Shown here: one piece after another, positions 1 through 64,000 of the stretch
Position numbering within the stretch: the stretch's first letter is position 1
How the letters are laid out: each line of letters starts with the position of its first letter
Origin: Candidatus Melainabacteria bacterium
Lineage (GTDB): Bacteria; Cyanobacteriota; Vampirovibrionia; Obscuribacterales; Obscuribacteraceae
Direction: 5' to 3'
NCBI GenBank assembly: GCA_016212515.1
Contig: JACRFZ010000092.1
Location: 62,001-126,000 of the forward strand
DNA: 64,000 nucleotides
The notes under the pieces: model-generated
What the model was told of the DNA's origin: nothing
What the model saw: only the letters and a program-made list of their open reading frames with translations
Databases searched by the model: none
Made by a program: the position numbers and the translations under genes

Positions 1-109
1 TCCAGCAGCCTTCGAACATTTTGTCTACAGCGGCCGCTACACCGGCAGCATGGCCAACGCCATTTACATTCTGGAAGTGCAGATGGGACGCCCACAGGGC
101 GGTCACTGA
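1..109 (+). CDS. C-terminal end of an unknown protein (cut by window edge)
   Basis: Frame 2 is open from the first base to a TGA at 107-109 and gives 35 residues with a protein-like composition (aromatic, beta-like, ending MGRPQGGH). The start lies outside the window. It converges on the TolC-family gene with a 33-base gap. No domain can be recognised from so short a piece, so no function is given. The frame could also be a chance opening, but its composition and tail-to-tail placement argue for a real gene end. Confidence 0.45.
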   Translation, partial: PAAFEHFVYSGRYTGSMANAIYILEVQMGRPQGGH

Positions 110-142
110 GAACCACCCTGTCTGGCTCAGGAGGACGGCGAC

Positions 143-1645
143 TTATTTGTCAGGATTGCCTTTGCCGAACTCAAAGATATCTCCCACAGCCGTTTCCAGG
201 TCGGCCCAGGCATTCTGATAATTGGCTACGGTATCGAAATAACGCACAAGGGTAGTCTGGAAGCTATGCTGGGCCAGAATGGCATTAGAGAGATCGGAAA
301 CCCCTTTTTCGTAACCCTGGTGGGCCAGCTCCAGCACTGAATTAGCCTTTGGAATCAGCTCGTTTTGATATTTGAAGATATTGGCTCTCGCCGCCACCAG
401 ATCGGCGTAAGCCGCATGTACCTCGGTTTCCACCTGAGCACTGGTGGCCTTGAGACGCAGGGCCGACTGATCGAGACTGGCTTTAGCCTGGGCAATTTCA
501 CCCTGGCGCTGATAGAAAACAGGCAGGTCCATGTTGACGTTTAAGTAAGCACCGTGCTGCTGATGGAAGCCCTGGTCGCGATTATAGGTGGTAAAAACAA
601 AACCCGAACCCAATAACACATCAGGGATGCGCTGCTTCTTTTCCAGGATGTGGGCGCGCTCGTTCACCTTAGTCTGCTGGCTAGCCACATGCAAATCGGC
701 TCTCTGGCGAAAGGCCTTACGCACCAGCTCATCCAGGTTGGGCAGCGGATCGCCGGGATGGGCAGTTATCTCGTTGTGTTCATTGACCAACTGAAAGAGC
801 CGGTTATTTTCCACATCGATATCTCGCGTCGGCTCAAAACCCAGAAGATAATCCAGGTTGACGGAAGCTTTCCGCAGACGGGCATTGGCCAGCACCCTCT
901 GGGTCTCGAACTGCTCTATGAAAAACTTAGCCTGGGCCAATTCGGCATTGAGTTTATTGTTTTCCTTGAAACGCTTTTTAGCAATCTCGTAAAGGTGCTT
1001 GACCAGTTCTTCTTGCTTATCGAGTAATTCGATATTAGCCTCGGCGGCAGCCAGCTCGGCATAACCGCGGCGTACTTTCGCCCTCACATCGAAACGCAAA
1101 TCATTCAAGCGAAACTGAGCCAGTTGCAAATTAGCTTGCGCCAATTTGATACGAGCACCGCGCTTGCCGCCCATTTCTATCAACTGGTTGATACCCACTT
1201 GCTGGGTGTTGCCGGCAACCACATGGGTGTAGGGCGTACCAAAGCCATATTGCACGGCGAGCTGAGGGTTGGGAATAGCAGCGGCAGTTTTCAACTCCGC
1301 CTGGGCGATCTCCAATTGCTTGGCGGCTGTGACCACATCAGGGTTAGTGGCATTGGCCTCCATGAAAGCCCGGGAAAGCGTCAGAGAAAAGCGATTGACA
1401 GGTCGGTTGGGCTGATCGGATACGCCCGGAGACAGGACACTGGGAGGACATTCGGAAGTAGAGGGGGCATATATATTGACCTGCCCGTAAGCTTCGGTGG
1501 CAGTACACAGCAATATGACCAGGCTCAAAAATCGCAAGCCGCCCGGCTCAAGACAAAATCGTGCAGCACCGGGGCGAGACCTATTTATGAATACAGATTG
1601 GATAGACAAACGATCCCTTGAGAAGACTGCCAGACGGACTGTCAA
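143..1645 (-). CDS. TolC-family outer-membrane efflux protein
   Basis: The protein has about 500 residues, the usual size for TolC/CzcC-type outer-membrane channel subunits of RND or ABC export systems. After a hydrophobic signal-like stretch (LSLVILLCTATEAYG) comes an alpha-helical body with two internally related halves. The family's helical signatures are visible: 'NPQLAVQYGFG', a Q/A/L-rich helix 'LAQANLQLAQFRLNDLR', 'LDYLLGFEP' and in the second half 'LDQSALRLKATSAQVETEV' and 'YADLVAARANIFKYQNEL'. The longest frame begins with TTG at 1645. A later TTG just before 'LRFLSL' would give a cleaner signal peptide, so the start is uncertain. No membrane-fusion or pump gene is adjacent, so the substrate cannot be assigned. 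CzcC-like heavy-metal efflux is one possibility, from family resemblance only. Confidence 0.85.
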   Translation of the reverse strand: MTVRLAVFSRDRLSIQSVFINRSRPGAARFCLEPGGLRFLSLVILLCTATEAYGQVNIYAPSTSECPPSVLSPGVSDQPNRPVNRFSLTLSRAFMEANATNPDVVTAAKQLEIAQAELKTAAAIPNPQLAVQYGFGTPYTHVVAGNTQQVGINQLIEMGGKRGARIKLAQANLQLAQFRLNDLRFDVRAKVRRGYAELAAAEANIELLDKQEELVKHLYEIAKKRFKENNKLNAELAQAKFFIEQFETQRVLANARLRKASVNLDYLLGFEPTRDIDVENNRLFQLVNEHNEITAHPGDPLPNLDELVRKAFRQRADLHVASQQTKVNERAHILEKKQRIPDVLLGSGFVFTTYNRDQGFHQQHGAYLNVNMDLPVFYQRQGEIAQAKASLDQSALRLKATSAQVETEVHAAYADLVAARANIFKYQNELIPKANSVLELAHQGYEKGVSDLSNAILAQHSFQTTLVRYFDTVANYQNAWADLETAVGDIFEFGKGNPDK

Positions 1646-1684
1646 ATTTTAACGGCTATTTGTGATCAAAGTGTTTGCAGGAGA

Positions 1685-1707
1685 GCAAGAACGACTTGCG
1701 TTCTTGC
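1685..1707 (-). terminator. Hairpin downstream of the MNIO gene
   Basis: A perfect 9-bp stem (GCAAGAACG / CGTTCTTGC) with a 5-base loop sits 11 bases past the MNIO stop in the leftward direction. There is no clear U-tract, so it may be an RNA-stabilising hairpin or a weak terminator. Confidence 0.45.
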
Positions 1708-1717
1708 CAAGCCCCCG

Positions 1718-3130
1718 TCAGTTCCCGCCCCCTCTTGCGGGGAACAAGCCCTGAATAAGGCGCTGCCAGACGGAACCTCGAGATAAATGCCGCCGGGCTT
1801 GCTTGACTGCTTGCGGCGCCAACTTATAGCCGTCCAGGCCGGCGAATTCCTCACTTTGCCCTTGCAGAAAAACGAGAAAGTGCATGGCATCGGTGTATGG
1901 ACCAGTCGCAGAGGGCGAAGGCGACTCCTGGTAAAAACGCCTTAAGGCCTTATCCAGTAGTTCTTCCTGGGAGAAAATTTCAAGCAGGAAGGGGCAGGCA
2001 CGCTTCATAGTGCGCAGCCGCTTGCGAATCAGCGACTGCCTGGCCTGGTCCAATAGCTTGCCGTCGAAGCCGGACAGTTCAGGGGGCAGGCAGGGGACCA
2101 CACCTTCCGCCGCCCCTTGCGGCTCTCGCAACAAGGCACTGAGAAGAGCCCTGTGACCGGCTTCAATTGTTTCGATAGTCTGGGCAGACCGACAGCCGCC
2201 CGCACTTGTCTCTAACGTTTCAGCAAGAAGTGCGGGCGCTCGCACAGGAAGGGGACAGGTCGGCGGTCTGACTATGGGTGGCGGCATCACATCAGCCTGC
2301 CCGCGGCAAGCCGCTTCGATGGCCACCAGTTCGGCAGCCAGTTCATCATCTTCGGCAAAATTATCGTCTCGCTCGAGCATCACGCGCCTGAGAGGCAGAT
2401 TGGCGCCGCGACAAAGCCCAGCCAGAAGGGATAGCAGTTTGAGCGACTCTTCCCGCAATGGATGACAGTGAGTGTCGTGATAGAGCCCCTGCTTGAAGGC
2501 CCCGCCGGCTAAGTGTACATACTCCAGGCGCTCCAGAGGCAACTGACTGAGAAAGCTACCAGCGTCAAAGTGGTGGTTGAAAGAATTGGCGAAGAGATTA
2601 GACACATCCAGAAGCAGCTTGCTATCAGTCTCTTCAAGAATGCGCCGCAGAAATTGGGCCTCGTCCATTTGGTTGTGCTCGGCCGGCCAATCAAATGTGG
2701 TGGCAATGTTTTCCAGCACCATTGGCACACTCAGCCCGGCGCGCGCCTCGGCCAGATTACGCTTGAGCAGTTCAACCATGGTTTGACTGCGCTGTACGGG
2801 CAGAAGATGCCCACTCTCCAGACCACCGGCCCGCACCAGGGCGATGTGATCGCTGACAAAGGGAGCATCGAAGTAGCGGGCCAGTTCATCGAGATGCTTG
2901 AGCAGTTGCCGAGAAGGCAAAGTAGTGGAACCAAGAGATAAGGACGTGGAGTGGGGGATGATCTCGATACCACGCCTGTGCAAGCGCTTGAGAGCATCGG
3001 GAATTTGACCGGGTGAGGGAAAATCTTCCGCCAGAATCTCCACGAAAGAAATACCCTGATGGCGCTCTATAAACCAGGCAAGCTCGGCACGAAAGCCGAG
3101 CCCCAGGAGAGTTCTGCTGGACTCGCTCAT
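1718..3130 (-). CDS. MNIO-family (DUF692) iron enzyme with extra C-terminal domain
   Basis: Residues 1-280 match the MbnB/TglH/ChrH family (Pfam DUF692; multinuclear non-heme iron oxidative enzymes that modify cysteines in ribosomal peptides). The metal-ligand motifs appear in order: IIPHST, VSDHIAL, MVLENIAT, LLLDVSNLFANSFNHHFD, YVHLAGG, THCHP and MLERDDNF. Residues of about 310-470 form a second helical domain with RKRLRTMKRACPFLLEI, which may be a fused MbnC/TglI-like partner (inference). The frame extends upstream to 3163, but ATG 3130 is one base after the stop of the Cys-tail gene (TGATATG), so translational coupling favours it and gives 470 residues. Its likely substrate is the Gly/Cys tail of the upstream protein: MNIO enzymes are usually encoded next to their substrate. 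The reaction here is unknown. Confidence 0.88.
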   Translation of the reverse strand: MSESSRTLLGLGFRAELAWFIERHQGISFVEILAEDFPSPGQIPDALKRLHRRGIEIIPHSTSLSLGSTTLPSRQLLKHLDELARYFDAPFVSDHIALVRAGGLESGHLLPVQRSQTMVELLKRNLAEARAGLSVPMVLENIATTFDWPAEHNQMDEAQFLRRILEETDSKLLLDVSNLFANSFNHHFDAGSFLSQLPLERLEYVHLAGGAFKQGLYHDTHCHPLREESLKLLSLLAGLCRGANLPLRRVMLERDDNFAEDDELAAELVAIEAACRGQADVMPPPIVRPPTCPLPVRAPALLAETLETSAGGCRSAQTIETIEAGHRALLSALLREPQGAAEGVVPCLPPELSGFDGKLLDQARQSLIRKRLRTMKRACPFLLEIFSQEELLDKALRRFYQESPSPSATGPYTDAMHFLVFLQGQSEEFAGLDGYKLAPQAVKQARRHLSRGSVWQRLIQGLFPARGGGN

Positions 3131-3131
3131 A

Positions 3132-4055
3132 TCAGCCACCGCAGCCGCCGCAACCACCGCCACAACCGCCGCCGCCGCAGCCGCCGCCGCCGCAACCGCT
3201 GCCGCCGCCGCAACCTCCGGAGGAGGCGGGCTTAAGAAGAGCCTGGGAGGCTTGAGAGTACGGGTCTGTGGCGAGAGCTATGGTGCCGAAGAGAGCATAG
3301 GCAAAGGCGGTGTCGGCCAGGCTCAATTTGCCGGCGCCTGTGGCGAAGGTCAGCTTCAAGGCCGAGCCGGTATCATTCATGGCGGCAATTACAGCATCTC
3401 CCCTGGCAGTGGTTTCAGCCTTCGGCGTCAGGAAGAACAAAGATAAAAGGAAGCCCACCAGAAATTCTATGGTTAAGAAGGCCACGGGCTTACCTAAACT
3501 GGACCCGATCACAATTTTGGGCAGGGCCATGACGGTCAAAGTGGTGACGACGATTAAAAAGGGCAGCAATCTGCATAGAGCCGCCTCATCGTTGTTGGGT
3601 ATGAGCCCCTTCTGGCGCAAGCTGGACTCAATTACACTCACCTGGGCGGAAAGAGTGGTTTTGAGAGTATCCACAGAGATTGCGCCGCCCTTCACCCGTT
3701 GCATGATCACTGCTTCTACCGGATGAAGGTGAGAGGGAATACTGAGATTGCTCACCCCTTCAGGCAACCCGACAGTGCGCGCCTTAGTGTCGATGGAGAT
3801 CAAGTTGTGCCTGGCCAGTGTGGCGCAGGCAGTTAAGAACACTCGCTCGGAACCGCCTCGCAGATTGGCGGCTTCGTAAGGCGTCAATTGCCGGGCGAGA
3901 GACTCAGCTTCATTTCTGGTGATAACTGCATCGGCTGCCAGTTTTCCCAGAACTTTCTGCTTCACCGCCCAACCCACAAGGGCGGCACTGCAACCGGTCA
4001 TGGCGTAAAACACTACATAAGGAGGACCATACCATTCAAAAGGATTTATACTCAT
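3132..4055 (-). CDS. TIGR04222-type membrane protein with six-Cys glycine tail
   Basis: 307 residues. Membrane segments are seen at about 13-32 (VVFYAMTGCSAALVGWAV), 165-185 (FLIVVTTLTVMALPKIVIG) and 190-207 (FLTIEFLVGFLLSLFFL). Between them lies a soluble stretch starting with acidic/basic helices (ITRNEAESLARQLTPYEAA). The C-terminus (about 278-307) is almost only glycine with six cysteines spaced by 2-5 residues. This layout fits the uncharacterised TIGR04222 family, known for Gly/Cys-rich tails. The stop is one base from the MNIO gene, so the tail is the obvious candidate substrate. The start ATG at 4055 follows a purine-rich tract (A/G run at 4056-4110 on this strand) that can serve as ribosome-binding site. 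No signal peptide is seen. Function unknown; membrane metal binding or redox sensing through modified cysteines is only a guess. Confidence 0.82.
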   Translation of the reverse strand: MSINPFEWYGPPYVVFYAMTGCSAALVGWAVKQKVLGKLAADAVITRNEAESLARQLTPYEAANLRGGSERVFLTACATLARHNLISIDTKARTVGLPEGVSNLSIPSHLHPVEAVIMQRVKGGAISVDTLKTTLSAQVSVIESSLRQKGLIPNNDEAALCRLLPFLIVVTTLTVMALPKIVIGSSLGKPVAFLTIEFLVGFLLSLFFLTPKAETTARGDAVIAAMNDTGSALKLTFATGAGKLSLADTAFAYALFGTIALATDPYSQASQALLKPASSGGCGGGSGCGGGGCGGGGCGGGCGGCGG

Positions 4056-4242
4056 TTTTCTTATTCTCTTCTTCTTTTTCTTTTTTTCTTCTTCTTTATT
4101 TTTTCCACTACCAGCCTAGCTTCTGCTGGTTAAAGGAGAAGTTAAACCGGAATTAAGAATAGATAAAACCCTTCTTTCATGCGGCGATAGAACCGGCTCT
4201 CAAAGCTGTTTCGAGAACCAGGCAGAGGTCGAGAGCCAGCGC

Positions 4243-5904
4243 TCACTTAGCGGAGATGATGGTTTCCACCGGCGGAATGTCCGGCACCCAGAACTGCCTG
4301 CCGTCGCTTACCACCGGGGTCAAACCAAGATCCGGCAACTCCTTCTCGCTGCGCCCCAAATAAATAAAATGGGGAGTATCGTGCAGAACGGTTTGATAGA
4401 AGCCATGTCGATTGAGAATGGCTCTTACCTTCGGATTTTTATGCTCTTCCACATCCAGAGCCAGACCGGAAATATGCTGGGACCCTCCCGGCGGCGCCGC
4501 CAGATTGAGAAGAGAGTGCATGCGATTGGCGTGCAGATAATAACCTTTCTGCTCGAGAGCCAATACTGTATTTAGCTGCTTGCGAGGCGGGCTGGCAAGA
4601 ATGGCGGCCGCCTCAGCGGCGGTCATTTTCTTGCGACCGACCCAATAGCCCAGACCCTTCTCCAGGTACTTGCGCCAGATCCTCTCGGTATCCTCGTACG
4701 TGCGAAGGCTGGCTATGTCGCCCACCGGGCTAATCTTGAGATGCAATTGCTCGGCATCTTTGCGAGCCGCCATGAGCGCCTCCAGAGCATCCTTTTGCAG
4801 AGTAACTCGATAGGCTCCCATTCTCGCTTGCTTGAGCGGTAGACTCTTTTGGTAGGCCCGCACCTGGGCAGGTTTATCAAACAAGGCTTGCTCAGGCAAT
4901 TTCAGACCCGGTCTGGCCACAAAGGTAGCACCGTAGTTGCGCATCACGACAGCATACAAAGCATCCTGTCCGGCCGGCAGACCACCGCGAGCGCTGGCCA
5001 GGCGGGCGAAACGTGAACCGGCTACGGTGTTCAGCCCCTGGGGCACAAGGGAGGGACCCACGAGGGCAGCGGCACTGTTCCTGTCGCTTTCATGGTTGGT
5101 GGGAGCCGGCGCTCCGTCCATAGAACTGGCAGGCGCCTGGGAAGGATAGAGCGGTAAGTTCTGAGCGGCACGACCGGACGTACCGCCGACCATTCCGGCA
5201 GAGCCCTGTGCAGAACCTTGCGCAGAACTTTCCGCGCTAACTGCTGTTCCTGCGGAAGCACTGGGGGCGCCTTCCGGCAGGGAAGCAGGTCCAAATTTCA
5301 AACCCGGATGCAAGATACCGCCTGGCGCCATGCTCAAACGCACAGGTGCACCGGGAGCAGCGGCCGATTCCGGGCTAACTTCGCTCTCCTCATCAGTCTT
5401 GACGCCGCCCGGAGCGGCAGGGGCGGTCAAAGTTGGACTGCCGAGATCCACAGGCAATAACGGCTGTGGCGCCAGGCCGCTCCCCTCATCCGCAAGGGCC
5501 TGTGCAGACGGGTCCGTCGCTGAGACAGGCGAAACCTTTGCCCCATTCAGTCCGGCATCCGACGGCCGGTCGGCAGCAGGCGAATTAGCATCAACCGGGG
5601 CCGGGCGAGCATGGTTGTCAACCAACTGATTATTGCGGTAGTAGCGCCCACTGGTGGGCACATGACCGGCAGCACCGGGGTCATCCCGGGAGGTGGATTC
5701 AGCCATGGTATGGCGGTTCTGAGGCAAGGGTCTACCGATAAACTGACAAAAGGCCACCACCCCAGCAAATGCACACATTGAGGCTATTAAAATTGTCAGT
5801 TCCGGATGCGCCTTACCGCTCTGGTTTATCAAATTGCGACCCCCACCACAGTTTAACCGCAGCAAGGCTATCGAGCAAATAGCAAAAGGTCCTATAAACA
5901 CCAC
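4243..5904 (-). CDS. Membrane-anchored M15/VanY-like D,D-peptidase
   Basis: About 530-553 residues. An N-terminal membrane anchor (LTILIASMCAFAGVVAFCQFI) is followed by about 220 residues of Pro/Ala/Gly/Ser-rich low-complexity linker and a C-terminal catalytic region. The zinc signature of the M15 family is present as SQHISGLALD (pattern SxHxxGxAxD), with a later TPHFIYLG supplying the third histidine. M15 enzymes (VanY, DacA-type) trim D-Ala or L-Ala-D-Glu links in peptidoglycan, so a cell-wall role in the periplasm is likely. The canonical ExWH is not obvious before the last His, so activity is not certain. The frame starts at GTG 5904; a TTG at 5832 behind GGGGGTC is an equally good start and leaves a single anchor. 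It lies alone, 31 bases from the trypsin-fold gene upstream. Confidence 0.75.
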   Translation of the reverse strand: MVFIGPFAICSIALLRLNCGGGRNLINQSGKAHPELTILIASMCAFAGVVAFCQFIGRPLPQNRHTMAESTSRDDPGAAGHVPTSGRYYRNNQLVDNHARPAPVDANSPAADRPSDAGLNGAKVSPVSATDPSAQALADEGSGLAPQPLLPVDLGSPTLTAPAAPGGVKTDEESEVSPESAAAPGAPVRLSMAPGGILHPGLKFGPASLPEGAPSASAGTAVSAESSAQGSAQGSAGMVGGTSGRAAQNLPLYPSQAPASSMDGAPAPTNHESDRNSAAALVGPSLVPQGLNTVAGSRFARLASARGGLPAGQDALYAVVMRNYGATFVARPGLKLPEQALFDKPAQVRAYQKSLPLKQARMGAYRVTLQKDALEALMAARKDAEQLHLKISPVGDIASLRTYEDTERIWRKYLEKGLGYWVGRKKMTAAEAAAILASPPRKQLNTVLALEQKGYYLHANRMHSLLNLAAPPGGSQHISGLALDVEEHKNPKVRAILNRHGFYQTVLHDTPHFIYLGRSEKELPDLGLTPVVSDGRQFWVPDIPPVETIISAK

Positions 5905-5934
5905 CCAACCTAATATTAGGCGGATATCAGACGC

Positions 5935-6825
5935 TCAGAAGTTGACCGGTTTAGCCGAAACCACTGATACAGTCAGGCAATTCTCCACATGCCGCCTGTA
6001 TTCAAGGGAGGTCCTTATCTCTCGAAGGTCTTCACTGAGCAGGCTGGAGGGATAATCGCGCTTACCAATGGCAACTGTGTGCGGCTCCTGCCCGACTCGC
6101 GAAACAACCTGAAGCACCTTGCCTTCCGGCACTCCCACCAGGCGCACCGCTCGCACCATGGCTCGCAGGTGTTCGGCGCCGGCACCCTTATCAAGCCCCA
6201 CCTTACGCTTGTTATAAAGACCGATGACACGCCCCTGCCTGTCCAGTATTGGGCTGCCACAGCAATCAGGGGCACCGGAGATACGACTGATCAGCTCCAC
6301 TCTCTTATCAAATTTGATGCCCCTCAAAATTCCCGATGAGACCACCGGCTCTTGAAAGTCATTGGCTCGATGAAAACCGATGCAAGCCAGCTTGTCGGAT
6401 TTCAAAGTCGTCGGTCTGGAGAGCGAAAGTGTGGCAATACCGCCGGCAGGCAGCTCAGCCGCTTGCAATAACGCTACCTCGGCTCGGCTATCGAAGGCCA
6501 GAACCCTGGCCCTTTGCAGGCAACCACTGATAAATCTAAGATGGGCCGGTTCTTCACCCAGGATGCGAGCCACGCTCAAATCAGTTGCAATCAAACCGGC
6601 GCCCACCACAAAACCGGTGCCGATTACCGTACCGCCGCCGTCAAGAACACGAGTAATACCGCCGGCATTTCTCTCATAGAGGCGAACTAGCCAGCGCTCC
6701 ACCGAACCATCGGCAAACTGCCGTCCAGCCTCAAGAAACTGCTGAGCCTCCTTTCCCGCATCGGCAGAGGCAATTAGCGAGTTTTCTTCGGTTATAAATA
6801 ATGGTTCCGCGATTGATTCAGACAT
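5935..6825 (-). CDS. Trypsin-fold protein lacking catalytic His and Ser
   Basis: 296 residues from ATG 6825 (the frame extends to TTG 6861). The core resembles HtrA/S1 proteases: GTGFVVGAG at the first barrel, then LIATDLSVA where active enzymes have TNNHVV, so the catalytic His is replaced by Ser. The Asp is kept in FDSRAEVALL. The Ser site reads PDCCGSPILD where enzymes have GNSGGPL, putting Cys at the nucleophile position. The surrounding QGRVIGLYN strand is conserved. Without the His it is probably not a classical protease, but a binding or scaffold protein. No signal peptide is seen, so a cytoplasmic location is likely. A Cys nucleophile would be an alternative, yet it also needs the missing base. 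The M15-like gene follows downstream. Confidence 0.65.
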   Translation of the reverse strand: MSESIAEPLFITEENSLIASADAGKEAQQFLEAGRQFADGSVERWLVRLYERNAGGITRVLDGGGTVIGTGFVVGAGLIATDLSVARILGEEPAHLRFISGCLQRARVLAFDSRAEVALLQAAELPAGGIATLSLSRPTTLKSDKLACIGFHRANDFQEPVVSSGILRGIKFDKRVELISRISGAPDCCGSPILDRQGRVIGLYNKRKVGLDKGAGAEHLRAMVRAVRLVGVPEGKVLQVVSRVGQEPHTVAIGKRDYPSSLLSEDLREIRTSLEYRRHVENCLTVSVVSAKPVNF

Positions 6826-6984
6826 GAGGACAAGCGAGATTCCGTTGAAGACAGCCTGCAATCAGGCTCTACAAGAACCAGTGTAGCGCTAGATTGTGGC
6901 AAACGACGGGCACTGAAAATTGAGACAAGCCCAGTGGCAGAACGTCTCATGAGCCTATCGGTGAAAGATGCTCAGACTTAGCTT

Positions 6985-8121
6985 CTAGGACAGCGACTTG
7001 CGGAAGAGCCCAGAGGCCGTCTCAATATTCAGAACTTTGTCAGGTAGCTTGGGAAAGAGATAATTGAGTTCATCGGCATCCATGGGCTTATCGGAAAGTC
7101 TCATGAAACTGCCTTCCATCGAAACATAGCGACTGTCCAGCACCGGCGCTACTTCTTCTTTCAGTTCACTGCCGAACCAGGTGAGCCAGGTCTTGACCAG
7201 GGGAATGCCGTCCCAGCAGGCAGCTCGGCCAAAAGACCAATTTTCCGCATCAGGACCAAGAAAGACTTCTCCATCTACCAGAGTGACTCGGCGCCTTACG
7301 GCGGCACCGGCGTAGAAGCAGCCCATACCCTCGGCCAGATTGGCAAAAAGGGCAGCCACCCGATCGGCATTTTCGGAAGAGGCCGTAACCCAGGAGCAAT
7401 CAAAATCGAGGGTGACGGAAACACAGGGCAGTTCGGAGCTCTTCATGCGCGTGAATTCGGAAGGGCGCCAGATTGCCCCGCCGAGAGTGGGATAGCGCCC
7501 GCGCCAGAAAACCGTGCCTTCTTTGCGACAGGCGGCAATGAAACCCGGTTGTCCGGCACTGACCAGTTTCTCGGTAAAGGGCAGGCAACGTCCAAAGCGC
7601 ATGGGAAGCGCTTCCGGCATCATTTCCTGCAGGGTAGCCAGTAAGGTCTTGACCTTGCTGGAAAGAAAGTCTTCGTCACTGGTCAGCCACTGAATTGAAA
7701 GCAGCTTGATCTCACGAGAGTCGGCTTTGCGCAGCACTTTCTTGGGGAAAATGAGCTGATCGTCCTGGGGATCATAAACCGTGCCCTTATGGCTTTTGAC
7801 CAGGAAGGCGCCAAACTTGCCGGCCAGCTCCAGGAAGTCAGGCTCCATGCGGCTGGAGACCTCCAATTTCCACTTACAGCGGTCCAGATCATTGGTGCTG
7901 AAAGTCGGCAGGTCGTCGGGGAAAACACTGATCGGTCCCACCACCTTCAAGCAGGGCTTGTCTACGATCTCATTGCCGTCCCGCTCTCCCACATAGCAGT
8001 CGAACTGCCAGGGCAGCGCCGTGGGGCTGTGCTCGACGGCCAACTTGAACTGAGTGAGGGCGGAGATAATCTCCGGCAGCCTTGGTTCATTCTGCAAAAA
8101 GATATGGAAGTCGTAGCTCAT
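6985..8121 (-). CDS. Unknown soluble protein, 378 residues
   Basis: I do not recognise a family. The frame extends to 8286, but the first 55 residues read like non-coding sequence and ATG 8121 begins a normal soluble protein (MSYDFHIFLQNEPRLPEI). It has alternating charged and hydrophobic segments, many aromatics, scattered Cys (not in pairs) and no signal peptide or membrane span. Segments of note are FWRGRYPTLGGAIWRPSEF and a Trp-rich stretch near the C-terminus (CWDGIPLVKTWLTWFGSEL). The general look is that of a stand-alone globular protein; immunity-like or DUF families are possible. The spacing to its neighbours gives no operon. Confidence 0.6.
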   Translation of the reverse strand: MSYDFHIFLQNEPRLPEIISALTQFKLAVEHSPTALPWQFDCYVGERDGNEIVDKPCLKVVGPISVFPDDLPTFSTNDLDRCKWKLEVSSRMEPDFLELAGKFGAFLVKSHKGTVYDPQDDQLIFPKKVLRKADSREIKLLSIQWLTSDEDFLSSKVKTLLATLQEMMPEALPMRFGRCLPFTEKLVSAGQPGFIAACRKEGTVFWRGRYPTLGGAIWRPSEFTRMKSSELPCVSVTLDFDCSWVTASSENADRVAALFANLAEGMGCFYAGAAVRRRVTLVDGEVFLGPDAENWSFGRAACWDGIPLVKTWLTWFGSELKEEVAPVLDSRYVSMEGSFMRLSDKPMDADELNYLFPKLPDKVLNIETASGLFRKSLS

Positions 8122-8391
8122 GTCTTGTGAAGGGGCTCGTTGAATTAAGTAACACCTTATTTTAGTAAATAAAGCCTCTGATCGATATGCATACCACGAC
8201 AAATCCAATAAATCCCTCCGCCCTTTCAGATTTACTATATGTTTTAATATCCCGCCACAAAAAAAACAAACCCCAAGCAGGCGCAATTGAAGCCGGAAGC
8301 AAGCCCCAAAACAGGCTTGCCCCCGGATTCATGCAACGGCTATTGTGAAGGCAGCGGACTCTTGATGCACTGAGAGGCGCTTGCCGAGAGC

Positions 8392-8943
8392 CTACCTTTT
8401 AGCCCGGGCTTTACCCCTACCAGCGGACCGGCCGCGCTTCTGGCTGCGTCGGCAGTTCTTGATCCACTTGTGCAGAGCTTCCTCATGGAGAGGGAAGGCA
8501 ATGTCGGCAGGCAGTTGATCAAGGGGAAAAACTTGCGCTTCCAGGGCATCACTTCCCGGAACAGGCAACTGAGTGACCGGTTTAGCAAGATAGACCATGA
8601 GAATCTGATTGCTGCCTTGCGGGGTGTAGACTCCGTAAAGGCGGACAGGCTTGATATCCAAACCGCACTCTTCTTTGGCTTCTCGCACGGCAGCCTGAAA
8701 GGGACCTTCGCCATGGTCTACAAAACCGGCGGGCAGCGCCCAGAAACCAAGACGAGGAGGCATGCCGCGTTTGATCAAAACCACACCGCCACTGACATGG
8801 GGCACGATAATGGCCACAACCGGCAAAGGGTTGTCCCACTGTACAAAATCACAGGCGGGACAGGCGTTTTTCTCGTTGCCATCGAAGAGCTTGACGACCA
8901 GACTGGTTGCACATAAGGGACAGTATTTGAAAGCTTGAGCCAT
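8392..8943 (-). CDS. NUDIX hydrolase with N-terminal zinc ribbon
   Basis: 183 residues. Residues 8-31 form a zinc ribbon (Cys8, Cys11, Cys28, Cys31), as in NudC/ADP-ribose-type Nudix proteins. The Nudix box lies at 73-95, starting GFVDHGEG and ending REAKEECGL, which keeps all catalytic Glu/Arg/Gly positions of GX5EX7REUXEEXGU. The C-terminal EAQVFPLDQLP strand is typical. The enzyme should hydrolyse a nucleoside diphosphate linked to another group (NAD(H), ADP-ribose or similar); the substrate cannot be told from sequence. The last 25 residues are Arg/Lys-rich (KRGRSAGRGKARAKR), an unusual basic tail that might bind nucleic acid (inference). Confidence 0.88.
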   Translation of the reverse strand: MAQAFKYCPLCATSLVVKLFDGNEKNACPACDFVQWDNPLPVVAIIVPHVSGGVVLIKRGMPPRLGFWALPAGFVDHGEGPFQAAVREAKEECGLDIKPVRLYGVYTPQGSNQILMVYLAKPVTQLPVPGSDALEAQVFPLDQLPADIAFPLHEEALHKWIKNCRRSQKRGRSAGRGKARAKR

Positions 8944-9342
8944 AGGACACCTGAGCTTACTGTGTTGAGGATTTCGAACTCCCGCCGCATAAATTTCCAG
9001 CCGCTCTCGACCAACACACCAGAGGTGAGCCGGCGATAGTTATTCGGCAGGTAAAAATCAACTTCTGGAGAGTTCTTCAGGGGTTTGCAAATAGAAAAGT
9101 ATTACCAGTGGAGCCTAACCCAAAAAACGTCGGTGAAGCATCGGTACAACCAGGCAAAAACCCCGCCGCATGACACAAATAACAGTCAATTAAGGACAGC
9201 CGGGCTGCATCGGGGCCCTATCAACTAGCGCAGTTATCACAGGTAGATGCCAAGCAGAACTGTTCAATTGCACAGTGAAAAGCATGCCCCGCAAGGATAA
9301 CTTTAGAACCAAGCCCGCCACCCCCTTTCGAGAGAAAAAGCC
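8944..9342. other. Intergenic region between divergent genes
   Basis: About 400 bases separate the Nudix gene (leftward) from the 186-residue gene (rightward), so both promoters must lie here. I see no convincing gene, RNA or repeat. A purine-rich GAGAGAAAAAGCC precedes ATG 9343. Confidence 0.5.
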
Positions 9343-9903
9343 ATGAAAAATCATCCACACCCGGCCGAACAAACAACCGCAAAATCCCAGCCCCTTCAAC
9401 TAGACCTGGAACTGCCTGACTTCCTGCGCAAAGAGCTGCGGGATAGCCTGAGCAGCCTGCCTCGCCTGCCTAAACTGAGTGAGCTGACAGGTCCGGCAAA
9501 GGTGAAAGAGGTGGACCACCACCACTACAACCTCGATCCTGCCAGTTCAATGGAGCAGCTCAAGACCAACTATCTAAAACTTCTGGATGCCGGTCTAAAA
9601 ACCCCGGGCAATTCCAGCAGTACAGGCTCGCAGACCGATCTGCCCGCGCTTCTGGGCAAGCATCCCGACCACACCATAGGCGCCCTCGCTTCCACGGCCG
9701 CAGCAGTAGGTTGCACAGCACTGGCTGTCACCGCCGGCGCCCCGGAAGTAATTGGTCTGGGAATTCTCGGAGCCATAGGTTGCGGCGGGGCGGCAACGGC
9801 GAATATAGGCAAAATTATAGAGGCCGAGGGCAATACCAGATTGGAAGCGGCCGTGAATGAGTCTCTTCGCCGAATCTCCCGCCCCGGCGCCCCCAGTTGG
9901 TAG
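9343..9903 (+). CDS. Unknown small protein with a hydrophobic glycine-rich hairpin
   Basis: 186 residues, family not recognised. The N-terminal half is hydrophilic with amphipathic Leu-rich stretches (LELPDFLRKELRDSLSSL) and a His cluster (VDHHHYNLDP). The second half has a long small-residue hydrophobic stretch (about 108-155: IGALASTAAAVGCTALAVTAG then GLGILGAIGCGGAATANIG) that could form two membrane helices or a glycine-zipper hairpin. It ends in a charged helix (RLEAAVNESLRRISR). ATG 9343 follows a purine tract. It stands alone before the response-regulator gene. A pore-forming or membrane-associated role is only a suggestion from the glycine-rich hairpin. Confidence 0.55.
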   Translation: MKNHPHPAEQTTAKSQPLQLDLELPDFLRKELRDSLSSLPRLPKLSELTGPAKVKEVDHHHYNLDPASSMEQLKTNYLKLLDAGLKTPGNSSSTGSQTDLPALLGKHPDHTIGALASTAAAVGCTALAVTAGAPEVIGLGILGAIGCGGAATANIGKIIEAEGNTRLEAAVNESLRRISRPGAPSW

Positions 9904-10160
9904 AAAGGCCGACGCCAAACAGCAAGTTGACGCCTTAACCGCCACGCCGACAGAGCGGCAAGTGTCGCTCTGCAAATAAGGCAAATACATTCTTCTACCT
10001 GCCACCCTAAAGTCACGATATTTTTCTATCCTCCCATCAATGCTCAAGCCGGTCTTCCAAGCAGGCTCATTGAGAGTTCTCAATCTACCGGCGAAAGCAG
10101 ATTGACAAGCCAGATCGACAGATCACGCCGGCACCAGTGCCGGAGCGAGGGGAGGAAGAA

Positions 10161-10889
10161 GTGTCAGTAACAACTCTTGCACTGGGCAGACCGGCTCTGC
10201 CCAAAATATTGCTGGTCGACAGGGATGCGGACCTCCTTGCACTTGCCTGCACTTATCTTTCGCGCCAGGGCTATCTGGTAGACACAGCCGCAAACGAGCC
10301 CGGGGCTCAGGACCTCCTGGCCTATAACCGCTACGACGTCATCATCTTGGCCCTGGACTTACCGGGCACTAAAGGTTCCGAAATCTGCTTTCGTCTCAGA
10401 CTGGGACGCAATACCACGCCGATAATTATGCTTCTGGAAGGCGAACAAGTCAGTGAAGAAAGTGGGAGAAAATGCGGTGCCGACGACATTTTGCACAAAC
10501 CTTTCACAACCGGAGAGCTGGCTAAAAGAATCCAGGTACAGCTTTTAAAAGCAGATAAATCGGCACGCCCGGCGGAAACTTTGCGTTGCGGCAACCTTGA
10601 GCTGAACTGCCCGAACGGCATACTGCTCAAGGACGGCGTGGAAATTAATCTCACCCCGATTGAATTTGCCTTGCTGGAGCTATTCATGAAACACCCTCAG
10701 CAGTACTTCAGCACCGATTCACTGCTCACCCGCGTCTGGTCATCGCAGCGCCATGCTTCCGACGAGGCGGTGCGTTCTTCCATCAAGCGCTTGAGAAGAA
10801 AAATAGACGATGCCGAGCCGGAGGAAGCGCAGTCGCTGATTCAAAGCAATCGCCGAGTCGGCTATCGCTTTCGCCCACCAGCGGATTAG
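10161..10889 (+). CDS. OmpR/PhoB-type DNA-binding regulator with atypical receiver
   Basis: 242 residues from GTG 10161, chosen because GGGGAGGAAGAA lies directly upstream; a GTG at 10137 is the alternative. Residues 12-125 have the receiver fold (KILLVDRDADLLAL, CGADDILHKPF) and 140-240 the winged helix (GVEINLTPIEFALLELFM, VRSSIKRLRRKID, RVGYRFRPP). The receiver is degenerate: the phospho-acceptor position reads YDVIILAL, with Ala where Asp is expected, the acidic pair is D-R, and the Ser/Thr of the switch is replaced (IIMLLEGEQ). Only the Lys (HKPF) is kept. It therefore probably works without phosphorylation, as atypical OmpR-type regulators do. No histidine kinase is adjacent. It converges on the permease gene across a strong hairpin. 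Confidence 0.85.
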   Translation: MSVTTLALGRPALPKILLVDRDADLLALACTYLSRQGYLVDTAANEPGAQDLLAYNRYDVIILALDLPGTKGSEICFRLRLGRNTTPIIMLLEGEQVSEESGRKCGADDILHKPFTTGELAKRIQVQLLKADKSARPAETLRCGNLELNCPNGILLKDGVEINLTPIEFALLELFMKHPQQYFSTDSLLTRVWSSQRHASDEAVRSSIKRLRRKIDDAEPEEAQSLIQSNRRVGYRFRPPAD

Positions 10890-11011
10890 TCGACCAAAGC
10901 AAACTGAGCACCGGCTCGTTCAAAGAGAAAACCGACGTCCACATTGCTCTGACATGCCATAGTATATTAAGGGCAAGAAGATAAGTCCCGGGTGAAGTAA
11001 CAACTGCAAAA

Positions 11012-11060
11012 GCCGGTGCCGGAGCTTTCTGATGAAATTCAGAATTCTTCCGGCACCGGC
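11012..11060. terminator. Shared bidirectional hairpin between convergent genes
   Basis: A perfect 12-bp stem GCCGGTGCCGGA / TCCGGCACCGGC with an inner TTCTGA/TCAGAA pair lies midway between the ends of the regulator gene and the permease gene. U-tracts are weak on both sides. It is best read as a two-way terminator or an RNA-stabilising structure. Confidence 0.7.
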
Positions 11061-11126
11061 GCAGTTTAGAAAAGCAAGCCCGAGCCCGCTATAAAACCTA
11101 CGGACGCCAATGGCGCAGTCTAAACC

Positions 11127-12725
11127 TTACTTGCGCAGCCGGCTATGGCTGCGAGAATAGAAGGCATAGACAGCAACGCCGATAGCCATCCAGATGCCGA
11201 ACCTGAGCCAGGTAATACCAGGCAAGCTGAGCATCAGGATCAAACTGAGCAGCGCTCCCAGCACCGGCACATAGGGATAACCGGGACAGCGAAAGCCGCG
11301 CGGACGATCCGGTTCGGTGCGGCGCAAGACAATGACGCCGATACAGACGATGACGAAGGCAAAGAGAGTACCGATGCTGGTCAATTCCGCCAGCTCACCG
11401 ATAGGCACAAGACCTGCCGAAAGAGCCACAATCAAGCCCCAGACCACGATGGACCAAACCGGCGTACGGAAGCGCTCCGAGACCTTGCCGAAGACCGGGG
11501 AGACCAGACCGTCTTTGGCCATGCGCATCATAATGCGCGACTGGCCATAGAGCAGCACAATCAGCACGGAAGTGATACCGGCGATGGCACCAACTGAAAC
11601 CAGAGGCGTAGCCCAGGTCAGACCGATATGATCAAGCACCTTAGCCATGGGAGCGCCTTCCGATGTACCCCCCAGCATGCTGTAAGAGATGGCGCCAGTC
11701 ATGACGGCGGCCACCAGCACATAGAGAATGGTGCAGACCACCAGAGAGCCGATCACGCCCTTGGGCACGTCTTTCTGCGGGTCCTTGCACTCTTCCGAAA
11801 GGGTGGTGACTGCATCGAAGCCGATGAAGGCGAAGAAAACCACACCGGCACCGGTCAACACGCCCGACCAACCAAAAGGCAGGAAGGGGCTGTAGTTGGC
11901 GGTATCGATATGGAAAGCACCCACGGCAATGAAGAAGAGCACCACGGCCAGCTTGATCACCACAAAGACCGAAGTCATCTTGGCAGTGTGCTTGACGCCT
12001 TTGATCAACCAGAAGTTGATGAAGGCCACGATCAAGACGGCAGGCAAATCCACGCTGGTCAGGTGCTTATAGGTATCGAGCCCGAAGGCGGCGCCGAAAC
12101 CCATAAGAGCGAGAGCAAGCATGCGATAAAGCCAGACCGAAGCGCGCGAGCCCGAGGTTGCGTCATTACTTAAGCCGACCGTGCGGGCAAAGCAAAAGAC
12201 GCCGGAAAGGAGAAAGGCAACGGTTGCGACCACGTGACCGACCGGTAGACTGGCTGGTGCCACCGATAAGTAAGCAGGCAACTCCAGGCCCAGCCCCTTC
12301 AAGACAATCTGCATGTAAGCGCTCCAGCCGGAGGCAACCGCACTGGCACCGACTGCGTATTCAAGCAAAAGGTCCCAGCCGATGATCCAGGCAAAGAGTT
12401 CACCCAGAGTGGCGTATGCGTAGGTGTAAGCACTGCCGGAAACAGGGATCATAGAGGCCTGTTCCGCGTAGGCAAAGCTCACAAAGGCGCAAGCCAGGGC
12501 AGCAAGCACAAACGAGAGAATGATGCCCGGCCCGGCGGTGTTGGCGGCAGCGACCCCGGTCAAAACAAAAATGCCGGTGCCGATGATAGCTGCCACACCG
12601 TGGTTGAAGACATCGCGACTGTCGAGAACACGGTGCAAACGTGGACCGGTATCTTCATCGCTTTGGGCCTTGATTGCATCAACAGACTTACGGCGCAAGA
12701 TTTCACGCCAGAGTGATGGTTTCAT
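11127..12725 (-). CDS. APC-superfamily amino-acid permease
   Basis: 532 residues with about 12-14 membrane helices. The N-terminus has the APC/CAT signature of a cytoplasmic lead (LHRVLDSRDVFNHGVAAI) followed by IGTGIFVLTGVAAANTAGPG, the unwound TM1 that binds the substrate amine and carboxylate. FAYAEQASMIPVSGSAYTYAY (TM3) and the VVFFAFIGFDAVTTLSEE segment are also diagnostic of cationic amino-acid transporter/YfnA-type members. It should import amino acids across the inner membrane by proton or sodium coupling; specificity cannot be read. ATG 12725 has AGGAGCGAC upstream. An 870-base gene-free region follows upstream and probably contains its promoter. Confidence 0.92.
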   Translation of the reverse strand: MKPSLWREILRRKSVDAIKAQSDEDTGPRLHRVLDSRDVFNHGVAAIIGTGIFVLTGVAAANTAGPGIILSFVLAALACAFVSFAYAEQASMIPVSGSAYTYAYATLGELFAWIIGWDLLLEYAVGASAVASGWSAYMQIVLKGLGLELPAYLSVAPASLPVGHVVATVAFLLSGVFCFARTVGLSNDATSGSRASVWLYRMLALALMGFGAAFGLDTYKHLTSVDLPAVLIVAFINFWLIKGVKHTAKMTSVFVVIKLAVVLFFIAVGAFHIDTANYSPFLPFGWSGVLTGAGVVFFAFIGFDAVTTLSEECKDPQKDVPKGVIGSLVVCTILYVLVAAVMTGAISYSMLGGTSEGAPMAKVLDHIGLTWATPLVSVGAIAGITSVLIVLLYGQSRIMMRMAKDGLVSPVFGKVSERFRTPVWSIVVWGLIVALSAGLVPIGELAELTSIGTLFAFVIVCIGVIVLRRTEPDRPRGFRCPGYPYVPVLGALLSLILMLSLPGITWLRFGIWMAIGVAVYAFYSRSHSRLRK

Positions 12726-13597
12726 ATGTCGCTCCTTGTTCGACTCGATGAGCCGAACGGTTAAAGCTTCGTGAAATGGTTACAGGTACAAAGACCTGAC
12801 GTTGACTGATGAAGGCAAACTGTGACGGCAAATCCATGCCGAACGGCAACCGATTGTCCAGGGGCCTGGTACAACAGAGGACTTCCAAAAGGAGATCCTG
12901 GACTGGTGCTAGTTGAGTTTGCCTGTGACTAGAAAGTTGATCTGGTTCGAAATTAAAGTGAATTCAATGGAAAAACACCCTAAGCTACGCGGCCTTCAAT
13001 GCTCATAACAAGAGAAATTCCAATAATAGAAAGTCAGAAACGGGGCCCGGGCCCGAGTAAAAACTCCATTTCCACCAAACTGCCATAGCGCAACTTGCGC
13101 CAAGCATACACACTTGTCCTCTTGAAAACCAGCCACTAGAGCCGCTCATCCCCATCCGCCCTCCGCTTGTCATCCAGCAAAATCAAAGCCTTTTGAATAA
13201 CAGGCCGAAAACCAACAAATTGCTTGGAACACTTACCCTCTTTGCTTCCGTTCCTGCTACCGGACCGCTACAAATTTTTCAACCAACGCGGCGCTTGACA
13301 TCAAGAAGCGCTAGACGTCGCTAATTCCTAAGAGCCAAGCTTTAACTATCTGACAGCAAACTAATTGACTGTCACTACTCTTTTTCTTGATAAGGGCTGT
13401 AGTGATCTCTTAGTTTTAGTCTACTTTCACGTTTCACCTTCTCCATCTCAAAAAGAACCAACTCAACTTTTATTCCAACCACCGGTAATCCAGCCGATCA
13501 CTCACTTGCCCAGGGGCAATAGCAGGATGGCGGGGTTGAATAGAAGGTTCTGGAACATGGAGAAAATCTTTGATCGGCGAAACCAAAGGAGTGAACA
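12726..13597. other. Gene-free divergent region (872 bases)
   Basis: It separates the permease (leftward) from the 178-residue gene (rightward). I see a perfect 12-base palindrome GGGCCCGGGCCC at 13043-13054, a GTCCAGG/CCTGGAC inverted repeat at 12856-12903, and two candidate -35 boxes (TTGACA at 13295, TTGACT at 13368) without good -10 partners. From about 13420 to 13495 the + strand is pyrimidine- and A-rich and poor in G, like an unstructured mRNA leader. I recognise no riboswitch or gene. Confidence 0.4.
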
Positions 13598-14134
13598 ATG
13601 TCTCTCACGAGGACACACACAACTTCAACTGCTCCCGAACTCTCAGCCGTCACCTCGTCTGGTTCATCCGGCAACGGAGCAACAGCCAATTCCGCCTACA
13701 ACAACGCCAGAGCTTTCGCGGCCGCAGCCATCACGGATATGCTGACGGCGATCGGCTCAGGCACCAGCGAAGCGCGGCTGCGTCTCACCTCCGAGGCTAA
13801 CACCAATCGGTTCCTCTGGGTGATCATGACGCGCATCCCGAGTCCGGCCGGTGATACCAGCGGCGATACCGAGCACGTCTGGGCCCACACCAACGATGGA
13901 GACCTCTTCATCGGCACGCCTATGTCTCTGTCAGTCTCGGCTCCGCTTTCCCAGGTGCTTTCTCTGGCGGCGTCCATCACCAACTACCTGGACGGCGAAC
14001 TGACCGGCTACGGTAAGGTGCATGCCCTCCTGCAGTCGGTCAACCTGGACGGATCACACAACCCGAACTACATCGGCGATTCGGAGAGCGGCTACGGCAG
14101 TCTGACCCAGCAAGCGGCTCACAACGTTCCCTGA
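13598..14134 (+). CDS. Unknown Ser/Thr/Ala-rich protein, 178 residues
   Basis: ATG 13598 follows AAAGGAGTGAACA, a strong ribosome-binding site, so the gene is real. The first 50 residues are Ser/Thr/Ala/Asn-rich, followed by a helix (AFAAAAITDMLTAIG) and a beta-rich domain with FLWVIMTRIP and LFIGTPMSLSVSAPL. The C-terminus is Gly/Ser/Asn-rich. No membrane span or signal peptide is seen. I do not recognise the family. It uses the same G/C-ending codon style as pepA immediately downstream (179 bases), from which a GAACCGG/CCGGTTC hairpin separates it, so the two may share a promoter. Confidence 0.7.
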   Translation: MSLTRTHTTSTAPELSAVTSSGSSGNGATANSAYNNARAFAAAAITDMLTAIGSGTSEARLRLTSEANTNRFLWVIMTRIPSPAGDTSGDTEHVWAHTNDGDLFIGTPMSLSVSAPLSQVLSLAASITNYLDGELTGYGKVHALLQSVNLDGSHNPNYIGDSESGYGSLTQQAAHNVP

Positions 14135-14160
14135 ACCGGATACCGAATCAACACCGGTTC
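14133..14160 (+). terminator. Hairpin after the 178-residue gene
   Basis: A 7-bp stem GAACCGG/CCGGTTC begins at the TGA of the upstream gene. There is no U-tract, so it may slow or process the transcript rather than end it. Confidence 0.35.
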
Positions 14161-14313
14161 CAGTTTCAGCACATGCTCCCGGGCACCTCAGTAAAGGCTC
14201 CTGCGCCAAGTAGCGAGCCTGAACCAGGTGTTCAAACCTTTCATCCAGAAGCGTCACTCAACAACCAAACACATCAAAACCTGGACTCCAGAGAGAGTTC
14301 CATGGAGGAAGAT

Positions 14314-15870
14314 ATGTCTATCGCAATCAACGCCACGTCAGCGCGGCTGACGTCGGCTCTCAAGCGCGTGCCCGATGGGTCCCGCGCCAACGTTATTCTT
14401 GTCAGATTTTCCGGCGAAAAGAAGATGACCGGATTCATCCATGAAGTGGATGAACTGACCCAGGGTCTCATCGCACGCCGGATTGCCTCCGACGGCTTCG
14501 AGCCCAAGTTCAAGCAAGTCTCCGTTATCGAGTCCGGACTGAACATCGAAGGTCTGGACCGCATCATCCTGATTGGGCTGGGACCTCGCTCCAAGCTCAC
14601 TCTCAACAAGCTTCGCGACGCCATCGCCGACGGTTTAACCACCGCTCGCGACGTCGCCGGCGGTGAGCACATCATCTTCCCGCTCATCGACGTGGACTTG
14701 CACGGCTTCACGGTGGAGCAGTTCGCCCAGACCGTGACCGAGTATGCCATCCTGGCCGACTACGAGCCCAACCACAAGAAGACTCGTGACTGGCCGGGCC
14801 ATCAGCCCCGCACCCACTTCGAGTCCCTGACGCTGCTTTCCACCAGCGGCACCCTCCAGGCAGCACAGCGCGGCATGAAGGCAGGCAAGCTTCTGGCGGA
14901 AGCCACCAATCGCGCCCGCGACATGGTGAACGAGCCCAGCAACATCATGACGCCCTCGAAGATTGCCAGCCTGGCCCGCAAGCTGGGCAAGGAATCGAAC
15001 GGACTGCTCAAGGTGAAGGTGCTCGGTTTCGATGAGATCAAGGCGCTCAAGATGGGTGGAGTGCTCGCCGTCAACAGTGGCGCTGAGAATCCGCCGGCCT
15101 TCATCGAAATGAGCTACGACCCGGAAGTGGGAGTGACCGACAAGGTGCTCGGCTTCGTGGGCAAGGGCATCACCTTCGATTCCGGTGGTCTCAACGCCAA
15201 AGACTACGACAGCATGCGCGACATGAAGAACGACATGGGCGGTGCGGCGGCGGTGTTGCAGGTGATGTCCATCATCTGTGAGCTGAAGCCGCACATCTCC
15301 GTGCGCGCGGTCATCGCCGCCTGCGAGAACCTCACCGATGCACGTTCCATGCGCCAGGGCAATGTGCTCAAGACCATGAGCGGGCTGACCGTGCAGATCG
15401 ACCACACCGACGCGGAAGGGCGCCTGACACTGGCCGATGCCCTCACCTATGTGCAGGAGAAGCTCGGCGCCAACATTCTGGTGGACATCGCCACCCTCAC
15501 CGGTTCCGTGGAGGAAGCGCTGGGTGACAAGGTTACCGGCATTTTCGGCAACAACGACAAGTTCACCCGCGAGGTGCTCAAGTGCGCCAACGACGCCGGC
15601 GAGCCCATGCACGAGCTGCCCATGTACGAGGGCTACCGCGAGAACAACCGCGGCACCATGGCCGACCTCACCAACGACGGCAGCGGTCCGGGCTCCATCA
15701 TAGCCGCCTGGTTCCTGCGTGAATTCGTGAAGGACGGCACGCCCTGGGTACACATGGACATCGCCGCCACCAACTTCCGCAAGTACGATCACGGAGTCGA
15801 TTCCGAAGGCGCAACCGGCGTTGCCGTGCGCACCCTCGGGCAGATTCTGCGCCAGTACTCCCAGATCTAA
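14314..15870 (+). CDS. pepA: Leucyl aminopeptidase (M17 family)
   Basis: 518 residues from ATG 14314, which follows GGAGGAAGAT; the frame is open further upstream but without protein-like sequence. The C-terminal catalytic domain carries the M17 metal and catalytic signatures: VGKGITFDSGGL (Lys and Asp), DMKNDMGGAAAV (Asp) and HTDAEGRLTLADAL (Asp, Glu, Arg), where most relatives have NTDAEGRL. The N-terminal macro-like domain (residues 1-170) is the usual hexamer part. The enzyme removes N-terminal residues from peptides in the cytosol using two divalent metals; some relatives also bind DNA as PepA/XerB, which cannot be judged here. Codons are strongly G/C-ending, suggesting high expression. 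A hairpin follows. Confidence 0.96.
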   Translation: MSIAINATSARLTSALKRVPDGSRANVILVRFSGEKKMTGFIHEVDELTQGLIARRIASDGFEPKFKQVSVIESGLNIEGLDRIILIGLGPRSKLTLNKLRDAIADGLTTARDVAGGEHIIFPLIDVDLHGFTVEQFAQTVTEYAILADYEPNHKKTRDWPGHQPRTHFESLTLLSTSGTLQAAQRGMKAGKLLAEATNRARDMVNEPSNIMTPSKIASLARKLGKESNGLLKVKVLGFDEIKALKMGGVLAVNSGAENPPAFIEMSYDPEVGVTDKVLGFVGKGITFDSGGLNAKDYDSMRDMKNDMGGAAAVLQVMSIICELKPHISVRAVIAACENLTDARSMRQGNVLKTMSGLTVQIDHTDAEGRLTLADALTYVQEKLGANILVDIATLTGSVEEALGDKVTGIFGNNDKFTREVLKCANDAGEPMHELPMYEGYRENNRGTMADLTNDGSGPGSIIAAWFLREFVKDGTPWVHMDIAATNFRKYDHGVDSEGATGVAVRTLGQILRQYSQI

Positions 15871-15900
15871 AGGCGGAAGCCAACCGACCGACGGCCCGAG

Positions 15901-15946
15901 CAGCACAGTGAGGACAGGGTCACGTCCTTGCTCCTCACTGTTGCTG
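15901..15946 (+). terminator. Hairpin terminator after pepA
   Basis: A 9-bp stem CAGTGAGGA/TCCTCACTG, extended outward by CAGCA/TGCTG, lies 30 bases after the pepA stop and is followed by CCTCTTTC. Probably a terminator. Confidence 0.6.
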
Positions 15947-16002
15947 CCTCTTTCAGGGTCGAGAGGTTGCAAACTCACCTTTCCATAAGTGGAGAAGTTT
16001 TT

Positions 16003-16908
16003 ATGACTGTAGAACAAGACAACCCTATACAAGCTTCTCCTGGCGCCCCCGGACAAGGATGCGGCAGCGCCTACGAAGATTACGAAAAGAGCCACGGCAA
16101 CTACGATCTGACCAGGTTGCCGGTCGGTGCAGAACAAATCGTCAGCCACCTGCAAAGGCGAGAGCAAAATAACGGCAATCTTGCCGAAATCACTCTCGCC
16201 GACCTTGGCTGCGGCACCGGCATGCACCTGGAGTATTTCCAGAGCAGAGGCCTTGGTCAACTGATAGGCGTGGACGCTTCCCAGGCCGGTATCGAAATAG
16301 CAAGGAGCCGCCTGCATCCCGGCAATACGTCCTTAATGGTGGGAGACTTCCGACAGCTGCCCCTGGCCGATGCTTCAGTAGACGCGGTGCTCCTCAGCTT
16401 CGTCATTCACCACCTGCCCCATGGCGACCAAGCAGAGCTAGCGGAAAACACCGCCAGCCTCTTCAAGGAAATCGCCAGAGTGCTCAAGCCGGACGGCGAG
16501 CTAATAATCGTCAGTACGTCCAGGAAGCAATTGCATCCCCGCAATGGCTCCCTCTGGTACTACCGCTACTTCCAGGATGCCGCAACCGCTCTGGCCCGCA
16601 AGTTTTTGCCCCAGTCCAAGCTGCGGCAACTGCTCAAGTCGGCTGGATTTAGCATGGTCGCCGGCGAACCGGTGGAGAAAACCTACTGGACGGACGCCAG
16701 CCTCGACGAAAGCGGACCCTTCCGCAGCGAATGGCGCGACGGTGACTCACTCTTTGCCTTCTACCGAGGCAAGGAAGAGCTGTTGCAAAAGCGGCTCAAA
16801 GCACTGGAAAAGAGCATCGCCAACGGTGCCGCACAAGTGCACATTCAGGAGACACGGGCGCGCACCGAGCAAATCAAGCAAGCGTACATCATCTACGCCA
16901 GCCGGTAA
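16003..16908 (+). CDS. Class I SAM-dependent methyltransferase
   Basis: 301 residues from ATG 16003, nine bases after GGAGAAG. The SAM-binding motif I is LADLGCGTGMHLEYF, followed by acidic loop GVDASQAG (motif II), GDFRQLPLADASVDAVLLSFVIHHL (motifs III-IV) and a Rossmann tail, as in UbiE/Methyltransf_11/25 proteins. The C-terminal part (LKSAGFSMVAGEPVEKTYW) probably shapes the substrate pocket. The methyl acceptor is not identifiable; arsenite and natural-product methyltransferases share this outline, but no cysteine triad for arsenic is seen. It sits between two terminators and is therefore transcribed alone. Confidence 0.88.
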   Translation: MTVEQDNPIQASPGAPGQGCGSAYEDYEKSHGNYDLTRLPVGAEQIVSHLQRREQNNGNLAEITLADLGCGTGMHLEYFQSRGLGQLIGVDASQAGIEIARSRLHPGNTSLMVGDFRQLPLADASVDAVLLSFVIHHLPHGDQAELAENTASLFKEIARVLKPDGELIIVSTSRKQLHPRNGSLWYYRYFQDAATALARKFLPQSKLRQLLKSAGFSMVAGEPVEKTYWTDASLDESGPFRSEWRDGDSLFAFYRGKEELLQKRLKALEKSIANGAAQVHIQETRARTEQIKQAYIIYASR

Positions 16909-16945
16909 GCCTCAAGTTTCAATCGAACCGAACATTGTCAGCAAC

Positions 16946-16999
16946 GGAGCCCGGTCTACCTCTCAGTAGAAGACCGGGCTCTGTTGCGCTTTTTTTCGC
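16946..16999 (+). terminator. Rho-independent terminator after the methyltransferase
   Basis: An 11-bp stem GAGCCCGGTCT/AGACCGGGCTC is followed within nine bases by a seven-T run. This is a textbook intrinsic terminator. Confidence 0.88.
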
Positions 17000-17121
17000 C
17001 AGCAACTCCACTATATTATATCGTGTTACCCTTTTCCGCACCGGAAGACAATTCTCCCACCCGGCTGTCTTCAAATACCGAAAGCGTTGCCCAGACACGT
17101 TGTCCAGGGATTCTGTCGGCT

Positions 17122-17976
17122 CTAAAATTCACACAAGAGCGGCAGCGTTATTTCAAAAGTATCAAGTCCAAAAACTTTCACTTTCAATTCTCGACCACTA
17201 ATATTCACCAGGGCATAAGAACCACTGGCGATACCATCATCTGCACTTCCATCCGCGGTTCCATCCACACTTCCATCCGCCCCCGGCAAACGCTCCACGA
17301 GACTCTGAATGGTTATGTAGTGAATGCCATTGATTGTAGATGCACTGTTTTGATGCACATGACCGCCAAAAACAGCGCAAACCTTGCCGCTTCGCTCAAA
17401 GATGCGTCTCAATTCAGCTCTTTCTTCCACGAAACAATAATCGGGATAACGCTCGAACCAGACATTGCCTAGCAGGCTCTGTTCATCAAGGGGATGATGC
17501 ACAAAAATCAGTACCGGTTTTTCAGATCGCTTCAGCACCCCTTCCAACCAGGCGATTTGTTCGCTACTAACGTGGATATCCGTATGCCTGATGGACGTAG
17601 AGAAAAGCACAAGAACATTACAAGCGTCAAAGGAAACCTCATAATATGGCTTTTCCAGCCCTGCCAAAGCGCACAAAGCATCCGCCGATAGATTCACCTG
17701 CTCATGATTGCCTAAAACATGCAGCACCGGAGCCCGGCAACCGGCAAGCACTTGCAAACCCATTCCATAGTTGGCCGCATCGGCCCCTTCGCCGGGGCCA
17801 TCTTCAATCATGTCTCCCAGCTGCCCGACAAAAGCCGGTTCAAACTCATTGGCCTTAGCCACGAAGTCTTTCAGGTAAGGTATTGAGTAGCGCGAGAGCT
17901 TACGCACAGCACCTTCGTACTCGCTCTCGGCACCGATGTGGATGTCAGAAACAAGAGCGAATTTCAAAGCTGCCAT
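17122..17976 (-). CDS. Calcineurin-like metallophosphoesterase
   Basis: 284 residues. All five metallophosphoesterase motifs are present in order: SDIHIG (Asp11, His13), GQLGDMIED, GNHEQV, FVHHPLD and GGHVHQNS. The layout is close to ADPRibase-Mn and Icc-like cytoplasmic enzymes that hydrolyse phosphodiester or pyrophosphate bonds with two metals. Near the C-terminus is a small low-complexity insert of repeated GS/TADG units (about residues 232-250), probably a flexible loop. It begins 15 bases after the NemR-like regulator gene on the same strand, so both are likely one transcript and the enzyme may serve the response this regulator controls. The natural substrate is unknown. Confidence 0.92.
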   Translation of the reverse strand: MAALKFALVSDIHIGAESEYEGAVRKLSRYSIPYLKDFVAKANEFEPAFVGQLGDMIEDGPGEGADAANYGMGLQVLAGCRAPVLHVLGNHEQVNLSADALCALAGLEKPYYEVSFDACNVLVLFSTSIRHTDIHVSSEQIAWLEGVLKRSEKPVLIFVHHPLDEQSLLGNVWFERYPDYCFVEERAELRRIFERSGKVCAVFGGHVHQNSASTINGIHYITIQSLVERLPGADGSVDGTADGSADDGIASGSYALVNISGRELKVKVFGLDTFEITLPLLCEF

Positions 17977-17991
17977 GATTGAGAATTCAAA

Positions 17992-18588
17992 TCACTTCAA
18001 GATCTGCGCGAAGAACAAATCGATAAATACATCGAGGGGCTCTACCGACTTAGTAGCCTTGGCGCGCATTACAGCCCCCTCCCAACCGGAGAGGAACAGT
18101 TCAGCCATGGCATTTGGAGAAAAACTGGAGGATATCTCCCCGTTTTTCTGACCTTCTTCGATACAGCCGGCAAACATATCGCGCCACTTGCCCATAACGC
18201 GGCTCAAGCACAACCTCAGGGTCTCGCTTTGATCAGCCATTTCCTGGCTCAAATTGCCAATTAAGCAGCCTTTACGGCATTCCTGAGCGAGCAAATTAGC
18301 TTTGCCGGTCTGGCAGTATTTCTTCAGTCGTTTCACCGGAGAAATGGTTTTATCCCGCAGACTCTCTAAAATTCTATTGCTGTAGCACTGATCAAAATGC
18401 TCGATAATGTTGCAGGCAAAGTCTTCTTTGCTGTCAAAATAGTGATAGAAGCTGCCTTTGGGCACACCTACCGAGGACAACACTTCTTGAATGCCGGTGT
18501 TGTTGTAGCCTTTTTCCATCATTATGTTGATACCCGCTTCTATCAAAACGAGCTTGGTATCTTGCTTGGGAGCTGTCTTTGGAGGCAT
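17992..18588 (-). CDS. NemR-like TetR-family repressor
   Basis: 198 residues from ATG 18588 (the longer frame to 18654 overlaps the promoter region). The helix-turn-helix VPKGSFYHYFDSKEDF is nearly identical in pattern to E. coli NemR, and the regulatory segment CRKGCLIGNLSQEM aligns with the NemR region around its redox cysteine (Cys106), here Cys108. SVEPLDVFID also matches SFEPLENA. NemR senses electrophiles such as methylglyoxal, quinones and bleach through cysteine oxidation or adduct formation, and controls detoxification genes. Five other cysteines are present. A near-perfect NemR box lies upstream at 18716, supporting autoregulation. The metallophosphoesterase follows in the same operon; the usual old-yellow-enzyme or glyoxalase target is not in the window. 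Confidence 0.85.
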   Translation of the reverse strand: MPPKTAPKQDTKLVLIEAGINIMMEKGYNNTGIQEVLSSVGVPKGSFYHYFDSKEDFACNIIEHFDQCYSNRILESLRDKTISPVKRLKKYCQTGKANLLAQECRKGCLIGNLSQEMADQSETLRLCLSRVMGKWRDMFAGCIEEGQKNGEISSSFSPNAMAELFLSGWEGAVMRAKATKSVEPLDVFIDLFFAQILK

Positions 18589-18715
18589 TGAGGTTCTTCC
18601 GCATGAAAGTTGGTCAACAATAAATTCTCTGGCGAAACCGTTCACAAGTTTCAAATTCGATTTCCAGAGCCGATGATAGAGAATAAGAATACAACAGAGA
18701 CTCTACACCCTAGAT

Positions 18716-18730
18716 TAGACCGGTCGTCTG
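18716..18730. promoter_or_regulatory. Candidate operator for the NemR-like repressor
   Basis: TAGACCGGTC followed by GTCTG lies 128 bases before the regulator start. The known NemR box is TAGACCGGTCTA; ten of twelve bases match and the site is near-palindromic. Confidence 0.5.
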
Positions 18731-18789
18731 ACTTTCGTCAATAGTTTTCTTGCAAGTCCCGGCAAGTTTCTGAAAATTCCCTCAAACCG

Positions 18790-20943
18790 TCACTGTTTTC
18801 TTGCCTGCCGCTCAATCAAGCGCGAAGGATCATCTTTGACCCGACGGCTCTGATTGACTAAATCAGCCACGATGTAAGGGCTGTAGAGAGCCCCGGAACC
18901 AACCAACAAAGCGGAGCTGCCGGTGTAGATACTCCGCCCCAGACCCTTATCGGCAAGGCCTGCCACCTTCGCTCTTGATGCCATCATTTCGGTCACCAGC
19001 TGGGGAGAGCTCTTGGATGCCGTATCAACTGCCAGGGAACGGGCCGTTTGCCCGGAGAGCGCGGGAGACATTTCGGCAGCCAACTTGCCGCTTGCCGCCC
19101 CGGCCTCGGAGACGACACTTTGCCTGAGTGCCTGACGGGTCAGACCGCTGGCCGTGGCACCACTCTTCAAAAGCGACCAGGAACCTTTGGCCGTAGCATA
19201 TCCGGCTACCGCCACGAAATAGGCCGAGCGCGCCGTCCCCAGGTTGTTTCCCCATTCCGTTTCCCTGGCCCCGGCATTGTTGAACATGCCGGCGGCGGCA
19301 ACAGAAGAATGTAATGAACCGCGGAGCAACTGCAAACCTTGCGCACCGGCAAAAGGTTTGCCACTGCGCAAGGCGCCATAGGTCTCCACCGCACCCAGAC
19401 CGAGCAAGCCCAGGTCCATGGCCGCAGGAAGTGCCTTATCGCCCAACCGCTTGACGGAATTCCACAGACCGTCCGATTGCAAATCTTTGGCCTGCACGAT
19501 GGAATATTCACTGCTTGACCCATGGCTGTCTCGAATCACCACATACGCTTCCGGGTCATATTCCCGGGTAAGTTGCATGGGCTTGCCCACATCTCGACCG
19601 CCGGCCAAATTGAGATAGCCCCAAACCGGAATATCTTTCATCTGTACGGTCTGGTGCATCAACACTTTGCCGTCCTTGTGCTCGATTTCATAACGACTGA
19701 CAGCCAGATTTGCCGCTACGGAAGCATCTCCCGGCTGCGAACCACTGCCTGAACTGCGATCTCCTATGGAGAGTATTCGGCCGTTTTGATCGAGCCTGAC
19801 TCCGCGATTCTTCAGCTCTAGATCGGAATTACCGGGCACCAGCTCGGGCAGGGTTTTCATCTGCAATAGCTGAGCCTTGATTGGCTCCAGAAGCTCCCTT
19901 TTACCTTCCGTCCACTTCTCGAGGGCCGCCAGTTTCGCTTCCCCTGCCGCATCAAGCTGCCAGGACTGCGGCAGGTCAAGGTTGTAGCGAACGATTTTGC
20001 CCCGGGCATCTCTCTCCACGGAGGCTCCCGGAGGTAAATCGAAAGGAAACTTACCGGCGGAAGCTTTCTGAAAGTCATCCATCAAACCGGCATATTCCCT
20101 TACTTTCAGGGAAGACTCCAGCAATCTCATGGAGTTCTTGAGCCAGAGGGCGTTTTCGGAAGAATCCTCAGACGCAGGTCTCGACCAGCCTTTTGGAAAG
20201 CCCAGATCGCGCACGGAAGTTTCCACCTGCTTGGAGGTGGCCTCAATCAATAGAGCTTCTCTTTTCTCTGTGTCTTCGATATTGGCGGAAAGCCATTGAA
20301 AGGCACCTTTCACACGCTCCAGGCTCTCCTTGGACGGTGAATCGGCATTGAAAGCCAGGGAAACCTTGCCGGTCTGATCACGGGTGAAACTGGGGCTCGG
20401 GTAAAATTCCAGGCCATAGCTCTGTCGCCTGGCGATTTCTAGAGGAATGGCCTGATTTTCAAGCCACTTCACATAATCAGCAAGCAGGGTTCTCGTGGCA
20501 GGTCCATAGACACCGGCAGCCTTCTCGGCGGCCAATTTTTCCTGCACATGCGCCAGCTCCTGACTTTCGGAAAGCACCGATGCGGGTAGAGACTCTGATT
20601 CTCTTCCACCGCCAGCTCCGCCGCTCAGAGCCGCTTTACTGATAGCGCCGTCTTTAGCTAGAGCCGGTGCCATATTGAGCAGTGCCTGCTGCCAATAACT
20701 TAGATCCTGTCCTGGAAACTGCTCCTGCCTTGCAGGCCGCTCCTGACTGACGGCACTGGCTCGCTCCGCCAGGGCTGTTAGATCAGGCACGGAGTCTGCC
20801 GCTGCTAGAGTTCGGTCGGATTGCCCGAGTATAGACAAAAGCAGCTTGCTATCAGTATCTTGCTCGACCTTTTGGACAGACTCCCGCTGCGAGAGCGGAA
20901 ATGCCGGCGGCTGCTTATCGTTCCCTTCACCATCACCGGCCAT
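18790..20943 (-). CDS. Large unknown protein, 717 residues (second of a pair)
   Basis: Start ATG 20943 lies two bases after the stop of the upstream 610-residue gene, so the two are translationally coupled. The first 560 residues are hydrophilic with long charged helices and Gly/Ser/Pro stretches. Segments such as YVKWLENQAIPLEIARRQS and RYNLDLPQSWQLDAAGEAKL suggest folded parts. From about residue 510 to the end several Ala/Gly-rich weakly hydrophobic helices occur (AMDLGLLGLGAVETYGALRSG, YFVAVAGYATAKGSWSLL, ALLVGSGALYSPYIVADL). There is no signal peptide. I do not recognise a family; the arrangement (large hydrophilic N-terminus, Gly/Ala hydrophobic C-terminus) recalls polymorphic-toxin or secreted effector proteins, but nothing catalytic can be named. 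Confidence 0.65.
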   Translation of the reverse strand: MAGDGEGNDKQPPAFPLSQRESVQKVEQDTDSKLLLSILGQSDRTLAAADSVPDLTALAERASAVSQERPARQEQFPGQDLSYWQQALLNMAPALAKDGAISKAALSGGAGGGRESESLPASVLSESQELAHVQEKLAAEKAAGVYGPATRTLLADYVKWLENQAIPLEIARRQSYGLEFYPSPSFTRDQTGKVSLAFNADSPSKESLERVKGAFQWLSANIEDTEKREALLIEATSKQVETSVRDLGFPKGWSRPASEDSSENALWLKNSMRLLESSLKVREYAGLMDDFQKASAGKFPFDLPPGASVERDARGKIVRYNLDLPQSWQLDAAGEAKLAALEKWTEGKRELLEPIKAQLLQMKTLPELVPGNSDLELKNRGVRLDQNGRILSIGDRSSGSGSQPGDASVAANLAVSRYEIEHKDGKVLMHQTVQMKDIPVWGYLNLAGGRDVGKPMQLTREYDPEAYVVIRDSHGSSSEYSIVQAKDLQSDGLWNSVKRLGDKALPAAMDLGLLGLGAVETYGALRSGKPFAGAQGLQLLRGSLHSSVAAAGMFNNAGARETEWGNNLGTARSAYFVAVAGYATAKGSWSLLKSGATASGLTRQALRQSVVSEAGAASGKLAAEMSPALSGQTARSLAVDTASKSSPQLVTEMMASRAKVAGLADKGLGRSIYTGSSALLVGSGALYSPYIVADLVNQSRRVKDDPSRLIERQARKQ

Positions 20944-20945
20944 CG

Positions 20946-22778
20946 CTACCAACCCATGCCGAAGGTCGGCTGCGCTTCATCAACTTCACTGGCGGAAGCG
21001 CGATAAAGATTGAGGACGACAGCAGCAATCATCGCCGGACCAGCCACCTTATTCACGCCTTCCAGGCCAATTACCCGCCTCACGGCAGCCAGGCGAGAAT
21101 TCAACTGCGGCGTCTTGGCACCAGGTTTGGCCAGTTCCTCCTGAGCCTGACGCAAAGAGCGAAGGGTCTCCTTTTCCGCTGGAGACAGGTTTCCCTTGCC
21201 TTCCAGGGTAGACTGCAGTTCAGCCAGTCGAGCCAATTCCTTGGGGCTGAGATGATCGCTGAAGCGCGCATCATTGACACTGCCATCGCCCTTGCGACCG
21301 ATTTGTTCAAGTTTGGGAGCCGCTTCCTTGCTATCCACTTCTCTGGTGACGGCATCACCGCCCTTGGTAGTCTGATTTCCGGCACCAGTGGCCAGTCGTC
21401 TCAGCTCATCGGGTTTGCGCTCCACCAGTCGGTGCACCAGATGCCCGAGCAGGGCACGCTCAGTACCCACACCGCCGGCGGCAAACTGATTGCGAAAGCG
21501 GGCCACCACTTGCAGAATCTTGCCCATATCGAGTTTGCCGGCTTCGAACATATGCCTGTAATGGGCCGGCAATTCCTTGGCTAACTCTGCATGTTGTTCA
21601 GGCTTGGTAGCCGCCAGCGCCAGCTTCTTGGAAGCATTATCAAAGGCACCAAGCACCGAGGGCGAACTGTATATTTCGGGCTGACCATTGCCGCTTTGAC
21701 GCAATGAGACAACCAGGGCACCATCGGGCTTGACCTGCACCACCGTGCCCTCTTGGCTCACCTGCCGGTGCGCTATGGAAGGCAAACTTTCAGCACCGTT
21801 TTTAGCCACCGGATAGATGGCTTTGGCGGCATCTTCTAAAATTATGCGCTCGGCCAATTTGCCAACCGCATCGGTCAGTGAAGTGGACTGCACTCTCGAA
21901 GAAAATGCCAGAGCACCCGTTTCAATGACGCGCCCAAATTCACGATAATTGGCCGAGAGATTACGCTCTCCCGAGCGCCAACTCAAATCGGCGTTTTTCT
22001 GTGACCAATCTACAACAGCCTTGATCTCGCGAGAAGCGGCGTCTTTGTCGCGGCTAACCGTAGGAGAAGGTAGCGGAAAATCACGCAGATTGAAAGGTCC
22101 ATGACTATCAGCCCTGGTCAGCTCTTTAATGCGGTGGCTGAAGTCTTCGGCAAATTCCTTAACCCGCCTGGACTGCTCCGGAGAATCCTGATCGAATTCC
22201 ACCTTGCCGCTCAGGTCAAACCAGCGGGGCAGAGCATCAATCACCCCCTGTTCACGCAGCAAAGGCACATTGGCCTTCTGGCTCTCGCTGCCCGAAAGCG
22301 GTGCCCCGGTTGTAGGGTCGAGGCGCCGACTGGAAGCATCGATAAGTTCCATCTGACCGGTGCGCCTGTTGACCAGGAGCACATCGCCGCCGATCATATC
22401 CAGAGTGCTGCCGGTTTGAGCAGGCAGGGCTTCCCAACCCTGTTTATCAAGCCCAAGCCTAAGCAGGGTCTCCTGGGTGTAGCGATAAACACCGTTTTGC
22501 AGGTGCCCGCCACCTTGCTTACCGTTAAAAGCCACAATCTGTTCGGAAATGCCGCGCCAGGCATCAAGAAGCTGCATCTTTTCCTGGGATAGGGGCGGTA
22601 TGCTGCCGCTCTCCAGAGGCATGAAGCCCTGTTCACCGGCGGAGCTATCCAACCGGTTTCTCTCTCCAGAACGTTGGCGTTCGTTTGCAGGCACAGGCAG
22701 CTCCCAATGCAGGCAGTAAATATTCAGGGGGTACGATCCTGGATATACCCGGAGGGACCGGCTTTCAGACAGATGCAA
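20946..22778 (-). CDS. Large unknown protein, about 560-610 residues (first of a pair)
   Basis: The frame starts with TTG 22778; ATG 22622 would give 558 residues, and the intervening sequence is plausible but not diagnostic, so the start is open. The protein is soluble and charged, with a segment GGDVLLVNRRTGQMELIDAS that resembles a small beta-hairpin domain, several Lys/Glu helices (RVKEFAEDFSHRIKELTRAD) and a C-terminal coiled-coil-like stretch (LARLAELQSTLEGKGNLSPA). The last 25 residues include one short hydrophobic helix (GPAMIAAVVLNLY). Its stop lies two bases before the 717-residue partner, so they are made together and may act as a complex. Family unknown. Confidence 0.65.
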   Translation of the reverse strand: MHLSESRSLRVYPGSYPLNIYCLHWELPVPANERQRSGERNRLDSSAGEQGFMPLESGSIPPLSQEKMQLLDAWRGISEQIVAFNGKQGGGHLQNGVYRYTQETLLRLGLDKQGWEALPAQTGSTLDMIGGDVLLVNRRTGQMELIDASSRRLDPTTGAPLSGSESQKANVPLLREQGVIDALPRWFDLSGKVEFDQDSPEQSRRVKEFAEDFSHRIKELTRADSHGPFNLRDFPLPSPTVSRDKDAASREIKAVVDWSQKNADLSWRSGERNLSANYREFGRVIETGALAFSSRVQSTSLTDAVGKLAERIILEDAAKAIYPVAKNGAESLPSIAHRQVSQEGTVVQVKPDGALVVSLRQSGNGQPEIYSSPSVLGAFDNASKKLALAATKPEQHAELAKELPAHYRHMFEAGKLDMGKILQVVARFRNQFAAGGVGTERALLGHLVHRLVERKPDELRRLATGAGNQTTKGGDAVTREVDSKEAAPKLEQIGRKGDGSVNDARFSDHLSPKELARLAELQSTLEGKGNLSPAEKETLRSLRQAQEELAKPGAKTPQLNSRLAAVRRVIGLEGVNKVAGPAMIAAVVLNLYRASASEVDEAQPTFGMGW

Positions 22779-23368
22779 GGCAGCCGCAAGGGGGCTAAAC
22801 CCAGACTTAATGAGCTTCTTGGCCAGGATTAATCACTTGACATCCATAGGCAGGGCAACGCAACTAACCTCTCAGCCAATTCCAGACTCGCGCCAGCCGC
22901 GCTAGCTGGATCGACAAAAGTAATCCCACTAAGCCTTGCTTAACGCTCTTAACGTTCCTTCAAAACCTGCCTATCGTGGGCAATTGACAGCCCCAGCCGG
23001 GCACCCCAAAATAACCAAACAAATAGCCGAAAACCCTTGCGGAGTGAGTCAAAGAGACAAATCCACCTGAAAATTGCGGATATATCGCGCTAAGTGCAGC
23101 CGATATGCAAAGTTTTTCGCTGCAGTTAGCAACCCAAATTTGCTTCCGAAAGTGCCTCAACCATAGAGTTCCTACGTTTCCATTTTATTTTTCTTCCAGA
23201 ACTCCAAACACCCCCTTCAAAACCAACTCCACCAATTCAACCCTTCTCCTCGACCTTACGTGCGGTCCCGTTTGTTGGTACGGTCAGAATCGCGCTACGC
23301 GGCACTCCCGGGAAGCACCAGATCCTGGTTGAGCGTTCAGGTAGATGAGGAAGGAAAGGATAGCTAAC
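22779..23368. other. Gene-free divergent region (590 bases)
   Basis: It lies between the large-protein operon (leftward) and the 214-residue gene (rightward). From about 23160 to 23260 the + strand is rich in pyrimidines and A, poor in G and contains CCAACTC-type runs, much like the leader before 13598. No gene, RNA or clear promoter could be recognised. Confidence 0.35.
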
Positions 23369-24013
23369 ATGAATCAACTCGACGCAAATATTGCGCCGTC
23401 TTTTGCTGATCCGAGCAATCCGCACGCCGTCATGACACGCCTCAAGAAGCGCGTCGACAGCGTCGGAAAGCAGTTACGCCGGCTCACTCCAGCCATGAAG
23501 GCCTGTGAGGACCAAGCCGTGCGTGCGGTGGCTGAAATGGCTTACGCCAACTGGCTCACCGCCAAAGGGCTGACCGATGCCGCAGAAGCGCTGTCCAACC
23601 GACGTCCGGTTGACATGCTTCTGGGTGGCAATCAGGTGGAAATCGAGATCGCGGAAGTGTCCATGAAGGACGTTCGCGCCCTCACCGCCCTGCAGGGAAA
23701 GATCAAGACATCTGCCCCTGGGTATTCCAACGATGAACCGGAGGTGACCCTGGGCGGCAAAGGCCGTTTCGGCTGCATTGCCCCCGACCCGGAATCCTGG
23801 TTCAACAACACCGCCAACGCCGAAGACAAGCCTCAGACCTGTGCCCTGCCCAGCCTGACGGTGGTCATTTCGGTAGACTTCGCCAATCGCAACGCCAGCG
23901 TGCAAGACCTGATGCGCCTGGCGGAGGCGTCCCTGGTGGAAGCCGAACGAGAGTTGGGAGAGACCCGCGCTCGTCTCTGCCACAGCGAAGATGGTTCCTG
24001 CCAGCTCTTCTAA
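23369..24013 (+). CDS. Unknown soluble protein, 214 residues
   Basis: ATG 23369 follows GGAAAGGATAGCTAAC. The protein is helical at the N-terminus (VMTRLKKRVDSVGKQLRRL), then has VDMLLGGNQVEIEIAEVSMKDVRALTALQ, a Gly/Asp/Asn-rich middle with LGGKGRFGCIAPDPESWFNN and a strand TVVISVDFANR. It ends in a charged helix and CHSEDGSCQLF. No membrane span. I recognise no family. Codon choice is G/C-ending as in the two small genes downstream (24098 and 24383), and the three lie in the same direction within 1.3 kb, so they probably belong together; a terminator after the second gene separates the third. Confidence 0.65.
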   Translation: MNQLDANIAPSFADPSNPHAVMTRLKKRVDSVGKQLRRLTPAMKACEDQAVRAVAEMAYANWLTAKGLTDAAEALSNRRPVDMLLGGNQVEIEIAEVSMKDVRALTALQGKIKTSAPGYSNDEPEVTLGGKGRFGCIAPDPESWFNNTANAEDKPQTCALPSLTVVISVDFANRNASVQDLMRLAEASLVEAERELGETRARLCHSEDGSCQLF

Positions 24014-24097
24014 GCTGGTTTGAGCAATCTACCGGCCCTTGTTCCGGGCCGAACAGCGCAAACAGTAAGCTCAACGGACAAGAGAAGGAATCCCCAA

Positions 24098-24286
24098 ATG
24101 TCCAACGAAAATCCCCTCGGCAACCGCGGCAAGGCCATCGAAGACGCCTGGGCCCGCAAGCGCGACTCTGAAGCCATCGACGCACTCAAGAAGAAGGGCC
24201 AGGGGGGCGACAAGGGCAATGCCGCTCCGGCAACCGACAAGCCTGGTGAAACGGGCAAGTCCAAGCCGGGTCAGTCCAAGTCGTAG
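24098..24286 (+). CDS. 62-residue protein with an IF1-like (ATPase inhibitor) motif
   Basis: ATG 24098 follows AAGGAATCCCCAA. Residues 8-32 (GNRGKAIEDAWARKRDSEAI and following DALKKKG) resemble the inhibitory core of mitochondrial F1-ATPase inhibitor IF1, with G, R, A, E, R, R, E, A, L, K, K in matching positions by my eye. Related short bacterial proteins exist. The remainder is Gly/Lys/Ala/Pro-rich and probably unstructured. If the match is right it would bind F1 and block ATP hydrolysis at low energy. The motif is short and charge-rich, so chance similarity is possible. A 10-bp hairpin terminator follows after about 18 bases. Confidence 0.6.
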   Translation: MSNENPLGNRGKAIEDAWARKRDSEAIDALKKKGQGGDKGNAAPATDKPGETGKSKPGQSKS

Positions 24287-24303
24287 ACAACCCCGCGGGC
24301 TTC

Positions 24304-24332
24304 AAAGGCGCTCTCGATGGGAGCGCCTTTTC
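24304..24332 (+). terminator. Terminator after the 62-residue gene
   Basis: A 10-bp stem AAAGGCGCTC/GAGCGCCTTT with a seven-base loop runs straight into a short T-tract. Confidence 0.78.
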
Positions 24333-24382
24333 TAGAACCTTTTGTCGAAAACCAAACCCTGACCCGGGAAACGAGGTAAACC

Positions 24383-24637
24383 ATGAATCAATCGACGAAA
24401 GCCGGCAATGCCAGCCCTGAGAGCAGCGGCGCCAAAAGCGCTACGGCTGCCGCAGGCGACTGCCACTGCCAGAAAGACAAGAACCCTGTCTGCCCCACTT
24501 GCAGCACCGTCCTGAAAGGCGGGCTCAAGTACGAAAACATTTGCACAACCTGCAATCCACAGTTTCTGAATCGCTGCGGCGGCTGCCAGAGACTGCTCTA
24601 CGACTGCATGTGCATTCGTCCCCATACCTGGGAGTAA
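24383..24637 (+). CDS. Small ten-cysteine zinc-ribbon-like protein
   Basis: 84 residues from ATG 24383, after GAGGTAAACC. A 25-residue Ser/Ala-rich start is followed by ten cysteines in five pairs: Cys27/29, Cys37/40 (CPTC), Cys54/57 (CTTC), Cys65/68 (CGGC) and Cys75/77. CxxC pairs suggest two zinc ribbons or a metal-storage knot. No enzyme motif is present. It is a stand-alone unit between two terminators with G/C-ending codons, so it is probably well expressed. A role in zinc binding or protein/nucleic-acid contacts is likely but not specific. Confidence 0.7.
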   Translation: MNQSTKAGNASPESSGAKSATAAAGDCHCQKDKNPVCPTCSTVLKGGLKYENICTTCNPQFLNRCGGCQRLLYDCMCIRPHTWE

Positions 24638-24659
24638 CTTCCCAGCCCTGACCTGACGC

Positions 24660-24706
24660 GGTCCCATCGTCGCACTACCTGTATGACGATGGGACCCGTC
24701 TTTTTA
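24660..24706 (+). terminator. Strong terminator after the Cys-rich gene
   Basis: A 12-bp stem GGTCCCATCGTC/GACGATGGGACC is followed by CGTCTTTTTA. It clearly closes this unit. Confidence 0.88.
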
Positions 24707-24957
24707 TCTCCAGCCTTCACCCTGCCTCTATGCCAGACGGAAGCAGCACCAGCAAACTAGTCTAGTTTAGCCCCTATTCTTTTTCACCATTTCTCTTATA
24801 TGCTTTAGTATTTTCAGTGCAGGCAAACAGCGCTTGTTTGCATAAGTTCGCTAAATGGCAAGCGCCGGGCAATTTTGTCGTATCCTATTCAACTGACCCC
24901 TTTCAAGGCTGATGCCGGGGGCTGCAGGAAAGGCACACACCATCACAGGAACGTTTT
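24707..24957 (+). other. Leader and promoter region of hisS
   Basis: About 250 bases separate the terminator from hisS. The first part is T-rich (CTATTCTTTTTCACC) and the only clear element is the inverted repeat at 24823-24841. No T-box stem or anti-terminator could be seen by eye. Confidence 0.35.
24823..24841. promoter_or_regulatory. Inverted repeat upstream of hisS (operator candidate)
   Basis: GCAAACA-GCGCT-TGTTTGC is a perfect 7-5-7 palindrome 116 bases before the hisS start. It could be a regulator binding site; none is known to me with this exact sequence. Confidence 0.35.
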
Positions 24958-26304
24958 ATGGCCGTGGATTCGCAAATCAGTTCAGCACCGCAAAGTGGCA
25001 TGCGGGATTTTTTACCGCGCGAGGTACGGCTGAGAGACTGGGCTACAGCCATCATCACCGCCACCTATGAACAGTTTGGTTTTACAAAAATCGAGACTCC
25101 CTGCCTTGAGAACATTGCCCTCCTCAAAAGAGGCGACGGCGGCGAGAATCTGCAACTGATCTTCGAAGTCTTGAAGCGAGGCGACAAGCTTGACCGTGTC
25201 TTAGGGTCAATCAAAAATTCTGAAAATAACGGTGGGGAAAGCCGGCACAGTAAAAGCTTGAAAGAGGTCCGTCAGGACTTGAGCGATATGGGTCTGCGCT
25301 TCGACCTGACCGTGCCCCTGGTACGCTTCTACAGTCACAACCAGCAAAATCTCCCCAACCCCTTCAAGTCTATCCAAATCGGTTCGGTCTGGCGGGCAGA
25401 AAGCGCTCAACAAGGGCGTTTTCGCCAGTTCACCCAGTGCGACATCGACATCTTCGGCGTCAAAAGCGAACTGGCTGAAATCGAACTACTGCAAGCCACT
25501 TCCGAGGCTCTCGTCAAGTTGGGTTTTGAGGGCTTCACCATCTGCATTAACGATCGGCGTATGCTTTCAAGCCTGGCACGCTACTGCGGCTTTGAGGAAG
25601 AGCGCTTCGAAAGCGTCTTCATCGCTCTCGACAAACTGGACAAAATAGGTCTCGATGGAGTCGGTCACGAACTAGCCGGTCAGGGACACAAGGAAGAAGC
25701 CATCGCCAACCTGCGATCACTGCTTGTAACCATGGCCGAAGCCACCGGCACAAGCGAGCAGCAACTGGAAACATTGGCCGGCAAGATCGCCGCCGACAGC
25801 GCCGTCAGCCAGGCGCTGAAAAACATCATGTCGGTAGTCATGAAAAATGCCGACGGCCGTTTCAACGTTCAGTTCGAACCCTCCCTGGTGCGCGGCATGG
25901 GCTACTACACCGGACCTATCTTCGAAATCAAATACCCGGGCTACAACTACTCGGTCGCCGGGGGTGGACGCTACGACAAAATGGTGGGCAAAATGTCCGG
26001 CAGAGACGTACCGGCCTGCGGCTTCTCAATCGGCTTCGAGCGCATCATCGGCATCTTGATGGACGAAGGTTTTGAGCCACCCGCCGCTATGGAGAGAGTG
26101 GCGCTCATTTTCGACGAAAATCGCGATCAGTTGCCCGACGTCATGACTGCAGCCGCCAACCTGCGCGCTCGTGGAATGGCAGTGGTAGTGCAGAGCAAGA
26201 AAAAAGACATGCGCAAACAAATCGACCAGCTACCGGCCCAGGGCATAGCCAAGCTCTGCCTCTTCAAAGGCGATGTGGAAAACCTGGAGATCAAGCCCCT
26301 CTAG
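24958..26304 (+). CDS. hisS: Histidyl-tRNA synthetase
   Basis: 448 residues, class II. The N-terminal GMRDFLPREVRLRDW and the motif 2 region GSVWRAESAQQGRFRQFTQC, the HisRS-specific histidine loop RGMGYYTGPIFE and the motif 3 segment GGGRYDKMVG...GFSIGFERI are all present. The C-terminal anticodon domain ends early at LFKGDVENLEIKPL, about 15-20 residues shorter than usual. A region near residues 80-105 (NSENNGGESRHSKSLKEV) is longer than in most HisRS. The enzyme charges tRNA-His in the cytosol. It is not HisZ, because the catalytic motifs are complete. A T-rich leader with an inverted repeat precedes it. Confidence 0.95.
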   Translation: MAVDSQISSAPQSGMRDFLPREVRLRDWATAIITATYEQFGFTKIETPCLENIALLKRGDGGENLQLIFEVLKRGDKLDRVLGSIKNSENNGGESRHSKSLKEVRQDLSDMGLRFDLTVPLVRFYSHNQQNLPNPFKSIQIGSVWRAESAQQGRFRQFTQCDIDIFGVKSELAEIELLQATSEALVKLGFEGFTICINDRRMLSSLARYCGFEEERFESVFIALDKLDKIGLDGVGHELAGQGHKEEAIANLRSLLVTMAEATGTSEQQLETLAGKIAADSAVSQALKNIMSVVMKNADGRFNVQFEPSLVRGMGYYTGPIFEIKYPGYNYSVAGGGRYDKMVGKMSGRDVPACGFSIGFERIIGILMDEGFEPPAAMERVALIFDENRDQLPDVMTAAANLRARGMAVVVQSKKKDMRKQIDQLPAQGIAKLCLFKGDVENLEIKPL

Positions 26305-26333
26305 GGTCGGAACGACGCTTTAGCGGATGCTAC

Positions 26334-28232
26334 TCAGGCTTCCATGGTGCGCGGTTTCTTGCCCACGTATTCAAAATAGATAGTCTGGTTGTAACGGGAA
26401 TTATTCACCAGGTGCTCGGTTTTGTGATCGGATGATTCGATCAGGCGACCGTTTTCCATGTGCAAAAGACCCACGTGACCAAGATTGCGACCACCGTATT
26501 CGGCACGGACGGAGGGAGCCCAGGAGCGGACAAAAGCGGTAGCACGAGTAGGATCGTTGGTGACCCGCCATTCATCCGACTTGAGGAAGGCATGGCGCAT
26601 GGCCCAACCATCGCCCGAACCCATAAATTCATTCATGCCGACTTTGCTCAAAGCCACCTGCACACCTTCGGCACATCTGCCTTCGGTGCCCATATTGCGT
26701 GCCACCTCCAGACCGGCTTTGACGATCTTAGCCTTCATCATGTTGCCTTCGGGCGAAACTTGCCAGTCGACGCGATCTCCCTGTCCCAGTTCCCGACGCA
26801 TTTCCGATAACTGCGCCAATTTGACGGCACCGGACATGTAGTCTTTGTTGGCCTTGCTGTTTAGATCTTCGCCGGTAAGCTGCCCGGGTTCTTTGCCCAG
26901 ATGCAGAGCAAGAGCCGTCTTGCCCACGTCACCACCGGCGTCTTTCAGCATCTTATCGACGGTATCGGTGGCTACGCGCTCCTGCAGTTCCTTGGGAAAG
27001 AGGGTGCGCATTTCCTCACCGGTGAGGGACTTACCTTCTTCCATGCGCTTCATGGCACCAACAAACTTGGCTGCGAAGTTCTTATCCTGGAACTTGGCGG
27101 CAAACTCTTTGGAAACTTTGCCTTTCTTGGCCAGCTTAGCCATGATGCCGGCTATGTTGCCCTCGTTGTACTCGTCCTCACCTTCCAGGGAAAACCAGGT
27201 AGAGAAATTTCTGTGAGTCAAGCCATAACGACCGACGGCAAGCCCCATGGGAGGCGGCAAAACACGCACGGTTTCGTAGGGAGCAGCTTTATCAGGATTG
27301 AACATACCGGCGACGGCATTTTTGGCATGGGCAACCTTATTGGTTTCATCACGCTGCTGGCCCACATCGCGCCTGGGGAAATAGTCGCCTACCTCTCTGG
27401 GGCTCATGGAACCGCTGGAACCAGGGGTGAAGCGATTCATATCGGACATCATGCGCTGGCTCTCAGGGCTATAGCCGGACCGATCGGCATTGGCATTGAC
27501 GGCTGAATCGGCAGCCCTGAGCTCACCGGCGGCAATCTTTTTAGTGAGAGAATCGGACATCAAACCATATTCATCATTGATATCCAGACCGCGACGAGCC
27601 ACTTCCGAGTTAGCGCTCATGCGTCCATGCACATACTGCACCAGTTCATCAATGCTCTTCTGCTGTGCCTGCTCCGGATTAGCGGTACTGCCGGCTTGCC
27701 TTTCCACCTGGATGACTACCTGTTTTCTGGCAGTGCTGTCAAAATCTCCGGCGGCTTCAATACGTCCGTCTTTGCGCACAATGAAATCCGGCGTCGTGCC
27801 GGTATTCTGAGCTGTATCGGCATAAGTGATAAGGACCTGCGGTACTTCGCCCTCTTTAAGAGGTTCGGCCAGAGGTGGACGTGAAGACTCTATGCGACGC
27901 ATTACACCGGCTTGAATAAGGTCTGAGACGCGGCGATTCTTGTCGAGAACCGGCGAGACCTCAGCCCGACTGCCGGGAACGCCAAGAAGTGCCGAGTCGC
28001 TGGATTTGACATTGGCCAGTGCGGAAGCGTCGGAATAGCCGCTCAAGGAAAGCGGTCTGAAACCCTGAAATACTGGAGCAGCCGACGTAACGGGCATGAC
28101 CGTGTCGGCGTAGAGTCGACTGGAAGTACTGGCCGTGTTGTCGGTACCCGTAACGACTTCATTGCTCTTACCGGCGGCATTGTCACCGGCTTGCGCCGAC
28201 TGCGCAGATGCGTTCAAATCACCTTTTGCCAT
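26334..28232 (-). CDS. Large unknown protein with a possible Cys/His hydrolase C-terminus
   Basis: 632 residues from ATG 28232 (AAGGAG upstream). The first 100 residues are Ser/Ala/Asn/Thr-rich low complexity without a signal peptide. The middle is charged and soluble (FIVRKDGRIEAAGDFDSTARK, DELVQYVHGRMSANSEVARR). Residues about 475-632 contain GRCAEGVQVALSKVG, then GGRNLGHVGLLHMENGRLIE. A Cys at the start of a helix followed by GHVGLL is the pattern of NlpC/P60, CHAP and related papain-like amidases. I infer such a domain, but the third residue is not obvious. Low-complexity N-terminus and export would suit a wall-acting or effector enzyme. Convergent with hisS (30 bases). Confidence 0.65.
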   Translation of the reverse strand: MAKGDLNASAQSAQAGDNAAGKSNEVVTGTDNTASTSSRLYADTVMPVTSAAPVFQGFRPLSLSGYSDASALANVKSSDSALLGVPGSRAEVSPVLDKNRRVSDLIQAGVMRRIESSRPPLAEPLKEGEVPQVLITYADTAQNTGTTPDFIVRKDGRIEAAGDFDSTARKQVVIQVERQAGSTANPEQAQQKSIDELVQYVHGRMSANSEVARRGLDINDEYGLMSDSLTKKIAAGELRAADSAVNANADRSGYSPESQRMMSDMNRFTPGSSGSMSPREVGDYFPRRDVGQQRDETNKVAHAKNAVAGMFNPDKAAPYETVRVLPPPMGLAVGRYGLTHRNFSTWFSLEGEDEYNEGNIAGIMAKLAKKGKVSKEFAAKFQDKNFAAKFVGAMKRMEEGKSLTGEEMRTLFPKELQERVATDTVDKMLKDAGGDVGKTALALHLGKEPGQLTGEDLNSKANKDYMSGAVKLAQLSEMRRELGQGDRVDWQVSPEGNMMKAKIVKAGLEVARNMGTEGRCAEGVQVALSKVGMNEFMGSGDGWAMRHAFLKSDEWRVTNDPTRATAFVRSWAPSVRAEYGGRNLGHVGLLHMENGRLIESSDHKTEHLVNNSRYNQTIYFEYVGKKPRTMEA

Positions 28233-28424
28233 ATGGCGCGGGCTCCTTGGAGAAAACTGCCGGCGTTAGAGAGCTGACAGAATATGTATACTTCGGGGGA
28301 GTGTGAGATACATAATATGTGAAATATTCCGGTGTGGGAACGGCATGTCCTACGTGGGATTCCCATATATATGATTAAATATGCTGCAATCTGCCAAAAG
28401 CTCCAGGGGCAGTTAAGGAAGACC
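28233..28424. promoter_or_regulatory. Divergent promoter region of the 632-residue gene and mqnC
   Basis: About 190 bases lie between two divergent starts. The middle is A/T-rich (AATATGTATACTT, ATACATAATATGTGA) and probably holds both -10 boxes, although no clear -35 is seen. Confidence 0.45.
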
Positions 28425-29510
28425 ATGGCCATTCAAACCGAACAAACCAGCAAAGAAATAAAGCGACAGCTAGAAGATGGTAAGCGACTGGAGCGAGCTC
28501 AAGCCGAGTGGCTCTGGCACAATGCTTCGGATCAGGAGCTGTCGGAACTTTCGAAGATCGTGCGGGGGCGTTTTTTCAAAGCCGACGAGGCAACCTATTT
28601 GCTGATGCGCATCATCAACTACACCAATGTATGTGTGGCTAAGTGCGACTACTGCTCTTTCTACCGGCTCCCCAAAGACAAAGACGGCTATGTCAGAGAC
28701 AAAGAATACATCTTCAGCAAAATAGACGAGCTAGTGGCGGTAGGCGGAAACTTCTTCGGCTTCAACGGTGGTTTCAACCCCAAGCTGCGCATTGATTACT
28801 ACGTTGATTTGTTCTCCTCCATCCGCAAACGCTATGGAGACACCATAGAGTTTTACGCTCTTACGGTGGTGGAATTCCTCTACATAGCCAGACTTTGCCA
28901 GTTGAGCAATCAAGATGCCCTCAAGATGTTGAAAGAAGCAGGCGTCAATTGGATCACCGGCGGTGGTGCCGAAATTCTGGCCGACAGCTTCCGCCTCAGA
29001 CACAGCCCTCTCAAATACACAGTTAAAGAATATATGGATACCCAGGCCGACATTTTAGATGCCGGGCTGAAGACCACGGGTACCATGGTCATAGGTTTTG
29101 ACGAAACTCTGCAAGAGAGACTGGACCACCTTGATACGGTACGCAACTTCCAGGACGAGCGCTTGCAAGCCGGGAAGGAAGGACTGTTCAGCTTCCTCTG
29201 CTGGACTTACAAACCTTACAACAATGAGTTGGGCGGCGAGGAAATTAGCTCCCGCGAATATCTGCGCCATCTGGCTCTGTGCCGTATTTACTTAGACAAT
29301 ATCAAATTCATGCGCACGTCCGTACTGACGCAAAATCAGGCCGCTCTCAATGGGCTGAACTACGGAGCCAATGACTTTGACATTCCCTGGGAAGATGAAG
29401 TAACCCAATTGGCCGGTGCCGTCATCGAAAAAGACGTAGAGCGTGTGCTCGATTACGCTCGCCAGGCCGGCTTCAATCCCCGCCTGAGAGCAGTGAATTT
29501 GCCGCAGTGA
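28425..29510 (+). CDS. mqnC: Cyclic dehypoxanthinyl futalosine synthase (radical SAM)
   Basis: 361 residues from ATG 28425, which has AAGGAAG upstream. The radical-SAM cluster is CVAKCDYC (Cys70, Cys74, Cys77, pattern CxxxCxxC), followed by FYRLPKDKDGYV and the conserved GGFNPKL, ITGGGAEIL and GTMVIGFDETLQERLDHL. This combination is typical of MqnC, which cyclises dehypoxanthine futalosine in the futalosine route to menaquinone. It differs from CofH/CofG by the first and last motifs. The other mqn genes are not in the window, so the pathway is dispersed. The 3' end carries an exact 14-bp duplication over the stop codon (29493-29520). Confidence 0.9.
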   Translation: MAIQTEQTSKEIKRQLEDGKRLERAQAEWLWHNASDQELSELSKIVRGRFFKADEATYLLMRIINYTNVCVAKCDYCSFYRLPKDKDGYVRDKEYIFSKIDELVAVGGNFFGFNGGFNPKLRIDYYVDLFSSIRKRYGDTIEFYALTVVEFLYIARLCQLSNQDALKMLKEAGVNWITGGGAEILADSFRLRHSPLKYTVKEYMDTQADILDAGLKTTGTMVIGFDETLQERLDHLDTVRNFQDERLQAGKEGLFSFLCWTYKPYNNELGGEEISSREYLRHLALCRIYLDNIKFMRTSVLTQNQAALNGLNYGANDFDIPWEDEVTQLAGAVIEKDVERVLDYARQAGFNPRLRAVNLPQ

Positions 29511-29539
29511 ATTTGCCGCAGTAATTTGTGCTTGCCGCA
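29493..29539. repeat. 14-bp tandem duplication over the mqnC stop codon
   Basis: GTGAATTTGCCGCA occurs at 29493 and again at 29507, and a third partial copy (TGCCGCA) ends at 29539. The first copy holds the last codons of mqnC and the second begins with the stop TGA in frame. Confidence 0.85.
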
Positions 29540-30095
29540 GTGCGCCGCCGGCATTTAGCGCCGCCTCCCGTGCCTCTTTTCGCGTGACTTTAAATCAGCC
29601 CCAAACTCATGTAACGAGAAAAATAAAATCTGGTTGACGGCGGAAACCTTGATGCTGCAAAGGTTTCATTTATGAAAAAGTCTCGAAAGCCTGATGTAAT
29701 ATTTCTTCGCATCACTATTGTTACATTGGCAGCGATTCCGCAAATAGATTCCCCGAGCCGACTCCGACAGCAGTTTCAGCACTCTGTAGCGGGGAGCACC
29801 GGTATTGTGTATAGAGTGCAAATACTCGAGCTTGGAACTTTTTGGGAGCCGAGAAAGATAATTTGGGCTGAAAACTTTTCGAAAGGCTGAGAACGGAAAT
29901 TTGAGCTGAACAATTTTCGAAGGGTTGAAAAAGGAAATCATGGTTCCAAAATTTTCGGGACGCTCAGCCAGGAAATTTTGGTTCCGAAACTTTCTATAGC
30001 CCCAGAATAAAGATTTGAATGAGCGGATCACAACCGGGACTGCAAGCCAGTTTCACAAACATTCGTGTTTTATTATATTTTATCGTAATCACGAT
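29511..30095. other. Non-coding region between convergent mqnC and AAA+ genes
   Basis: The region is A/T-richer than its flanks. An open frame 29672-29890 (MKKSRKPD..., preceded by AAAGG) and one on the other strand (29666-30031) exist but read like non-coding sequence. The 38-bp degenerate array at 29823-30012 explains the second. I call no gene here. Confidence 0.45.
29823..30012. repeat. Degenerate 38-bp tandem array
   Basis: Five consecutive 38-bp units start at 29823, 29861, 29899, 29937 and 29975. Units 2 and 3 are most alike (ATTTGGGCTGAAAAC / ATTTGAGCTGAACAA); units 4 and 5 share GGTTCC and AAATT. The exact period despite strong divergence indicates an old tandem array. Confidence 0.6.
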
Positions 30096-30170
30096 CAAAA
30101 AGAAAGAGAACCCGGTTGGGGAGCGGGAAAGACAGAGTCTTCCCACATTCCACCAACCGGGCTCTCCTCA
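30096..30170 (-). terminator. Terminator of the AAA+ gene
   Basis: Read leftward, arms 30153-30166 and 30106-30119 (GAGAGCCCGGTTGG / CCAACCGGGTTCTC, one G-T pair) close a 33-base loop and are followed by TTTCTTTTT. An intrinsic terminator for the leftward gene. Confidence 0.8.
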
Positions 30171-30185
30171 GGTCACGAGACCCTC

Positions 30186-30290
30186 AGTCTTGCGACCGTT
30201 AGTCTTCCGACCATTAGTCTTCCGACCGTTAGTCTTCCGACCGTTAGTCTTCCGACCCTCAGTCTTGCGACCGTTAGTCTTCCGACCGCT
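30186..30290. repeat. 15-bp tandem array copying the AAA+ gene's stop end
   Basis: Seven 15-bp units (AGTCTTCCGACCGTT on the + strand, with few changes) run from 30186 to 30290. On the coding strand each reads CGGTCGGAAGACTAA, the last codons Arg-Ser-Glu-Asp and stop of the AAA+ gene. Because 15 is a multiple of three, the array gives seven in-frame stops (five TAA, two TGA); no change destroys a stop. Confidence 0.9.
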
Positions 30291-31956
30291 TGATGCTCAG
30301 CTTGGGGAAGCGCAGACGGGCCAGCGCCATGCTGTCGTCCAGCGCCCGCACGCGGATGGTGAACTTGAAGGGAGCCACATGGGTCATGTGACTGTCCACC
30401 ACTTCCACGCCCATGAAGCGCACCAGCTCCTGCACCAACTGCTGAGCCTGTTCGCCGAGAGCCTGGTAGTGCTTCTCGTTGACCAGTTCCAGCGTGAACT
30501 CATGACGCAGTTCCGGGAAGCGCTCGGCCTTGAACTTGGCCTCCATCATGCGCTCCACCATGGTCATGTTGTGCAGGTCGGTGAAGAGAGCCGACACATC
30601 CGGCAGCATGCCCAGCGAATAGAGCTGGTCCACCACCAGTTCCCCGGTGGGGCGCTGCATCGGACGCTGCATCAGCACCACAACACCGGGACGGGTGCCG
30701 AGCAGGCGGCCACCGGCGAGGTTGAAGACCGACGGGTCCACTTCCGGCAGCGGCGATTCCTCACCGTCACCGTTGGCGGCTTCGCCCTTGGGCAGAGAAC
30801 CCAGGTCCGCCGGAGCCGGCGCGCCGAGCAGGCGAGCGCTCATGTCCTCGATGTAGAACACGAACTCCACCTTGTCGACGCCGTCCACCGCGACGGTTTC
30901 CACGTCGATCTCGACGTAGTCGCCCATCTTGACGGACTTCTTCATGGTCTCCAGACCCAGCGCCGTCTCCACCTCCTTGGAGAGGATGCTCTTGACGTTG
31001 GCCAGGTTGCCGTTGTTGGCCAGAGCCCGGTCGAGGATCTCCTTGCGGCAAGCCTCGCTGGCGCTGACCACGAAGTGGTAGCCGGTGGCGGTGATGCGCT
31101 TCTGCATCTCGCCGATCTCCCGCACCACCACCTGCTCCATCTGCGCGCGAGTCAACTCTTCGTAGATGGCGACGCCACCCAGTTCGTTGACCCGGTTGCG
31201 GAACTCCGGCGGCGCCTTGTGCTTGAGGGCGTCCAGCACCGTGGAGCGAACTTCAGCCTTGCTGAGCTTCTTGGTCTGGGCGTTGAAGCCGATGCCGCCG
31301 GTCTCTTCCCGTTCGACTTCGGCCATGCCCAGGTTGCAGGCGCAGACGAAGATGGTGTTCGTGAAGTCCACCACCTCGCCGTTGCCCAGCGTCAGCTTGC
31401 CATGGTCCATGATGCCCAGAAGCAACAGGAAGACCTCGGCGCAGGCCTTATCGAGCTCGTCCAGGAGGACGATGGACACCGGCACGGTCGAACCACGCTT
31501 GCTCCACTCCAGGTTGTGGTTGGTGAACTCGGCGTAGTCGTGCTTCACGTCCTTGGCCACGGCGTTGTAGCCTTCGTCGCGGGCACTCTGGTTGTTGATG
31601 TAGCCGCGGCCGGAGCCCTTGAGGTTGGAGATCGAGTACTTGTCCATGTACTCGGCCATGTCGATGCGCAGGTAAGCCTTGGGGTTCCCGTGGATGCGCT
31701 CGGCGAGCAGTTCCACGGAGTGGGTCTTACCGGTACGCGACTTGCCGGCGTTGATGATGAACGCGATGGGCTTGTTGCGGTTGCGCAGCGGGTTGTGAGC
31801 AGCGGTGAAAGCGAAGGTCAGAAGATCCTTGCCCTCCTGCTGCCCGAAGAGGTTGGCGTCAAGGTGTTCCTTGAAGCCGATGACCGCGTCGGGCAGAACT
31901 TTGGGGTTCAACCGACGACGACGACCAGACACTGACGTAGCGATTTGAGCGCTCAT
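30274..31956 (-). CDS. Single-ring Clp-type AAA+ ATPase
   Basis: 560 residues from ATG 31956, chosen for AAGGAG seven bases upstream. It resembles the second ATPase domain of ClpA/ClpB: Walker A GKSRTGKT (71-78), pore-loop region YLRIDMAEYMDKYS, Walker B VSIVLLDELDKA, sensor-like FVCACNLG and Arg finger FRNRVNE. Residues about 330-560 do not match known Clp C-terminal domains and hold several charged helices. There is no N-domain, first ATPase ring or middle domain. It probably unfolds or remodels a specific protein rather than acting as a general disaggregase. It lacks an obvious IGF-type loop for ClpP. Codons are strongly G/C-ending. The gene ends in the 15-bp stop array. Confidence 0.85.
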   Translation of the reverse strand: MSAQIATSVSGRRRRLNPKVLPDAVIGFKEHLDANLFGQQEGKDLLTFAFTAAHNPLRNRNKPIAFIINAGKSRTGKTHSVELLAERIHGNPKAYLRIDMAEYMDKYSISNLKGSGRGYINNQSARDEGYNAVAKDVKHDYAEFTNHNLEWSKRGSTVPVSIVLLDELDKACAEVFLLLLGIMDHGKLTLGNGEVVDFTNTIFVCACNLGMAEVEREETGGIGFNAQTKKLSKAEVRSTVLDALKHKAPPEFRNRVNELGGVAIYEELTRAQMEQVVVREIGEMQKRITATGYHFVVSASEACRKEILDRALANNGNLANVKSILSKEVETALGLETMKKSVKMGDYVEIDVETVAVDGVDKVEFVFYIEDMSARLLGAPAPADLGSLPKGEAANGDGEESPLPEVDPSVFNLAGGRLLGTRPGVVVLMQRPMQRPTGELVVDQLYSLGMLPDVSALFTDLHNMTMVERMMEAKFKAERFPELRHEFTLELVNEKHYQALGEQAQQLVQELVRFMGVEVVDSHMTHVAPFKFTIRVRALDDSMALARLRFPKLSIKRSED

Positions 31957-33066
31957 GACAGACTCCTTGGTTTCAGGTTGATAAAGAAAGAGTTGGACAG
32001 ACCATCGAGGCCTCTCCGGATCACTCTCGAACCACCGCTGGCACAGCTCGCGAAAGCCGAACCTTTGAAACATCAACCACCAGAACAAGTGCATTTAGCA
32101 TTCAGTTCAACTCCGGGCGTCCCGTGAAGGATGCTTTTGAAGCTTAGGTGCTAGACCTGAGAAGGCTTGGAGTTGAGTGAGATGTCCTGGAGATAAATGT
32201 GACGAGAGATACCAATACTTAACGTTTTCAAGAAGCAAAAATAAAGGAAATGTTTAGACTCATTGGGAGAATTCCCAGGCATAAATTTCTAACTTCCTGT
32301 AAAGACCATGGCCCAGCCAGCGCGTCCCAGCGACAAACCCTGAAGCGTTCCGAAGAAGCCATAACCATCTCCCCAAAAACCGTAACCAGCAAAGCTTCGC
32401 CAGTTAGTTAAGATCGGTCCTTCCACCTACCGAAGCAGCCCCATGGCACACCTCATTAAGCTGCGCTAATGATTACCAAACGAGGATGGCACCATTGGTC
32501 CACCCCGGCCGGGAAAAGCAGGTTTTCAGGGGGAAGTCGCGTTGTGTCTATTCTGTGTTTATGATCAGGACGCCAAACATGCCGCGCGAAGAGACGGTGA
32601 GTAGCATGTAATCTGCGTAGCCTGGCTGCTACTGCGGAATATACGCTGCCGGCAGAAAGGACGAAGAAAGCCGTTCACACCCAGAATCCCCCAAAATACA
32701 GAGCGGGCAGCCATTCCGCCCTGGATAGAGCGCCCAAACACCAGATTGATGCAGCTTTAAGAGCTTGGGGAACTGGAGATGTAAGAGCGTAAGGTGAAAG
32801 CACCCTATCTTCACCTTTTATCCGGAACCTCAGCTCAATAACAAAAAGCCTTACGGCAGCCTTTACAGCAATTTTCTCCCGAGCAGACATCTGCCCGGCC
32901 CAAATCGCCTGTAAATGCCTTTCCTGCCGGACTGAGCTTGTGTGATGGTCAAAAGAAGAAGAAAGGGCGGTATTTCCAAAATCTATTTTTCAAAACAAGC
33001 TGAGCCCTGCGACCAACCTGTCGATTAATAGCTGGCGCAGCTTTCAACCTTCATCGGGAGAAATTT
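31957..33066. other. Gene-free divergent region (1.1 kb)
   Basis: It lies between the AAA+ gene (leftward) and the 42-residue gene (rightward). Open frames at 32629-32890 have no protein-like sequence. A purine-rich AGGAG and AAAGAAGAAGAAAG occur before ATG 33067. No riboswitch, CIRCE element or repeat was recognised. This is unusually long for non-coding DNA here. Confidence 0.4.
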
Positions 33067-33195
33067 ATGAACACTGAAGCAATTTGCACCCAACCAGAAA
33101 ACCTAATGCAATTTCTTGGCCTGTACGGACCGGCTGGTCTCATCATGCTGCTGGGGTTGGCCGTCCTCGCCGGCAATCCGGCACTTGACCACTAA
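33067..33195 (+). CDS. 42-residue single-span membrane protein
   Basis: ATG 33067 follows CGGGAGAAATTT, a good ribosome-binding site. The translated peptide begins MNTEAICTQPENLMQF and continues with one hydrophobic helix (LYGPAGLIMLLGLAVLAG), ending NPALDH. Its stop lies 18 bases before the start of the next gene, which also has its own GGGAGAATTC site. It may be a small membrane regulator or subunit of the downstream membrane protein. The RBS and the tight linkage argue for a real gene. Confidence 0.6.
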   Translation: MNTEAICTQPENLMQFLGLYGPAGLIMLLGLAVLAGNPALDH

Positions 33196-33213
33196 TTGGC
33201 AGGGAGAATTCTC

Positions 33214-33993
33214 ATGCAAACAAACATCCCTAAAGCAACCCTGGCAGCAAACAGTCTTGAGAAAGCCGTCTCAAGCTGGCTGGCAGTCATCCTCGGCCTG
33301 GTAGTACCACTGGTAACTCTGCTCGTATGCACCGGCATCAAAGGAACCATCACCACGGACACCATGCTGATCAGCGCCAATTTGCACATGGTTGTGCTGG
33401 CGCTTATCCCGCTGATTGCCATCCGCTCCGGTGTGGACTTCCAACTTCGTTTGAACGCCTGGCGCCATGAAGCCCTGTTGGGCACAATTTTCTGGTTGAG
33501 CCTTACCGTGCAAGCCATGAGCTGGATGACGGCAAGCCTCAACAATGCCGACAAGATGGAGCTCTTCGTCAGCAAATTCAGCTGGCAGCAATGTTCCATC
33601 GGCGTACCCTGCCCGGTGCAAGGCGGCGTCGTAAACATACCCTACCTGGCATCTTTGATGCGGGCTGAGGAAACTCTCCGGAACGAAATCGGCACACTGA
33701 ACAAGATTCTCTCTTACAGAACTGCCGCAGCCGAGACGAGGCCGAACAACCTGGAGCAGCTTGACGGCTTCATTGAGCCCATGAATCAGCTCGGAAAACT
33801 GAAAGACAGCCTGCAAGCGCTGACTTCACCCGACTACGCCCTTTTCAAGGCAGTGGTGGAAGAAGGCGGAGCCGTCTGTTTCGACCGATTGGAACACTGT
33901 CCAGCCCTGGATTTGAGCCAATACAAGCGAAAGCTAGCCGGACAGAATCCCCTTTCCAGCGCAGTGGTGCGGGCATTTGGATTGACTGACTAG
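33214..33993 (+). CDS. Unknown membrane protein, 259 residues
   Basis: ATG 33214 follows GGGAGAATTCTC. Three or four hydrophobic helices lie in the first 110 residues (WLAVILGLVVPLVTLLVCTG, LHMVVLALIPLIAI, LLGTIFWLSLTVQAM). After them comes a soluble tail of about 150 residues with several charged helices and scattered Cys (WQQCSIGVPCPVQGG). No family is recognised. The helices-first layout with a cytosolic or periplasmic domain suits a sensor or a small transporter accessory. It is linked to the 42-residue membrane peptide just upstream. Confidence 0.6.
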   Translation: MQTNIPKATLAANSLEKAVSSWLAVILGLVVPLVTLLVCTGIKGTITTDTMLISANLHMVVLALIPLIAIRSGVDFQLRLNAWRHEALLGTIFWLSLTVQAMSWMTASLNNADKMELFVSKFSWQQCSIGVPCPVQGGVVNIPYLASLMRAEETLRNEIGTLNKILSYRTAAAETRPNNLEQLDGFIEPMNQLGKLKDSLQALTSPDYALFKAVVEEGGAVCFDRLEHCPALDLSQYKRKLAGQNPLSSAVVRAFGLTD

Positions 33994-34322
33994 TTCTTTC
34001 AATCTTCCTTCAAACTCGAAGCGAAAGTGACCAGGGATGGTCTCTTCGCCCGCGAGTACAACAGGGGAAAGGTCTACTTCAAGGTCTAAGGCTTTCTATT
34101 TTTCCGGCATTTGCTAAGCGATATAGTATCTCTCAACTCGAAGAAAAGCTTGAAAATCAGAGGGACGGAAAGGAGAAAGAAGAACCGACCGGCATCATGC
34201 CAATCGGTTCTCCCCATTTCTAGAACAGGTCCTCTTTGACTGTGACACCGACAGGGCGATAGAGCCGAAGCCATAGCGCCCTGCGGTGTACCTCAGTCAA
34301 AGACCGTCTGCACCGCTTCGAA
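33994..34322. other. Intergenic region with a leftward terminator
   Basis: 329 bases between convergent genes. The only clear element is the hairpin at 34181-34212. No gene is seen. Confidence 0.4.
34181..34212 (-). terminator. Terminator of the 87-residue gene
   Basis: Arms AGAACCGA/TCGGTTCT with a GGCATCATGCC core; on the leftward strand the hairpin is followed by TCTTTCTCCTTT. It fits an intrinsic terminator for the leftward gene ending at 34323. Confidence 0.65.
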
Positions 34323-34586
34323 TCAGCGATTCGAGCGAATCATGCCGAAGACGAAATCGATGACGGTGAAGAGGATGAGCCAGTTGAAGAAGGGCACGGC
34401 CATACCCAGGAGCGAACCCAGGATGAGACCGGCCACGGAAGCCGACAGGCCCCAGGCGAAGGCATCGGCGAGGACGCGCAGCCAGTTGGGCTCGATGGAA
34501 GCCGTGAAGGACTGAGCCTGACGGCGACCAAAGTCGGCGGCAAAGTACATGCCGATGAAAACGATGACGAGGGTGAGAATACCCAT
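34323..34586 (-). CDS. 87-residue small membrane protein
   Basis: ATG 34586 follows GGAGAAATTCAA. Two or three hydrophobic helices are clear: LTLVIVFIGMYFAADFG, LSASVAGLILGSLLGMAV and FNWLILFTVIDFVFGMI. The short loop ASIEPNWLRVLADAFAWG is amphipathic. It ends in basic MIRSNR, so the C-terminus is probably cytosolic. I recognise no family. Codons are G/C-ending as in the neighbouring beta-CASP gene, from which a nested hairpin separates it. Small integral membrane proteins of this kind often accompany a stress or transport unit; no partner can be named. Confidence 0.7.
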   Translation of the reverse strand: MGILTLVIVFIGMYFAADFGRRQAQSFTASIEPNWLRVLADAFAWGLSASVAGLILGSLLGMAVPFFNWLILFTVIDFVFGMIRSNR

Positions 34587-34638
34587 TTGAATTTCTCCGT
34601 TTCTATGTTTGAAGCGAACTTCTACGTTCCGGAAGAAG

Positions 34639-34701
34639 GGCTTGCCGACTGAATCACAACTCTCCGTGAGGGAGAGTTGACCGAAAAACTGTCGGCAAGC
34701 C
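34639..34701 (-). terminator. Nested hairpins downstream of the beta-CASP gene
   Basis: An outer 11-bp stem GGCTTGCCGAC/GTCGGCAAGCC encloses a 9-bp hairpin CAACTCTCC/GGGAGAGTTG. It lies between two leftward genes, about 50 bases past the end of the beta-CASP gene. It may be a terminator or a regulated read-through structure. Confidence 0.6.
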
Positions 34702-34752
34702 GCAAGGAATTGGCAATGAATTGGCGATGAAAGCGGGCGACGGAAGCGACGC

Positions 34753-36486
34753 TTACAGTTCGAAGACCTGCTTGGCGTGCGGAATCACCACGTTCTTCCA
34801 GTTGAGAGCGCTTTCGATGTGACCCTTCAGGCCTTCCAGGGCGCCGTCATCGCCGTGGACGATGAAGGTCTGCTTGGGACGACGCTTGAACTTGCGCAGC
34901 CAGCCAAGCTGATCGCCGTAGTCGGCATGGGCCGAATAGTCCGGCAGGAACTCAACCGTGGCGCCGACGCGCACATCCTTGCCCTTGATGCGCACAGTCT
35001 TGGCGCACTCCGGGCAGGCGGTAACGCTGTCGGGACGCTCGCCGCGAGTGCGAACGATGGACTGCCCGAGGGTACCGGTGCCCTGGAAGCCCACGAACAT
35101 CACGGTGTTCTGCTTGTGGGGCAGCCAGTAAGCCAGGTGATCGACGATGCGTCCACCGGCAGCCATACCACTGGAACCGACGATGATGCACGGCTCTTCG
35201 TGCACGCGACGCAGGGCGGCAGAATCCGGATACTCGGTAACCAGATACTGCTTGGGCGTGGTGTAAGGGTCGCGGCCTTCCGCAAAGACCTTCTGGGTCT
35301 CGGCGTTGAGGATGCCCACATGCTTGCGGTGTACATCGGTGGCCTTGTTGGTCATGCGCCCGTCCACGTAGACGGGAAGGGTCGGCATGCGGCCGGACTC
35401 CATGAGGATGCGCAGGTCGTTGAGGATGGTCTGCGCACGACCGACGGCAAAGGCCGGGATGACGATGACGCCGCAGCCGAAACGGGGATGACGCGGCTTG
35501 GCGCGCTCGTAGGCCTGCAGAAGCATGGTTTCCAGAGCATCGAGGCGGTCGCGCTTCTGGTGCAGGCGGTCGCCATAGGTGGCTTCCAGCATCAGATAGT
35601 CAGCCTGCTCCACGGGCTCCAGGTCACGCAAGAGAGGCATGTTGGGTCGACCGACATTGCCGGTGAAGCAGAAGGTGCGCTTCTGGCTGCCCTTGCCGAT
35701 TTCCAGGTTGACCACGGCAGCGCCGAGGATGTGGCCGGCATCGGTGAAGGTGAAGGCGATGGTATCGGTGACGGCGAAGCGCTCGTGGTAGTTGACCGAA
35801 TGGCAATACTTGAGGCTCTCGACAGCCTGCTCCTGAGTGTAGAGCGGCTGGAAGCGCCACGAGTCATTGGCGGTAGTTTCGGCGGCGGTAGCTTCGGCGG
35901 CGCTAGTCTGAACGGCGCCCTTACCGGCTCGGAAAGCTGACTCCACAACCTGCTTGCCACTGACCTTCTTGCGACCGGTGCTCTGATTCTTGCCGCGAGG
36001 CGATTTGCCGTTGCGGTCGCCCTTGGGGGGCGCATCGCCGGCGGCACCTTCGAGCTCGGCTCGAGCGGCCAGACGCTGACGATTGTGACGATTCAGCCGA
36101 GCCTTGGCTTGCTCTTCCTGCAGATAGCCGGAGTCCGGGAGGATCACCGTCATCAAGTCATAGGTGGCGGGAGTGACGTAGACCTTGCCCTTGAAGCCGT
36201 CCTTGATCAGCTTGGGCAGATAGCCGCAGTGATCAACGTGGGCATGGCTGAGAATGACAAAGTCGACATCGGCAGGATTCACACCGGTGGGCAATCGCTT
36301 CCGGTAGTCAGCCTGAGGGTTCTCGACGGTGAGACCGGCATCCACGAGGAAGCGGGTCACCTTGCCCTTCTCAAAGAGTTCATACAGAAAGAGTGAGCCC
36401 GTCACCGACTGCGCCGCTCCCAGGATGTGAAACTTGAGGACGGAACGACCGGTGCGGTCTACTTCTTGTAGCTGACGTTTGTTCAT
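34753..36486 (-). CDS. Beta-CASP metallo-beta-lactamase RNA-processing protein
   Basis: 577 residues from ATG 36486 (GGAG nine bases upstream); the longer frame to 36567 lacks support. The catalytic motifs are SHAHVDHCG (His81, His83, Asp85, His86), DAGHILGAA, the beta-CASP A/B/C region with EATYGDR, and the late SAHADYGDQLGWL and FIVHGD. These match the KH-less YSH1/TTHA0252-type ribonucleases that act in 5'-3' or endonucleolytic RNA decay. A charged linker of about 80 residues (139-220, Lys/Arg/Gly-rich) is inserted after the first third and is unusual. A CPEC pair occurs later. It is probably a soluble RNase; the exact RNA is unknown. G/C-ending codons suggest strong expression. Confidence 0.9.
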   Translation of the reverse strand: MNKRQLQEVDRTGRSVLKFHILGAAQSVTGSLFLYELFEKGKVTRFLVDAGLTVENPQADYRKRLPTGVNPADVDFVILSHAHVDHCGYLPKLIKDGFKGKVYVTPATYDLMTVILPDSGYLQEEQAKARLNRHNRQRLAARAELEGAAGDAPPKGDRNGKSPRGKNQSTGRKKVSGKQVVESAFRAGKGAVQTSAAEATAAETTANDSWRFQPLYTQEQAVESLKYCHSVNYHERFAVTDTIAFTFTDAGHILGAAVVNLEIGKGSQKRTFCFTGNVGRPNMPLLRDLEPVEQADYLMLEATYGDRLHQKRDRLDALETMLLQAYERAKPRHPRFGCGVIVIPAFAVGRAQTILNDLRILMESGRMPTLPVYVDGRMTNKATDVHRKHVGILNAETQKVFAEGRDPYTTPKQYLVTEYPDSAALRRVHEEPCIIVGSSGMAAGGRIVDHLAYWLPHKQNTVMFVGFQGTGTLGQSIVRTRGERPDSVTACPECAKTVRIKGKDVRVGATVEFLPDYSAHADYGDQLGWLRKFKRRPKQTFIVHGDDGALEGLKGHIESALNWKNVVIPHAKQVFEL

Positions 36487-37224
36487 GGTTGTTTTTCTCC
36501 ATATTGACTTGGCTGCTAGGTGCCGGACTGTGGAACCTGCAAGCGCATCCCGCTCAGACAAAAGCAATTCCGGTTTTCGCAGCCAAGACGGAAGACCAAG
36601 GGGTCGTGTCTCTGTCTGCCGGAACGACTATTAGAGGCGCGGGCACCTCTGACTGGAGTGGAATTAGGTTAAGTGGCTGGGGATAGGGAAGCTGAAAAGA
36701 AAATCTCAGAAAATTTGGAAAGAAAGAACGCAGTCAACCTATCAACCTGTAGCTGGAAGAAGCAAACGGCTTCCTGGGCCTTTTCTAGGTTGAGAACTAA
36801 AGTTCTAGTCAGAAACCGGCCCCTTAAGGAATAGCCCGCTTATCGCGACCACTTGGCATGCCGCATAAGGACAGCGAAAGCCTTGCCCAGAGAGACTTTC
36901 TCAGCGCGCGGGCTTGTCAATATAATTCAGTCGCGCTAGAGGTCTAGTTGCAGCACCAGGTACTAGTACTTGAGTTAAGAACCTCAAGAGCATTATTTCT
37001 AGAGAGTATTTTCTTTTTTCACTCTGAGTTTCCAGTCAAGTCTAAATCACCGCCATCCCCAGCGACCCATTGCCCCATCTGAAGCGCCTCCGCGCTCTGG
37101 ATTGAATCGGCAAGAAAATACGGGCGCTGAGCTGTGAAAGAACCATCAGGACTTCGACCGGTCACTTCCAACACATCTAAAAAAACCAGGGCGAATATTT
37201 CACCTGGCTATCAAGGAGCCAACT
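36487..37224. other. Gene-free divergent region (738 bases)
   Basis: It separates the beta-CASP gene (leftward) from the rhomboid gene (rightward). The -10-like TATAAT at 36921-36926 with TTCTCA 17 bases upstream could be the rhomboid promoter, leaving a 300-base leader. Several CTAG palindromes (GTACTAGTAC at 36960) occur. No gene. Confidence 0.35.
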
Positions 37225-38019
37225 ATGTTTCCTCTCAAGGACAACCTGCGTTGCTCGAGCCCTGCAACTGTCACAAAGTGGCTCATCCTGGCGAACGTGG
37301 TGGCCTTCATCATCGAAGTCACCATGCTTCTTTCCGGCCACCAGGACCAGCTTTTCGGCACCTGGCTCATGGTTCCCGGCAAAGTCACCGCAGCCTTCGC
37401 TGCCGGCGACCCGAGTCTCATGTTCTGGGCCACCGTTTCCATCTTCTCGTCCATGTTCCTGCACGGGAGCTTCGGACACATCTTCGGCAACATGGTCTTC
37501 CTCTTTGTCTTCGGCAAGGGCATGGAAAACCGCATCGGCAAATGGAATTACCTGGCGTTCTACCTGATCGCCGGCGTCCTGGCTGCGCTCACCCACTGGG
37601 GTAGCGATCCGACCAGCATGATTCCCACCCTCGGCGCCTCCGGTGCCATCGCCGGCGTCCTGGGCGGCTACCTGCTGTTCTGGGCCAATGCCACCATCTC
37701 CGGCTTCTACGTGCTGCCTGCCCCTGCTTACGTCCACACCAAGGCCTACTGGTTCTTGATCGGCTGGTTCGTGATGCAGTTCTCGGGCGTGCTCAGCTCG
37801 GTCGGTCCGATTGACGGTGCCGGTGTCGGTGCCTTCTTCGATGCCGACAAGCTTGTGCGCTTCGGCGACGGCGTGGCCTACTGGGCGCACATCGGCGGCT
37901 TCGTGGCTGGTTTCATCATGGCTGGACTGGCCAAGATCTTCATGCCCAAGACCGACGTCTGCATCATTCCGAAGCCGGAATGCGATGCGCCGGAAGACCA
38001 CAACAAGGGTTCGAAGTAA
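37225..38019 (+). CDS. Rhomboid-family intramembrane serine protease
   Basis: 264 residues with six or seven membrane spans. The catalytic serine is in GASGAIAG (Ser139) and the catalytic histidine in AHIGGFVAG (His222). The family Asn/His motif is LHGSFGHIFGNM (87-90 region) and the amphipathic loop continues FVFGKGMENRIGKW. Rhomboids cleave single-pass membrane proteins inside the membrane. The enzyme looks complete and active. The start ATG 37225 is 23 bases after a weak GGCTATCAAGGAG-like site. The substrate is unknown. It has a terminator of its own and G/C-ending codons. Confidence 0.92.
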   Translation: MFPLKDNLRCSSPATVTKWLILANVVAFIIEVTMLLSGHQDQLFGTWLMVPGKVTAAFAAGDPSLMFWATVSIFSSMFLHGSFGHIFGNMVFLFVFGKGMENRIGKWNYLAFYLIAGVLAALTHWGSDPTSMIPTLGASGAIAGVLGGYLLFWANATISGFYVLPAPAYVHTKAYWFLIGWFVMQFSGVLSSVGPIDGAGVGAFFDADKLVRFGDGVAYWAHIGGFVAGFIMAGLAKIFMPKTDVCIIPKPECDAPEDHNKGSK

Positions 38020-38064
38020 ATCACCCTTACCACGTCGGCTGAAAAGTCGGCAAGTCTGACTCAC

Positions 38065-38112
38065 ACCAGGCAGGTACTCAGCCAAACAGCTAGTGCCTGC
38101 CTGGTCTTTTTC
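38065..38112 (+). terminator. Rho-independent terminator after the rhomboid gene
   Basis: Arms ACCAGGCAGGTACT/AGTGCCTGCCTGGT are followed by CTTTTTCCC. A very strong intrinsic terminator. Confidence 0.88.
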
Positions 38113-38152
38113 CCTCCTCCTCTTACTTTTTTACCTTTAAGCAAAGGTTTCT

Positions 38153-39004
38153 ATGTCCTGGCAAAAACTCAAGAACCTCCCCGGAGGTTCAAATCCCCAG
38201 CCACTCTCCGTGGTAATCGGCCACCGAGGACTGGCGGCACGCTTCCCCGAGAACACCCTGGTTTCCTTTGCAGCCGCCCTCAAGGCCGGTGCCTCTATGA
38301 TTGAGCTAGACCTGAGACTGAGTGCTGACGGACAGGCCGTGGTCATCCACGATGCCACCGTGGACCGCACCACCAATGGTACCGGTCTGATCAAGAGCAT
38401 AAACCTCAAGGACCTGCAAAAGCTTGATGCCGGCTACCATTTCAGCTCAGACGGCAGAACCAGACCATTTCGTTCTTGCGGTCTGACTGTTCCTACACTA
38501 CAACAAGTGTTCGAAACCTTTCCCCAGGCTCACATCGCCGTTGAACTGAAAGATAACAGCGCCGCTTTGATTGCGGAAGTGTATCGACTGGTCAAGCAAT
38601 TCGGACGTTTCGATCGCACCCTGATTCAAGTCTTCTCCATCAAGAGCAAGCTCGGTAAAAGCCTGCGTAAACTTGATGAAAGGCTGATCACAGGGCACAC
38701 AACCAGCGAACTGGTGCTTTTCGGTACCCTCTCCCGCATTGGGCTGAGCAGCTTCTGGCGCCGTAAGAGCCTGATTCTGGATGTACCGGTCAGGCGCGGC
38801 CGACTGCCGGTAGTAACAGCCAGCTTCGTCAACGCCGCACATCGTCGCGGTCTTATGGTGCTGGTCTGGACAGTGAATGAGGCAAAGGAACTGGAAAGAC
38901 TTTACAAACTGGGAGTGGACGGTGTTTACACCGACGATGCCGCAGCCACACACACAATCATAGAGCAGCTTCGTCAGCGTTTTAGCGATGGAGCGACTAG
39001 ATGA
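38153..39004 (+). CDS. Glycerophosphodiester phosphodiesterase
   Basis: 283 residues. GDPD signatures: GHRGLAARFPENT (His24, Arg25), MIELDLRLSADG (Glu51, Asp53) and VVIHDATVDRTTNGTG (His66). HIAVELKDN and the late VWTVNEAKE with GVDGVYTDDA complete the TIM-barrel pattern. The enzyme hydrolyses glycerophosphodiesters to sn-glycerol-3-phosphate and an alcohol, using a divalent metal. No signal peptide is seen, so it is probably cytosolic, as GlpQ2/UgpQ types are. ATG 38153 follows AAGCAAAGG. Codons are more A/T-ending than in the neighbouring rhomboid, so it belongs to the other codon group. Confidence 0.93.
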   Translation: MSWQKLKNLPGGSNPQPLSVVIGHRGLAARFPENTLVSFAAALKAGASMIELDLRLSADGQAVVIHDATVDRTTNGTGLIKSINLKDLQKLDAGYHFSSDGRTRPFRSCGLTVPTLQQVFETFPQAHIAVELKDNSAALIAEVYRLVKQFGRFDRTLIQVFSIKSKLGKSLRKLDERLITGHTTSELVLFGTLSRIGLSSFWRRKSLILDVPVRRGRLPVVTASFVNAAHRRGLMVLVWTVNEAKELERLYKLGVDGVYTDDAAATHTIIEQLRQRFSDGATR

Positions 39005-39593
39005 GCGATGCTTCTGCGAAACGTACACAAGCGAGAGACAGGAGAAATCTGCCGGCTCTGACTGGAGCTCGGATTTCTCCTGCATCTCTCATACGCCTCT
39101 TCTGAATTTCCCCTGGGACAAAAAAATCTGCACTGTTCTACTATTTCTCCCAGTACAACTCAACCGTCTAGCGCAGCACTGTTCAGGCGCACCAGCTAAA
39201 GAACTACTCAGCGAAATGGCGGCAGTAGCACAAATCAGACCAGAAACAATAGTTTCAGACTCCAATTGCTTCCCAGGCCGCCTTTCCAAAAATATTCTTA
39301 GTAGCTAATCAGTTGCCGTCAGCGAAAACATAGGACTGTCCCCTAATTCCCCACCAGTTCAGAAGCCCCAGCCTGAAAATCCGACATCCAAACAACACCA
39401 GCCACATAGCCCCAGTCTGAAACTGGAAACACAGGTCGATTGCAACGATTGATCCGTGCTTGACCGCCACTCCTTCCCCTTGAATCTCGGCCGTTCAAAC
39501 ATCATCGTCTCACGGCTCAGAACCTTTCAAAACAACTACCAGATGCCCTCCATCCCAAACTCTCGCCCCAAGCACTATGCCACTGCTGAATCC
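39005..39593. other. Gene-free region (589 bases)
   Basis: It holds a hairpin AGGAGAAATC/GATTTCTCCT at 39040-39081, which may end the GDPD transcript. The rest shows no gene. The open frame 39456-39593 is mostly the upstream extension of the 89-residue gene. Confidence 0.4.
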
Positions 39594-39863
39594 ATGAACA
39601 TCTTCGACAGCGCCGACTTTCCCCTCCCTGTGGCAAACGCCCTTCACTCACTGGTGGAGAGCCACTTGCTGATCCTGCGCACCATCCTCAAGACCGCTCT
39701 GGCGGTGAAGAAGCCGGTGCGTTACGTGCTGGACGCGGACCACCGCTTCGAGCCCGTGGCCCGAGCCCTGGCTGAACGCCTGCGCCAGGACGGACACCAG
39801 GCCCGCGGCTTCTACTCGGCACTGCCCGACCAGACTTACTACGCCGTCGACATCGTCGGCTGA
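39594..39863 (+). CDS. Unknown protein, 89 residues
   Basis: The frame is open from 39456. ATG 39594 and ATG 39543 are both possible; neither has a clear ribosome-binding site, and the region from 39594 on looks protein-like. It has a Leu-rich helix (SLVESHLLILRTILKTALAV), a basic patch KKPVRYVLDADHR and a charged helix ARALAERLRQDGHQ, then FYSALPDQTYYAVDIVG. No family is recognised. It ends 7 bases before the next small gene's frame, and both have the same G/C-rich codons, so they probably form one unit. Confidence 0.55.
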   Translation: MNIFDSADFPLPVANALHSLVESHLLILRTILKTALAVKKPVRYVLDADHRFEPVARALAERLRQDGHQARGFYSALPDQTYYAVDIVG

Positions 39864-39888
39864 CTCAAGAATGAACAGGAGCATGAAC

Positions 39889-40134
39889 ATGTACACCTCT
39901 CCCTTTCCCCCTCCGGAAGAAATGCACCTGAAGTGGATCGCCTTCGACAACGAAGTCTTTCAGGGCAAGGTTGCCGTCCGCCTGCCTGGTATGTGGTGGA
40001 GCTACGGCCTCGGCCGCATGCTGGGCGAAGGCGTGGAAGTCTTCGATCGCCGCGAAGACGCCGTTGCCGCCGCACGGGCTGCCACCCTGCGGCAGATTGC
40101 CGTGCTGGAAGCCAAACTGGCACGCCTGACCTGA
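39889..40134 (+). CDS. Unknown protein, about 81 residues
   Basis: Several ATGs are clustered (39871, 39883, 39889). ATG 39889 has AGGAG at the right distance. The protein starts with a Pro-rich MYTSPFPPPEEM, then a beta-rich middle (KWIAFDNEVFQGKVAVRL, MWWSYGLG), and ends in an Ala/Arg/Leu-rich helix (VAAARAATLRQIAVLEAKL). No domain is recognised. It directly follows the 89-residue gene and probably shares its transcript. Confidence 0.5.
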   Translation: MYTSPFPPPEEMHLKWIAFDNEVFQGKVAVRLPGMWWSYGLGRMLGEGVEVFDRREDAVAAARAATLRQIAVLEAKLARLT

Positions 40135-40517
40135 CCCCAGCCGACCCGAACCCGACACACTAGCGCTAGCCGCGCAAATCGCCAAGCATCCGGGCTTCCG
40201 CCTCTGCCGCCCATTCCAGCGCAGAGAAGAAGCTTATAAGCACCAGGTCGTTGACTGCCTGCTCTTGACCGTGACAGGTTGAGTTCAGATTGCCCCAACC
40301 CCCTTTTGAGTACCTCTTAGCTTCCATAGCCAACCCGACGGTCTTCCAGCCCTGAATTTCCGATACCGCACGCGGCTCGGAGACATGCGCTCTCAAAGAC
40401 CTCGCACTCTCTAGGGAAAGCCACGCAAGTGCGCCAAGGAGCAATCGAACAATTATCTATTTGTCCCGAATTCAAGACCTCAGCCCCAATTGGCTGCAGG
40501 CAAGAAAGAGACACGAC
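40135..40517. other. Gene-free region (383 bases)
   Basis: It contains an ACTAGCGCTAG near-palindrome at 40158. An open frame on the other strand (40166-40444) reads somewhat like protein but has no ribosome-binding site. Nothing else is recognised. Confidence 0.35.
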
Positions 40518-41111
40518 ATGGAGAACATCACAAAAACAATTGCCGTCGTACTGGGCAGCGGTCTGCTCGCCGACGGCACTCCAACCCCGGTGACCGCTAT
40601 CCGCGCCCGTGAAGCAGCCAAACTGGCGAAGGAAGTCCAACTGGACAAACTCATCTGCTCTGGATTCCGTGCCCCCGATGATCGTCTCACCGGCAACACT
40701 GAAGCCAAAGCCATGGCCGACATCATCCGCGCTGAGCTCAGCAACACTCAGATACCGGACATCTGCCTGGAGGATAAGTCTATGGACACCCTCGGCAACG
40801 GCATCTTCACGGCATCCCTGTTTCTCCAGACGGAAGAGCCGGGACGCTTAATCGTTGTGACATCGCCCTTCCACATGGAGCGCGCTCTCTACATCTTCGG
40901 ACGCCTCCTCTCAAGCGACTGGAAGATCGAAGGGCACGCCAGTGAGGAATGGAGCGGTGAGACGCGACAAGCCGGTGCGCCACAAGCCCTGGAACGAGCC
41001 CGAGACTTCTTCTCCGACATCGCCCAGGGCGACATTGCTGCCGCCATGAGCAAGCTCAGCCGGCGCAAACCCTACAGGCAAGAAACAAAACAAGAACAGC
41101 CGGCCGCCTGA
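40518..41111 (+). CDS. YdcF/SanA-type (DUF218) protein
   Basis: 197 residues from ATG 40518 (AAAGAGACACGAC upstream). The DUF218 pattern is present: a nucleotide-binding-like start AVVLGSGLLADG, then AIRAREAAKL, LICSGFRAPDD, ICLEDKSMDTLGNG and the conserved VTSPFHMERALYIFGRLL. Related YdcF binds S-adenosylmethionine and SanA influences the cell envelope; the exact activity of this one is unknown. There is no N-terminal membrane anchor, unlike SanA, so it is cytosolic like YdcF. The last 30 residues are Arg/Lys/Gln-rich and probably disordered. Confidence 0.85.
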   Translation: MENITKTIAVVLGSGLLADGTPTPVTAIRAREAAKLAKEVQLDKLICSGFRAPDDRLTGNTEAKAMADIIRAELSNTQIPDICLEDKSMDTLGNGIFTASLFLQTEEPGRLIVVTSPFHMERALYIFGRLLSSDWKIEGHASEEWSGETRQAGAPQALERARDFFSDIAQGDIAAAMSKLSRRKPYRQETKQEQPAA

Positions 41112-41133
41112 GCGAAACAAATGCTAGCGCCTG

Positions 41134-41189
41134 GAGCCCGTTGTCATCTCAGTGCGAATGCACTCTGAGATGACGGGCTCCCTTTTTTG
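41134..41189 (+). terminator. Strong terminator after the YdcF-type gene
   Basis: A long stem GAGCCCGTTGTCATCTCAG / CTGAGATGACGGGCTC (one bulge) is followed by CCTTTTTTGC. Confidence 0.9.
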
Positions 41190-41252
41190 CGAGCTTCTAC
41201 TGCTTGCCGTAGCAGTCTTGTCAGCAAAGCCGAAAGCCATTAGAGTAAAAAT

Positions 41253-42137
41253 GTGGCTGCTGGAAACGCTCTCATCCCCGCCACATCTAAGCCGCTGCCG
41301 GAACCTCAGATAATTCCCCCGCCTAATCGATTGCCTCAGTTATTCAAAGTGAAATATTGCAAGAGCCAAGTCAACCATCTGAAGCAGTTTCTTGGTCTAA
41401 CTCTTGCCCTTTCGTTAGGCGCCTCTAGTATCTGCTGGACACAGGCCGCGCCTCAAAAAACAGCCAGGGGCCCCTCAACGAAAGTTACTTGCCTGGAATT
41501 GCACCAAAAATCGCGCACTTACGGCAACGTCAGGGTTTTGATTAACGACAACTACCTCAAAATATGCCAGACCAACGGCAACACCATAATTCTGTCAAAG
41601 GCGCCTGACTGGGATTTGTACTGCATCAATCGGCTCACCCACACCTATGCCAGAAGCGAAAGATCGAAACCATCCCCCTTCCTCGGCCAAACAGTGGCAG
41701 CCATGGAAGGCGTCGATCTCTCGAAAGTGAGATGGAAAGTCTTTGAGATTGGCAAGATTGCTCAGCTAAACGCCAATCACCTGGTCGATGGCGGGGTGGC
41801 AAATCCTGCCCGGTTTCAGAATACAGGCTACCAGAATCTGGAAACTGAATTGAAGGAGCGCGGCTTCTGGGTGAGCGCGGAAAAACTCTGCCTTGCCCAA
41901 CCGGCAAACCATCTCTCCACTCTCATGCTCCTGCCGAAAACGGATCGCATTCCGTTGCGCTACTTTCACCGCACCCCGGGCGGCAGTAAATGCCTGGTGC
42001 TGGAGACCCTGGCCTGCAAGAAAGTACAGGTGGAGCGCTCGGAATTTGCCTTGCCGAGCGGCTACAAGCAAACCAAGTCGGAATTCGACGGCGGACTCTC
42101 GGAAACCGGCGTGATGGACATTCTCAAAGGGCAGTAG
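41253..42137 (+). CDS. Unknown exported protein
   Basis: 294 residues from GTG 41253; a second GTG at 41349 would start right before a normal signal peptide (HLKQFLGLTLALSLGASS, Ala-rich cleavage region near TQAAPQ) and gives 262 residues. The mature part is beta-rich with NVRVLINDNYLKICQTNG, NTIILSKAPDWDLYCINRL and KVRWKVFEIG, and three or four cysteines spread along it. No known fold is recognised. The Sec signal puts it in the periplasm or outer membrane. A similar pattern (signal, then beta-rich domain) is seen at 45206, but I see no clear sequence relation. Confidence 0.6.
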   Translation: MAAGNALIPATSKPLPEPQIIPPPNRLPQLFKVKYCKSQVNHLKQFLGLTLALSLGASSICWTQAAPQKTARGPSTKVTCLELHQKSRTYGNVRVLINDNYLKICQTNGNTIILSKAPDWDLYCINRLTHTYARSERSKPSPFLGQTVAAMEGVDLSKVRWKVFEIGKIAQLNANHLVDGGVANPARFQNTGYQNLETELKERGFWVSAEKLCLAQPANHLSTLMLLPKTDRIPLRYFHRTPGGSKCLVLETLACKKVQVERSEFALPSGYKQTKSEFDGGLSETGVMDILKGQ

Positions 42138-42323
42138 CGACGGGAAAAATACAGGAGAGACAGCCGGACATGGTGGTACACCCATTGCTCTCCCGCTCCT
42201 GATGCCATAGTTACTGCTTTTTATCGATGCTTAGTACATTCTATAGTATCTATTTTCAAAATAGAAAGAGCCTTCTTTGGTTCAGGAAAAATCCCGCCAG
42301 AGATGTGGAACCAGGGCTACCAA

Positions 42324-42411
42324 GTACGGAAGTACAGGAGTACAGAAGTACAGAAGTACAGAAGTACAAAAGTACAAAAGTACAGAAGTACAGAAGTACA
42401 GAAGTACAAAA
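42324..42411. repeat. 8-bp tandem array, eleven units
   Basis: Eleven copies of GTACAGAA (with GTACGGAA, GTACAGGA and GTACAAAA variants) run without a gap. Every unit keeps GTAC. It lies in the short gap between two convergent genes, next to a terminator hairpin. Confidence 0.92.
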
Positions 42412-42416
42412 GGTTC

Positions 42417-42452
42417 GCCCCAACTCAAAACAAAGATGTCTCAAGTTGGGGC
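42417..42452 (-). terminator. Hairpin at the end of the pcp gene
   Basis: A perfect 9-bp stem GCCCCAACT/AGTTGGGGC. Read leftward it is followed by CGAACCTTTTG, so it probably ends the pcp transcript. Confidence 0.65.
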
Positions 42453-42488
42453 AAACGCAACTGTGTCGCGCACCGCCGAAGTTCCGGA

Positions 42489-43346
42489 TTAGAGTCCGGT
42501 TACTGGCACGGGTGCATCCATGGTTTCGACCACCGCCTTGACAATCGTCTCCAGGGCATGCCGCATCAGAGCAAGCTGATGAAGATGAGAATTAGAAGAG
42601 TTGGCGCCGGCATTGAATGCCTGCCTCGAAACGGCAAGGGAGCCATAGAGTTCAGCCGTAGCAGTAAATTTGTCCAGAGGCGGAATATGCACGAAGACAA
42701 CGGCTTTCACCCGGCTGTTGCGGCGACAGTAGGAAAGAGCCTTGAAGTAAAGCTCATTGCAGATATAAGTGCCGGCATGGTTGGACACCTGACAGGGATA
42801 GCCGGATTGCTCCACAGCCCGAACTATGGGGGGAAGCGGCAACATGGTGCGAAGCAGGTCGGGCTGCTCAGGATCCACAAAGGTATCCACGGCCAACTCA
42901 CCTTCATTGTCCGGCATACCGTAGTCGCGAACATTGAGAGCAAAGCGCTCCAGACTCAAACGGTCTCGAGAGGCGGCCAGCCCCGTCATGACAAGCACCA
43001 CTGGTTCGTCGGTGCCCGCCAGAGTGGTGTCTATAGCTTGCTTGAGGGCTCGCCAGCCGCCACGTGAGGCAGTCGGCAAGACCTTCTTGGCGAACTTAAT
43101 GCGCACCGCAGCCGTTTGCGAACATGCCTTACCGAAGGGCTTGCCCTGAGCCGACTGGCCGGAGGGAACATCTTGCGGCTTCTTCAGGGATGGAACTTGC
43201 CGATAGAAGAGCCCCGGCGGCATTGCCTCGACCAATTCAGAGCTGGGATTGGCTTTCTGACCGCCAAAAGCATCAAACCCAGTAACAAGACAGGTGACTG
43301 CCTGCTTGGCAATCACATTTTTTCTTTGCTTCTTTCTGCGTTTCAT
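42489..43346 (-). CDS. pcp: Pyroglutamyl peptidase I (pyrrolidone-carboxylate peptidase)
   Basis: 285 residues from ATG 43346 (AGGAG nine bases upstream); the frame extends to 43448 without support. C15 motifs are clear: LVTGFDAFGGQKANPS, GLAASRDRLSLERFALN (Glu133), VSNHAGTYICNELYF (Cys196) and FVHIPP (His220), the Cys/His/Glu triad. The enzyme removes N-terminal pyroglutamate from peptides in the cytosol. It is about 70 residues longer than usual: a 15-residue basic start (MKRRKKQRKN) and an insert of about 35 residues at 52-87 (Pro/Gly/Gln-rich). Confidence 0.9.
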   Translation of the reverse strand: MKRRKKQRKNVIAKQAVTCLVTGFDAFGGQKANPSSELVEAMPPGLFYRQVPSLKKPQDVPSGQSAQGKPFGKACSQTAAVRIKFAKKVLPTASRGGWRALKQAIDTTLAGTDEPVVLVMTGLAASRDRLSLERFALNVRDYGMPDNEGELAVDTFVDPEQPDLLRTMLPLPPIVRAVEQSGYPCQVSNHAGTYICNELYFKALSYCRRNSRVKAVVFVHIPPLDKFTATAELYGSLAVSRQAFNAGANSSNSHLHQLALMRHALETIVKAVVETMDAPVPVTGL

Positions 43347-43700
43347 TTTGAAAGTCTCCTGGGCGCTATGAGCCGACTTGCGCCATAGGCAGCAAGTACA
43401 GCGGTTGCAAGAAACCAGGGACAAACCTCTTGCTTCAAACTCTTTCAATGCCCATATCGCAACCTGAGCCTCAATAAAGGCACCTCAGCTATTGATAGAG
43501 AGAGAGGAATGAGATTTGTAAGAGAGCTTTGCCTGGTTTCAGAAGAAAAAAGAGATGACAATAAAGAACATCTCTATCAAGTCCCAAGCCCCATATTCAA
43601 CCACAATGGCATTTATTAGCTCTCACGAAGGCGCTTGACAATAAACGCTACCGCAAGGGATTTGGAAATCAAGCTCTACTAACAGTGCTAGACTTTGCCT
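43347..43700. promoter_or_regulatory. Divergent promoter region of pcp and the FAD oxidase
   Basis: 354 bases between two divergent starts. A consensus -35 box TTGACA occurs at 43635-43640, but no matching -10 is obvious 16-18 bases later. No gene is seen. Confidence 0.4.
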
Positions 43701-45056
43701 ATGCTGCCCATCGAACAGTCTTGCTACTGGCTAGCCACCCGCCCGCAGAACGCCCAGGGCGAGGCTTTGATAGGCGCGCAAAAGGCCCAGGTAGTGATAG
43801 TCGGTGCAGGCTTCACGGGGCTATGGGCGGCACACTTTCTAAAGAGCCTCAAGCCCGATCTCGATTTAGCCATTGTCGAACAGGGTGTCACAGGCTACGG
43901 CGCCACCGGCCGCAATGCCGGTATGATCAGCAATTGCATTGATCATACCCACAGCCTGGCCATCGCTCATTTTGGTCAAGAAGAGGCGAGAGAGCTAGCC
44001 GCTATCGGGCTGGCCAACATAAACGAAATGGAAAGCTATGCCACTGATTGCGATCTGGAGCGCACCGGCCAACTTTTCGTAGCCTTGAAAGAGAAACATA
44101 TGCATGATTTGCATTCCCTCATCGAAGATGCCGAGCGGCTAGACATCAAGGGCTACCAACTCTTCGATCAAAAAGAAATTCAGACAAAGCTGAACTCTCC
44201 CCGCTATGTGGGCGGCGCCCATGTGCCGGGCGGCGGCATCTTGAATCCAATCAAACTGGTCGACAAACTGGTTTCCGATCTAAAAAGAAGCGGCGTTCGC
44301 ATTTTCGAGAAGACCAGAGTAGATAGCGTACACCAGGGTCAAATCATAGCCGGCAGTGCTTCCATCCAGGCCGATAAAATAATACTAGCCACCGATGCCT
44401 ATACGCACCATCTGCTGCCTGGGCTGATCTGGCGTTTCATTCCTCTCTACGATTACATACTGGTTTCCGAGCCCCTCGAAAAGTCCGAGCTGGAAAAGCT
44501 GGGCTGGCACGGGCGGGAAGGCATAGTGGACGGCCGCACATTTTTCAATTACTACCGCCTCACTTCGGACAATCGGGTGCTCTGGGGCACCAGCGAAGCC
44601 AAATATTACCCACCCAATCAGGTCAACGAGCGCTTCGATCATTCCGCTGAACATTACCAGGCCTTGAAGGAAAGTTTCAGTTGGCACTTCCCGCAATTAA
44701 AACCAATGCAATGGCCCTACGCCTGGGGCGGTCCCATTGCCTCCACCACCCGCCTTACTCCCTTCTTCGGCACCGCCCATAATGGCAGCGTCCTTTATGC
44801 TCTCGGCTATACTGGGCACGGAATCGGCTCCACCAGACTGGCCGGCAAGATTCTTGCCCATATGGCCCTTGAACAGCCAAGCACCCTACTCAAGCTGAAA
44901 ATGGTCACCGACAAGCCCATGCCCTACCCGCCGGAACCGCTGCGCTCCCTCTCGGTAAATATGGTGACAAGCTCGCTCAGACATGTAGACCAGGGGGCTA
45001 AACCCAACCTCTTACTGAAAATACTCGACGCGCTGGGAATTGGCTTTTCCAGCTAA
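43701..45056 (+). CDS. FAD-dependent amine/amino-acid oxidase (DAO family)
   Basis: 451 residues from ATG 43701. The N-terminal Rossmann FAD site is VVIVGAGFTGLWAAHFL, followed by AIVEQGVTGYGATGRNAGMI, the DAO-family FAD fingerprint. A late ALGYTGHGIGSTRLAGKI closes the FAD domain. The overall shape and the GATGRNAG motif fit PuuB/gamma-glutamylputrescine oxidase and glycine-oxidase-like proteins that oxidise amines to imines with hydrogen peroxide release. The substrate cannot be fixed. No signal peptide. It has no visible ribosome-binding site, so the start (ATG 43701 or TTG 43695) is tentative. Confidence 0.88.
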   Translation: MLPIEQSCYWLATRPQNAQGEALIGAQKAQVVIVGAGFTGLWAAHFLKSLKPDLDLAIVEQGVTGYGATGRNAGMISNCIDHTHSLAIAHFGQEEARELAAIGLANINEMESYATDCDLERTGQLFVALKEKHMHDLHSLIEDAERLDIKGYQLFDQKEIQTKLNSPRYVGGAHVPGGGILNPIKLVDKLVSDLKRSGVRIFEKTRVDSVHQGQIIAGSASIQADKIILATDAYTHHLLPGLIWRFIPLYDYILVSEPLEKSELEKLGWHGREGIVDGRTFFNYYRLTSDNRVLWGTSEAKYYPPNQVNERFDHSAEHYQALKESFSWHFPQLKPMQWPYAWGGPIASTTRLTPFFGTAHNGSVLYALGYTGHGIGSTRLAGKILAHMALEQPSTLLKLKMVTDKPMPYPPEPLRSLSVNMVTSSLRHVDQGAKPNLLLKILDALGIGFSS

Positions 45057-45205
45057 AACCGCGATGGCAAACACTTGTTGAACTGTTCAAAAAGCCTCTA
45101 AAAATACCACCGGCAAAAGTAAGACAAGCTGTGCAAAACCGCGGTGTCAAGCAAAATGCTCAGCCGCCTTCCGGTCAAAAGACAACTAACCAGAGAAAGC
45201 CAAAA

Positions 45206-46300
45206 ATGGAAAGCGAGAACCGTCCTTCAGTAAAGATATCCCCCGCCGGCGCGAAAGCAAAAGACTGGTGGAAAGCTTCCTGCAGCCTGCTTTCCCTGGC
45301 GTGTCTGATGGTCATGACCGGTCTACCAGCCGCAGCGTCCGGCCCTGAATCCGGTAAAGAACAAAGTGTGAGTTACCGGCAGCAAGAACAGGAGCTGCTT
45401 AGACTGATCGGTGCGAACGACCAATCCAGTCTGGCTGTCACAAGAGTAGCCATGACTCTGCCGGACCTGGATAAACTGAACGGAAAAGACAAGACCCAGC
45501 CCCTTACCACCTTCGATTTCTACGGTCAGAACCTGCTGGCTCTCATTGATGCACCGGAAAAACTCTACGGCTTGTACAAAGGCAAAACAGCAAGTCTCTG
45601 CCTCAGTTGCAGTAAGGAGAAGGAGGAGAGCCAGGAGGAAGGCAATAAAGTGCGGCATGCCACAGTGGTCATTTTCCAGCAAGTGCTGCCGGACATGGCC
45701 GCCATCTACCGCCAATTGCGCAAGGATAATAGCCGCGAAGAAATAATCTCTCTCAAGCCAGGCAGCGCCACCCTGCCCGCCCACCTCACCTGGACTAAAG
45801 GGGGTAGTCGGTGGTACCTGACCAACCGCACCAGCAATTGCTTACTAATCACAAATGAGCTAGCCATACTCCAGAAACAAGCAAATCTGCCAGGTTCCGG
45901 CGCAAGGACAAAGGAAAATCCAGCCAGCCTGCAAAAGAGCGAAGCAATTACCGATCCGGTCCAAGCCCTCTCTTTTCAGGAAAAGCTAAACTCTCAGTGT
46001 CAAAGCTGGATCTTCACCGGAATAGATGCTCAAAAGCAGCGTCCGGCCATCCTGGTCCAGTCCGCAGGCATTGGCTTGGAGCTGACCGTTGAGGCACTGC
46101 CGCTGCCGGGCCTCGACCAAAAAGCGGCCCTCCAATTGAAAGACCTGAAACCGCGCCTGGAAAGGAGCGCCGGCACCGCCCTGGAAGAGACAAATCCGCT
46201 GCAATTGAAACTGTTCGGTGGCTCCGAAACCCTGAAAAAGTGCCAGCGCTCCCTGATGGTGGAAATGAATCCCTATCTCGCCTGCATGTTTGGTAATTAG
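45206..46300 (+). CDS. Unknown exported protein, 364 residues
   Basis: ATG 45206 follows AGAGAAAGCCAAAA. A signal peptide is seen at about 20-48 (WKASCSLLSLACLMVMTGLPAAASG). The mature protein has VSYRQQEQELLRLIG, then TTFDFYGQNLLALIDAPEKL and ILQKQANL, without a known fold. It ends PYLACMFGN. The Cys content is low except for one SCSK pair. A function cannot be named. It lies 149 bases after the FAD oxidase and 153 bases before the PhzF gene in the same direction. Confidence 0.6.
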   Translation: MESENRPSVKISPAGAKAKDWWKASCSLLSLACLMVMTGLPAAASGPESGKEQSVSYRQQEQELLRLIGANDQSSLAVTRVAMTLPDLDKLNGKDKTQPLTTFDFYGQNLLALIDAPEKLYGLYKGKTASLCLSCSKEKEESQEEGNKVRHATVVIFQQVLPDMAAIYRQLRKDNSREEIISLKPGSATLPAHLTWTKGGSRWYLTNRTSNCLLITNELAILQKQANLPGSGARTKENPASLQKSEAITDPVQALSFQEKLNSQCQSWIFTGIDAQKQRPAILVQSAGIGLELTVEALPLPGLDQKAALQLKDLKPRLERSAGTALEETNPLQLKLFGGSETLKKCQRSLMVEMNPYLACMFGN

Positions 46301-46453
46301 GAGGCCAGGGTCTTGTCGGGGGAAGTGCAGTTTCGTGAAGAAGTTGGTAAAAAGAGACAAGCCAGAAGGTTTAGTAATTGTCTGAAAAACGCATACTTTC
46401 AGAATGAGATTTCTTAGGAACGTGGCAATTCTCATGACAAGCAAGGATGTCTT

Positions 46454-47332
46454 ATGCAGATTTACCTGGTAGACGCTTTCACCGAAACCAGATTTGAGGG
46501 CAATCCCGCCGGGGTAGTGCTGGAAGCCGACGCTTTGAGCGAAGATGACATGCAACAGCTTGCCAGGGAGCTCAATGCCTCCGAGACCGCCTTTGTCAAA
46601 GCCGGCACCAACGGCGATTTCGACGTCCAGTTTTATACCCCCACAACAGAAATTGATTTCTGCGGTCATGCCACGGTGGGGCTCTTCCATGTCCTCGCGA
46701 AAACAGGCAAGTTGAAGCTGGCAAACGGCACGGGTCAATTCACGGAGCATACAAAAGCAGGACCCTTCCCCATTCGCGTCGATGAGGAGAACGGGCGCAT
46801 TCTCATCACCATGACCCAGCATGAATACAAGATGACGAACCTGCCCTTCGACGCCGAACAAATTATCAATGCCATCGGTTTGAAGCTGAGCGACCTGGAT
46901 ATGGACTTTCCACCGATGCTGGCCAAAACCGCCAACAAGCACCTGATGCTCGGCCTTAAGCCAGGCGCGCTTAAACGCATCGATTCCAACCGCCACCAGT
47001 TAGGAAAATTGCTCCATCTCTGCAAAGTCGCAACGGCTCATGTTTTCTCGAAAGAAGGAGACAATGTCTTCAGTGCTCGTAATTTCGCACCGCACATAGG
47101 TATTCCGGAAGACCCGGCCACAGGCTCGGCCGCCGGGGCCTTCGGTGCTTATCTGCACCGGGTCGGACGAAGCCACAACGGCGTTACCGAAATTACCATC
47201 TCGCAGGGTAATGAAATGGGCAGACCGAGCCGTCTCTTCGTCAAAGTGCATGTGGAAGACGGTCTTTTCAACAAAGTAGAAGTGAGCGGCACGGCAGTGA
47301 TTGCCTTTCAACTGCAAACTGCCAATCAATAG
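46454..47332 (+). CDS. PhzF-family isomerase
   Basis: 292 residues. The N-terminal MQIYLVDAFTETRFEGNPAG and the catalytic Glu in NASETAFV (Glu44), the middle EIDFCGHATVG and the late FAPHIGIPEDPATGSAAGA are diagnostic of PhzF-like proteins, which have a diaminopimelate-epimerase fold and isomerise small molecules with one Glu as base. Apart from phenazine synthesis, most family members have no known substrate, and no phenazine genes are here. The gene end overlaps the NERD gene's end by seven bases, tail to tail. Confidence 0.92.
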   Translation: MQIYLVDAFTETRFEGNPAGVVLEADALSEDDMQQLARELNASETAFVKAGTNGDFDVQFYTPTTEIDFCGHATVGLFHVLAKTGKLKLANGTGQFTEHTKAGPFPIRVDEENGRILITMTQHEYKMTNLPFDAEQIINAIGLKLSDLDMDFPPMLAKTANKHLMLGLKPGALKRIDSNRHQLGKLLHLCKVATAHVFSKEGDNVFSARNFAPHIGIPEDPATGSAAGAFGAYLHRVGRSHNGVTEITISQGNEMGRPSRLFVKVHVEDGLFNKVEVSGTAVIAFQLQTANQ

Positions 47333-48594
47333 CTAACTCGGCCTGATTGAACGGGTAAATTGAACCAGTAAAAGCTGGATTCTAGATGGTAGACATAATA
47401 ATCCCCCTGGCGTCGAAGGCAGTTGGTGCAGGTATTCTCCCAACCACTGCCTCGTTCCGTTTCTTTCGAGTTCTCGCTCCGAAAAGCTCTACCGCTTTTC
47501 GACTGGGATTTTCGCACTGACTTGGGCCTCGGCCTGGGCGGCTCACAACCTTCTGCACCGCGCCCAGGCCAATCAAAGACAAGTATGTCTTCTTTGCACC
47601 ACCAGCAATTGCGCAACCGCACCCGATAAGAGCTATGCACACAGTTCATTTGGCTAACCGCCGCTACCTGCCCAATCTTTTTCATCTGCTGTTTGACAGA
47701 CTCAAGTTCAAGAGCGGTAAGCTCTTCAACACACGAACAAGCATGACTGATGCCTTCTTCCCTGCCTTCATTTCCGCCGCCGCTTCGGCACCCACCGCCG
47801 CAGTATTCAAGCTTGCACCACACTTCCTGCAGCCAGGTCGACTCATCCTCAACGCCTGGTGAATAGCTTGAGAAGTTCTCGGTGACGGCGGTATTCGACT
47901 TAGAGATTTGGGCGAGAGTATATTTAGGCAGGGAACACCCGGAACTTCCATAGTCTTTCAGAAACTGGAGCAAGTCTTGCGCCGCAAGAACCCAAACGTG
48001 CCTGCTGCGCCATATGGCTTCCCGCTCATCCGATTCGATCAGGACATCGGCAGAACTGAAGACCAAAAGAGGTACCACGGAACCACTGTTGAGAGCCTTC
48101 CTCACAGCCTGAGCTTGACGCCTGCATGGCCAAAAGAAATCCTTCTCAAAGAAGAACTCCACTCCGCTTTTCCGCCGCAACAGGCATCGACCATTCCAGA
48201 TCACCGACCCTCCATGAGACTTTACATCAATGGTAAAGCAGCGATCATGTGGGCTGACAACAACAAAATCGATGTCACCCAATCCTTCTACAAAGATATT
48301 TCTGTAAACAGACCATTCAGGCGCCATTGGCTCAAGCAGCGCGGCGATCTGCTCTTCGCCCCGAGCACCCTGAGCTGCACGAAGGCAGGCACTTTCACTT
48401 TCATCAAGACGTCGCCAATAAAATATGGCCAGGACAAGCAAAGCCAGGCCGGGTACAAGCCTCAATGATGTTAGAGGCAGGGCGGCAATTAAGAGTGCCC
48501 CGACAAGACACAAAATAGAGAAAGCCAGATACTTTTGCGCCTCTTGCAGGCGTTGCCTGGAAAGACCACTGAGACTGTTCCAAACTCTGGACAT
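47326..48594 (-). CDS. Membrane-anchored NERD-domain protein with split Cys pairs
   Basis: 422 residues. Two hydrophobic helices near the N-terminus (AFSILCLVGALLIAAL, LVPGLALLVLAIFY) are followed by a nuclease-related (NERD) domain: RGEEQIAALLEPM, the catalytic-looking GDIDFVVVSPHDRCFTIDVKSHGG (D, D and K of a PD-(D/E)XK fold) and VVPLLVFSSADV. Residues about 270-420 contain Cys pairs (EYCGGGC, NCWWC, NTCTNC) that may form a zinc ribbon split by a long Lys/Ser/Arg-rich linker. It is probably a membrane-tethered DNA or RNA nuclease; NERD proteins are otherwise poorly known. The last 100 residues are unusual for the family. Confidence 0.8.
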   Translation of the reverse strand: MSRVWNSLSGLSRQRLQEAQKYLAFSILCLVGALLIAALPLTSLRLVPGLALLVLAIFYWRRLDESESACLRAAQGARGEEQIAALLEPMAPEWSVYRNIFVEGLGDIDFVVVSPHDRCFTIDVKSHGGSVIWNGRCLLRRKSGVEFFFEKDFFWPCRRQAQAVRKALNSGSVVPLLVFSSADVLIESDEREAIWRSRHVWVLAAQDLLQFLKDYGSSGCSLPKYTLAQISKSNTAVTENFSSYSPGVEDESTWLQEVWCKLEYCGGGCRSGGGNEGREEGISHACSCVEELTALELESVKQQMKKIGQVAAVSQMNCVHSSYRVRLRNCWWCKEDILVFDWPGRGAEGCEPPRPRPKSVRKSQSKSGRAFRSENSKETERGSGWENTCTNCLRRQGDYYVYHLESSFYWFNLPVQSGRVSY

Positions 48595-48825
48595 AGCAGT
48601 ATAAGCCTCTCAATAGAATGCCCAGTTTCAGTCCAGGGCAAATCTGCACTGGGGAATCACCCTCGGGTCTTATTGATTGTGTTCCCATTCGTCCGACTGA
48701 AAGGCAGTGTAGTACCAAGTCAGACAACCTGACAGCGTGCAATTGCACAGTCTCTAAGGCCATGTCATCTTCATGTCAAACAGACTTGCTAAATTGCATA
48801 AGTTCCCTCACCAAGGAGCTTTACC

Positions 48826-49131
48826 ATGGAGCATCAAGCATTTTCTTCAAATAGAGTAGAAGACAACCACAATCAATCGAATGAAAATTTCAGACAGGCA
48901 GCCCTGGCCGAATGCTGGCCGGGCGGACCTATCGTTTCCAATCCAAAAGATTGTCTGGATCAGGAAAGAGATGGTTGGAGGCGCTCACAAGAGCATTTAC
49001 CGGAGCTACAGATCACCGGCGCAGACTCATCCCGGGCGGGCACAGACTTCGCCGCTCGCACCAGACGAAACAACGGCACCAATGGCTCCGATAGCGAAAG
49101 AGACGCCTATCTCGATCGCATCAACACATGA
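48826..49131 (+). CDS. Unknown hydrophilic protein, 101 residues
   Basis: ATG 48826 follows CCAAGGAGCTTTACC, a strong ribosome-binding site. The sequence is charged and Asn/Asp/Arg/Ser-rich (NRVEDNHNQSNENFRQ, RTRRNNGTNGSDSERD) with few hydrophobic residues, so it is probably disordered. There is no known motif. It ends exactly where the TonB-like gene ends on the other strand. Its reality rests on the ribosome-binding site alone. Confidence 0.5.
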   Translation: MEHQAFSSNRVEDNHNQSNENFRQAALAECWPGGPIVSNPKDCLDQERDGWRRSQEHLPELQITGADSSRAGTDFAARTRRNNGTNGSDSERDAYLDRINT

Positions 49132-49635
49132 TCAGTCTACTTCGAATTCAACCTTGATCTTACGCACGGAAGCGGCGGGCTGGCCACCCCGCTTACCGGG
49201 TCTAAATCGCCAGGTGCGTAAAGTGCTCAAGGTCAGCTCGTCTACTTCCGCTGAACCAGTAGATGTAACCAGGTGCACCACATGCTTGCCCAGAGGCGAT
49301 ATCTCAAAGCGCGCCACACAAAAAGCTTTAATGCCGCTCTCCAGCATTTCCTCGGTGATCACCGGACTGGGAGCAAATATAGGCTCCGCCGGCTCCAGAC
49401 TCTCAGACTCCTGAGCGCCCAACTTGAAGGTCTCAGCTAAAGCCATCTGGCAAGGTAAGCCGGAACTCGCAGCCCCCTGACCTTGCAGGTTAAAGACCGT
49501 TCTCAAGGCAAAATCCAGATCAATACCCAGCCCGGTCAGAAAAACCGCCGCCGCCAGAGCACCCAGGCCGCTACGCAGGATAAGCCGGGGAGCACTTCCC
49601 TTCAATTGTATTGAACAAGTTTTCATTTTCAGCAT
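49132..49635 (-). CDS. TonB-like energy transducer C-terminal protein
   Basis: 167 residues. A hydrophobic anchor lies at 20-40 (ILRSGLGALAAAVFLTGLGI), followed by a Pro/Glu/Ala-rich middle (EPAEPIFAPSP) and a C-terminal TonB-type beta domain with ARFEISPLGKHVVHLVTSTG, LSTLRTWRFRPG and KIKVEFEVD. TonB carries proton-motive energy to outer-membrane receptors. Divergent placement next to the TonB-dependent receptor at 49728 strongly suggests they work together. It is shorter than typical TonB and lacks the Pro-Lys rich span. ATG 49635 and ATG 49626 are both possible starts. Confidence 0.78.
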   Translation of the reverse strand: MLKMKTCSIQLKGSAPRLILRSGLGALAAAVFLTGLGIDLDFALRTVFNLQGQGAASSGLPCQMALAETFKLGAQESESLEPAEPIFAPSPVITEEMLESGIKAFCVARFEISPLGKHVVHLVTSTGSAEVDELTLSTLRTWRFRPGKRGGQPAASVRKIKVEFEVD

Positions 49636-49727
49636 TTAAGATTGAAAACGGTTTCCATTATCGTAGTATATAGGAAGTTCGATTCCGTATTACCAGCTAA
49701 TAGTGAAAACTTAAGACCCCGTCCGGC

Positions 49728-52700
49728 GTGATTGCGCCGGACTCCTTTGCCGTGCCGAATTTGATGAACACCCTGGATCATTTAGCTTCCTTAATGCCGC
49801 AAAAGGCTGACCACCAGAGCCTTTTGCAGCTCATGGCGGTCAAACGACCATATTTAGCACTAACCCTGCTTTCAACAGCCCTGAGTTTAAGCCTGACTGC
49901 AACCTCAGCCCAGGCTCAGACCGCAGCTCCCACACCGGACCAGAGCCTCACACCCGCCGCCTCAGCCCTGCCGCTGACGCCAATCCGTCCCGAAATTGCA
50001 GCGGCTCCCACACAGCGAGAAAGCAAGAAGCCCGGATTGGCCCGGGCGCTTGCCCAAAATGGTCCGGCCAGAGCCGACATCAATATTAAGAGCCTCAATC
50101 AACCCCAGTCCATAAACGCCGGTTCCATCAGCGGGCAGGTCACTTCCCTGGACGGCACTCGCACGGTGCCGGGCGCTGACGTGGTGCTCACCCACAATAC
50201 CCAGGACCACAAGCGCTTCGAAACCGAGAGCGACGAGAAAGGCAATTTCCACTTCAATAACATAGAACCGGGCGGCTGGACCATCACCACTTCCGCCAAG
50301 GAAATGCTCTCCCACAGCCAGACGACCCAGGTGGTAGCGGGCGAAACTACAAATGTGGCAGTCAAACTGGACGACATCGAACCGGTAGATGTGCTGCGCA
50401 TCACCGGCAAACGGTCACTTATTCACCCGGAGAATATCACTTCTCGCACCAACCTCGATCACCGCTTCGTGCAAGAATACCGCTCCGGAAACGACCTCCG
50501 GCAGCTGATTGAAAGCACGCCCGGCGTCATGAACGACAGCTACGGCAATGTCATCACCCGGGGCGAACACAATGCCGTCAACTACGTCATAGACGACGTC
50601 ATCATTCCGGAAGCGGCAGGAGTGTTGCAGCAGACTCAGCCTATCAGTCCACGCTCCCTGCAGTCGGCACAAATAGATATTGGCGGTTACGAAGCACAAG
50701 ACGGCGGCGGACCTCTCGGAGCCGTGGCCCGCCTCAAGACCCTGCCTATAGTCTCCAAACCCAACTTCACCATCGGTCAGCAAGTGGGCGGACCTCTGGC
50801 TGGTTCGATTTACTACAATTCCTCCGGCGCCTTCAGTCAAAATCCCACAGATAAATTGAACCGCCTGCGTTTTCAATCATCGGGTCTTTTTCAGGGCTCA
50901 TCCCTGCGCATCGCCCCGCCCAATAAATACTTTTCCGGCAACGGCGGCGCCGATATAAACGCCTATGCCCGCCTCGAATACCAACTCACAAATAGAGACC
51001 TGCTCAAGCTCTCGGCCTCCATTAACCAGACTTTTCTGGATGTGCCCATAAACAGGCTCTCCAGGCAGGCCGGTGTCAGGCAATCTCAAAGAGACCGCCA
51101 GAACTTCTTTATCTTGAGCTACAAACACAAGTTCGAAAAACTTTTCGACGAGCTCAACTTACACATTTTGAACGGCTTCTACGGCGAGACCTTCCGCTCC
51201 AACAACAATTTCGACCCAGACCCGGTTTTGAATGCCGACCAACCCATAGTCTCCATCGCAGCCAGAGCCAATCGCAGCAATTACATTTTTTCGGCCCAGG
51301 GCGACATCAACAAGAAAGTATTTAAAACACACGACGTGAAAGCCGGCTTCCTGACCGAACTTCGTCCGGTCAAAACCAGCTTCAACGCCACTTACTATAA
51401 CCCCGACATCAGTGCCACGGCCACCGCCCAGCAAGATGCCGCCACCCAGGTAGCCGATCTACAAGCACAGGCCCAGGCCCTTGCCGAAACAGACCCGGAA
51501 GGAGCACAGGCCCTCCTGGCCCAGGCCCAAACAATCAACCTCAATCCCTTCCCCTACGGAGCAGTCTTAAGCCCCTTCAGCCTGCAACCCCAGGGGCCGA
51601 TGATGAACAGCCAGGTTGGAAAATACACAGGGTTTCGCTATCTGCAAAGTGCCTTCCTGCAAGACCGCTGGAAGCCTCAGAAAGGACAGTGGAAGCGCCT
51701 CACTTTAGATAACGGCGTGCGCTTCGACTTACAACACAGCGTCTTCGGCAATGCCCTGGGCATCGCCACACAGCTAGCCCAAACACCTGGCGTAGAGCCA
51801 TTTTCCATCAAGCCCTTCGAGACCCAGCGCATTACCTCAGCCCAGGTTTCCGGACGTTTCGGAGCCTCCGTCGTGCTAACTAAGAACACCGTCTTGCGAG
51901 GCTCTTTCTCCCAGATCTTCACCCCCACACCGGTAGACTATTTCCTCACACCTATCGCCGTCACCAATGCGCCGGTAAACGGCATCTACCCCGGCACGCC
52001 GCGCCCCTTGCAGCCCACAAGGGGACGCATGGTGGATGTCAGCCTCGAGCAACAAATCGGATCGCGCTTCGCCACCCGCACCAATATCTTCTACAAAAAC
52101 CTGCGCAACTTCGGCGACTCCGGTGTGATCGGCAACTTGCCCATCTACAATCGCCTCACCAATAGCGCCCAGGAAGCCTACGGCGTGGAGACGCGCATGG
52201 ACCTCAAGCCCCGCCGCGACGGCTACGGCTTTAACGGCTTCCTCTCCAACACTGTACAGGTAGCCTATTTGCGCGGTACCCACGGCGTCTCAGGCGGCTT
52301 CTATGACTTCCCGGAAGCGCCCCTGCCCAAATATCCTGACCACGACAGACGCTATCAAGGCGTAGTCGGTCTCGGCTACCGCTCCAGGCAAAACTGGTGG
52401 GTGCTGGCCGACGCTCAAGTGCTGACCGGTCTGCAAAATCAGCTCGACAAGTTTCTTGTTGGTCAACACAGCGGTCGCACTCCGACACTAACTCTGGTAT
52501 CACTCTCAGGCGGCTACCAGACCCCCCAGGAACTGCGAAAGAAACACCCCTGGCTTCCCACCTCTTTCGACTGCCGCATCGAAAACCTTTTAAATCAGCG
52601 ACTGCCCACCAACCTGGGCAGCCCCTTCCAGGGCAGCCGCTACACTCTGCCCATCCGTGTACTGGCCGGCTTCAACTGGACCCTCGGTAAGGACATGACC

Positions 52701-52748
52701 AAACTGGTCTCCAACCCTCAAACTGCTAAGAAAGCGGTCTCAATTTAG
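49728..52748 (+). CDS. TonB-dependent receptor with carboxypeptidase-like N-domain
   Basis: About 1000 residues; the frame starts at GTG 49728 and ATG 49764 or ATG 49833 are alternatives. The last gives a good signal peptide (RPYLALTLLSTALSLSLT, ending SAQAQ). A CarboxypepD_reg-like beta domain follows (TVPGADVVLTHN, GNFHFNNIEPGGWT), then a plug (LRQLIESTPGVMNDSY, ITRGEHNAVNYVIDDV) and a beta-barrel ending in strands (RYTLPIRVLAGFNWTL). It resembles SusC/OM-type receptors that import siderophores, vitamins or sugars. The substrate is unknown. No SusD gene is adjacent, so it is probably not a SusCD pair. The TonB-like gene lies divergently upstream. Confidence 0.9.
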   Translation: MIAPDSFAVPNLMNTLDHLASLMPQKADHQSLLQLMAVKRPYLALTLLSTALSLSLTATSAQAQTAAPTPDQSLTPAASALPLTPIRPEIAAAPTQRESKKPGLARALAQNGPARADINIKSLNQPQSINAGSISGQVTSLDGTRTVPGADVVLTHNTQDHKRFETESDEKGNFHFNNIEPGGWTITTSAKEMLSHSQTTQVVAGETTNVAVKLDDIEPVDVLRITGKRSLIHPENITSRTNLDHRFVQEYRSGNDLRQLIESTPGVMNDSYGNVITRGEHNAVNYVIDDVIIPEAAGVLQQTQPISPRSLQSAQIDIGGYEAQDGGGPLGAVARLKTLPIVSKPNFTIGQQVGGPLAGSIYYNSSGAFSQNPTDKLNRLRFQSSGLFQGSSLRIAPPNKYFSGNGGADINAYARLEYQLTNRDLLKLSASINQTFLDVPINRLSRQAGVRQSQRDRQNFFILSYKHKFEKLFDELNLHILNGFYGETFRSNNNFDPDPVLNADQPIVSIAARANRSNYIFSAQGDINKKVFKTHDVKAGFLTELRPVKTSFNATYYNPDISATATAQQDAATQVADLQAQAQALAETDPEGAQALLAQAQTINLNPFPYGAVLSPFSLQPQGPMMNSQVGKYTGFRYLQSAFLQDRWKPQKGQWKRLTLDNGVRFDLQHSVFGNALGIATQLAQTPGVEPFSIKPFETQRITSAQVSGRFGASVVLTKNTVLRGSFSQIFTPTPVDYFLTPIAVTNAPVNGIYPGTPRPLQPTRGRMVDVSLEQQIGSRFATRTNIFYKNLRNFGDSGVIGNLPIYNRLTNSAQEAYGVETRMDLKPRRDGYGFNGFLSNTVQVAYLRGTHGVSGGFYDFPEAPLPKYPDHDRRYQGVVGLGYRSRQNWWVLADAQVLTGLQNQLDKFLVGQHSGRTPTLTLVSLSGGYQTPQELRKKHPWLPTSFDCRIENLLNQRLPTNLGSPFQGSRYTLPIRVLAGFNWTLGKDMTKLVSNPQTAKKAVSI

Positions 52749-53353
52749 ATTGAAACAAGCAGCTTACCCTCGCTCAGCCTGACCGCCTCGATGCTCTCTC
52801 TATGAGCTCATTCACTACATCTGCCTCTGCTGATGACCTCAGACTTCGCCGGTGGTGCGCTGGAACTATCCACACTACGAGCTTCGTCTGTTGCATACGC
52901 GGTGAGAGGCGACCAATCTGGTTCATCACTTTGAGCCGAAGGTCCTTGTGGAAACTCTAGTTCTGCGCAGACCGGAAACCTTAGCAACTGGTCCGCTATC
53001 TGCCGATACCGACTGACGGAGTAGAAATATCGAGTCCCCGCAAGCAGACTGTCAGACGATAGCTTTTAGACCGCCGCAGTTCATTCTAGGCGGTTCTTTT
53101 GTTTGTCGCCGACGGATTGTTGGTGACCATTTCAATACAGCATGGGAAGCTTGGAAGGCGGCTGACACTGCCGGTTTAAGTCTTACTTGAGTATTTAATG
53201 CAGGCACTTCCGAAAACGAGCACAAAATTCATCACACATAGAGTAGAGCACTTGAGGATAGATAGTAGACCGGTCTATTATATCGAATCAACAAAAAAGA
53301 CCCTTCCAGTATTACAATACTAGAAGTCATGCGGTTAAGTAGAAGAGGCTCCA
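52749..53353. other. Gene-free region (605 bases)
   Basis: A hairpin terminator lies at 53068-53102, more than 300 bases after the receptor. The region from 53210 on is A/T-richer and leads into the small secreted-protein gene. No gene is seen. Confidence 0.4.
53068..53102 (+). terminator. Hairpin terminator downstream of the receptor gene
   Basis: A 7-bp stem GACCGCC/GGCGGTT with a 13-base loop is followed by CTTTTGTTTG. Confidence 0.65.
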
Positions 53354-53785
53354 ATGAAACACCTGCTTTTTTCTCTAGGTCTTTGTGTTCTGGCAACAAA
53401 TGCAAATGCCTCAACGGTTTCCCCAGAAGTACTTGAGGAAAAAACCTACGCAGATTCTTCAAATCAATTCTACAGCCTATCAAAAACGGAGCTTGGCCCA
53501 AAGACATTAAGCCTATGTGTTAGCAAGGAGGGAGTGGCCTATTTGCGGTTTTACAAGACGATTACTCCTTTGTCGAAAATTACTGAAGTAAAAGCCGAAG
53601 AGTTACTAGGGGGAAAAACTTTAGACGGAGCTATCACTTCTACACTTTTTGCTTGGAATGGCAAGAAATCAGAGAAATTTACGGTGATCGGTAAAATTGA
53701 GAACGGGTTTCTGCAATCATACAAATTGATAGGCGAAGGCATAAAGCAGAGTGATTTTCAAGAAGTAAAGGGAGAGGGTCTTTAG
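53354..53785 (+). CDS. Small secreted protein, 143 residues
   Basis: A short Sec signal peptide (MKHLLFSLGLCVLATNANAS) is followed by a beta-rich mature protein with LSLCVSKEGVAYLRFYKTI, LFAWNGKKSEKFTVIG and FLQSYKLIGEG. Two Cys lie in the first 60 residues. ATG 53354 follows AGAGGCTCCA. The DNA is more A/T-rich than that around it, as is the large gene on the other strand, so both may have been gained together. No family is recognised. Confidence 0.65.
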   Translation: MKHLLFSLGLCVLATNANASTVSPEVLEEKTYADSSNQFYSLSKTELGPKTLSLCVSKEGVAYLRFYKTITPLSKITEVKAEELLGGKTLDGAITSTLFAWNGKKSEKFTVIGKIENGFLQSYKLIGEGIKQSDFQEVKGEGL

Positions 53786-53794
53786 ACCCTCTCC
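53771..53794. terminator. Hairpin across the stop of the 143-residue gene
   Basis: A perfect 10-bp stem GGAGAGGGTC/GACCCTCTCC encloses only TTTA, with the TAG inside the structure. The two convergent genes probably share it. Confidence 0.65.
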
Positions 53795-53809
53795 AAAGTT
53801 GTGGTTACT

Positions 53810-56458
53810 TTAGAATGGCGCGCCGGTGGAATAAATGGAATTCATGTATCCACGCTGTCCAGTCATAAGTTCCTGCACATTCTGGATGAACGGCAGAAAG
53901 TTTTTGTTTGGATTAGGTATTGAACTTTGTCCCCGATGAGCAAAAGCTCTAGCCCAAGCCTCAATATAATCAGTTGTGCCTGGTTGCGAAAAATTCAACA
54001 GCTTCTGAAAAATCCAAAAGTTGGTTTGGCCAGCATACAGAGTGCAAAAGGTTGCATTCCCTGTAGTGGCGGTTATGGCATCAGCGCAGGGAAGGGCATT
54101 AAAGGCAGTAACATCGCTATCAACAACAGACTTAAAGGTTAGTGCGGTATTGATTGATGGATCGCCCTTAATGCTGTCCCAAACATGGCCTAACTCGTGA
54201 AGAATAGTACCTGGATGGTAGAAGGAAAGTCCACCAGCAGAGCCGCCTATCTGGCTATCAAAGGATGCGCTTACACGGACTGAATTTATGCTCAGCCCAA
54301 GAACGCCGGATTGACTTGAACCGATACCATAAAAGAAAGCCTTGAAATCGCTTACGGTGTTCATGGTGTAGATTTGGACATTCTGAGCATTTAAATCAGT
54401 GCGAATGACTGACGGCAGAGAAAAGGCAGAGGTTTCTATTGAACGTTGCCCAGCATTTGGAGAAGCCTGATTCAAGCAGTGCCAGGCCGTTTTAGGAAAG
54501 GATGTTTTCCCCGTTTTCCATTGCTGGCAAATTATGTTATTGACGGTAATAGAACCATTAAACTCAGTTGCGGGAAGAGCTGAGCCACCATCAACTTTGA
54601 TGAGCTTGTTTACATTAATTGGGACGGGAAACCCATAATACGAGCCAGAAAACTTTCCACCGACTCCATTGCCCTTACCAATAGCAGACATAGTAGCCAC
54701 AGATTCAAACGAAGCAATAGGAGTCTGGAAAGCAATTTCTCCACCAGCCCCATCACCGCCGACCGCGGATGCATTGACGGCATTTGCTGTCTTGATATTC
54801 AAAGAATTTCCAGAAACAACAATTGTGCCGCCTTTGCCACCACTCAGTCCACCTTTTGCAGAAAAGGAAATCTGCCCAAGACCGGAAGCGGTACCAAGAT
54901 TAAGAGGAACATCACCAGGATAGAACCGAATCGCTTTTGGAGCTCCATTTGTAGGATCGCTAGCGATTGCGTCGCCGGTGCCGAAGCTTGATGCGTTGGC
55001 AGTAATAGTGAATTTAGCAGTTGGACTCAAAGTCAAAAGCTGGCTACTAACGTTCACGGTGCCGCCATTTCCGCTTGATGCGGTTGGACCATTGGCGGTA
55101 AAGGTGTAGGTAGGCTTGTTGAAGTTAGCCTTATCCAAGAAGAGTTCTATGTCTCCACCAGCACCTGCGACACCTAAAGCATCCAGGGTAACCGCACCCG
55201 TACCACTGAAAGTAAGCCCGATATTAGCGCCTGTGAGTTCTCCAGGATTGACCAATCTAATGGTGTGATTGGTTGCTCCCCTGGTTTGCATCTTTACGGC
55301 TCCACCGGTAAAGGTGAGTGTAGTGCCTGTAAATGCAATCCGAGTATTATTGCCATCTGCAGTAACATTCAAGGGTGCGGTTCCCGCCCCCTGAAATGTC
55401 ACGTTCCCAGCTTGGTTAGTGCCAATCACAGCGTAAATCACCAGGTTAAACGGTGTTTCAGTGTCGCTTATGGTGACAACGCCTTGGGGAAAAACCTGCA
55501 CATAGCCGGTGCTTGAGATGTCTGCCCCATTACCACTGCCTATGAGATTCAAGCCACTGGTTCCTTGATAGGTAACCTTTTCCGCCGAAATCAAAATTCC
55601 ATGTAGGGTTCCGGCAGCTGTGCTTGATTGCGAAGCGGTAACGGTAGCGTTTGCACCAAACGCAATCGTCTTCGCCATCAAGGCAATAAGGCCGGCGCCG
55701 TCGGAAGTTCCCCCATTTGCAGACAATGTACCAGTCGGAATTGTCAGCGTTCCGTTCCTGGCATTGAGAAAGACGTATGCGGCTCTGGAACCTGGCTGGG
55801 GGGTAGTGATGATATTTGCAGGATTGGTGAGGGTTATTCCACCAGTGGAGTTGGCGATACCATTCACCACATGGACAATAGCCGGAGCAAAATATGGATC
55901 ATACCCGGCTGGTTTAGCCGTAATGGTGCCATTAACACCATTAGTATTGCCGGAGCCACCAATAGTGAAAAGGGTGTTCGATGCTCCAGCTTGATTGGCC
56001 TTAAGGTCAATATTCGAGCCCGGAGCACCAACTATCTGCCCGGTGACAAGATTAGACTGCGCACGGATCAAAATATTGCCCAGATTCACAGGGTTTATTG
56101 TTCCGGTCACGGTAATGTTATTGCCAAACAGATTCACATAGCCGGAATCTGTAGTGATAACACCAGTCACTGTGATATTGCTTGAGGCTGGCGCCTGGAG
56201 ATCTACTTCGGCAAACGAGTTCAGATCTTGGGTGCTAATAGTAGAACCGGCAGTGATCTTGATACGACCAGTTGCGGTGACTGGATGGGTGATATTGCAA
56301 GCTCCAGACTCATTGATATCTACGTTACCGCTGACGCTAGCAGGAACATTGGCACAATCGCCAGTGTAGTCGGCTGCCAACGCAGGTTGAGTGAACGCAA
56401 AGAAAGCCAAGGCAAGTGGCGCCAAGGCTAATCCTATCCGTAATTTTCGTTTGTTCAT
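53810..56458 (-). CDS. Secreted beta-repeat protein with a C-terminal HELGH metallopeptidase domain
   Basis: 882 residues from ATG 56458 (AGAGGAATCAAT upstream). A good signal peptide (1-29, ending TQPALA) is followed by about 560 residues of regular Thr/Gly/Asn-rich beta-strand repeats (GNNITVTGTINPV, GGITLTNPANIIT, AVTLDALGVAGAGG), typical of a right-handed beta-helix as in haemagglutinin or adhesin-type proteins. A C-terminal domain holds TILHELGHVWD (His754, Glu755, His758) and, 79 residues later, DYIEAWARAFAH, whose Glu833 may be the third zinc ligand, as in anthrax-LF-like gluzincins. It is probably a secreted or surface zinc protease with an adhesin stalk. The gene is A/T-richer than average, suggesting transfer. 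Confidence 0.78.
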   Translation of the reverse strand: MNKRKLRIGLALAPLALAFFAFTQPALAADYTGDCANVPASVSGNVDINESGACNITHPVTATGRIKITAGSTISTQDLNSFAEVDLQAPASSNITVTGVITTDSGYVNLFGNNITVTGTINPVNLGNILIRAQSNLVTGQIVGAPGSNIDLKANQAGASNTLFTIGGSGNTNGVNGTITAKPAGYDPYFAPAIVHVVNGIANSTGGITLTNPANIITTPQPGSRAAYVFLNARNGTLTIPTGTLSANGGTSDGAGLIALMAKTIAFGANATVTASQSSTAAGTLHGILISAEKVTYQGTSGLNLIGSGNGADISSTGYVQVFPQGVVTISDTETPFNLVIYAVIGTNQAGNVTFQGAGTAPLNVTADGNNTRIAFTGTTLTFTGGAVKMQTRGATNHTIRLVNPGELTGANIGLTFSGTGAVTLDALGVAGAGGDIELFLDKANFNKPTYTFTANGPTASSGNGGTVNVSSQLLTLSPTAKFTITANASSFGTGDAIASDPTNGAPKAIRFYPGDVPLNLGTASGLGQISFSAKGGLSGGKGGTIVVSGNSLNIKTANAVNASAVGGDGAGGEIAFQTPIASFESVATMSAIGKGNGVGGKFSGSYYGFPVPINVNKLIKVDGGSALPATEFNGSITVNNIICQQWKTGKTSFPKTAWHCLNQASPNAGQRSIETSAFSLPSVIRTDLNAQNVQIYTMNTVSDFKAFFYGIGSSQSGVLGLSINSVRVSASFDSQIGGSAGGLSFYHPGTILHELGHVWDSIKGDPSINTALTFKSVVDSDVTAFNALPCADAITATTGNATFCTLYAGQTNFWIFQKLLNFSQPGTTDYIEAWARAFAHRGQSSIPNPNKNFLPFIQNVQELMTGQRGYMNSIYSTGAPF

Positions 56459-57462
56459 ATTGATTCCTCTTTCTGAGGTTAATTGGTTGGTTTAGTTATC
56501 CCTTCAGGGTTTTCAACGCAGGCGACAACCGGCTAAACGACACTGCCGCTTAACTTGATTGCTTGTATTTCTTTGCCTGTGTGGCTTGGTAAGTTTTGCC
56601 CGGGTGAAAATTAAAGAGATAACGTCATGAGAATCGGGCAAATTAGAGACTGAAATCCGACTTTGTAAGCGATTGGAAAATTATAGGGCTCTGAGAAAGC
56701 CCCGAAACTCAAGCCGCTTAACAACTTCCTAAAGTTTAGGATTCAGAAAGGGCCGTTCCTAGCTAGCGCTAAGAGCAGATAAATGGAGCTCAGAAGTGGG
56801 GGCTAGGAGGTCGCTGGCCAAAACTTTGGACCGGGTTTGGTATGAAAGGCTATCCCTACCGATAGCGTTTGGCTGAGAGAGCCACTTTGCAGCCAGCCAA
56901 ATAGCGATGAAACATAAAGGTTTACTTCGTGCCGACGAAGCCCAGGGAGCTATCAATCCCAGACTCCCAAACTCTCGTAGCCGAACGCTACACCGCTTAC
57001 CCGGGATTTTGCCTCCTCCCCCTGCACGGTCTATCGAGCTCTGTCTTCCTCTGCTAGCCGCTAGCCGTCACCTCCGCAGGTATACAAAAGGTGCATCCAT
57101 CGAATCTTCTATTCGCAATCAGCTTCCAGTAAAGCTATTGCGATAATACTCATCTGATGACAGGATAAAGAGTCACACAAGAAATCAGAACTGGGCAATT
57201 GATCTAGCTGTTCGCGATGCCGGAGCAGCAAATTCATAAGATTCAAGAGTTACCACAGGGCGTACTTCATAACAGCTAGGGCTAAGAGCCTGTCAATATC
57301 ATTCTTGCGACTGACGTATCGACGGAAGCGGCTGCCAAGTCAGCCTTAAGGACGATGCACCTTGCTTCAAACGGCGGATACATAAACTTCATATACCTGC
57401 AACCATTGCAAGAGAGTTGTAGTTTACCTTTCCATCACCTATCAGGGGCGGGAGTATTGAGC
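56459..57462. other. Gene-free divergent region (1.0 kb)
   Basis: It lies between the secreted metallopeptidase gene (leftward) and the oxygenase cluster (rightward). Open frames such as 56907-57146 are Arg/Pro/Leu-rich and look non-coding. I compared the leader of the leftward gene with c-di-GMP-I, TPP, cobalamin and preQ1 patterns and saw no fit. It may hold remnants of a lost gene. Confidence 0.35.
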
Positions 57463-58266
57463 ATGAAAACTTACGAAGCAGGCGACAAGTTGCCCGATGA
57501 ATACAAAAAAGCGCTTATCGACCTTCTGGCATTCCAGGCAGACTCCGAATTTGCAGGCGGGCAGCGCGTCGAAGAAAACATGAAATACGCCACCCGACCG
57601 GAAGAAGCTTATCGCCTCGCTAAAAAGGTGATGGAAGAAATGGGACACGGCTGGTACTGCTGGGAGATTCTCGCCCCGCTCGGCATCGACGTCAACGCCA
57701 GAGTGCAGCACCTGGTGCAAAACAGAGAAAATCCCGATCCTAAAAAGGTCCGCGTCATCAACGGCTTCCGCAAAGAAAACTGGGCGCCGTTATTTGAATG
57801 CTGGGCCGATGTAGCCATGTTCTCCACCGCCGTTACTCCGGCAGCCGTAGCCTTACTGGGACAGTACAGACAGTCCAGCTATCTACCCTGGGCGAAAGTA
57901 TCGGAACGCATCTGGGCGGAAGAAAAAGGTCACCTGGCCTTCGGTGTCTGGGCCGCCAAGCGCGTCATGGAACTGGACGGCGACAAAGGCCATGAACAGT
58001 TGCAGGCAGCCGTACCCAAGTTTATGCAGATAGGCCTCGGCTTTGCCGGTCGCCCCTCCGACGACAGCGAACACTTTGCCCGCTACTTTGAATACGGTTT
58101 GAAAATCAAGACGGCTCAGCAGATTCAAGACGAATACATGGAAATCGTGGAAAAACGCTTGAAAGAGATTGGTCTGGAAATGCCCAAAAACATTGAGCCC
58201 AACTACGACATGCGCATGGGCTACGCCGAATCCAAACCCCTTTCCGCAGCAGGAAACAAAGCATGA
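57463..58266 (+). CDS. PaaA-like diiron oxygenase subunit
   Basis: 267 residues from ATG 57463, the frame extending up to 57355 without a normal start. It is a ferritin-like four-helix protein of the phenylacetyl-CoA epoxidase/BoxB group: helix I has RVEENMKYATR, helix II VMEEMGHGWYCWE (Glu59, His62), and the second pair is RIWAEEKGHLAFGVW (EExxH). Two Glu plus EExxH sets build a diiron site that activates oxygen. WAPLFECWADVAMF is close to PaaA's substrate helix. The stop overlaps the next gene's ATG by four bases. The substrate might be an aryl- or acyl-CoA; this is not shown. Confidence 0.82.
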   Translation: MKTYEAGDKLPDEYKKALIDLLAFQADSEFAGGQRVEENMKYATRPEEAYRLAKKVMEEMGHGWYCWEILAPLGIDVNARVQHLVQNRENPDPKKVRVINGFRKENWAPLFECWADVAMFSTAVTPAAVALLGQYRQSSYLPWAKVSERIWAEEKGHLAFGVWAAKRVMELDGDKGHEQLQAAVPKFMQIGLGFAGRPSDDSEHFARYFEYGLKIKTAQQIQDEYMEIVEKRLKEIGLEMPKNIEPNYDMRMGYAESKPLSAAGNKA

Positions 58267-59045
58267 CGGCCCAGAGTCTCGGCGCTCAACTGAGCGAAGA
58301 AGATGCCCGCCTCATAGAAAAGATAGAGCAGGGCGGCACCATTAGCTGTTTTCAAGAAACCGGTGGTCGCTTCAAGGAGTTGACTACAGGCATTCTCTTA
58401 CAGTTTGCCGATTCGCAAATGGCTGGTGCCGCCGGTTTCGCACCCTTCATCAATAAGGGTGCCACCATTGAAGACCGGCTCAACATAAGCAAGATGGTGG
58501 CAGAAAAAATGAGCATGGCCAAAGATGCTTACGAGCTTCTTTCCGGCCTCAACTTCAAAGTAGACCGCTACCTGAGCAGCCACTGTTTTGAATCCCGTGT
58601 CTTGCGAGATTCTTTTCTAGGCTTCTCCCGTTCTTCCGCCGACAAGCGTTTGAACGCCCTGCTCTATCCGCTGGAGAGCTTCGAAGACATGCTCGTCTTC
58701 ACCTACTTGCTGGCCACCATGGCCAGGCTCATGCTGGGTGAATTCGCCGATTCGAAATTCGTGCCTCTGAAAGAGCTGGCCTGCTCCTGCCTGCCCCTGG
58801 AAACCAGTCATGCCAACCTGGCCCTGGCTATCCTGGCTCGCAAAGCCGAATCGCACAAAAAGCAGATCGAGTTGTCCTACCAGTACTGGTACCCTCGGGT
58901 TGAAACCTCTGCCGGTCCACCCGACTCGCTTCGCAATGAATGGCACAAGCGCTTTGGCTTAAAACATTCCGACAACGTCGAGATCAAGGAAGAGTGGAAG
59001 CAGGAAGTGAGCCGGGAACTCAAGAAGCTCGCCCTTGATCTATGA
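58263..59045 (+). CDS. PaaC-like partner subunit with degenerate diiron site
   Basis: 260 residues from ATG 58263, overlapping the previous stop (ATGA). It has the same four-helix layout as the PaaA-like subunit, but the first metal pair reads MVAEKMSMAKDAYELL, so the EExxH is not complete, while PLETSHANLALA keeps an ExxH. In phenylacetyl-CoA epoxidase the PaaC subunit is likewise a non-catalytic relative that holds PaaA in shape. I infer a heterodimer with the gene before it. The ferredoxin gene overlaps its end by four bases. Confidence 0.75.
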   Translation: MTAQSLGAQLSEEDARLIEKIEQGGTISCFQETGGRFKELTTGILLQFADSQMAGAAGFAPFINKGATIEDRLNISKMVAEKMSMAKDAYELLSGLNFKVDRYLSSHCFESRVLRDSFLGFSRSSADKRLNALLYPLESFEDMLVFTYLLATMARLMLGEFADSKFVPLKELACSCLPLETSHANLALAILARKAESHKKQIELSYQYWYPRVETSAGPPDSLRNEWHKRFGLKHSDNVEIKEEWKQEVSRELKKLALDL

Positions 59046-59281
59046 GACAGCACGTCACCGACCCTGAAATCTGCATCGGCTGCTCGGCCTGCGAGCTGGC
59101 CTGCCCGCTCAAAGCAATAAAATCCATACTCGGTCGGTACTGTGTCGATGCCTCAATTTGCGAAGGCTGCGGTAAGTGCATAGAGGAATGCCCCACCGGT
59201 GCGGCCGACTGCTTCATTGAAGTAGGCGAAGCTTACTCGCAAGAACAACAATCGGAGTGGACCAGCCTGCCCCAGACCTAG
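59042..59281 (+). CDS. BoxA-like 2[4Fe-4S] ferredoxin
   Basis: 79 residues. Two clusters: Cys11, Cys14, Cys17, Cys21 and Cys40, Cys43, Cys46, Cys50 (CxxCxxCxxxCP twice). The opening RQHVTDPEICIGCSACELAC and the second GRYCVDASICEGCGKC closely match the ferredoxin domain at the N-terminus of BoxA, which feeds electrons to BoxB in benzoyl-CoA epoxidation. Here it is a stand-alone protein. Overlapping the PaaC-like gene by four bases, it is almost surely the electron donor of this oxygenase. No flavin reductase (PaaE or the BoxA C-terminus) is in the cluster, so the electrons come from elsewhere. Confidence 0.9.
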   Translation: MRQHVTDPEICIGCSACELACPLKAIKSILGRYCVDASICEGCGKCIEECPTGAADCFIEVGEAYSQEQQSEWTSLPQT

Positions 59282-59365
59282 GATAGTGAACCTTGGCAGG
59301 CCCTTTCCGGCATCTGTTATCATAGCTGCCAGGGCCGTATAGGGCATGGAAGGGGCTGCATCAAC

Positions 59366-59848
59366 TTGGTTATCAAACGCCTGCTCAAGAAGCTGCAAAC
59401 CGACGTGCTCGGAGAAGTGATTCGCGACTACAGCGACATCACTCAAGAGCCAGACGGTCTCAATGTGCGCTTGAAGCGCCAGGGCAAGTCCGCTTTCTTT
59501 GCCATGAGCTTCGCCAGCAAAGAACTGGGCAAAGCCACTTTTGACGTGCCGGTCACTACCGAAGCCATTACTGCCCTGAAAGCTCTCACGGAAGACATCA
59601 AACTGGTGCGCAAAAACAGCACTGCCAATAGTAAAGAGCTGCGCCTGCGCTTTCGCAGCGGTCAGATTGATCTTGTGGTAACCTACAGTTACGCAAAACA
59701 AGGCGCTGAGCCCGGTCAACGCACGGCGCCTCTCAATAGCAGAACCTTCAAACTTCTAGAAGAAATGCTGGGAGACGCAGAGGTAGTAGCCGCCGGTAGC
59801 CTCAGCTTCGACTCGGAACACTGGCCCGCCGAGCCGGAAGACAAGTAA
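59366..59848 (+). CDS. Unknown protein, 160 residues
   Basis: The start is TTG 59366 with GGAAGGGGC upstream; no ATG is better placed. The sequence has VIKRLLKKLQTDVLGEVIRDY, a beta-strand pair (GLNVRLKRQGKSAFFAMSF, IDLVVTYSY) and a C-terminal helix (FKLLEEMLGDAEVV). It looks like a small mixed alpha/beta cytosolic protein. No family is known to me. It lies 84 bases after the ferredoxin gene and could belong to the same transcript. Confidence 0.6.
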   Translation: MVIKRLLKKLQTDVLGEVIRDYSDITQEPDGLNVRLKRQGKSAFFAMSFASKELGKATFDVPVTTEAITALKALTEDIKLVRKNSTANSKELRLRFRSGQIDLVVTYSYAKQGAEPGQRTAPLNSRTFKLLEEMLGDAEVVAAGSLSFDSEHWPAEPEDK

Positions 59849-59875
59849 AGCCGACCAAGAAAAGGTAACTCCAAA

Positions 59876-60373
59876 GTGTTTTTCAGCAAAGAGAGAGAAC
59901 TGCAAAGGGCGCAAATGCGCAAGAGATTCCTGGGCGGTTTTCTAGCGATACTATCCATGGGCATCGTCTACTCGGCTATTCTCACCCATCAACATTCAGC
60001 CTGGCCCACCGCCACTGGTACGGTTGTGAAAGCAACCATAGAGAACCCGCCCGATCAAACCACCAGAGGTCTCTATCGCCTCTACCTGACTTATGACTTC
60101 ACAGTCAACGGGCAGAAGTACACAGGGCGCGACTACCAGTCACAAGATCGAGATCAGGCAAGACTCAAGCACGAGCAAGAAGACCGTTTCCCAGTGGGAG
60201 CCAATCTAACCGTCTGGTACGATCCTCAAAACCCCAGCCAGTCAGACATCAAACACAGCACCGACACCATGGCCGCCTTCTTCCTGGTATTGGCTGCTTG
60301 CGCCGGTTTCTTTGCAGTCAAACTGCTGCGCGGAAGTCCCAAGGCACCAGTGGTGCCACCAGAAGAATATTGA
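59876..60373 (+). CDS. DUF3592-type membrane protein
   Basis: 165 residues from GTG 59876, seven bases after AAGGTAA. Two membrane spans (FLGGFLAILSMGIVYSAIL and MAAFFLVLAACAGFFAV) flank a beta-rich domain with the DUF3592 pattern: WPTATGTVVKATIEN, LYLTYDFTVNGQKYTGRDY, FPVGANLTVWYDPQNPSQS. The family is widespread and has no known function. The domain probably lies outside the membrane. Confidence 0.85.
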   Translation: MFFSKERELQRAQMRKRFLGGFLAILSMGIVYSAILTHQHSAWPTATGTVVKATIENPPDQTTRGLYRLYLTYDFTVNGQKYTGRDYQSQDRDQARLKHEQEDRFPVGANLTVWYDPQNPSQSDIKHSTDTMAAFFLVLAACAGFFAVKLLRGSPKAPVVPPEEY

Positions 60374-60394
60374 GATTCGAAAGAACAAATCACT

Positions 60395-61381
60395 TTGAAC
60401 AATCTTAGCTTTGACGATCCAAACCGATTAGCCGATTGGCTTGAAGACTACAACTACTTCGTGCTGGCAAGAGCCGCGAATTTTTCGCAAGCGCCACAGC
60501 GAGAAGGGAACGAACTGCCCCAAGCGGACGAAGTTTCCTTCCAGCTGGCCCTGGTTAGCAGCGGCTCCAGTGACGCCGGTCAAACCCTGCATTTGATGCG
60601 CTTTCTCTTCATCGCCCGCCAGGTCAGCATATTTACCGCAAAAGACGACAAAAAACCGATTTACGACTTCACAAGGGTGATGGAGGGGCTAACAGTAGAT
60701 GACGAAAGTAGCCTTATCGATCTGGAGATCGACGAAAATATCCGGCTGCAATGCCGCTCTATCGATATCGAGAGCCTACCCGAAATCTCACTCGTCAATC
60801 AACCTTTCATAAGCAATCGCTTTGCCACCATTTACTTTCCAAATCAGCCAATACCAATACCTGCCGCCTGGATTGAATGGCTGGCCGGAGTAGGTATTTC
60901 AGCCAATTGGCATAGGCTCGGCAGTGAGCCGATTGTAACGCAGTCCATGCCCCAGCAAGAGTATGAGGGCTGGTTCTTGAAGTCTACGGAAAGTAGCCAG
61001 TCGAATGAAAGGGGAATCATGCTAAGGACGCTGCGCGCTCATGAAAATGGCTTTCTGGCTGAATTTGATGATTGGGACCAGTTCGGCTCGCAATCCAGTT
61101 CAAAAACCTGGCAAGCCCTCAGTTTGGTTGCCGTCTCTCTTCCTAATACACTGGTACGCTGCGGCAATTGCTTGCTCACAGCAAATGAATGGCAGCAGGC
61201 TCTGCACGATGGCTCAGACTTCTTACATTCTTTGAATTTTGAAGAGCGCTGCGGAAAAGGCATTCCAGACAACTGGTTCCCCATTACTGGAAGCGACGAA
61301 GAGCCGACTCCACCGCGCCTGGTCAATGCCGATGGCAGCACCGCCAACTATGGGCTCTGGCCCTATTACAGACGACTGTAA
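60395..61381 (+). CDS. Unknown soluble protein, 328 residues
   Basis: The start is TTG 60395 with a weak ribosome-binding site; no ATG is better. It begins MNNLSFDDPNRLADWLEDYN and has several beta-rich segments (EVSFQLALVSSG, ISLVNQPFISNRFATIYF), a Trp-containing AWIEWLAGVGISANW and a C-terminal NWFPITGSDEEPTPP. Two Cys (CGNC) lie at about residue 256. No family is recognised. It directly follows the DUF3592 gene (21 bases) and is convergent with the DUF6671 gene. Confidence 0.6.
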   Translation: MNNLSFDDPNRLADWLEDYNYFVLARAANFSQAPQREGNELPQADEVSFQLALVSSGSSDAGQTLHLMRFLFIARQVSIFTAKDDKKPIYDFTRVMEGLTVDDESSLIDLEIDENIRLQCRSIDIESLPEISLVNQPFISNRFATIYFPNQPIPIPAAWIEWLAGVGISANWHRLGSEPIVTQSMPQQEYEGWFLKSTESSQSNERGIMLRTLRAHENGFLAEFDDWDQFGSQSSSKTWQALSLVAVSLPNTLVRCGNCLLTANEWQQALHDGSDFLHSLNFEERCGKGIPDNWFPITGSDEEPTPPRLVNADGSTANYGLWPYYRRL

Positions 61382-61422
61382 GAACCACAAAATGGAAAGC
61401 ACGAACCAAATTCTTTCAAAAC

Positions 61423-62319
61423 TCAGGGATTACAGCGCTGGCAAGCCCCCGGGTCAACATGGGTAAGACCGTCTTGCCTGGGCAGTTTTGCCTCATGATC
61501 ACAGCGGGGGCAGGAATAGATTTCAAACCTGGCCGCATCGGAAGGAAATCCACAAAGGCCGCAGGGCAAGCCCGGCTCCACACCGGTCAGCCCCCAGCCA
61601 GGACACTGACACAGTTCACAAAGCTTCTGCAGGCGACGGGTCAACTTAACAGCCAGCTTGCGAATCAGGCGCATCCGCGTGGGATTCATATGAGCGCGCA
61701 TATCAGTTTGAACCAGAGCCAGGCCATCCTCAGACTGAGCCTGACACTGCTGAATCGCCTTCTCCAACTGCTCGATGCTTCGTAGCCCCTTCAATATTTT
61801 GCCCGCGCCGTTCTGGTTCAGAGCTGCGCTCTCCCCGGCAGAAGCAACTGATTGCGGCCGGTTGGCACGCACAATTAAAGCATGGGAAGGGAATTTCACC
61901 TGCCTGAGAAAACCCTGCAAATTGTCTATGGAAGCGGCACTGACACTGGCATAGTTGGTCTCTGTGGAGACCAATCGTTCGCATACTTCAATTCCCAGTT
62001 CATCGTCGATGAAGACCATCAATTCTTCGGTTCCAGGAACAAAGAGGAGTACAGGATGCGGTCCAAAGCTACCTTCGCTGGCCAGGCCGAGCGGCAAGCC
62101 CAGCGCTTCCATGCCCAGGCGAGCTTTGGCCGCTACAGTCTCTCTGGGCGAGCCCCGGCGCTCGACTTCGCCGGTGAAAGTACCGAGTCTATCGGTGTCG
62201 ATCTCCTCAGCACAGGCCAGTTTCAGTCCAAGACCGGCACTGAAGGGCAAAGCCATAGCTCGTGCCTTCTCATGTTTGCTAGTCAAAGCCGCCAGTCTCT
62301 GATGATAGCTAGCGGCCAT
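61423..62319 (-). CDS. DUF6671-family zinc-ribbon protein
   Basis: 298 residues from ATG 62319. The conserved DUF6671 features are ALTSKHEKARA, EIDTDRLGTFTGEVERRG, KARLGMEALGLPLGLASEG, EGSFGPHPVLLFVPG and ELMVFIDDELG. The C-terminal part has Cys pairs (LCELCQCPGWG, PCGLCGFPSD, YSCPRCDHEAK, ACQRCNP), enough for two zinc ribbons. The function is unknown. It lies 17 bases after dabA on the same strand, so both are one operon; DUF6671 may be an accessory of inorganic-carbon uptake (inference). Confidence 0.88.
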   Translation of the reverse strand: MAASYHQRLAALTSKHEKARAMALPFSAGLGLKLACAEEIDTDRLGTFTGEVERRGSPRETVAAKARLGMEALGLPLGLASEGSFGPHPVLLFVPGTEELMVFIDDELGIEVCERLVSTETNYASVSAASIDNLQGFLRQVKFPSHALIVRANRPQSVASAGESAALNQNGAGKILKGLRSIEQLEKAIQQCQAQSEDGLALVQTDMRAHMNPTRMRLIRKLAVKLTRRLQKLCELCQCPGWGLTGVEPGLPCGLCGFPSDAARFEIYSCPRCDHEAKLPRQDGLTHVDPGACQRCNP

Positions 62320-62336
62320 AAGCAAGCAAACCCAAT

Positions 62337-64000
62337 TTAGTGAGATAGCTGCTGCTGTTGCAACAATCCCAGAGGCTCCGGCAGAGCTGCCACAGGCATT
62401 GCAGCACCGGTGCGCACTGGACGCCAGAGTAAGCGCTCGTCAGCCTTGGAGAATTCACCACTGTCAGGATTCATGGCCACCAGATGCAGCCAACGATTTC
62501 TCACCAGGGATGCCACATGCTCATGTTTCTTGAGCACATTATCAATAGCCTCCGTGGTAGCCCGAATAACAACCAGTAAACGCATCGGTTCGTGCATGCG
62601 CTCCCCTTCCGCACTCATGACCGACTGAGCAGGAAGACCTATCTTCAAATCGCTGAGCGCACCCTGCATGACGCCGAAATCGCCTACTACGTTGTGCACA
62701 ACCTTACTACCGCTGCCGAATACCTCATTGTCCATGGTTGAAAGGTAGTATTGCATGTTGATCCACTGCGCCACCACCATGGGAGCCGTCATAATCAGCT
62801 CCAGCACAGCTCCGTCTTCATCCTGACGGCAATCGTAAGAATGAAGGAAACTGCGGCCTTTTAAATTGACACCAGCAGTGACACTGCGGGGCGCAGCGAT
62901 GAAAGCAGCGTTGCCGGCAAGCCCCCATTCGGGAGCCACCTGAGCCCAGTCTACAGACCGGCATGAAGGCTCATTCATACCAGCAATTACACTCTTGGGC
63001 AAGGTCTGCCTGCGTTCCTCTGAGACCAGCGCACCGGCTCTCTCCAGATCCGACTGCAGGCGCTCAAAAATCTGCTGCTGGGAAGTTGTTAGTTCCGGCA
63101 CGTCATAAAATTCGAAAGTATCGGTGGTTGTATTGTGCTCAGCAGCAATAAAAACACTTTCATCGGGGACAAACACACCCTGGCTGGCCAGACCGAGTCG
63201 CACCTCTTTATCATTCAAAATTAGAGCGGCCAGTCTGGCGCTGGCACCGCCGGCATTGCCGCCGCAGGCGCCGCAATCCAGGGCAGAGGCATAGGGATTA
63301 TTCTGCGAATGCCCCTTGTGACCACATAGCACCACAATTGGTGCCACTTCCTTAGCGATGCCGATGGCTTTGAGATTGCCACGGGCGAGAGCTATTTTCT
63401 CCTCCAGAGAAAAAGCAGAGGCGTCAATTTCAGTACGTCCGTGGCCGCAGAGCTGCTTACCGACCGCCTGGACGGCATCTTCGTACTGCCGGGGGGCAAT
63501 GGTTCTGGCAAAGAGTGGTAGCGCCGAGGCCAATCCAAACCCTTCCACCAGACCAAAGGCTCCAAGCAGGCTACTCTTGAGCCGTTTGCGCAACTGTATG
63601 GCTGAAGCAAGCAAAGACTGCAAGTTGATCTTGCCATTGCACTTGCCATCACTATCGGTCTCTGTCACAGACTTACTGGGTTTAATCAGCACCGGGCACA
63701 GATCTAGAGAAAGCGCGCTGCCCAGAGAGCGGAATTGCATGGCAAAGCCGAAGAAGCCTGCAAATCCGAAGGTTTCATAAGGCCCCAGCTTTTCAAGATT
63801 TCTGCGCATCGGTTCAGAGCGCACGTCTATACAAAAGACCAACTGACAATGGGGGCTGACCTTTTTATCTTTATCATCAACTTTCTGGAATGACTCGGAA
63901 AGCTCGCTCAGAAGCCGGTTGCGATAATTCGACTCATAGGCGTCCTGCCAGAGAGAAGCGTAATCGCCCTCTTTTGAAACAAGCGAACTCTCACCGCCGG
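62337..64000 (-). CDS. dabA: Inorganic-carbon transporter subunit DabA (C-terminal part)
   Basis: The gene enters from the right edge; the frame is open from 64000 to the stop at 62337, covering about 554 residues. The DabA/UPF0753 signatures are present: LVFCIDVRSEPMRRNLE, with the zinc ligands Cys and Asp, then LCGHKGHSQNNPYASALDCG (His and Cys) and GACGGNAGGASARLAALI. Together with DabB (a membrane subunit, expected upstream outside the window) it forms the DAB complex that takes up CO2/bicarbonate using a carbonic-anhydrase-like zinc site. The four zinc ligands are intact. Start and N-terminus are missing. Confidence 0.9.
   Translation of the reverse strand, partial: GGESSLVSKEGDYASLWQDAYESNYRNRLLSELSESFQKVDDKDKKVSPHCQLVFCIDVRSEPMRRNLEKLGPYETFGFAGFFGFAMQFRSLGSALSLDLCPVLIKPSKSVTETDSDGKCNGKINLQSLLASAIQLRKRLKSSLLGAFGLVEGFGLASALPLFARTIAPRQYEDAVQAVGKQLCGHGRTEIDASAFSLEEKIALARGNLKAIGIAKEVAPIVVLCGHKGHSQNNPYASALDCGACGGNAGGASARLAALILNDKEVRLGLASQGVFVPDESVFIAAEHNTTTDTFEFYDVPELTTSQQQIFERLQSDLERAGALVSEERRQTLPKSVIAGMNEPSCRSVDWAQVAPEWGLAGNAAFIAAPRSVTAGVNLKGRSFLHSYDCRQDEDGAVLELIMTAPMVVAQWINMQYYLSTMDNEVFGSGSKVVHNVVGDFGVMQGALSDLKIGLPAQSVMSAEGERMHEPMRLLVVIRATTEAIDNVLKKHEHVASLVRNRWLHLVAMNPDSGEFSKADERLLWRPVRTGAAMPVAALPEPLGLLQQQQLSH

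Follow-up and report, generated by a model that had tools for sequence, protein, structure and literature searches.

A candidate membrane-protein substrate with a Cys-Gly tail encoded beside an MNIO enzyme bearing a putative fused partner domain in Obscuribacterales

A compact locus in the genome of an uncultured relative of the cyanobacteria, from the order Obscuribacterales, encodes, side by side, a TIGR04222 membrane protein ending in a Cys-Gly tail and an MNIO enzyme whose C-terminal extension is, judging by homology, a fused partner domain. Both genes lie in the 64,000-nucleotide stretch of DNA analyzed here, hereafter the window. We consider it somewhat probable that they form a membrane-anchored system related to those that make MNIO-modified RiPPs, in which the TIGR04222 protein is the substrate and its tail cysteines are oxidized, yielding a metal-binding product on the cytoplasmic face of the membrane.

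The core idea, the pairing of TIGR04222 proteins with MNIOs, is already known from Antoine et al. (2025; PMC12452194), who described such pairs together with their Cys/Gly tails and DUF2063-like partners of PME-type 2. We add to this the assignment of the extra domain, the strictness with which the triad is kept in Obscuribacterales, its reach into photosynthetic cyanobacteria, the relationship to DUF2207 proteins, a revised topology, and counter-examples that carry the tail without any MNIO. The initial annotation of the locus, made from the sequence alone, was right in its observation and plausible in its interpretation.

The locus, the enzyme and its C-terminal domain

Table 1. Features of the two-gene locus (window coordinates; residues are those of the respective protein)
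Feature	Position	Strand	Basis
TIGR04222 membrane protein gene, candidate substrate, 307 aa	3132..4055	minus	TIGR04222 match and AlphaFold model
Transmembrane helix 1, residues 11-35, predicted N-terminus outside	3951..4025	minus	hydropathy, model helix
Winged-helix-like domain, residues 47-96, predicted cytoplasmic	3768..3917	minus	model secondary structure, DUF2207_C homology
Transmembrane helix 2, residues 155-186	3498..3593	minus	hydropathy, model
Transmembrane helix 3, residues 192-209	3429..3482	minus	hydropathy, model
Gly/Cys C-terminal tail, residues 278-307, ends GGGCGGCGG	3135..3224	minus	sequence
MNIO-partner fusion gene (partner by homology), 470 aa from ATG 3130	1718..3130	minus	PF05114 match and AlphaFold model
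MNIO TIM-barrel domain, residues 9-276	2303..3106	minus	invariant residues, Foldseek
Disordered linker, residues 280-313	2192..2293	minus	pLDDT < 50
Putative fused partner domain, residues 314-462, DUF2063-like (fits PME-type 2), without RRE domain	1745..2191	minus	homology to separate gene in relatives

The two genes are separated by a single base, as had been noticed from the sequence: in the junction TGATATG, the TGA of the tail gene (3134-3132) is followed by one base and then by the ATG of the MNIO gene (3130-3128). The listed open reading frame of the MNIO begins at GTG 3163 and overlaps the tail gene; ATG 3130 better matches the start of the family. Profile searches established both of the family identities that had been proposed, with scores over the respective cut-offs: the 307-aa protein matches NCBIfam TIGR04222 (E 3.6e-27, 95.5 bits, cut-off 43), and the 470-aa protein matches PF05114 (MbnB_TglH_ChrH, formerly DUF692; E 3.7e-63, 213.7 bits, cut-off 25). 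The MNIO lies under the BufB and HvfB equivalog cut-offs (151.3 of 310 and 135.9 of 360 bits, respectively). The genome (6.1 Mb, 124 contigs) contains five PF05114 matches and only one TIGR04222 gene. Its nearest named relatives are Candidatus Obscuribacter phosphatis and further Obscuribacterales/Melainabacteria MAGs.

Two further genes flank the pair on the minus strand. The downstream one, some 70 bases from the end of the MNIO gene, codes for a TolC-type outer-membrane protein (143-1645), weakly closest to the divalent-metal exporter subunit IhpA (92 bits, far under the cut-off of 650). The upstream one (4243-5904), kept beside the pair within the genus only, codes for a VanY-like D,D-carboxypeptidase whose N-terminal region is long and of low complexity.

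The AlphaFold model of the fusion (pLDDT 83.9, pTM 0.81) has the MNIO fold, its top Foldseek matches being TglH (8hci/8hi7), 3bww and MbnB (7dz9/7fc0), with only 19-24% identity to TglH and MbnB in the fold alignments. Nine putative iron-site residues (H60, H95, E140, D175, N178, H206, D219, H221 and E253) are invariant in the 17 sequences of the subfamily, and the expected ligand set is thus complete in the alignment. Apart from N178, D219 and H221, we take these residues to be iron ligands, as in the MbnB and TglH structures. The three exceptions were matched to the HvfB site-3 ligands N175, D242 and H244, a correspondence that rests on the 3bww alignment for N178 and on the D-x-H motif for D219 and H221. 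In HvfB, alanine variants at these three positions still bind iron, but their activity is abolished (PMC13419390).

The C-terminal extension had been estimated at about 160 residues and suggested to stand in for the usual partner protein. The region is about 190 residues long; AlphaFold models residues 280-313 as a disordered linker and residues 315-462 as a helical domain. The suggested role is supported by DUF2063 homology and by the existence of a separate gene in sister lineages. When a profile of the partner was aligned with the DUF2063 domains found at the order's other MNIO loci, hhalign gave a probability of 82.6% (P about 1e-5), against at most 0.3% with 20 column-shuffled profiles. 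Pfam DUF2063 gives weak matches in five of 15 partner members (best E 0.0078), and the domain of the window itself has no Pfam match. A PDB profile search with the partner domain found neither 3dee nor TglI; it returned malate synthase at E about 1, which was treated as chance. These comparisons suggest a remote homology. The DUF2063-like helical part is present alone, with no RRE domain, and the domain appears to fit what Antoine et al. (2025; PMC12452194) class as PME-type 2.

Of 17 loci (see below), 11 encode the partner separately and five carry it fused to the MNIO C-terminus (the window, L065, L071, L070 and L073); none was found at L075. The separate gene is small (88-177 aa) and follows the MNIO gene, usually with a short overlap. 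At L072, on a short contig, the partner frame has just 88 aa and appears internally deleted. A spurious read-through of the MNIO stop was excluded as the source of the extension, since the domain is ordered and has its counterpart in relatives as a gene of its own, which usually overlaps the MNIO gene. Two fusion or fission events are required on the best tree, although a single origin of the fusion (one change) may also account for the pattern. In other genera of the order, open frames of about 610-770 aa (L083, L086, L089 and L092) contain an MNIO together with a classical DUF2063 domain; natural fusion of enzyme and partner therefore seems to be recurrent in Obscuribacterales.

The membrane protein, its tail and its orientation

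Three hydrophobic peaks and three long helices in the AlphaFold model (pLDDT 84.1) bear out the three-span architecture originally read from the sequence. In the model, the winged-helix-like domain between the first two spans is built of three helices and two short strands. The fourth hydrophobic segment (246-262), a weak one, is a short helix of 11 residues there. A PDB fold search with the model gave no match under E 0.001, and PDB sequence matches of the TIGR04222 profile were discarded as their positions fall on Gly-linkers.

The protein ends in SGGCGGGSGCGGGGCGGGGCGGGCGGCGG, whose six cysteines, counted correctly in the initial annotation (282, 288, 293, 298, 302 and 305), all stand in a Cys-Gly context. 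The bodies of 16 relatives share 27-46% identity with that of the window protein, and their tails carry five to seven cysteines; the tail end GGGC-GG-CGG is nearly invariant, the end being conserved in 17 of 17 sequences. The tails mix both codons for Cys and three or four for Gly, so selection acts on the amino acids. A chance low-complexity run or nucleotide slippage is excluded by the same mixed codons and by the conservation of the end beside bodies that are about 30% identical. The initial proposal of a three-span membrane protein whose C-terminus is the candidate substrate is supported.

We find a cytoplasmic location of the tail probable, because of homology to DUF2207_C, an extra transmembrane segment in extended relatives, the charge distribution, and the shortness of the fourth hydrophobic segment. 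Pfam DUF2207_C matches 14 of 26 TIGR04222 members (best 5.3e-8), and the TIGR04222 body aligns with DUF2207_C from TM1 to TM3 (hhalign 80%, P 1.3e-5; shuffled controls at most 0.3%). TIGR04222 and DUF2207 (YciQ-like) proteins thus appear to share TM1, the winged-helix-like region, TM2-TM3 and a Gly-rich C-terminus. DUF2207 proteins differ in having a signal peptide and an exported domain, and their tails were seen without Cys. Since the signal peptide and exported domain precede TM1, TM1 is predicted to run from outside to inside. TIGR04222 relatives that have a large N-terminal domain and no signal peptide carry an additional hydrophobic segment before TM1, which would restore the same orientation. 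Membrane-adjacent K+R counts sum to 6.65 on the proposed inner side versus 2.38 outside, and the 246-262 segment, modeled as only 11 helical residues, is likely too short to span the membrane. Conversely, about two positive charges also lie in the TM2-TM3 loop, and some relatives (L107) have a quite hydrophobic 246-262 segment; this segment could place the tail outside, as proposed by Antoine et al. (2025; PMC12452194).

Their prediction of periplasmic tails, derived from AlphaFold models, would make the product a membrane-anchored periplasmic metal buffer, a fixed analogue of the bufferins. The IhpA-related TolC-type gene adjoining the window pair, and a cation-efflux gene found two genes downstream at two loci of the same genus, agree with such a function. 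These efflux neighbors are not conserved between loci, however, the homology, extra segment and charge counts given above favor the cytoplasm, and since MNIOs act in the cytoplasm, modification would have to precede insertion, with the tail crossing the membrane only afterwards. We therefore regard such a periplasmic buffer as unlikely. A conserved metal-efflux neighborhood was likewise unsupported, the TolC gene having been seen at the window locus alone.

Distribution of the pair and of the tail

TIGR04222 scores over its cut-off in 17 of 53 Obscuribacterales genomes, and the same 17 hold the MNIO subfamily of the window (members score at least 216 bits, the next best 145). Each of these genomes has the two genes adjacent and on a single strand, so that the pairing put forward in the initial annotation is conserved. 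In three genera (g5, g15 and g22), some species have both genes and others neither. The coincidence is specific to this subfamily, because MNIOs of any kind occur in 48 of the 53 genomes, and the arrangement is far beyond chance in the order. Beyond the triad of TIGR04222 protein, MNIO and partner, gene families in the neighborhood are shared by no more than a few related genomes at a time, and no alternative candidate substrate recurs at the 17 loci.

A PAS histidine kinase and a response regulator occur near the pair in the window genome (L076, 7442-9259 and 6695-7375, minus strand) and adjoin it at three loci of another genus (L067, L068 and L069). Together with the modeled winged-helix-like cytoplasmic domain, these genes could speak for an MNIO that matures a sensory membrane protein, such as a sensor feeding a two-component system, in place of a metal-binding product. 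With the kinase at just four of the 17 loci, where it is 31-35% identical to that of the window genome and may be there by coincidence, and with no known sensing mechanism, we find this highly improbable.

In a phylum-wide sample, TIGR04222 matches occur in 22 of 386 genomes and fall mainly into two kinds, distinguished by length and MNIO adjacency. Outside the order, proteins of about 310-370 aa are followed by an MNIO gene, and the Obscuribacterales partner profile matches the gene after the MNIO in eight loci (E 1e-8 to 3e-4); according to these matches, the triad is also present in photosynthetic cyanobacteria. Those of about 450-550 aa lack an MNIO gene beside them, yet Cys-Gly tails are present in most. 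Their genomes mostly have no PF05114 match at all, and near-identical tails are found in such PF05114-less genomes (G060, G063, G364, G203 and others), including complete ones, e.g., G063 (one contig) and G364. The MNIO-less proteins mostly have another architecture, being longer with an extra N-terminal domain; those of L110, L112, L115, L107 and L111, which are cyanobacterial, carry this domain (LYQRLQAFSLDD...FSKRLARENNW) and have Cys-Gly tails very similar to the MNIO-linked ones.

These genomes provide the strongest caution of this study: a Cys-Gly tail alone is no proof of modification by an MNIO. Because near-identical tails occur in the absence of PF05114, the tail can act without an MNIO or has an unrelated role. 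It could accordingly be an unmodified metal- or redox-active Cys-Gly tail on which the fusion enzyme acts only in some lineages, or the enzyme could act elsewhere. One third of TIGR04222-bearing genomes lack an MNIO in the data of Antoine et al. (2025; PMC12452194), and the DUF2207 relatives have Gly-rich, Cys-less tails, which suggests that the superfamily has long possessed a Gly tail and that this tail serves an independent role. Against this, the pair is never apart in the 17 Obscuribacterales genomes, where no other candidate substrate recurs, and most MNIO-less proteins are of the different architecture just described. An unmodified tail thus seems to us doubtful for the window locus.

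Proposed mechanism and relation to known systems

Our preferred reading remains that the TIGR04222 protein is modified by the adjacent MNIO. Its three helices and cytoplasmic winged-helix-like domain would hold a flexible tail, whose cysteines would thread into the MNIO active site and be oxidized there by a mixed-valent di-iron center and O2. The DUF2063-like domain would support the active iron state and position the substrate, and, with no RRE domain available, the enzyme may recognize the cytoplasmic part of the membrane protein itself. A tail on the cytoplasmic face would be reachable in the already inserted protein. The tail cysteines would most likely be oxidized into metal-binding groups, themselves most likely of the thiooxazole or a related type that binds soft metals such as copper, and the product would be a fixed array of such groups at the inner membrane face. 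A soft-metal-binding array is our best guess because the products of oxazolin and bufferin MNIOs are copper-binding 5-thiooxazoles (PMC13419390, PMC12452194).

The oxazolin and bufferin systems (HvfABC, Buf1, Buf2, Buf_EGKCG) resemble the window locus in combining an MNIO with a DUF2063-type partner acting on repeated cysteines, with a probable metal-related product. They differ in their precursors, which are small and carry a Sec signal peptide, whereas the 307-aa three-span protein appears to have none, and in their partners, which contain an RRE domain (PME-type 1, DUF2063 + RRE). HvfC is required for the active mixed-valent iron state of HvfB, and an engineered HvfB-HvfC fusion is highly active and mimics the complex (PMC13419390), which makes it a close laboratory parallel to the natural fusion in the window. 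TglHI and MbnBC share the fold and iron-site residues of the window MNIO and need a partner; in contrast to the window locus, their substrates are short peptides and their partners are of other architecture.

Two other MNIO loci were observed in the window genome. One (L001, G000:C107, plus strand) is a classical bufferin/oxazolin-type cluster. Its genes, at 486-866, 1058-1426, about 1400-2328 and 2216-3121, encode two small precursors with Cys repeats (SSCGEGSCG; repeated KGKEGSCKGK), one MNIO and one partner of the DUF2063 type. At the other (L003, G000:C36, plus strand), an MNIO gene (1456-2340) is directly followed by a 274-aa gene (2341-3165) that resembles a DUF2063-type partner and is absent from the DUF2063 search matches; no precursor was identified at this locus.

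The closest relatives are the pairs published by Antoine et al. (2025; PMC12452194), who report that, of the Cys-containing proteins that lack a signal peptide and are encoded immediately ahead of MNIO genes, about 40% are TIGR04222 proteins. There too, a Cys/Gly-tailed membrane protein adjoins an MNIO, and some loci have PME-type 2 partners. The window locus departs from them in the apparent fusion of the partner to the MNIO, in the strict pairing seen in its order, and in evidence that favors a cytoplasmic over a periplasmic tail. In a term search of that article, neither a natural MNIO-PME fusion nor any reference to cyanobacteria came up.

The locus is a compact two-gene system, with enzyme and putative partner in a single chain, the candidate substrate adjacent, and a short conserved tail end, a layout that makes the modification of integral membrane proteins by MNIOs directly testable. 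The predicted topology also shifts where the product should be sought. As a more specific and tentative possibility, the single-chain enzyme may modify the cytoplasmic tail in place, producing a membrane-fixed array of thiooxazole-type or other new cysteine-derived groups. If so, an MNIO would here generate, without an RRE domain, a product that stays in the cell and is not a peptide.
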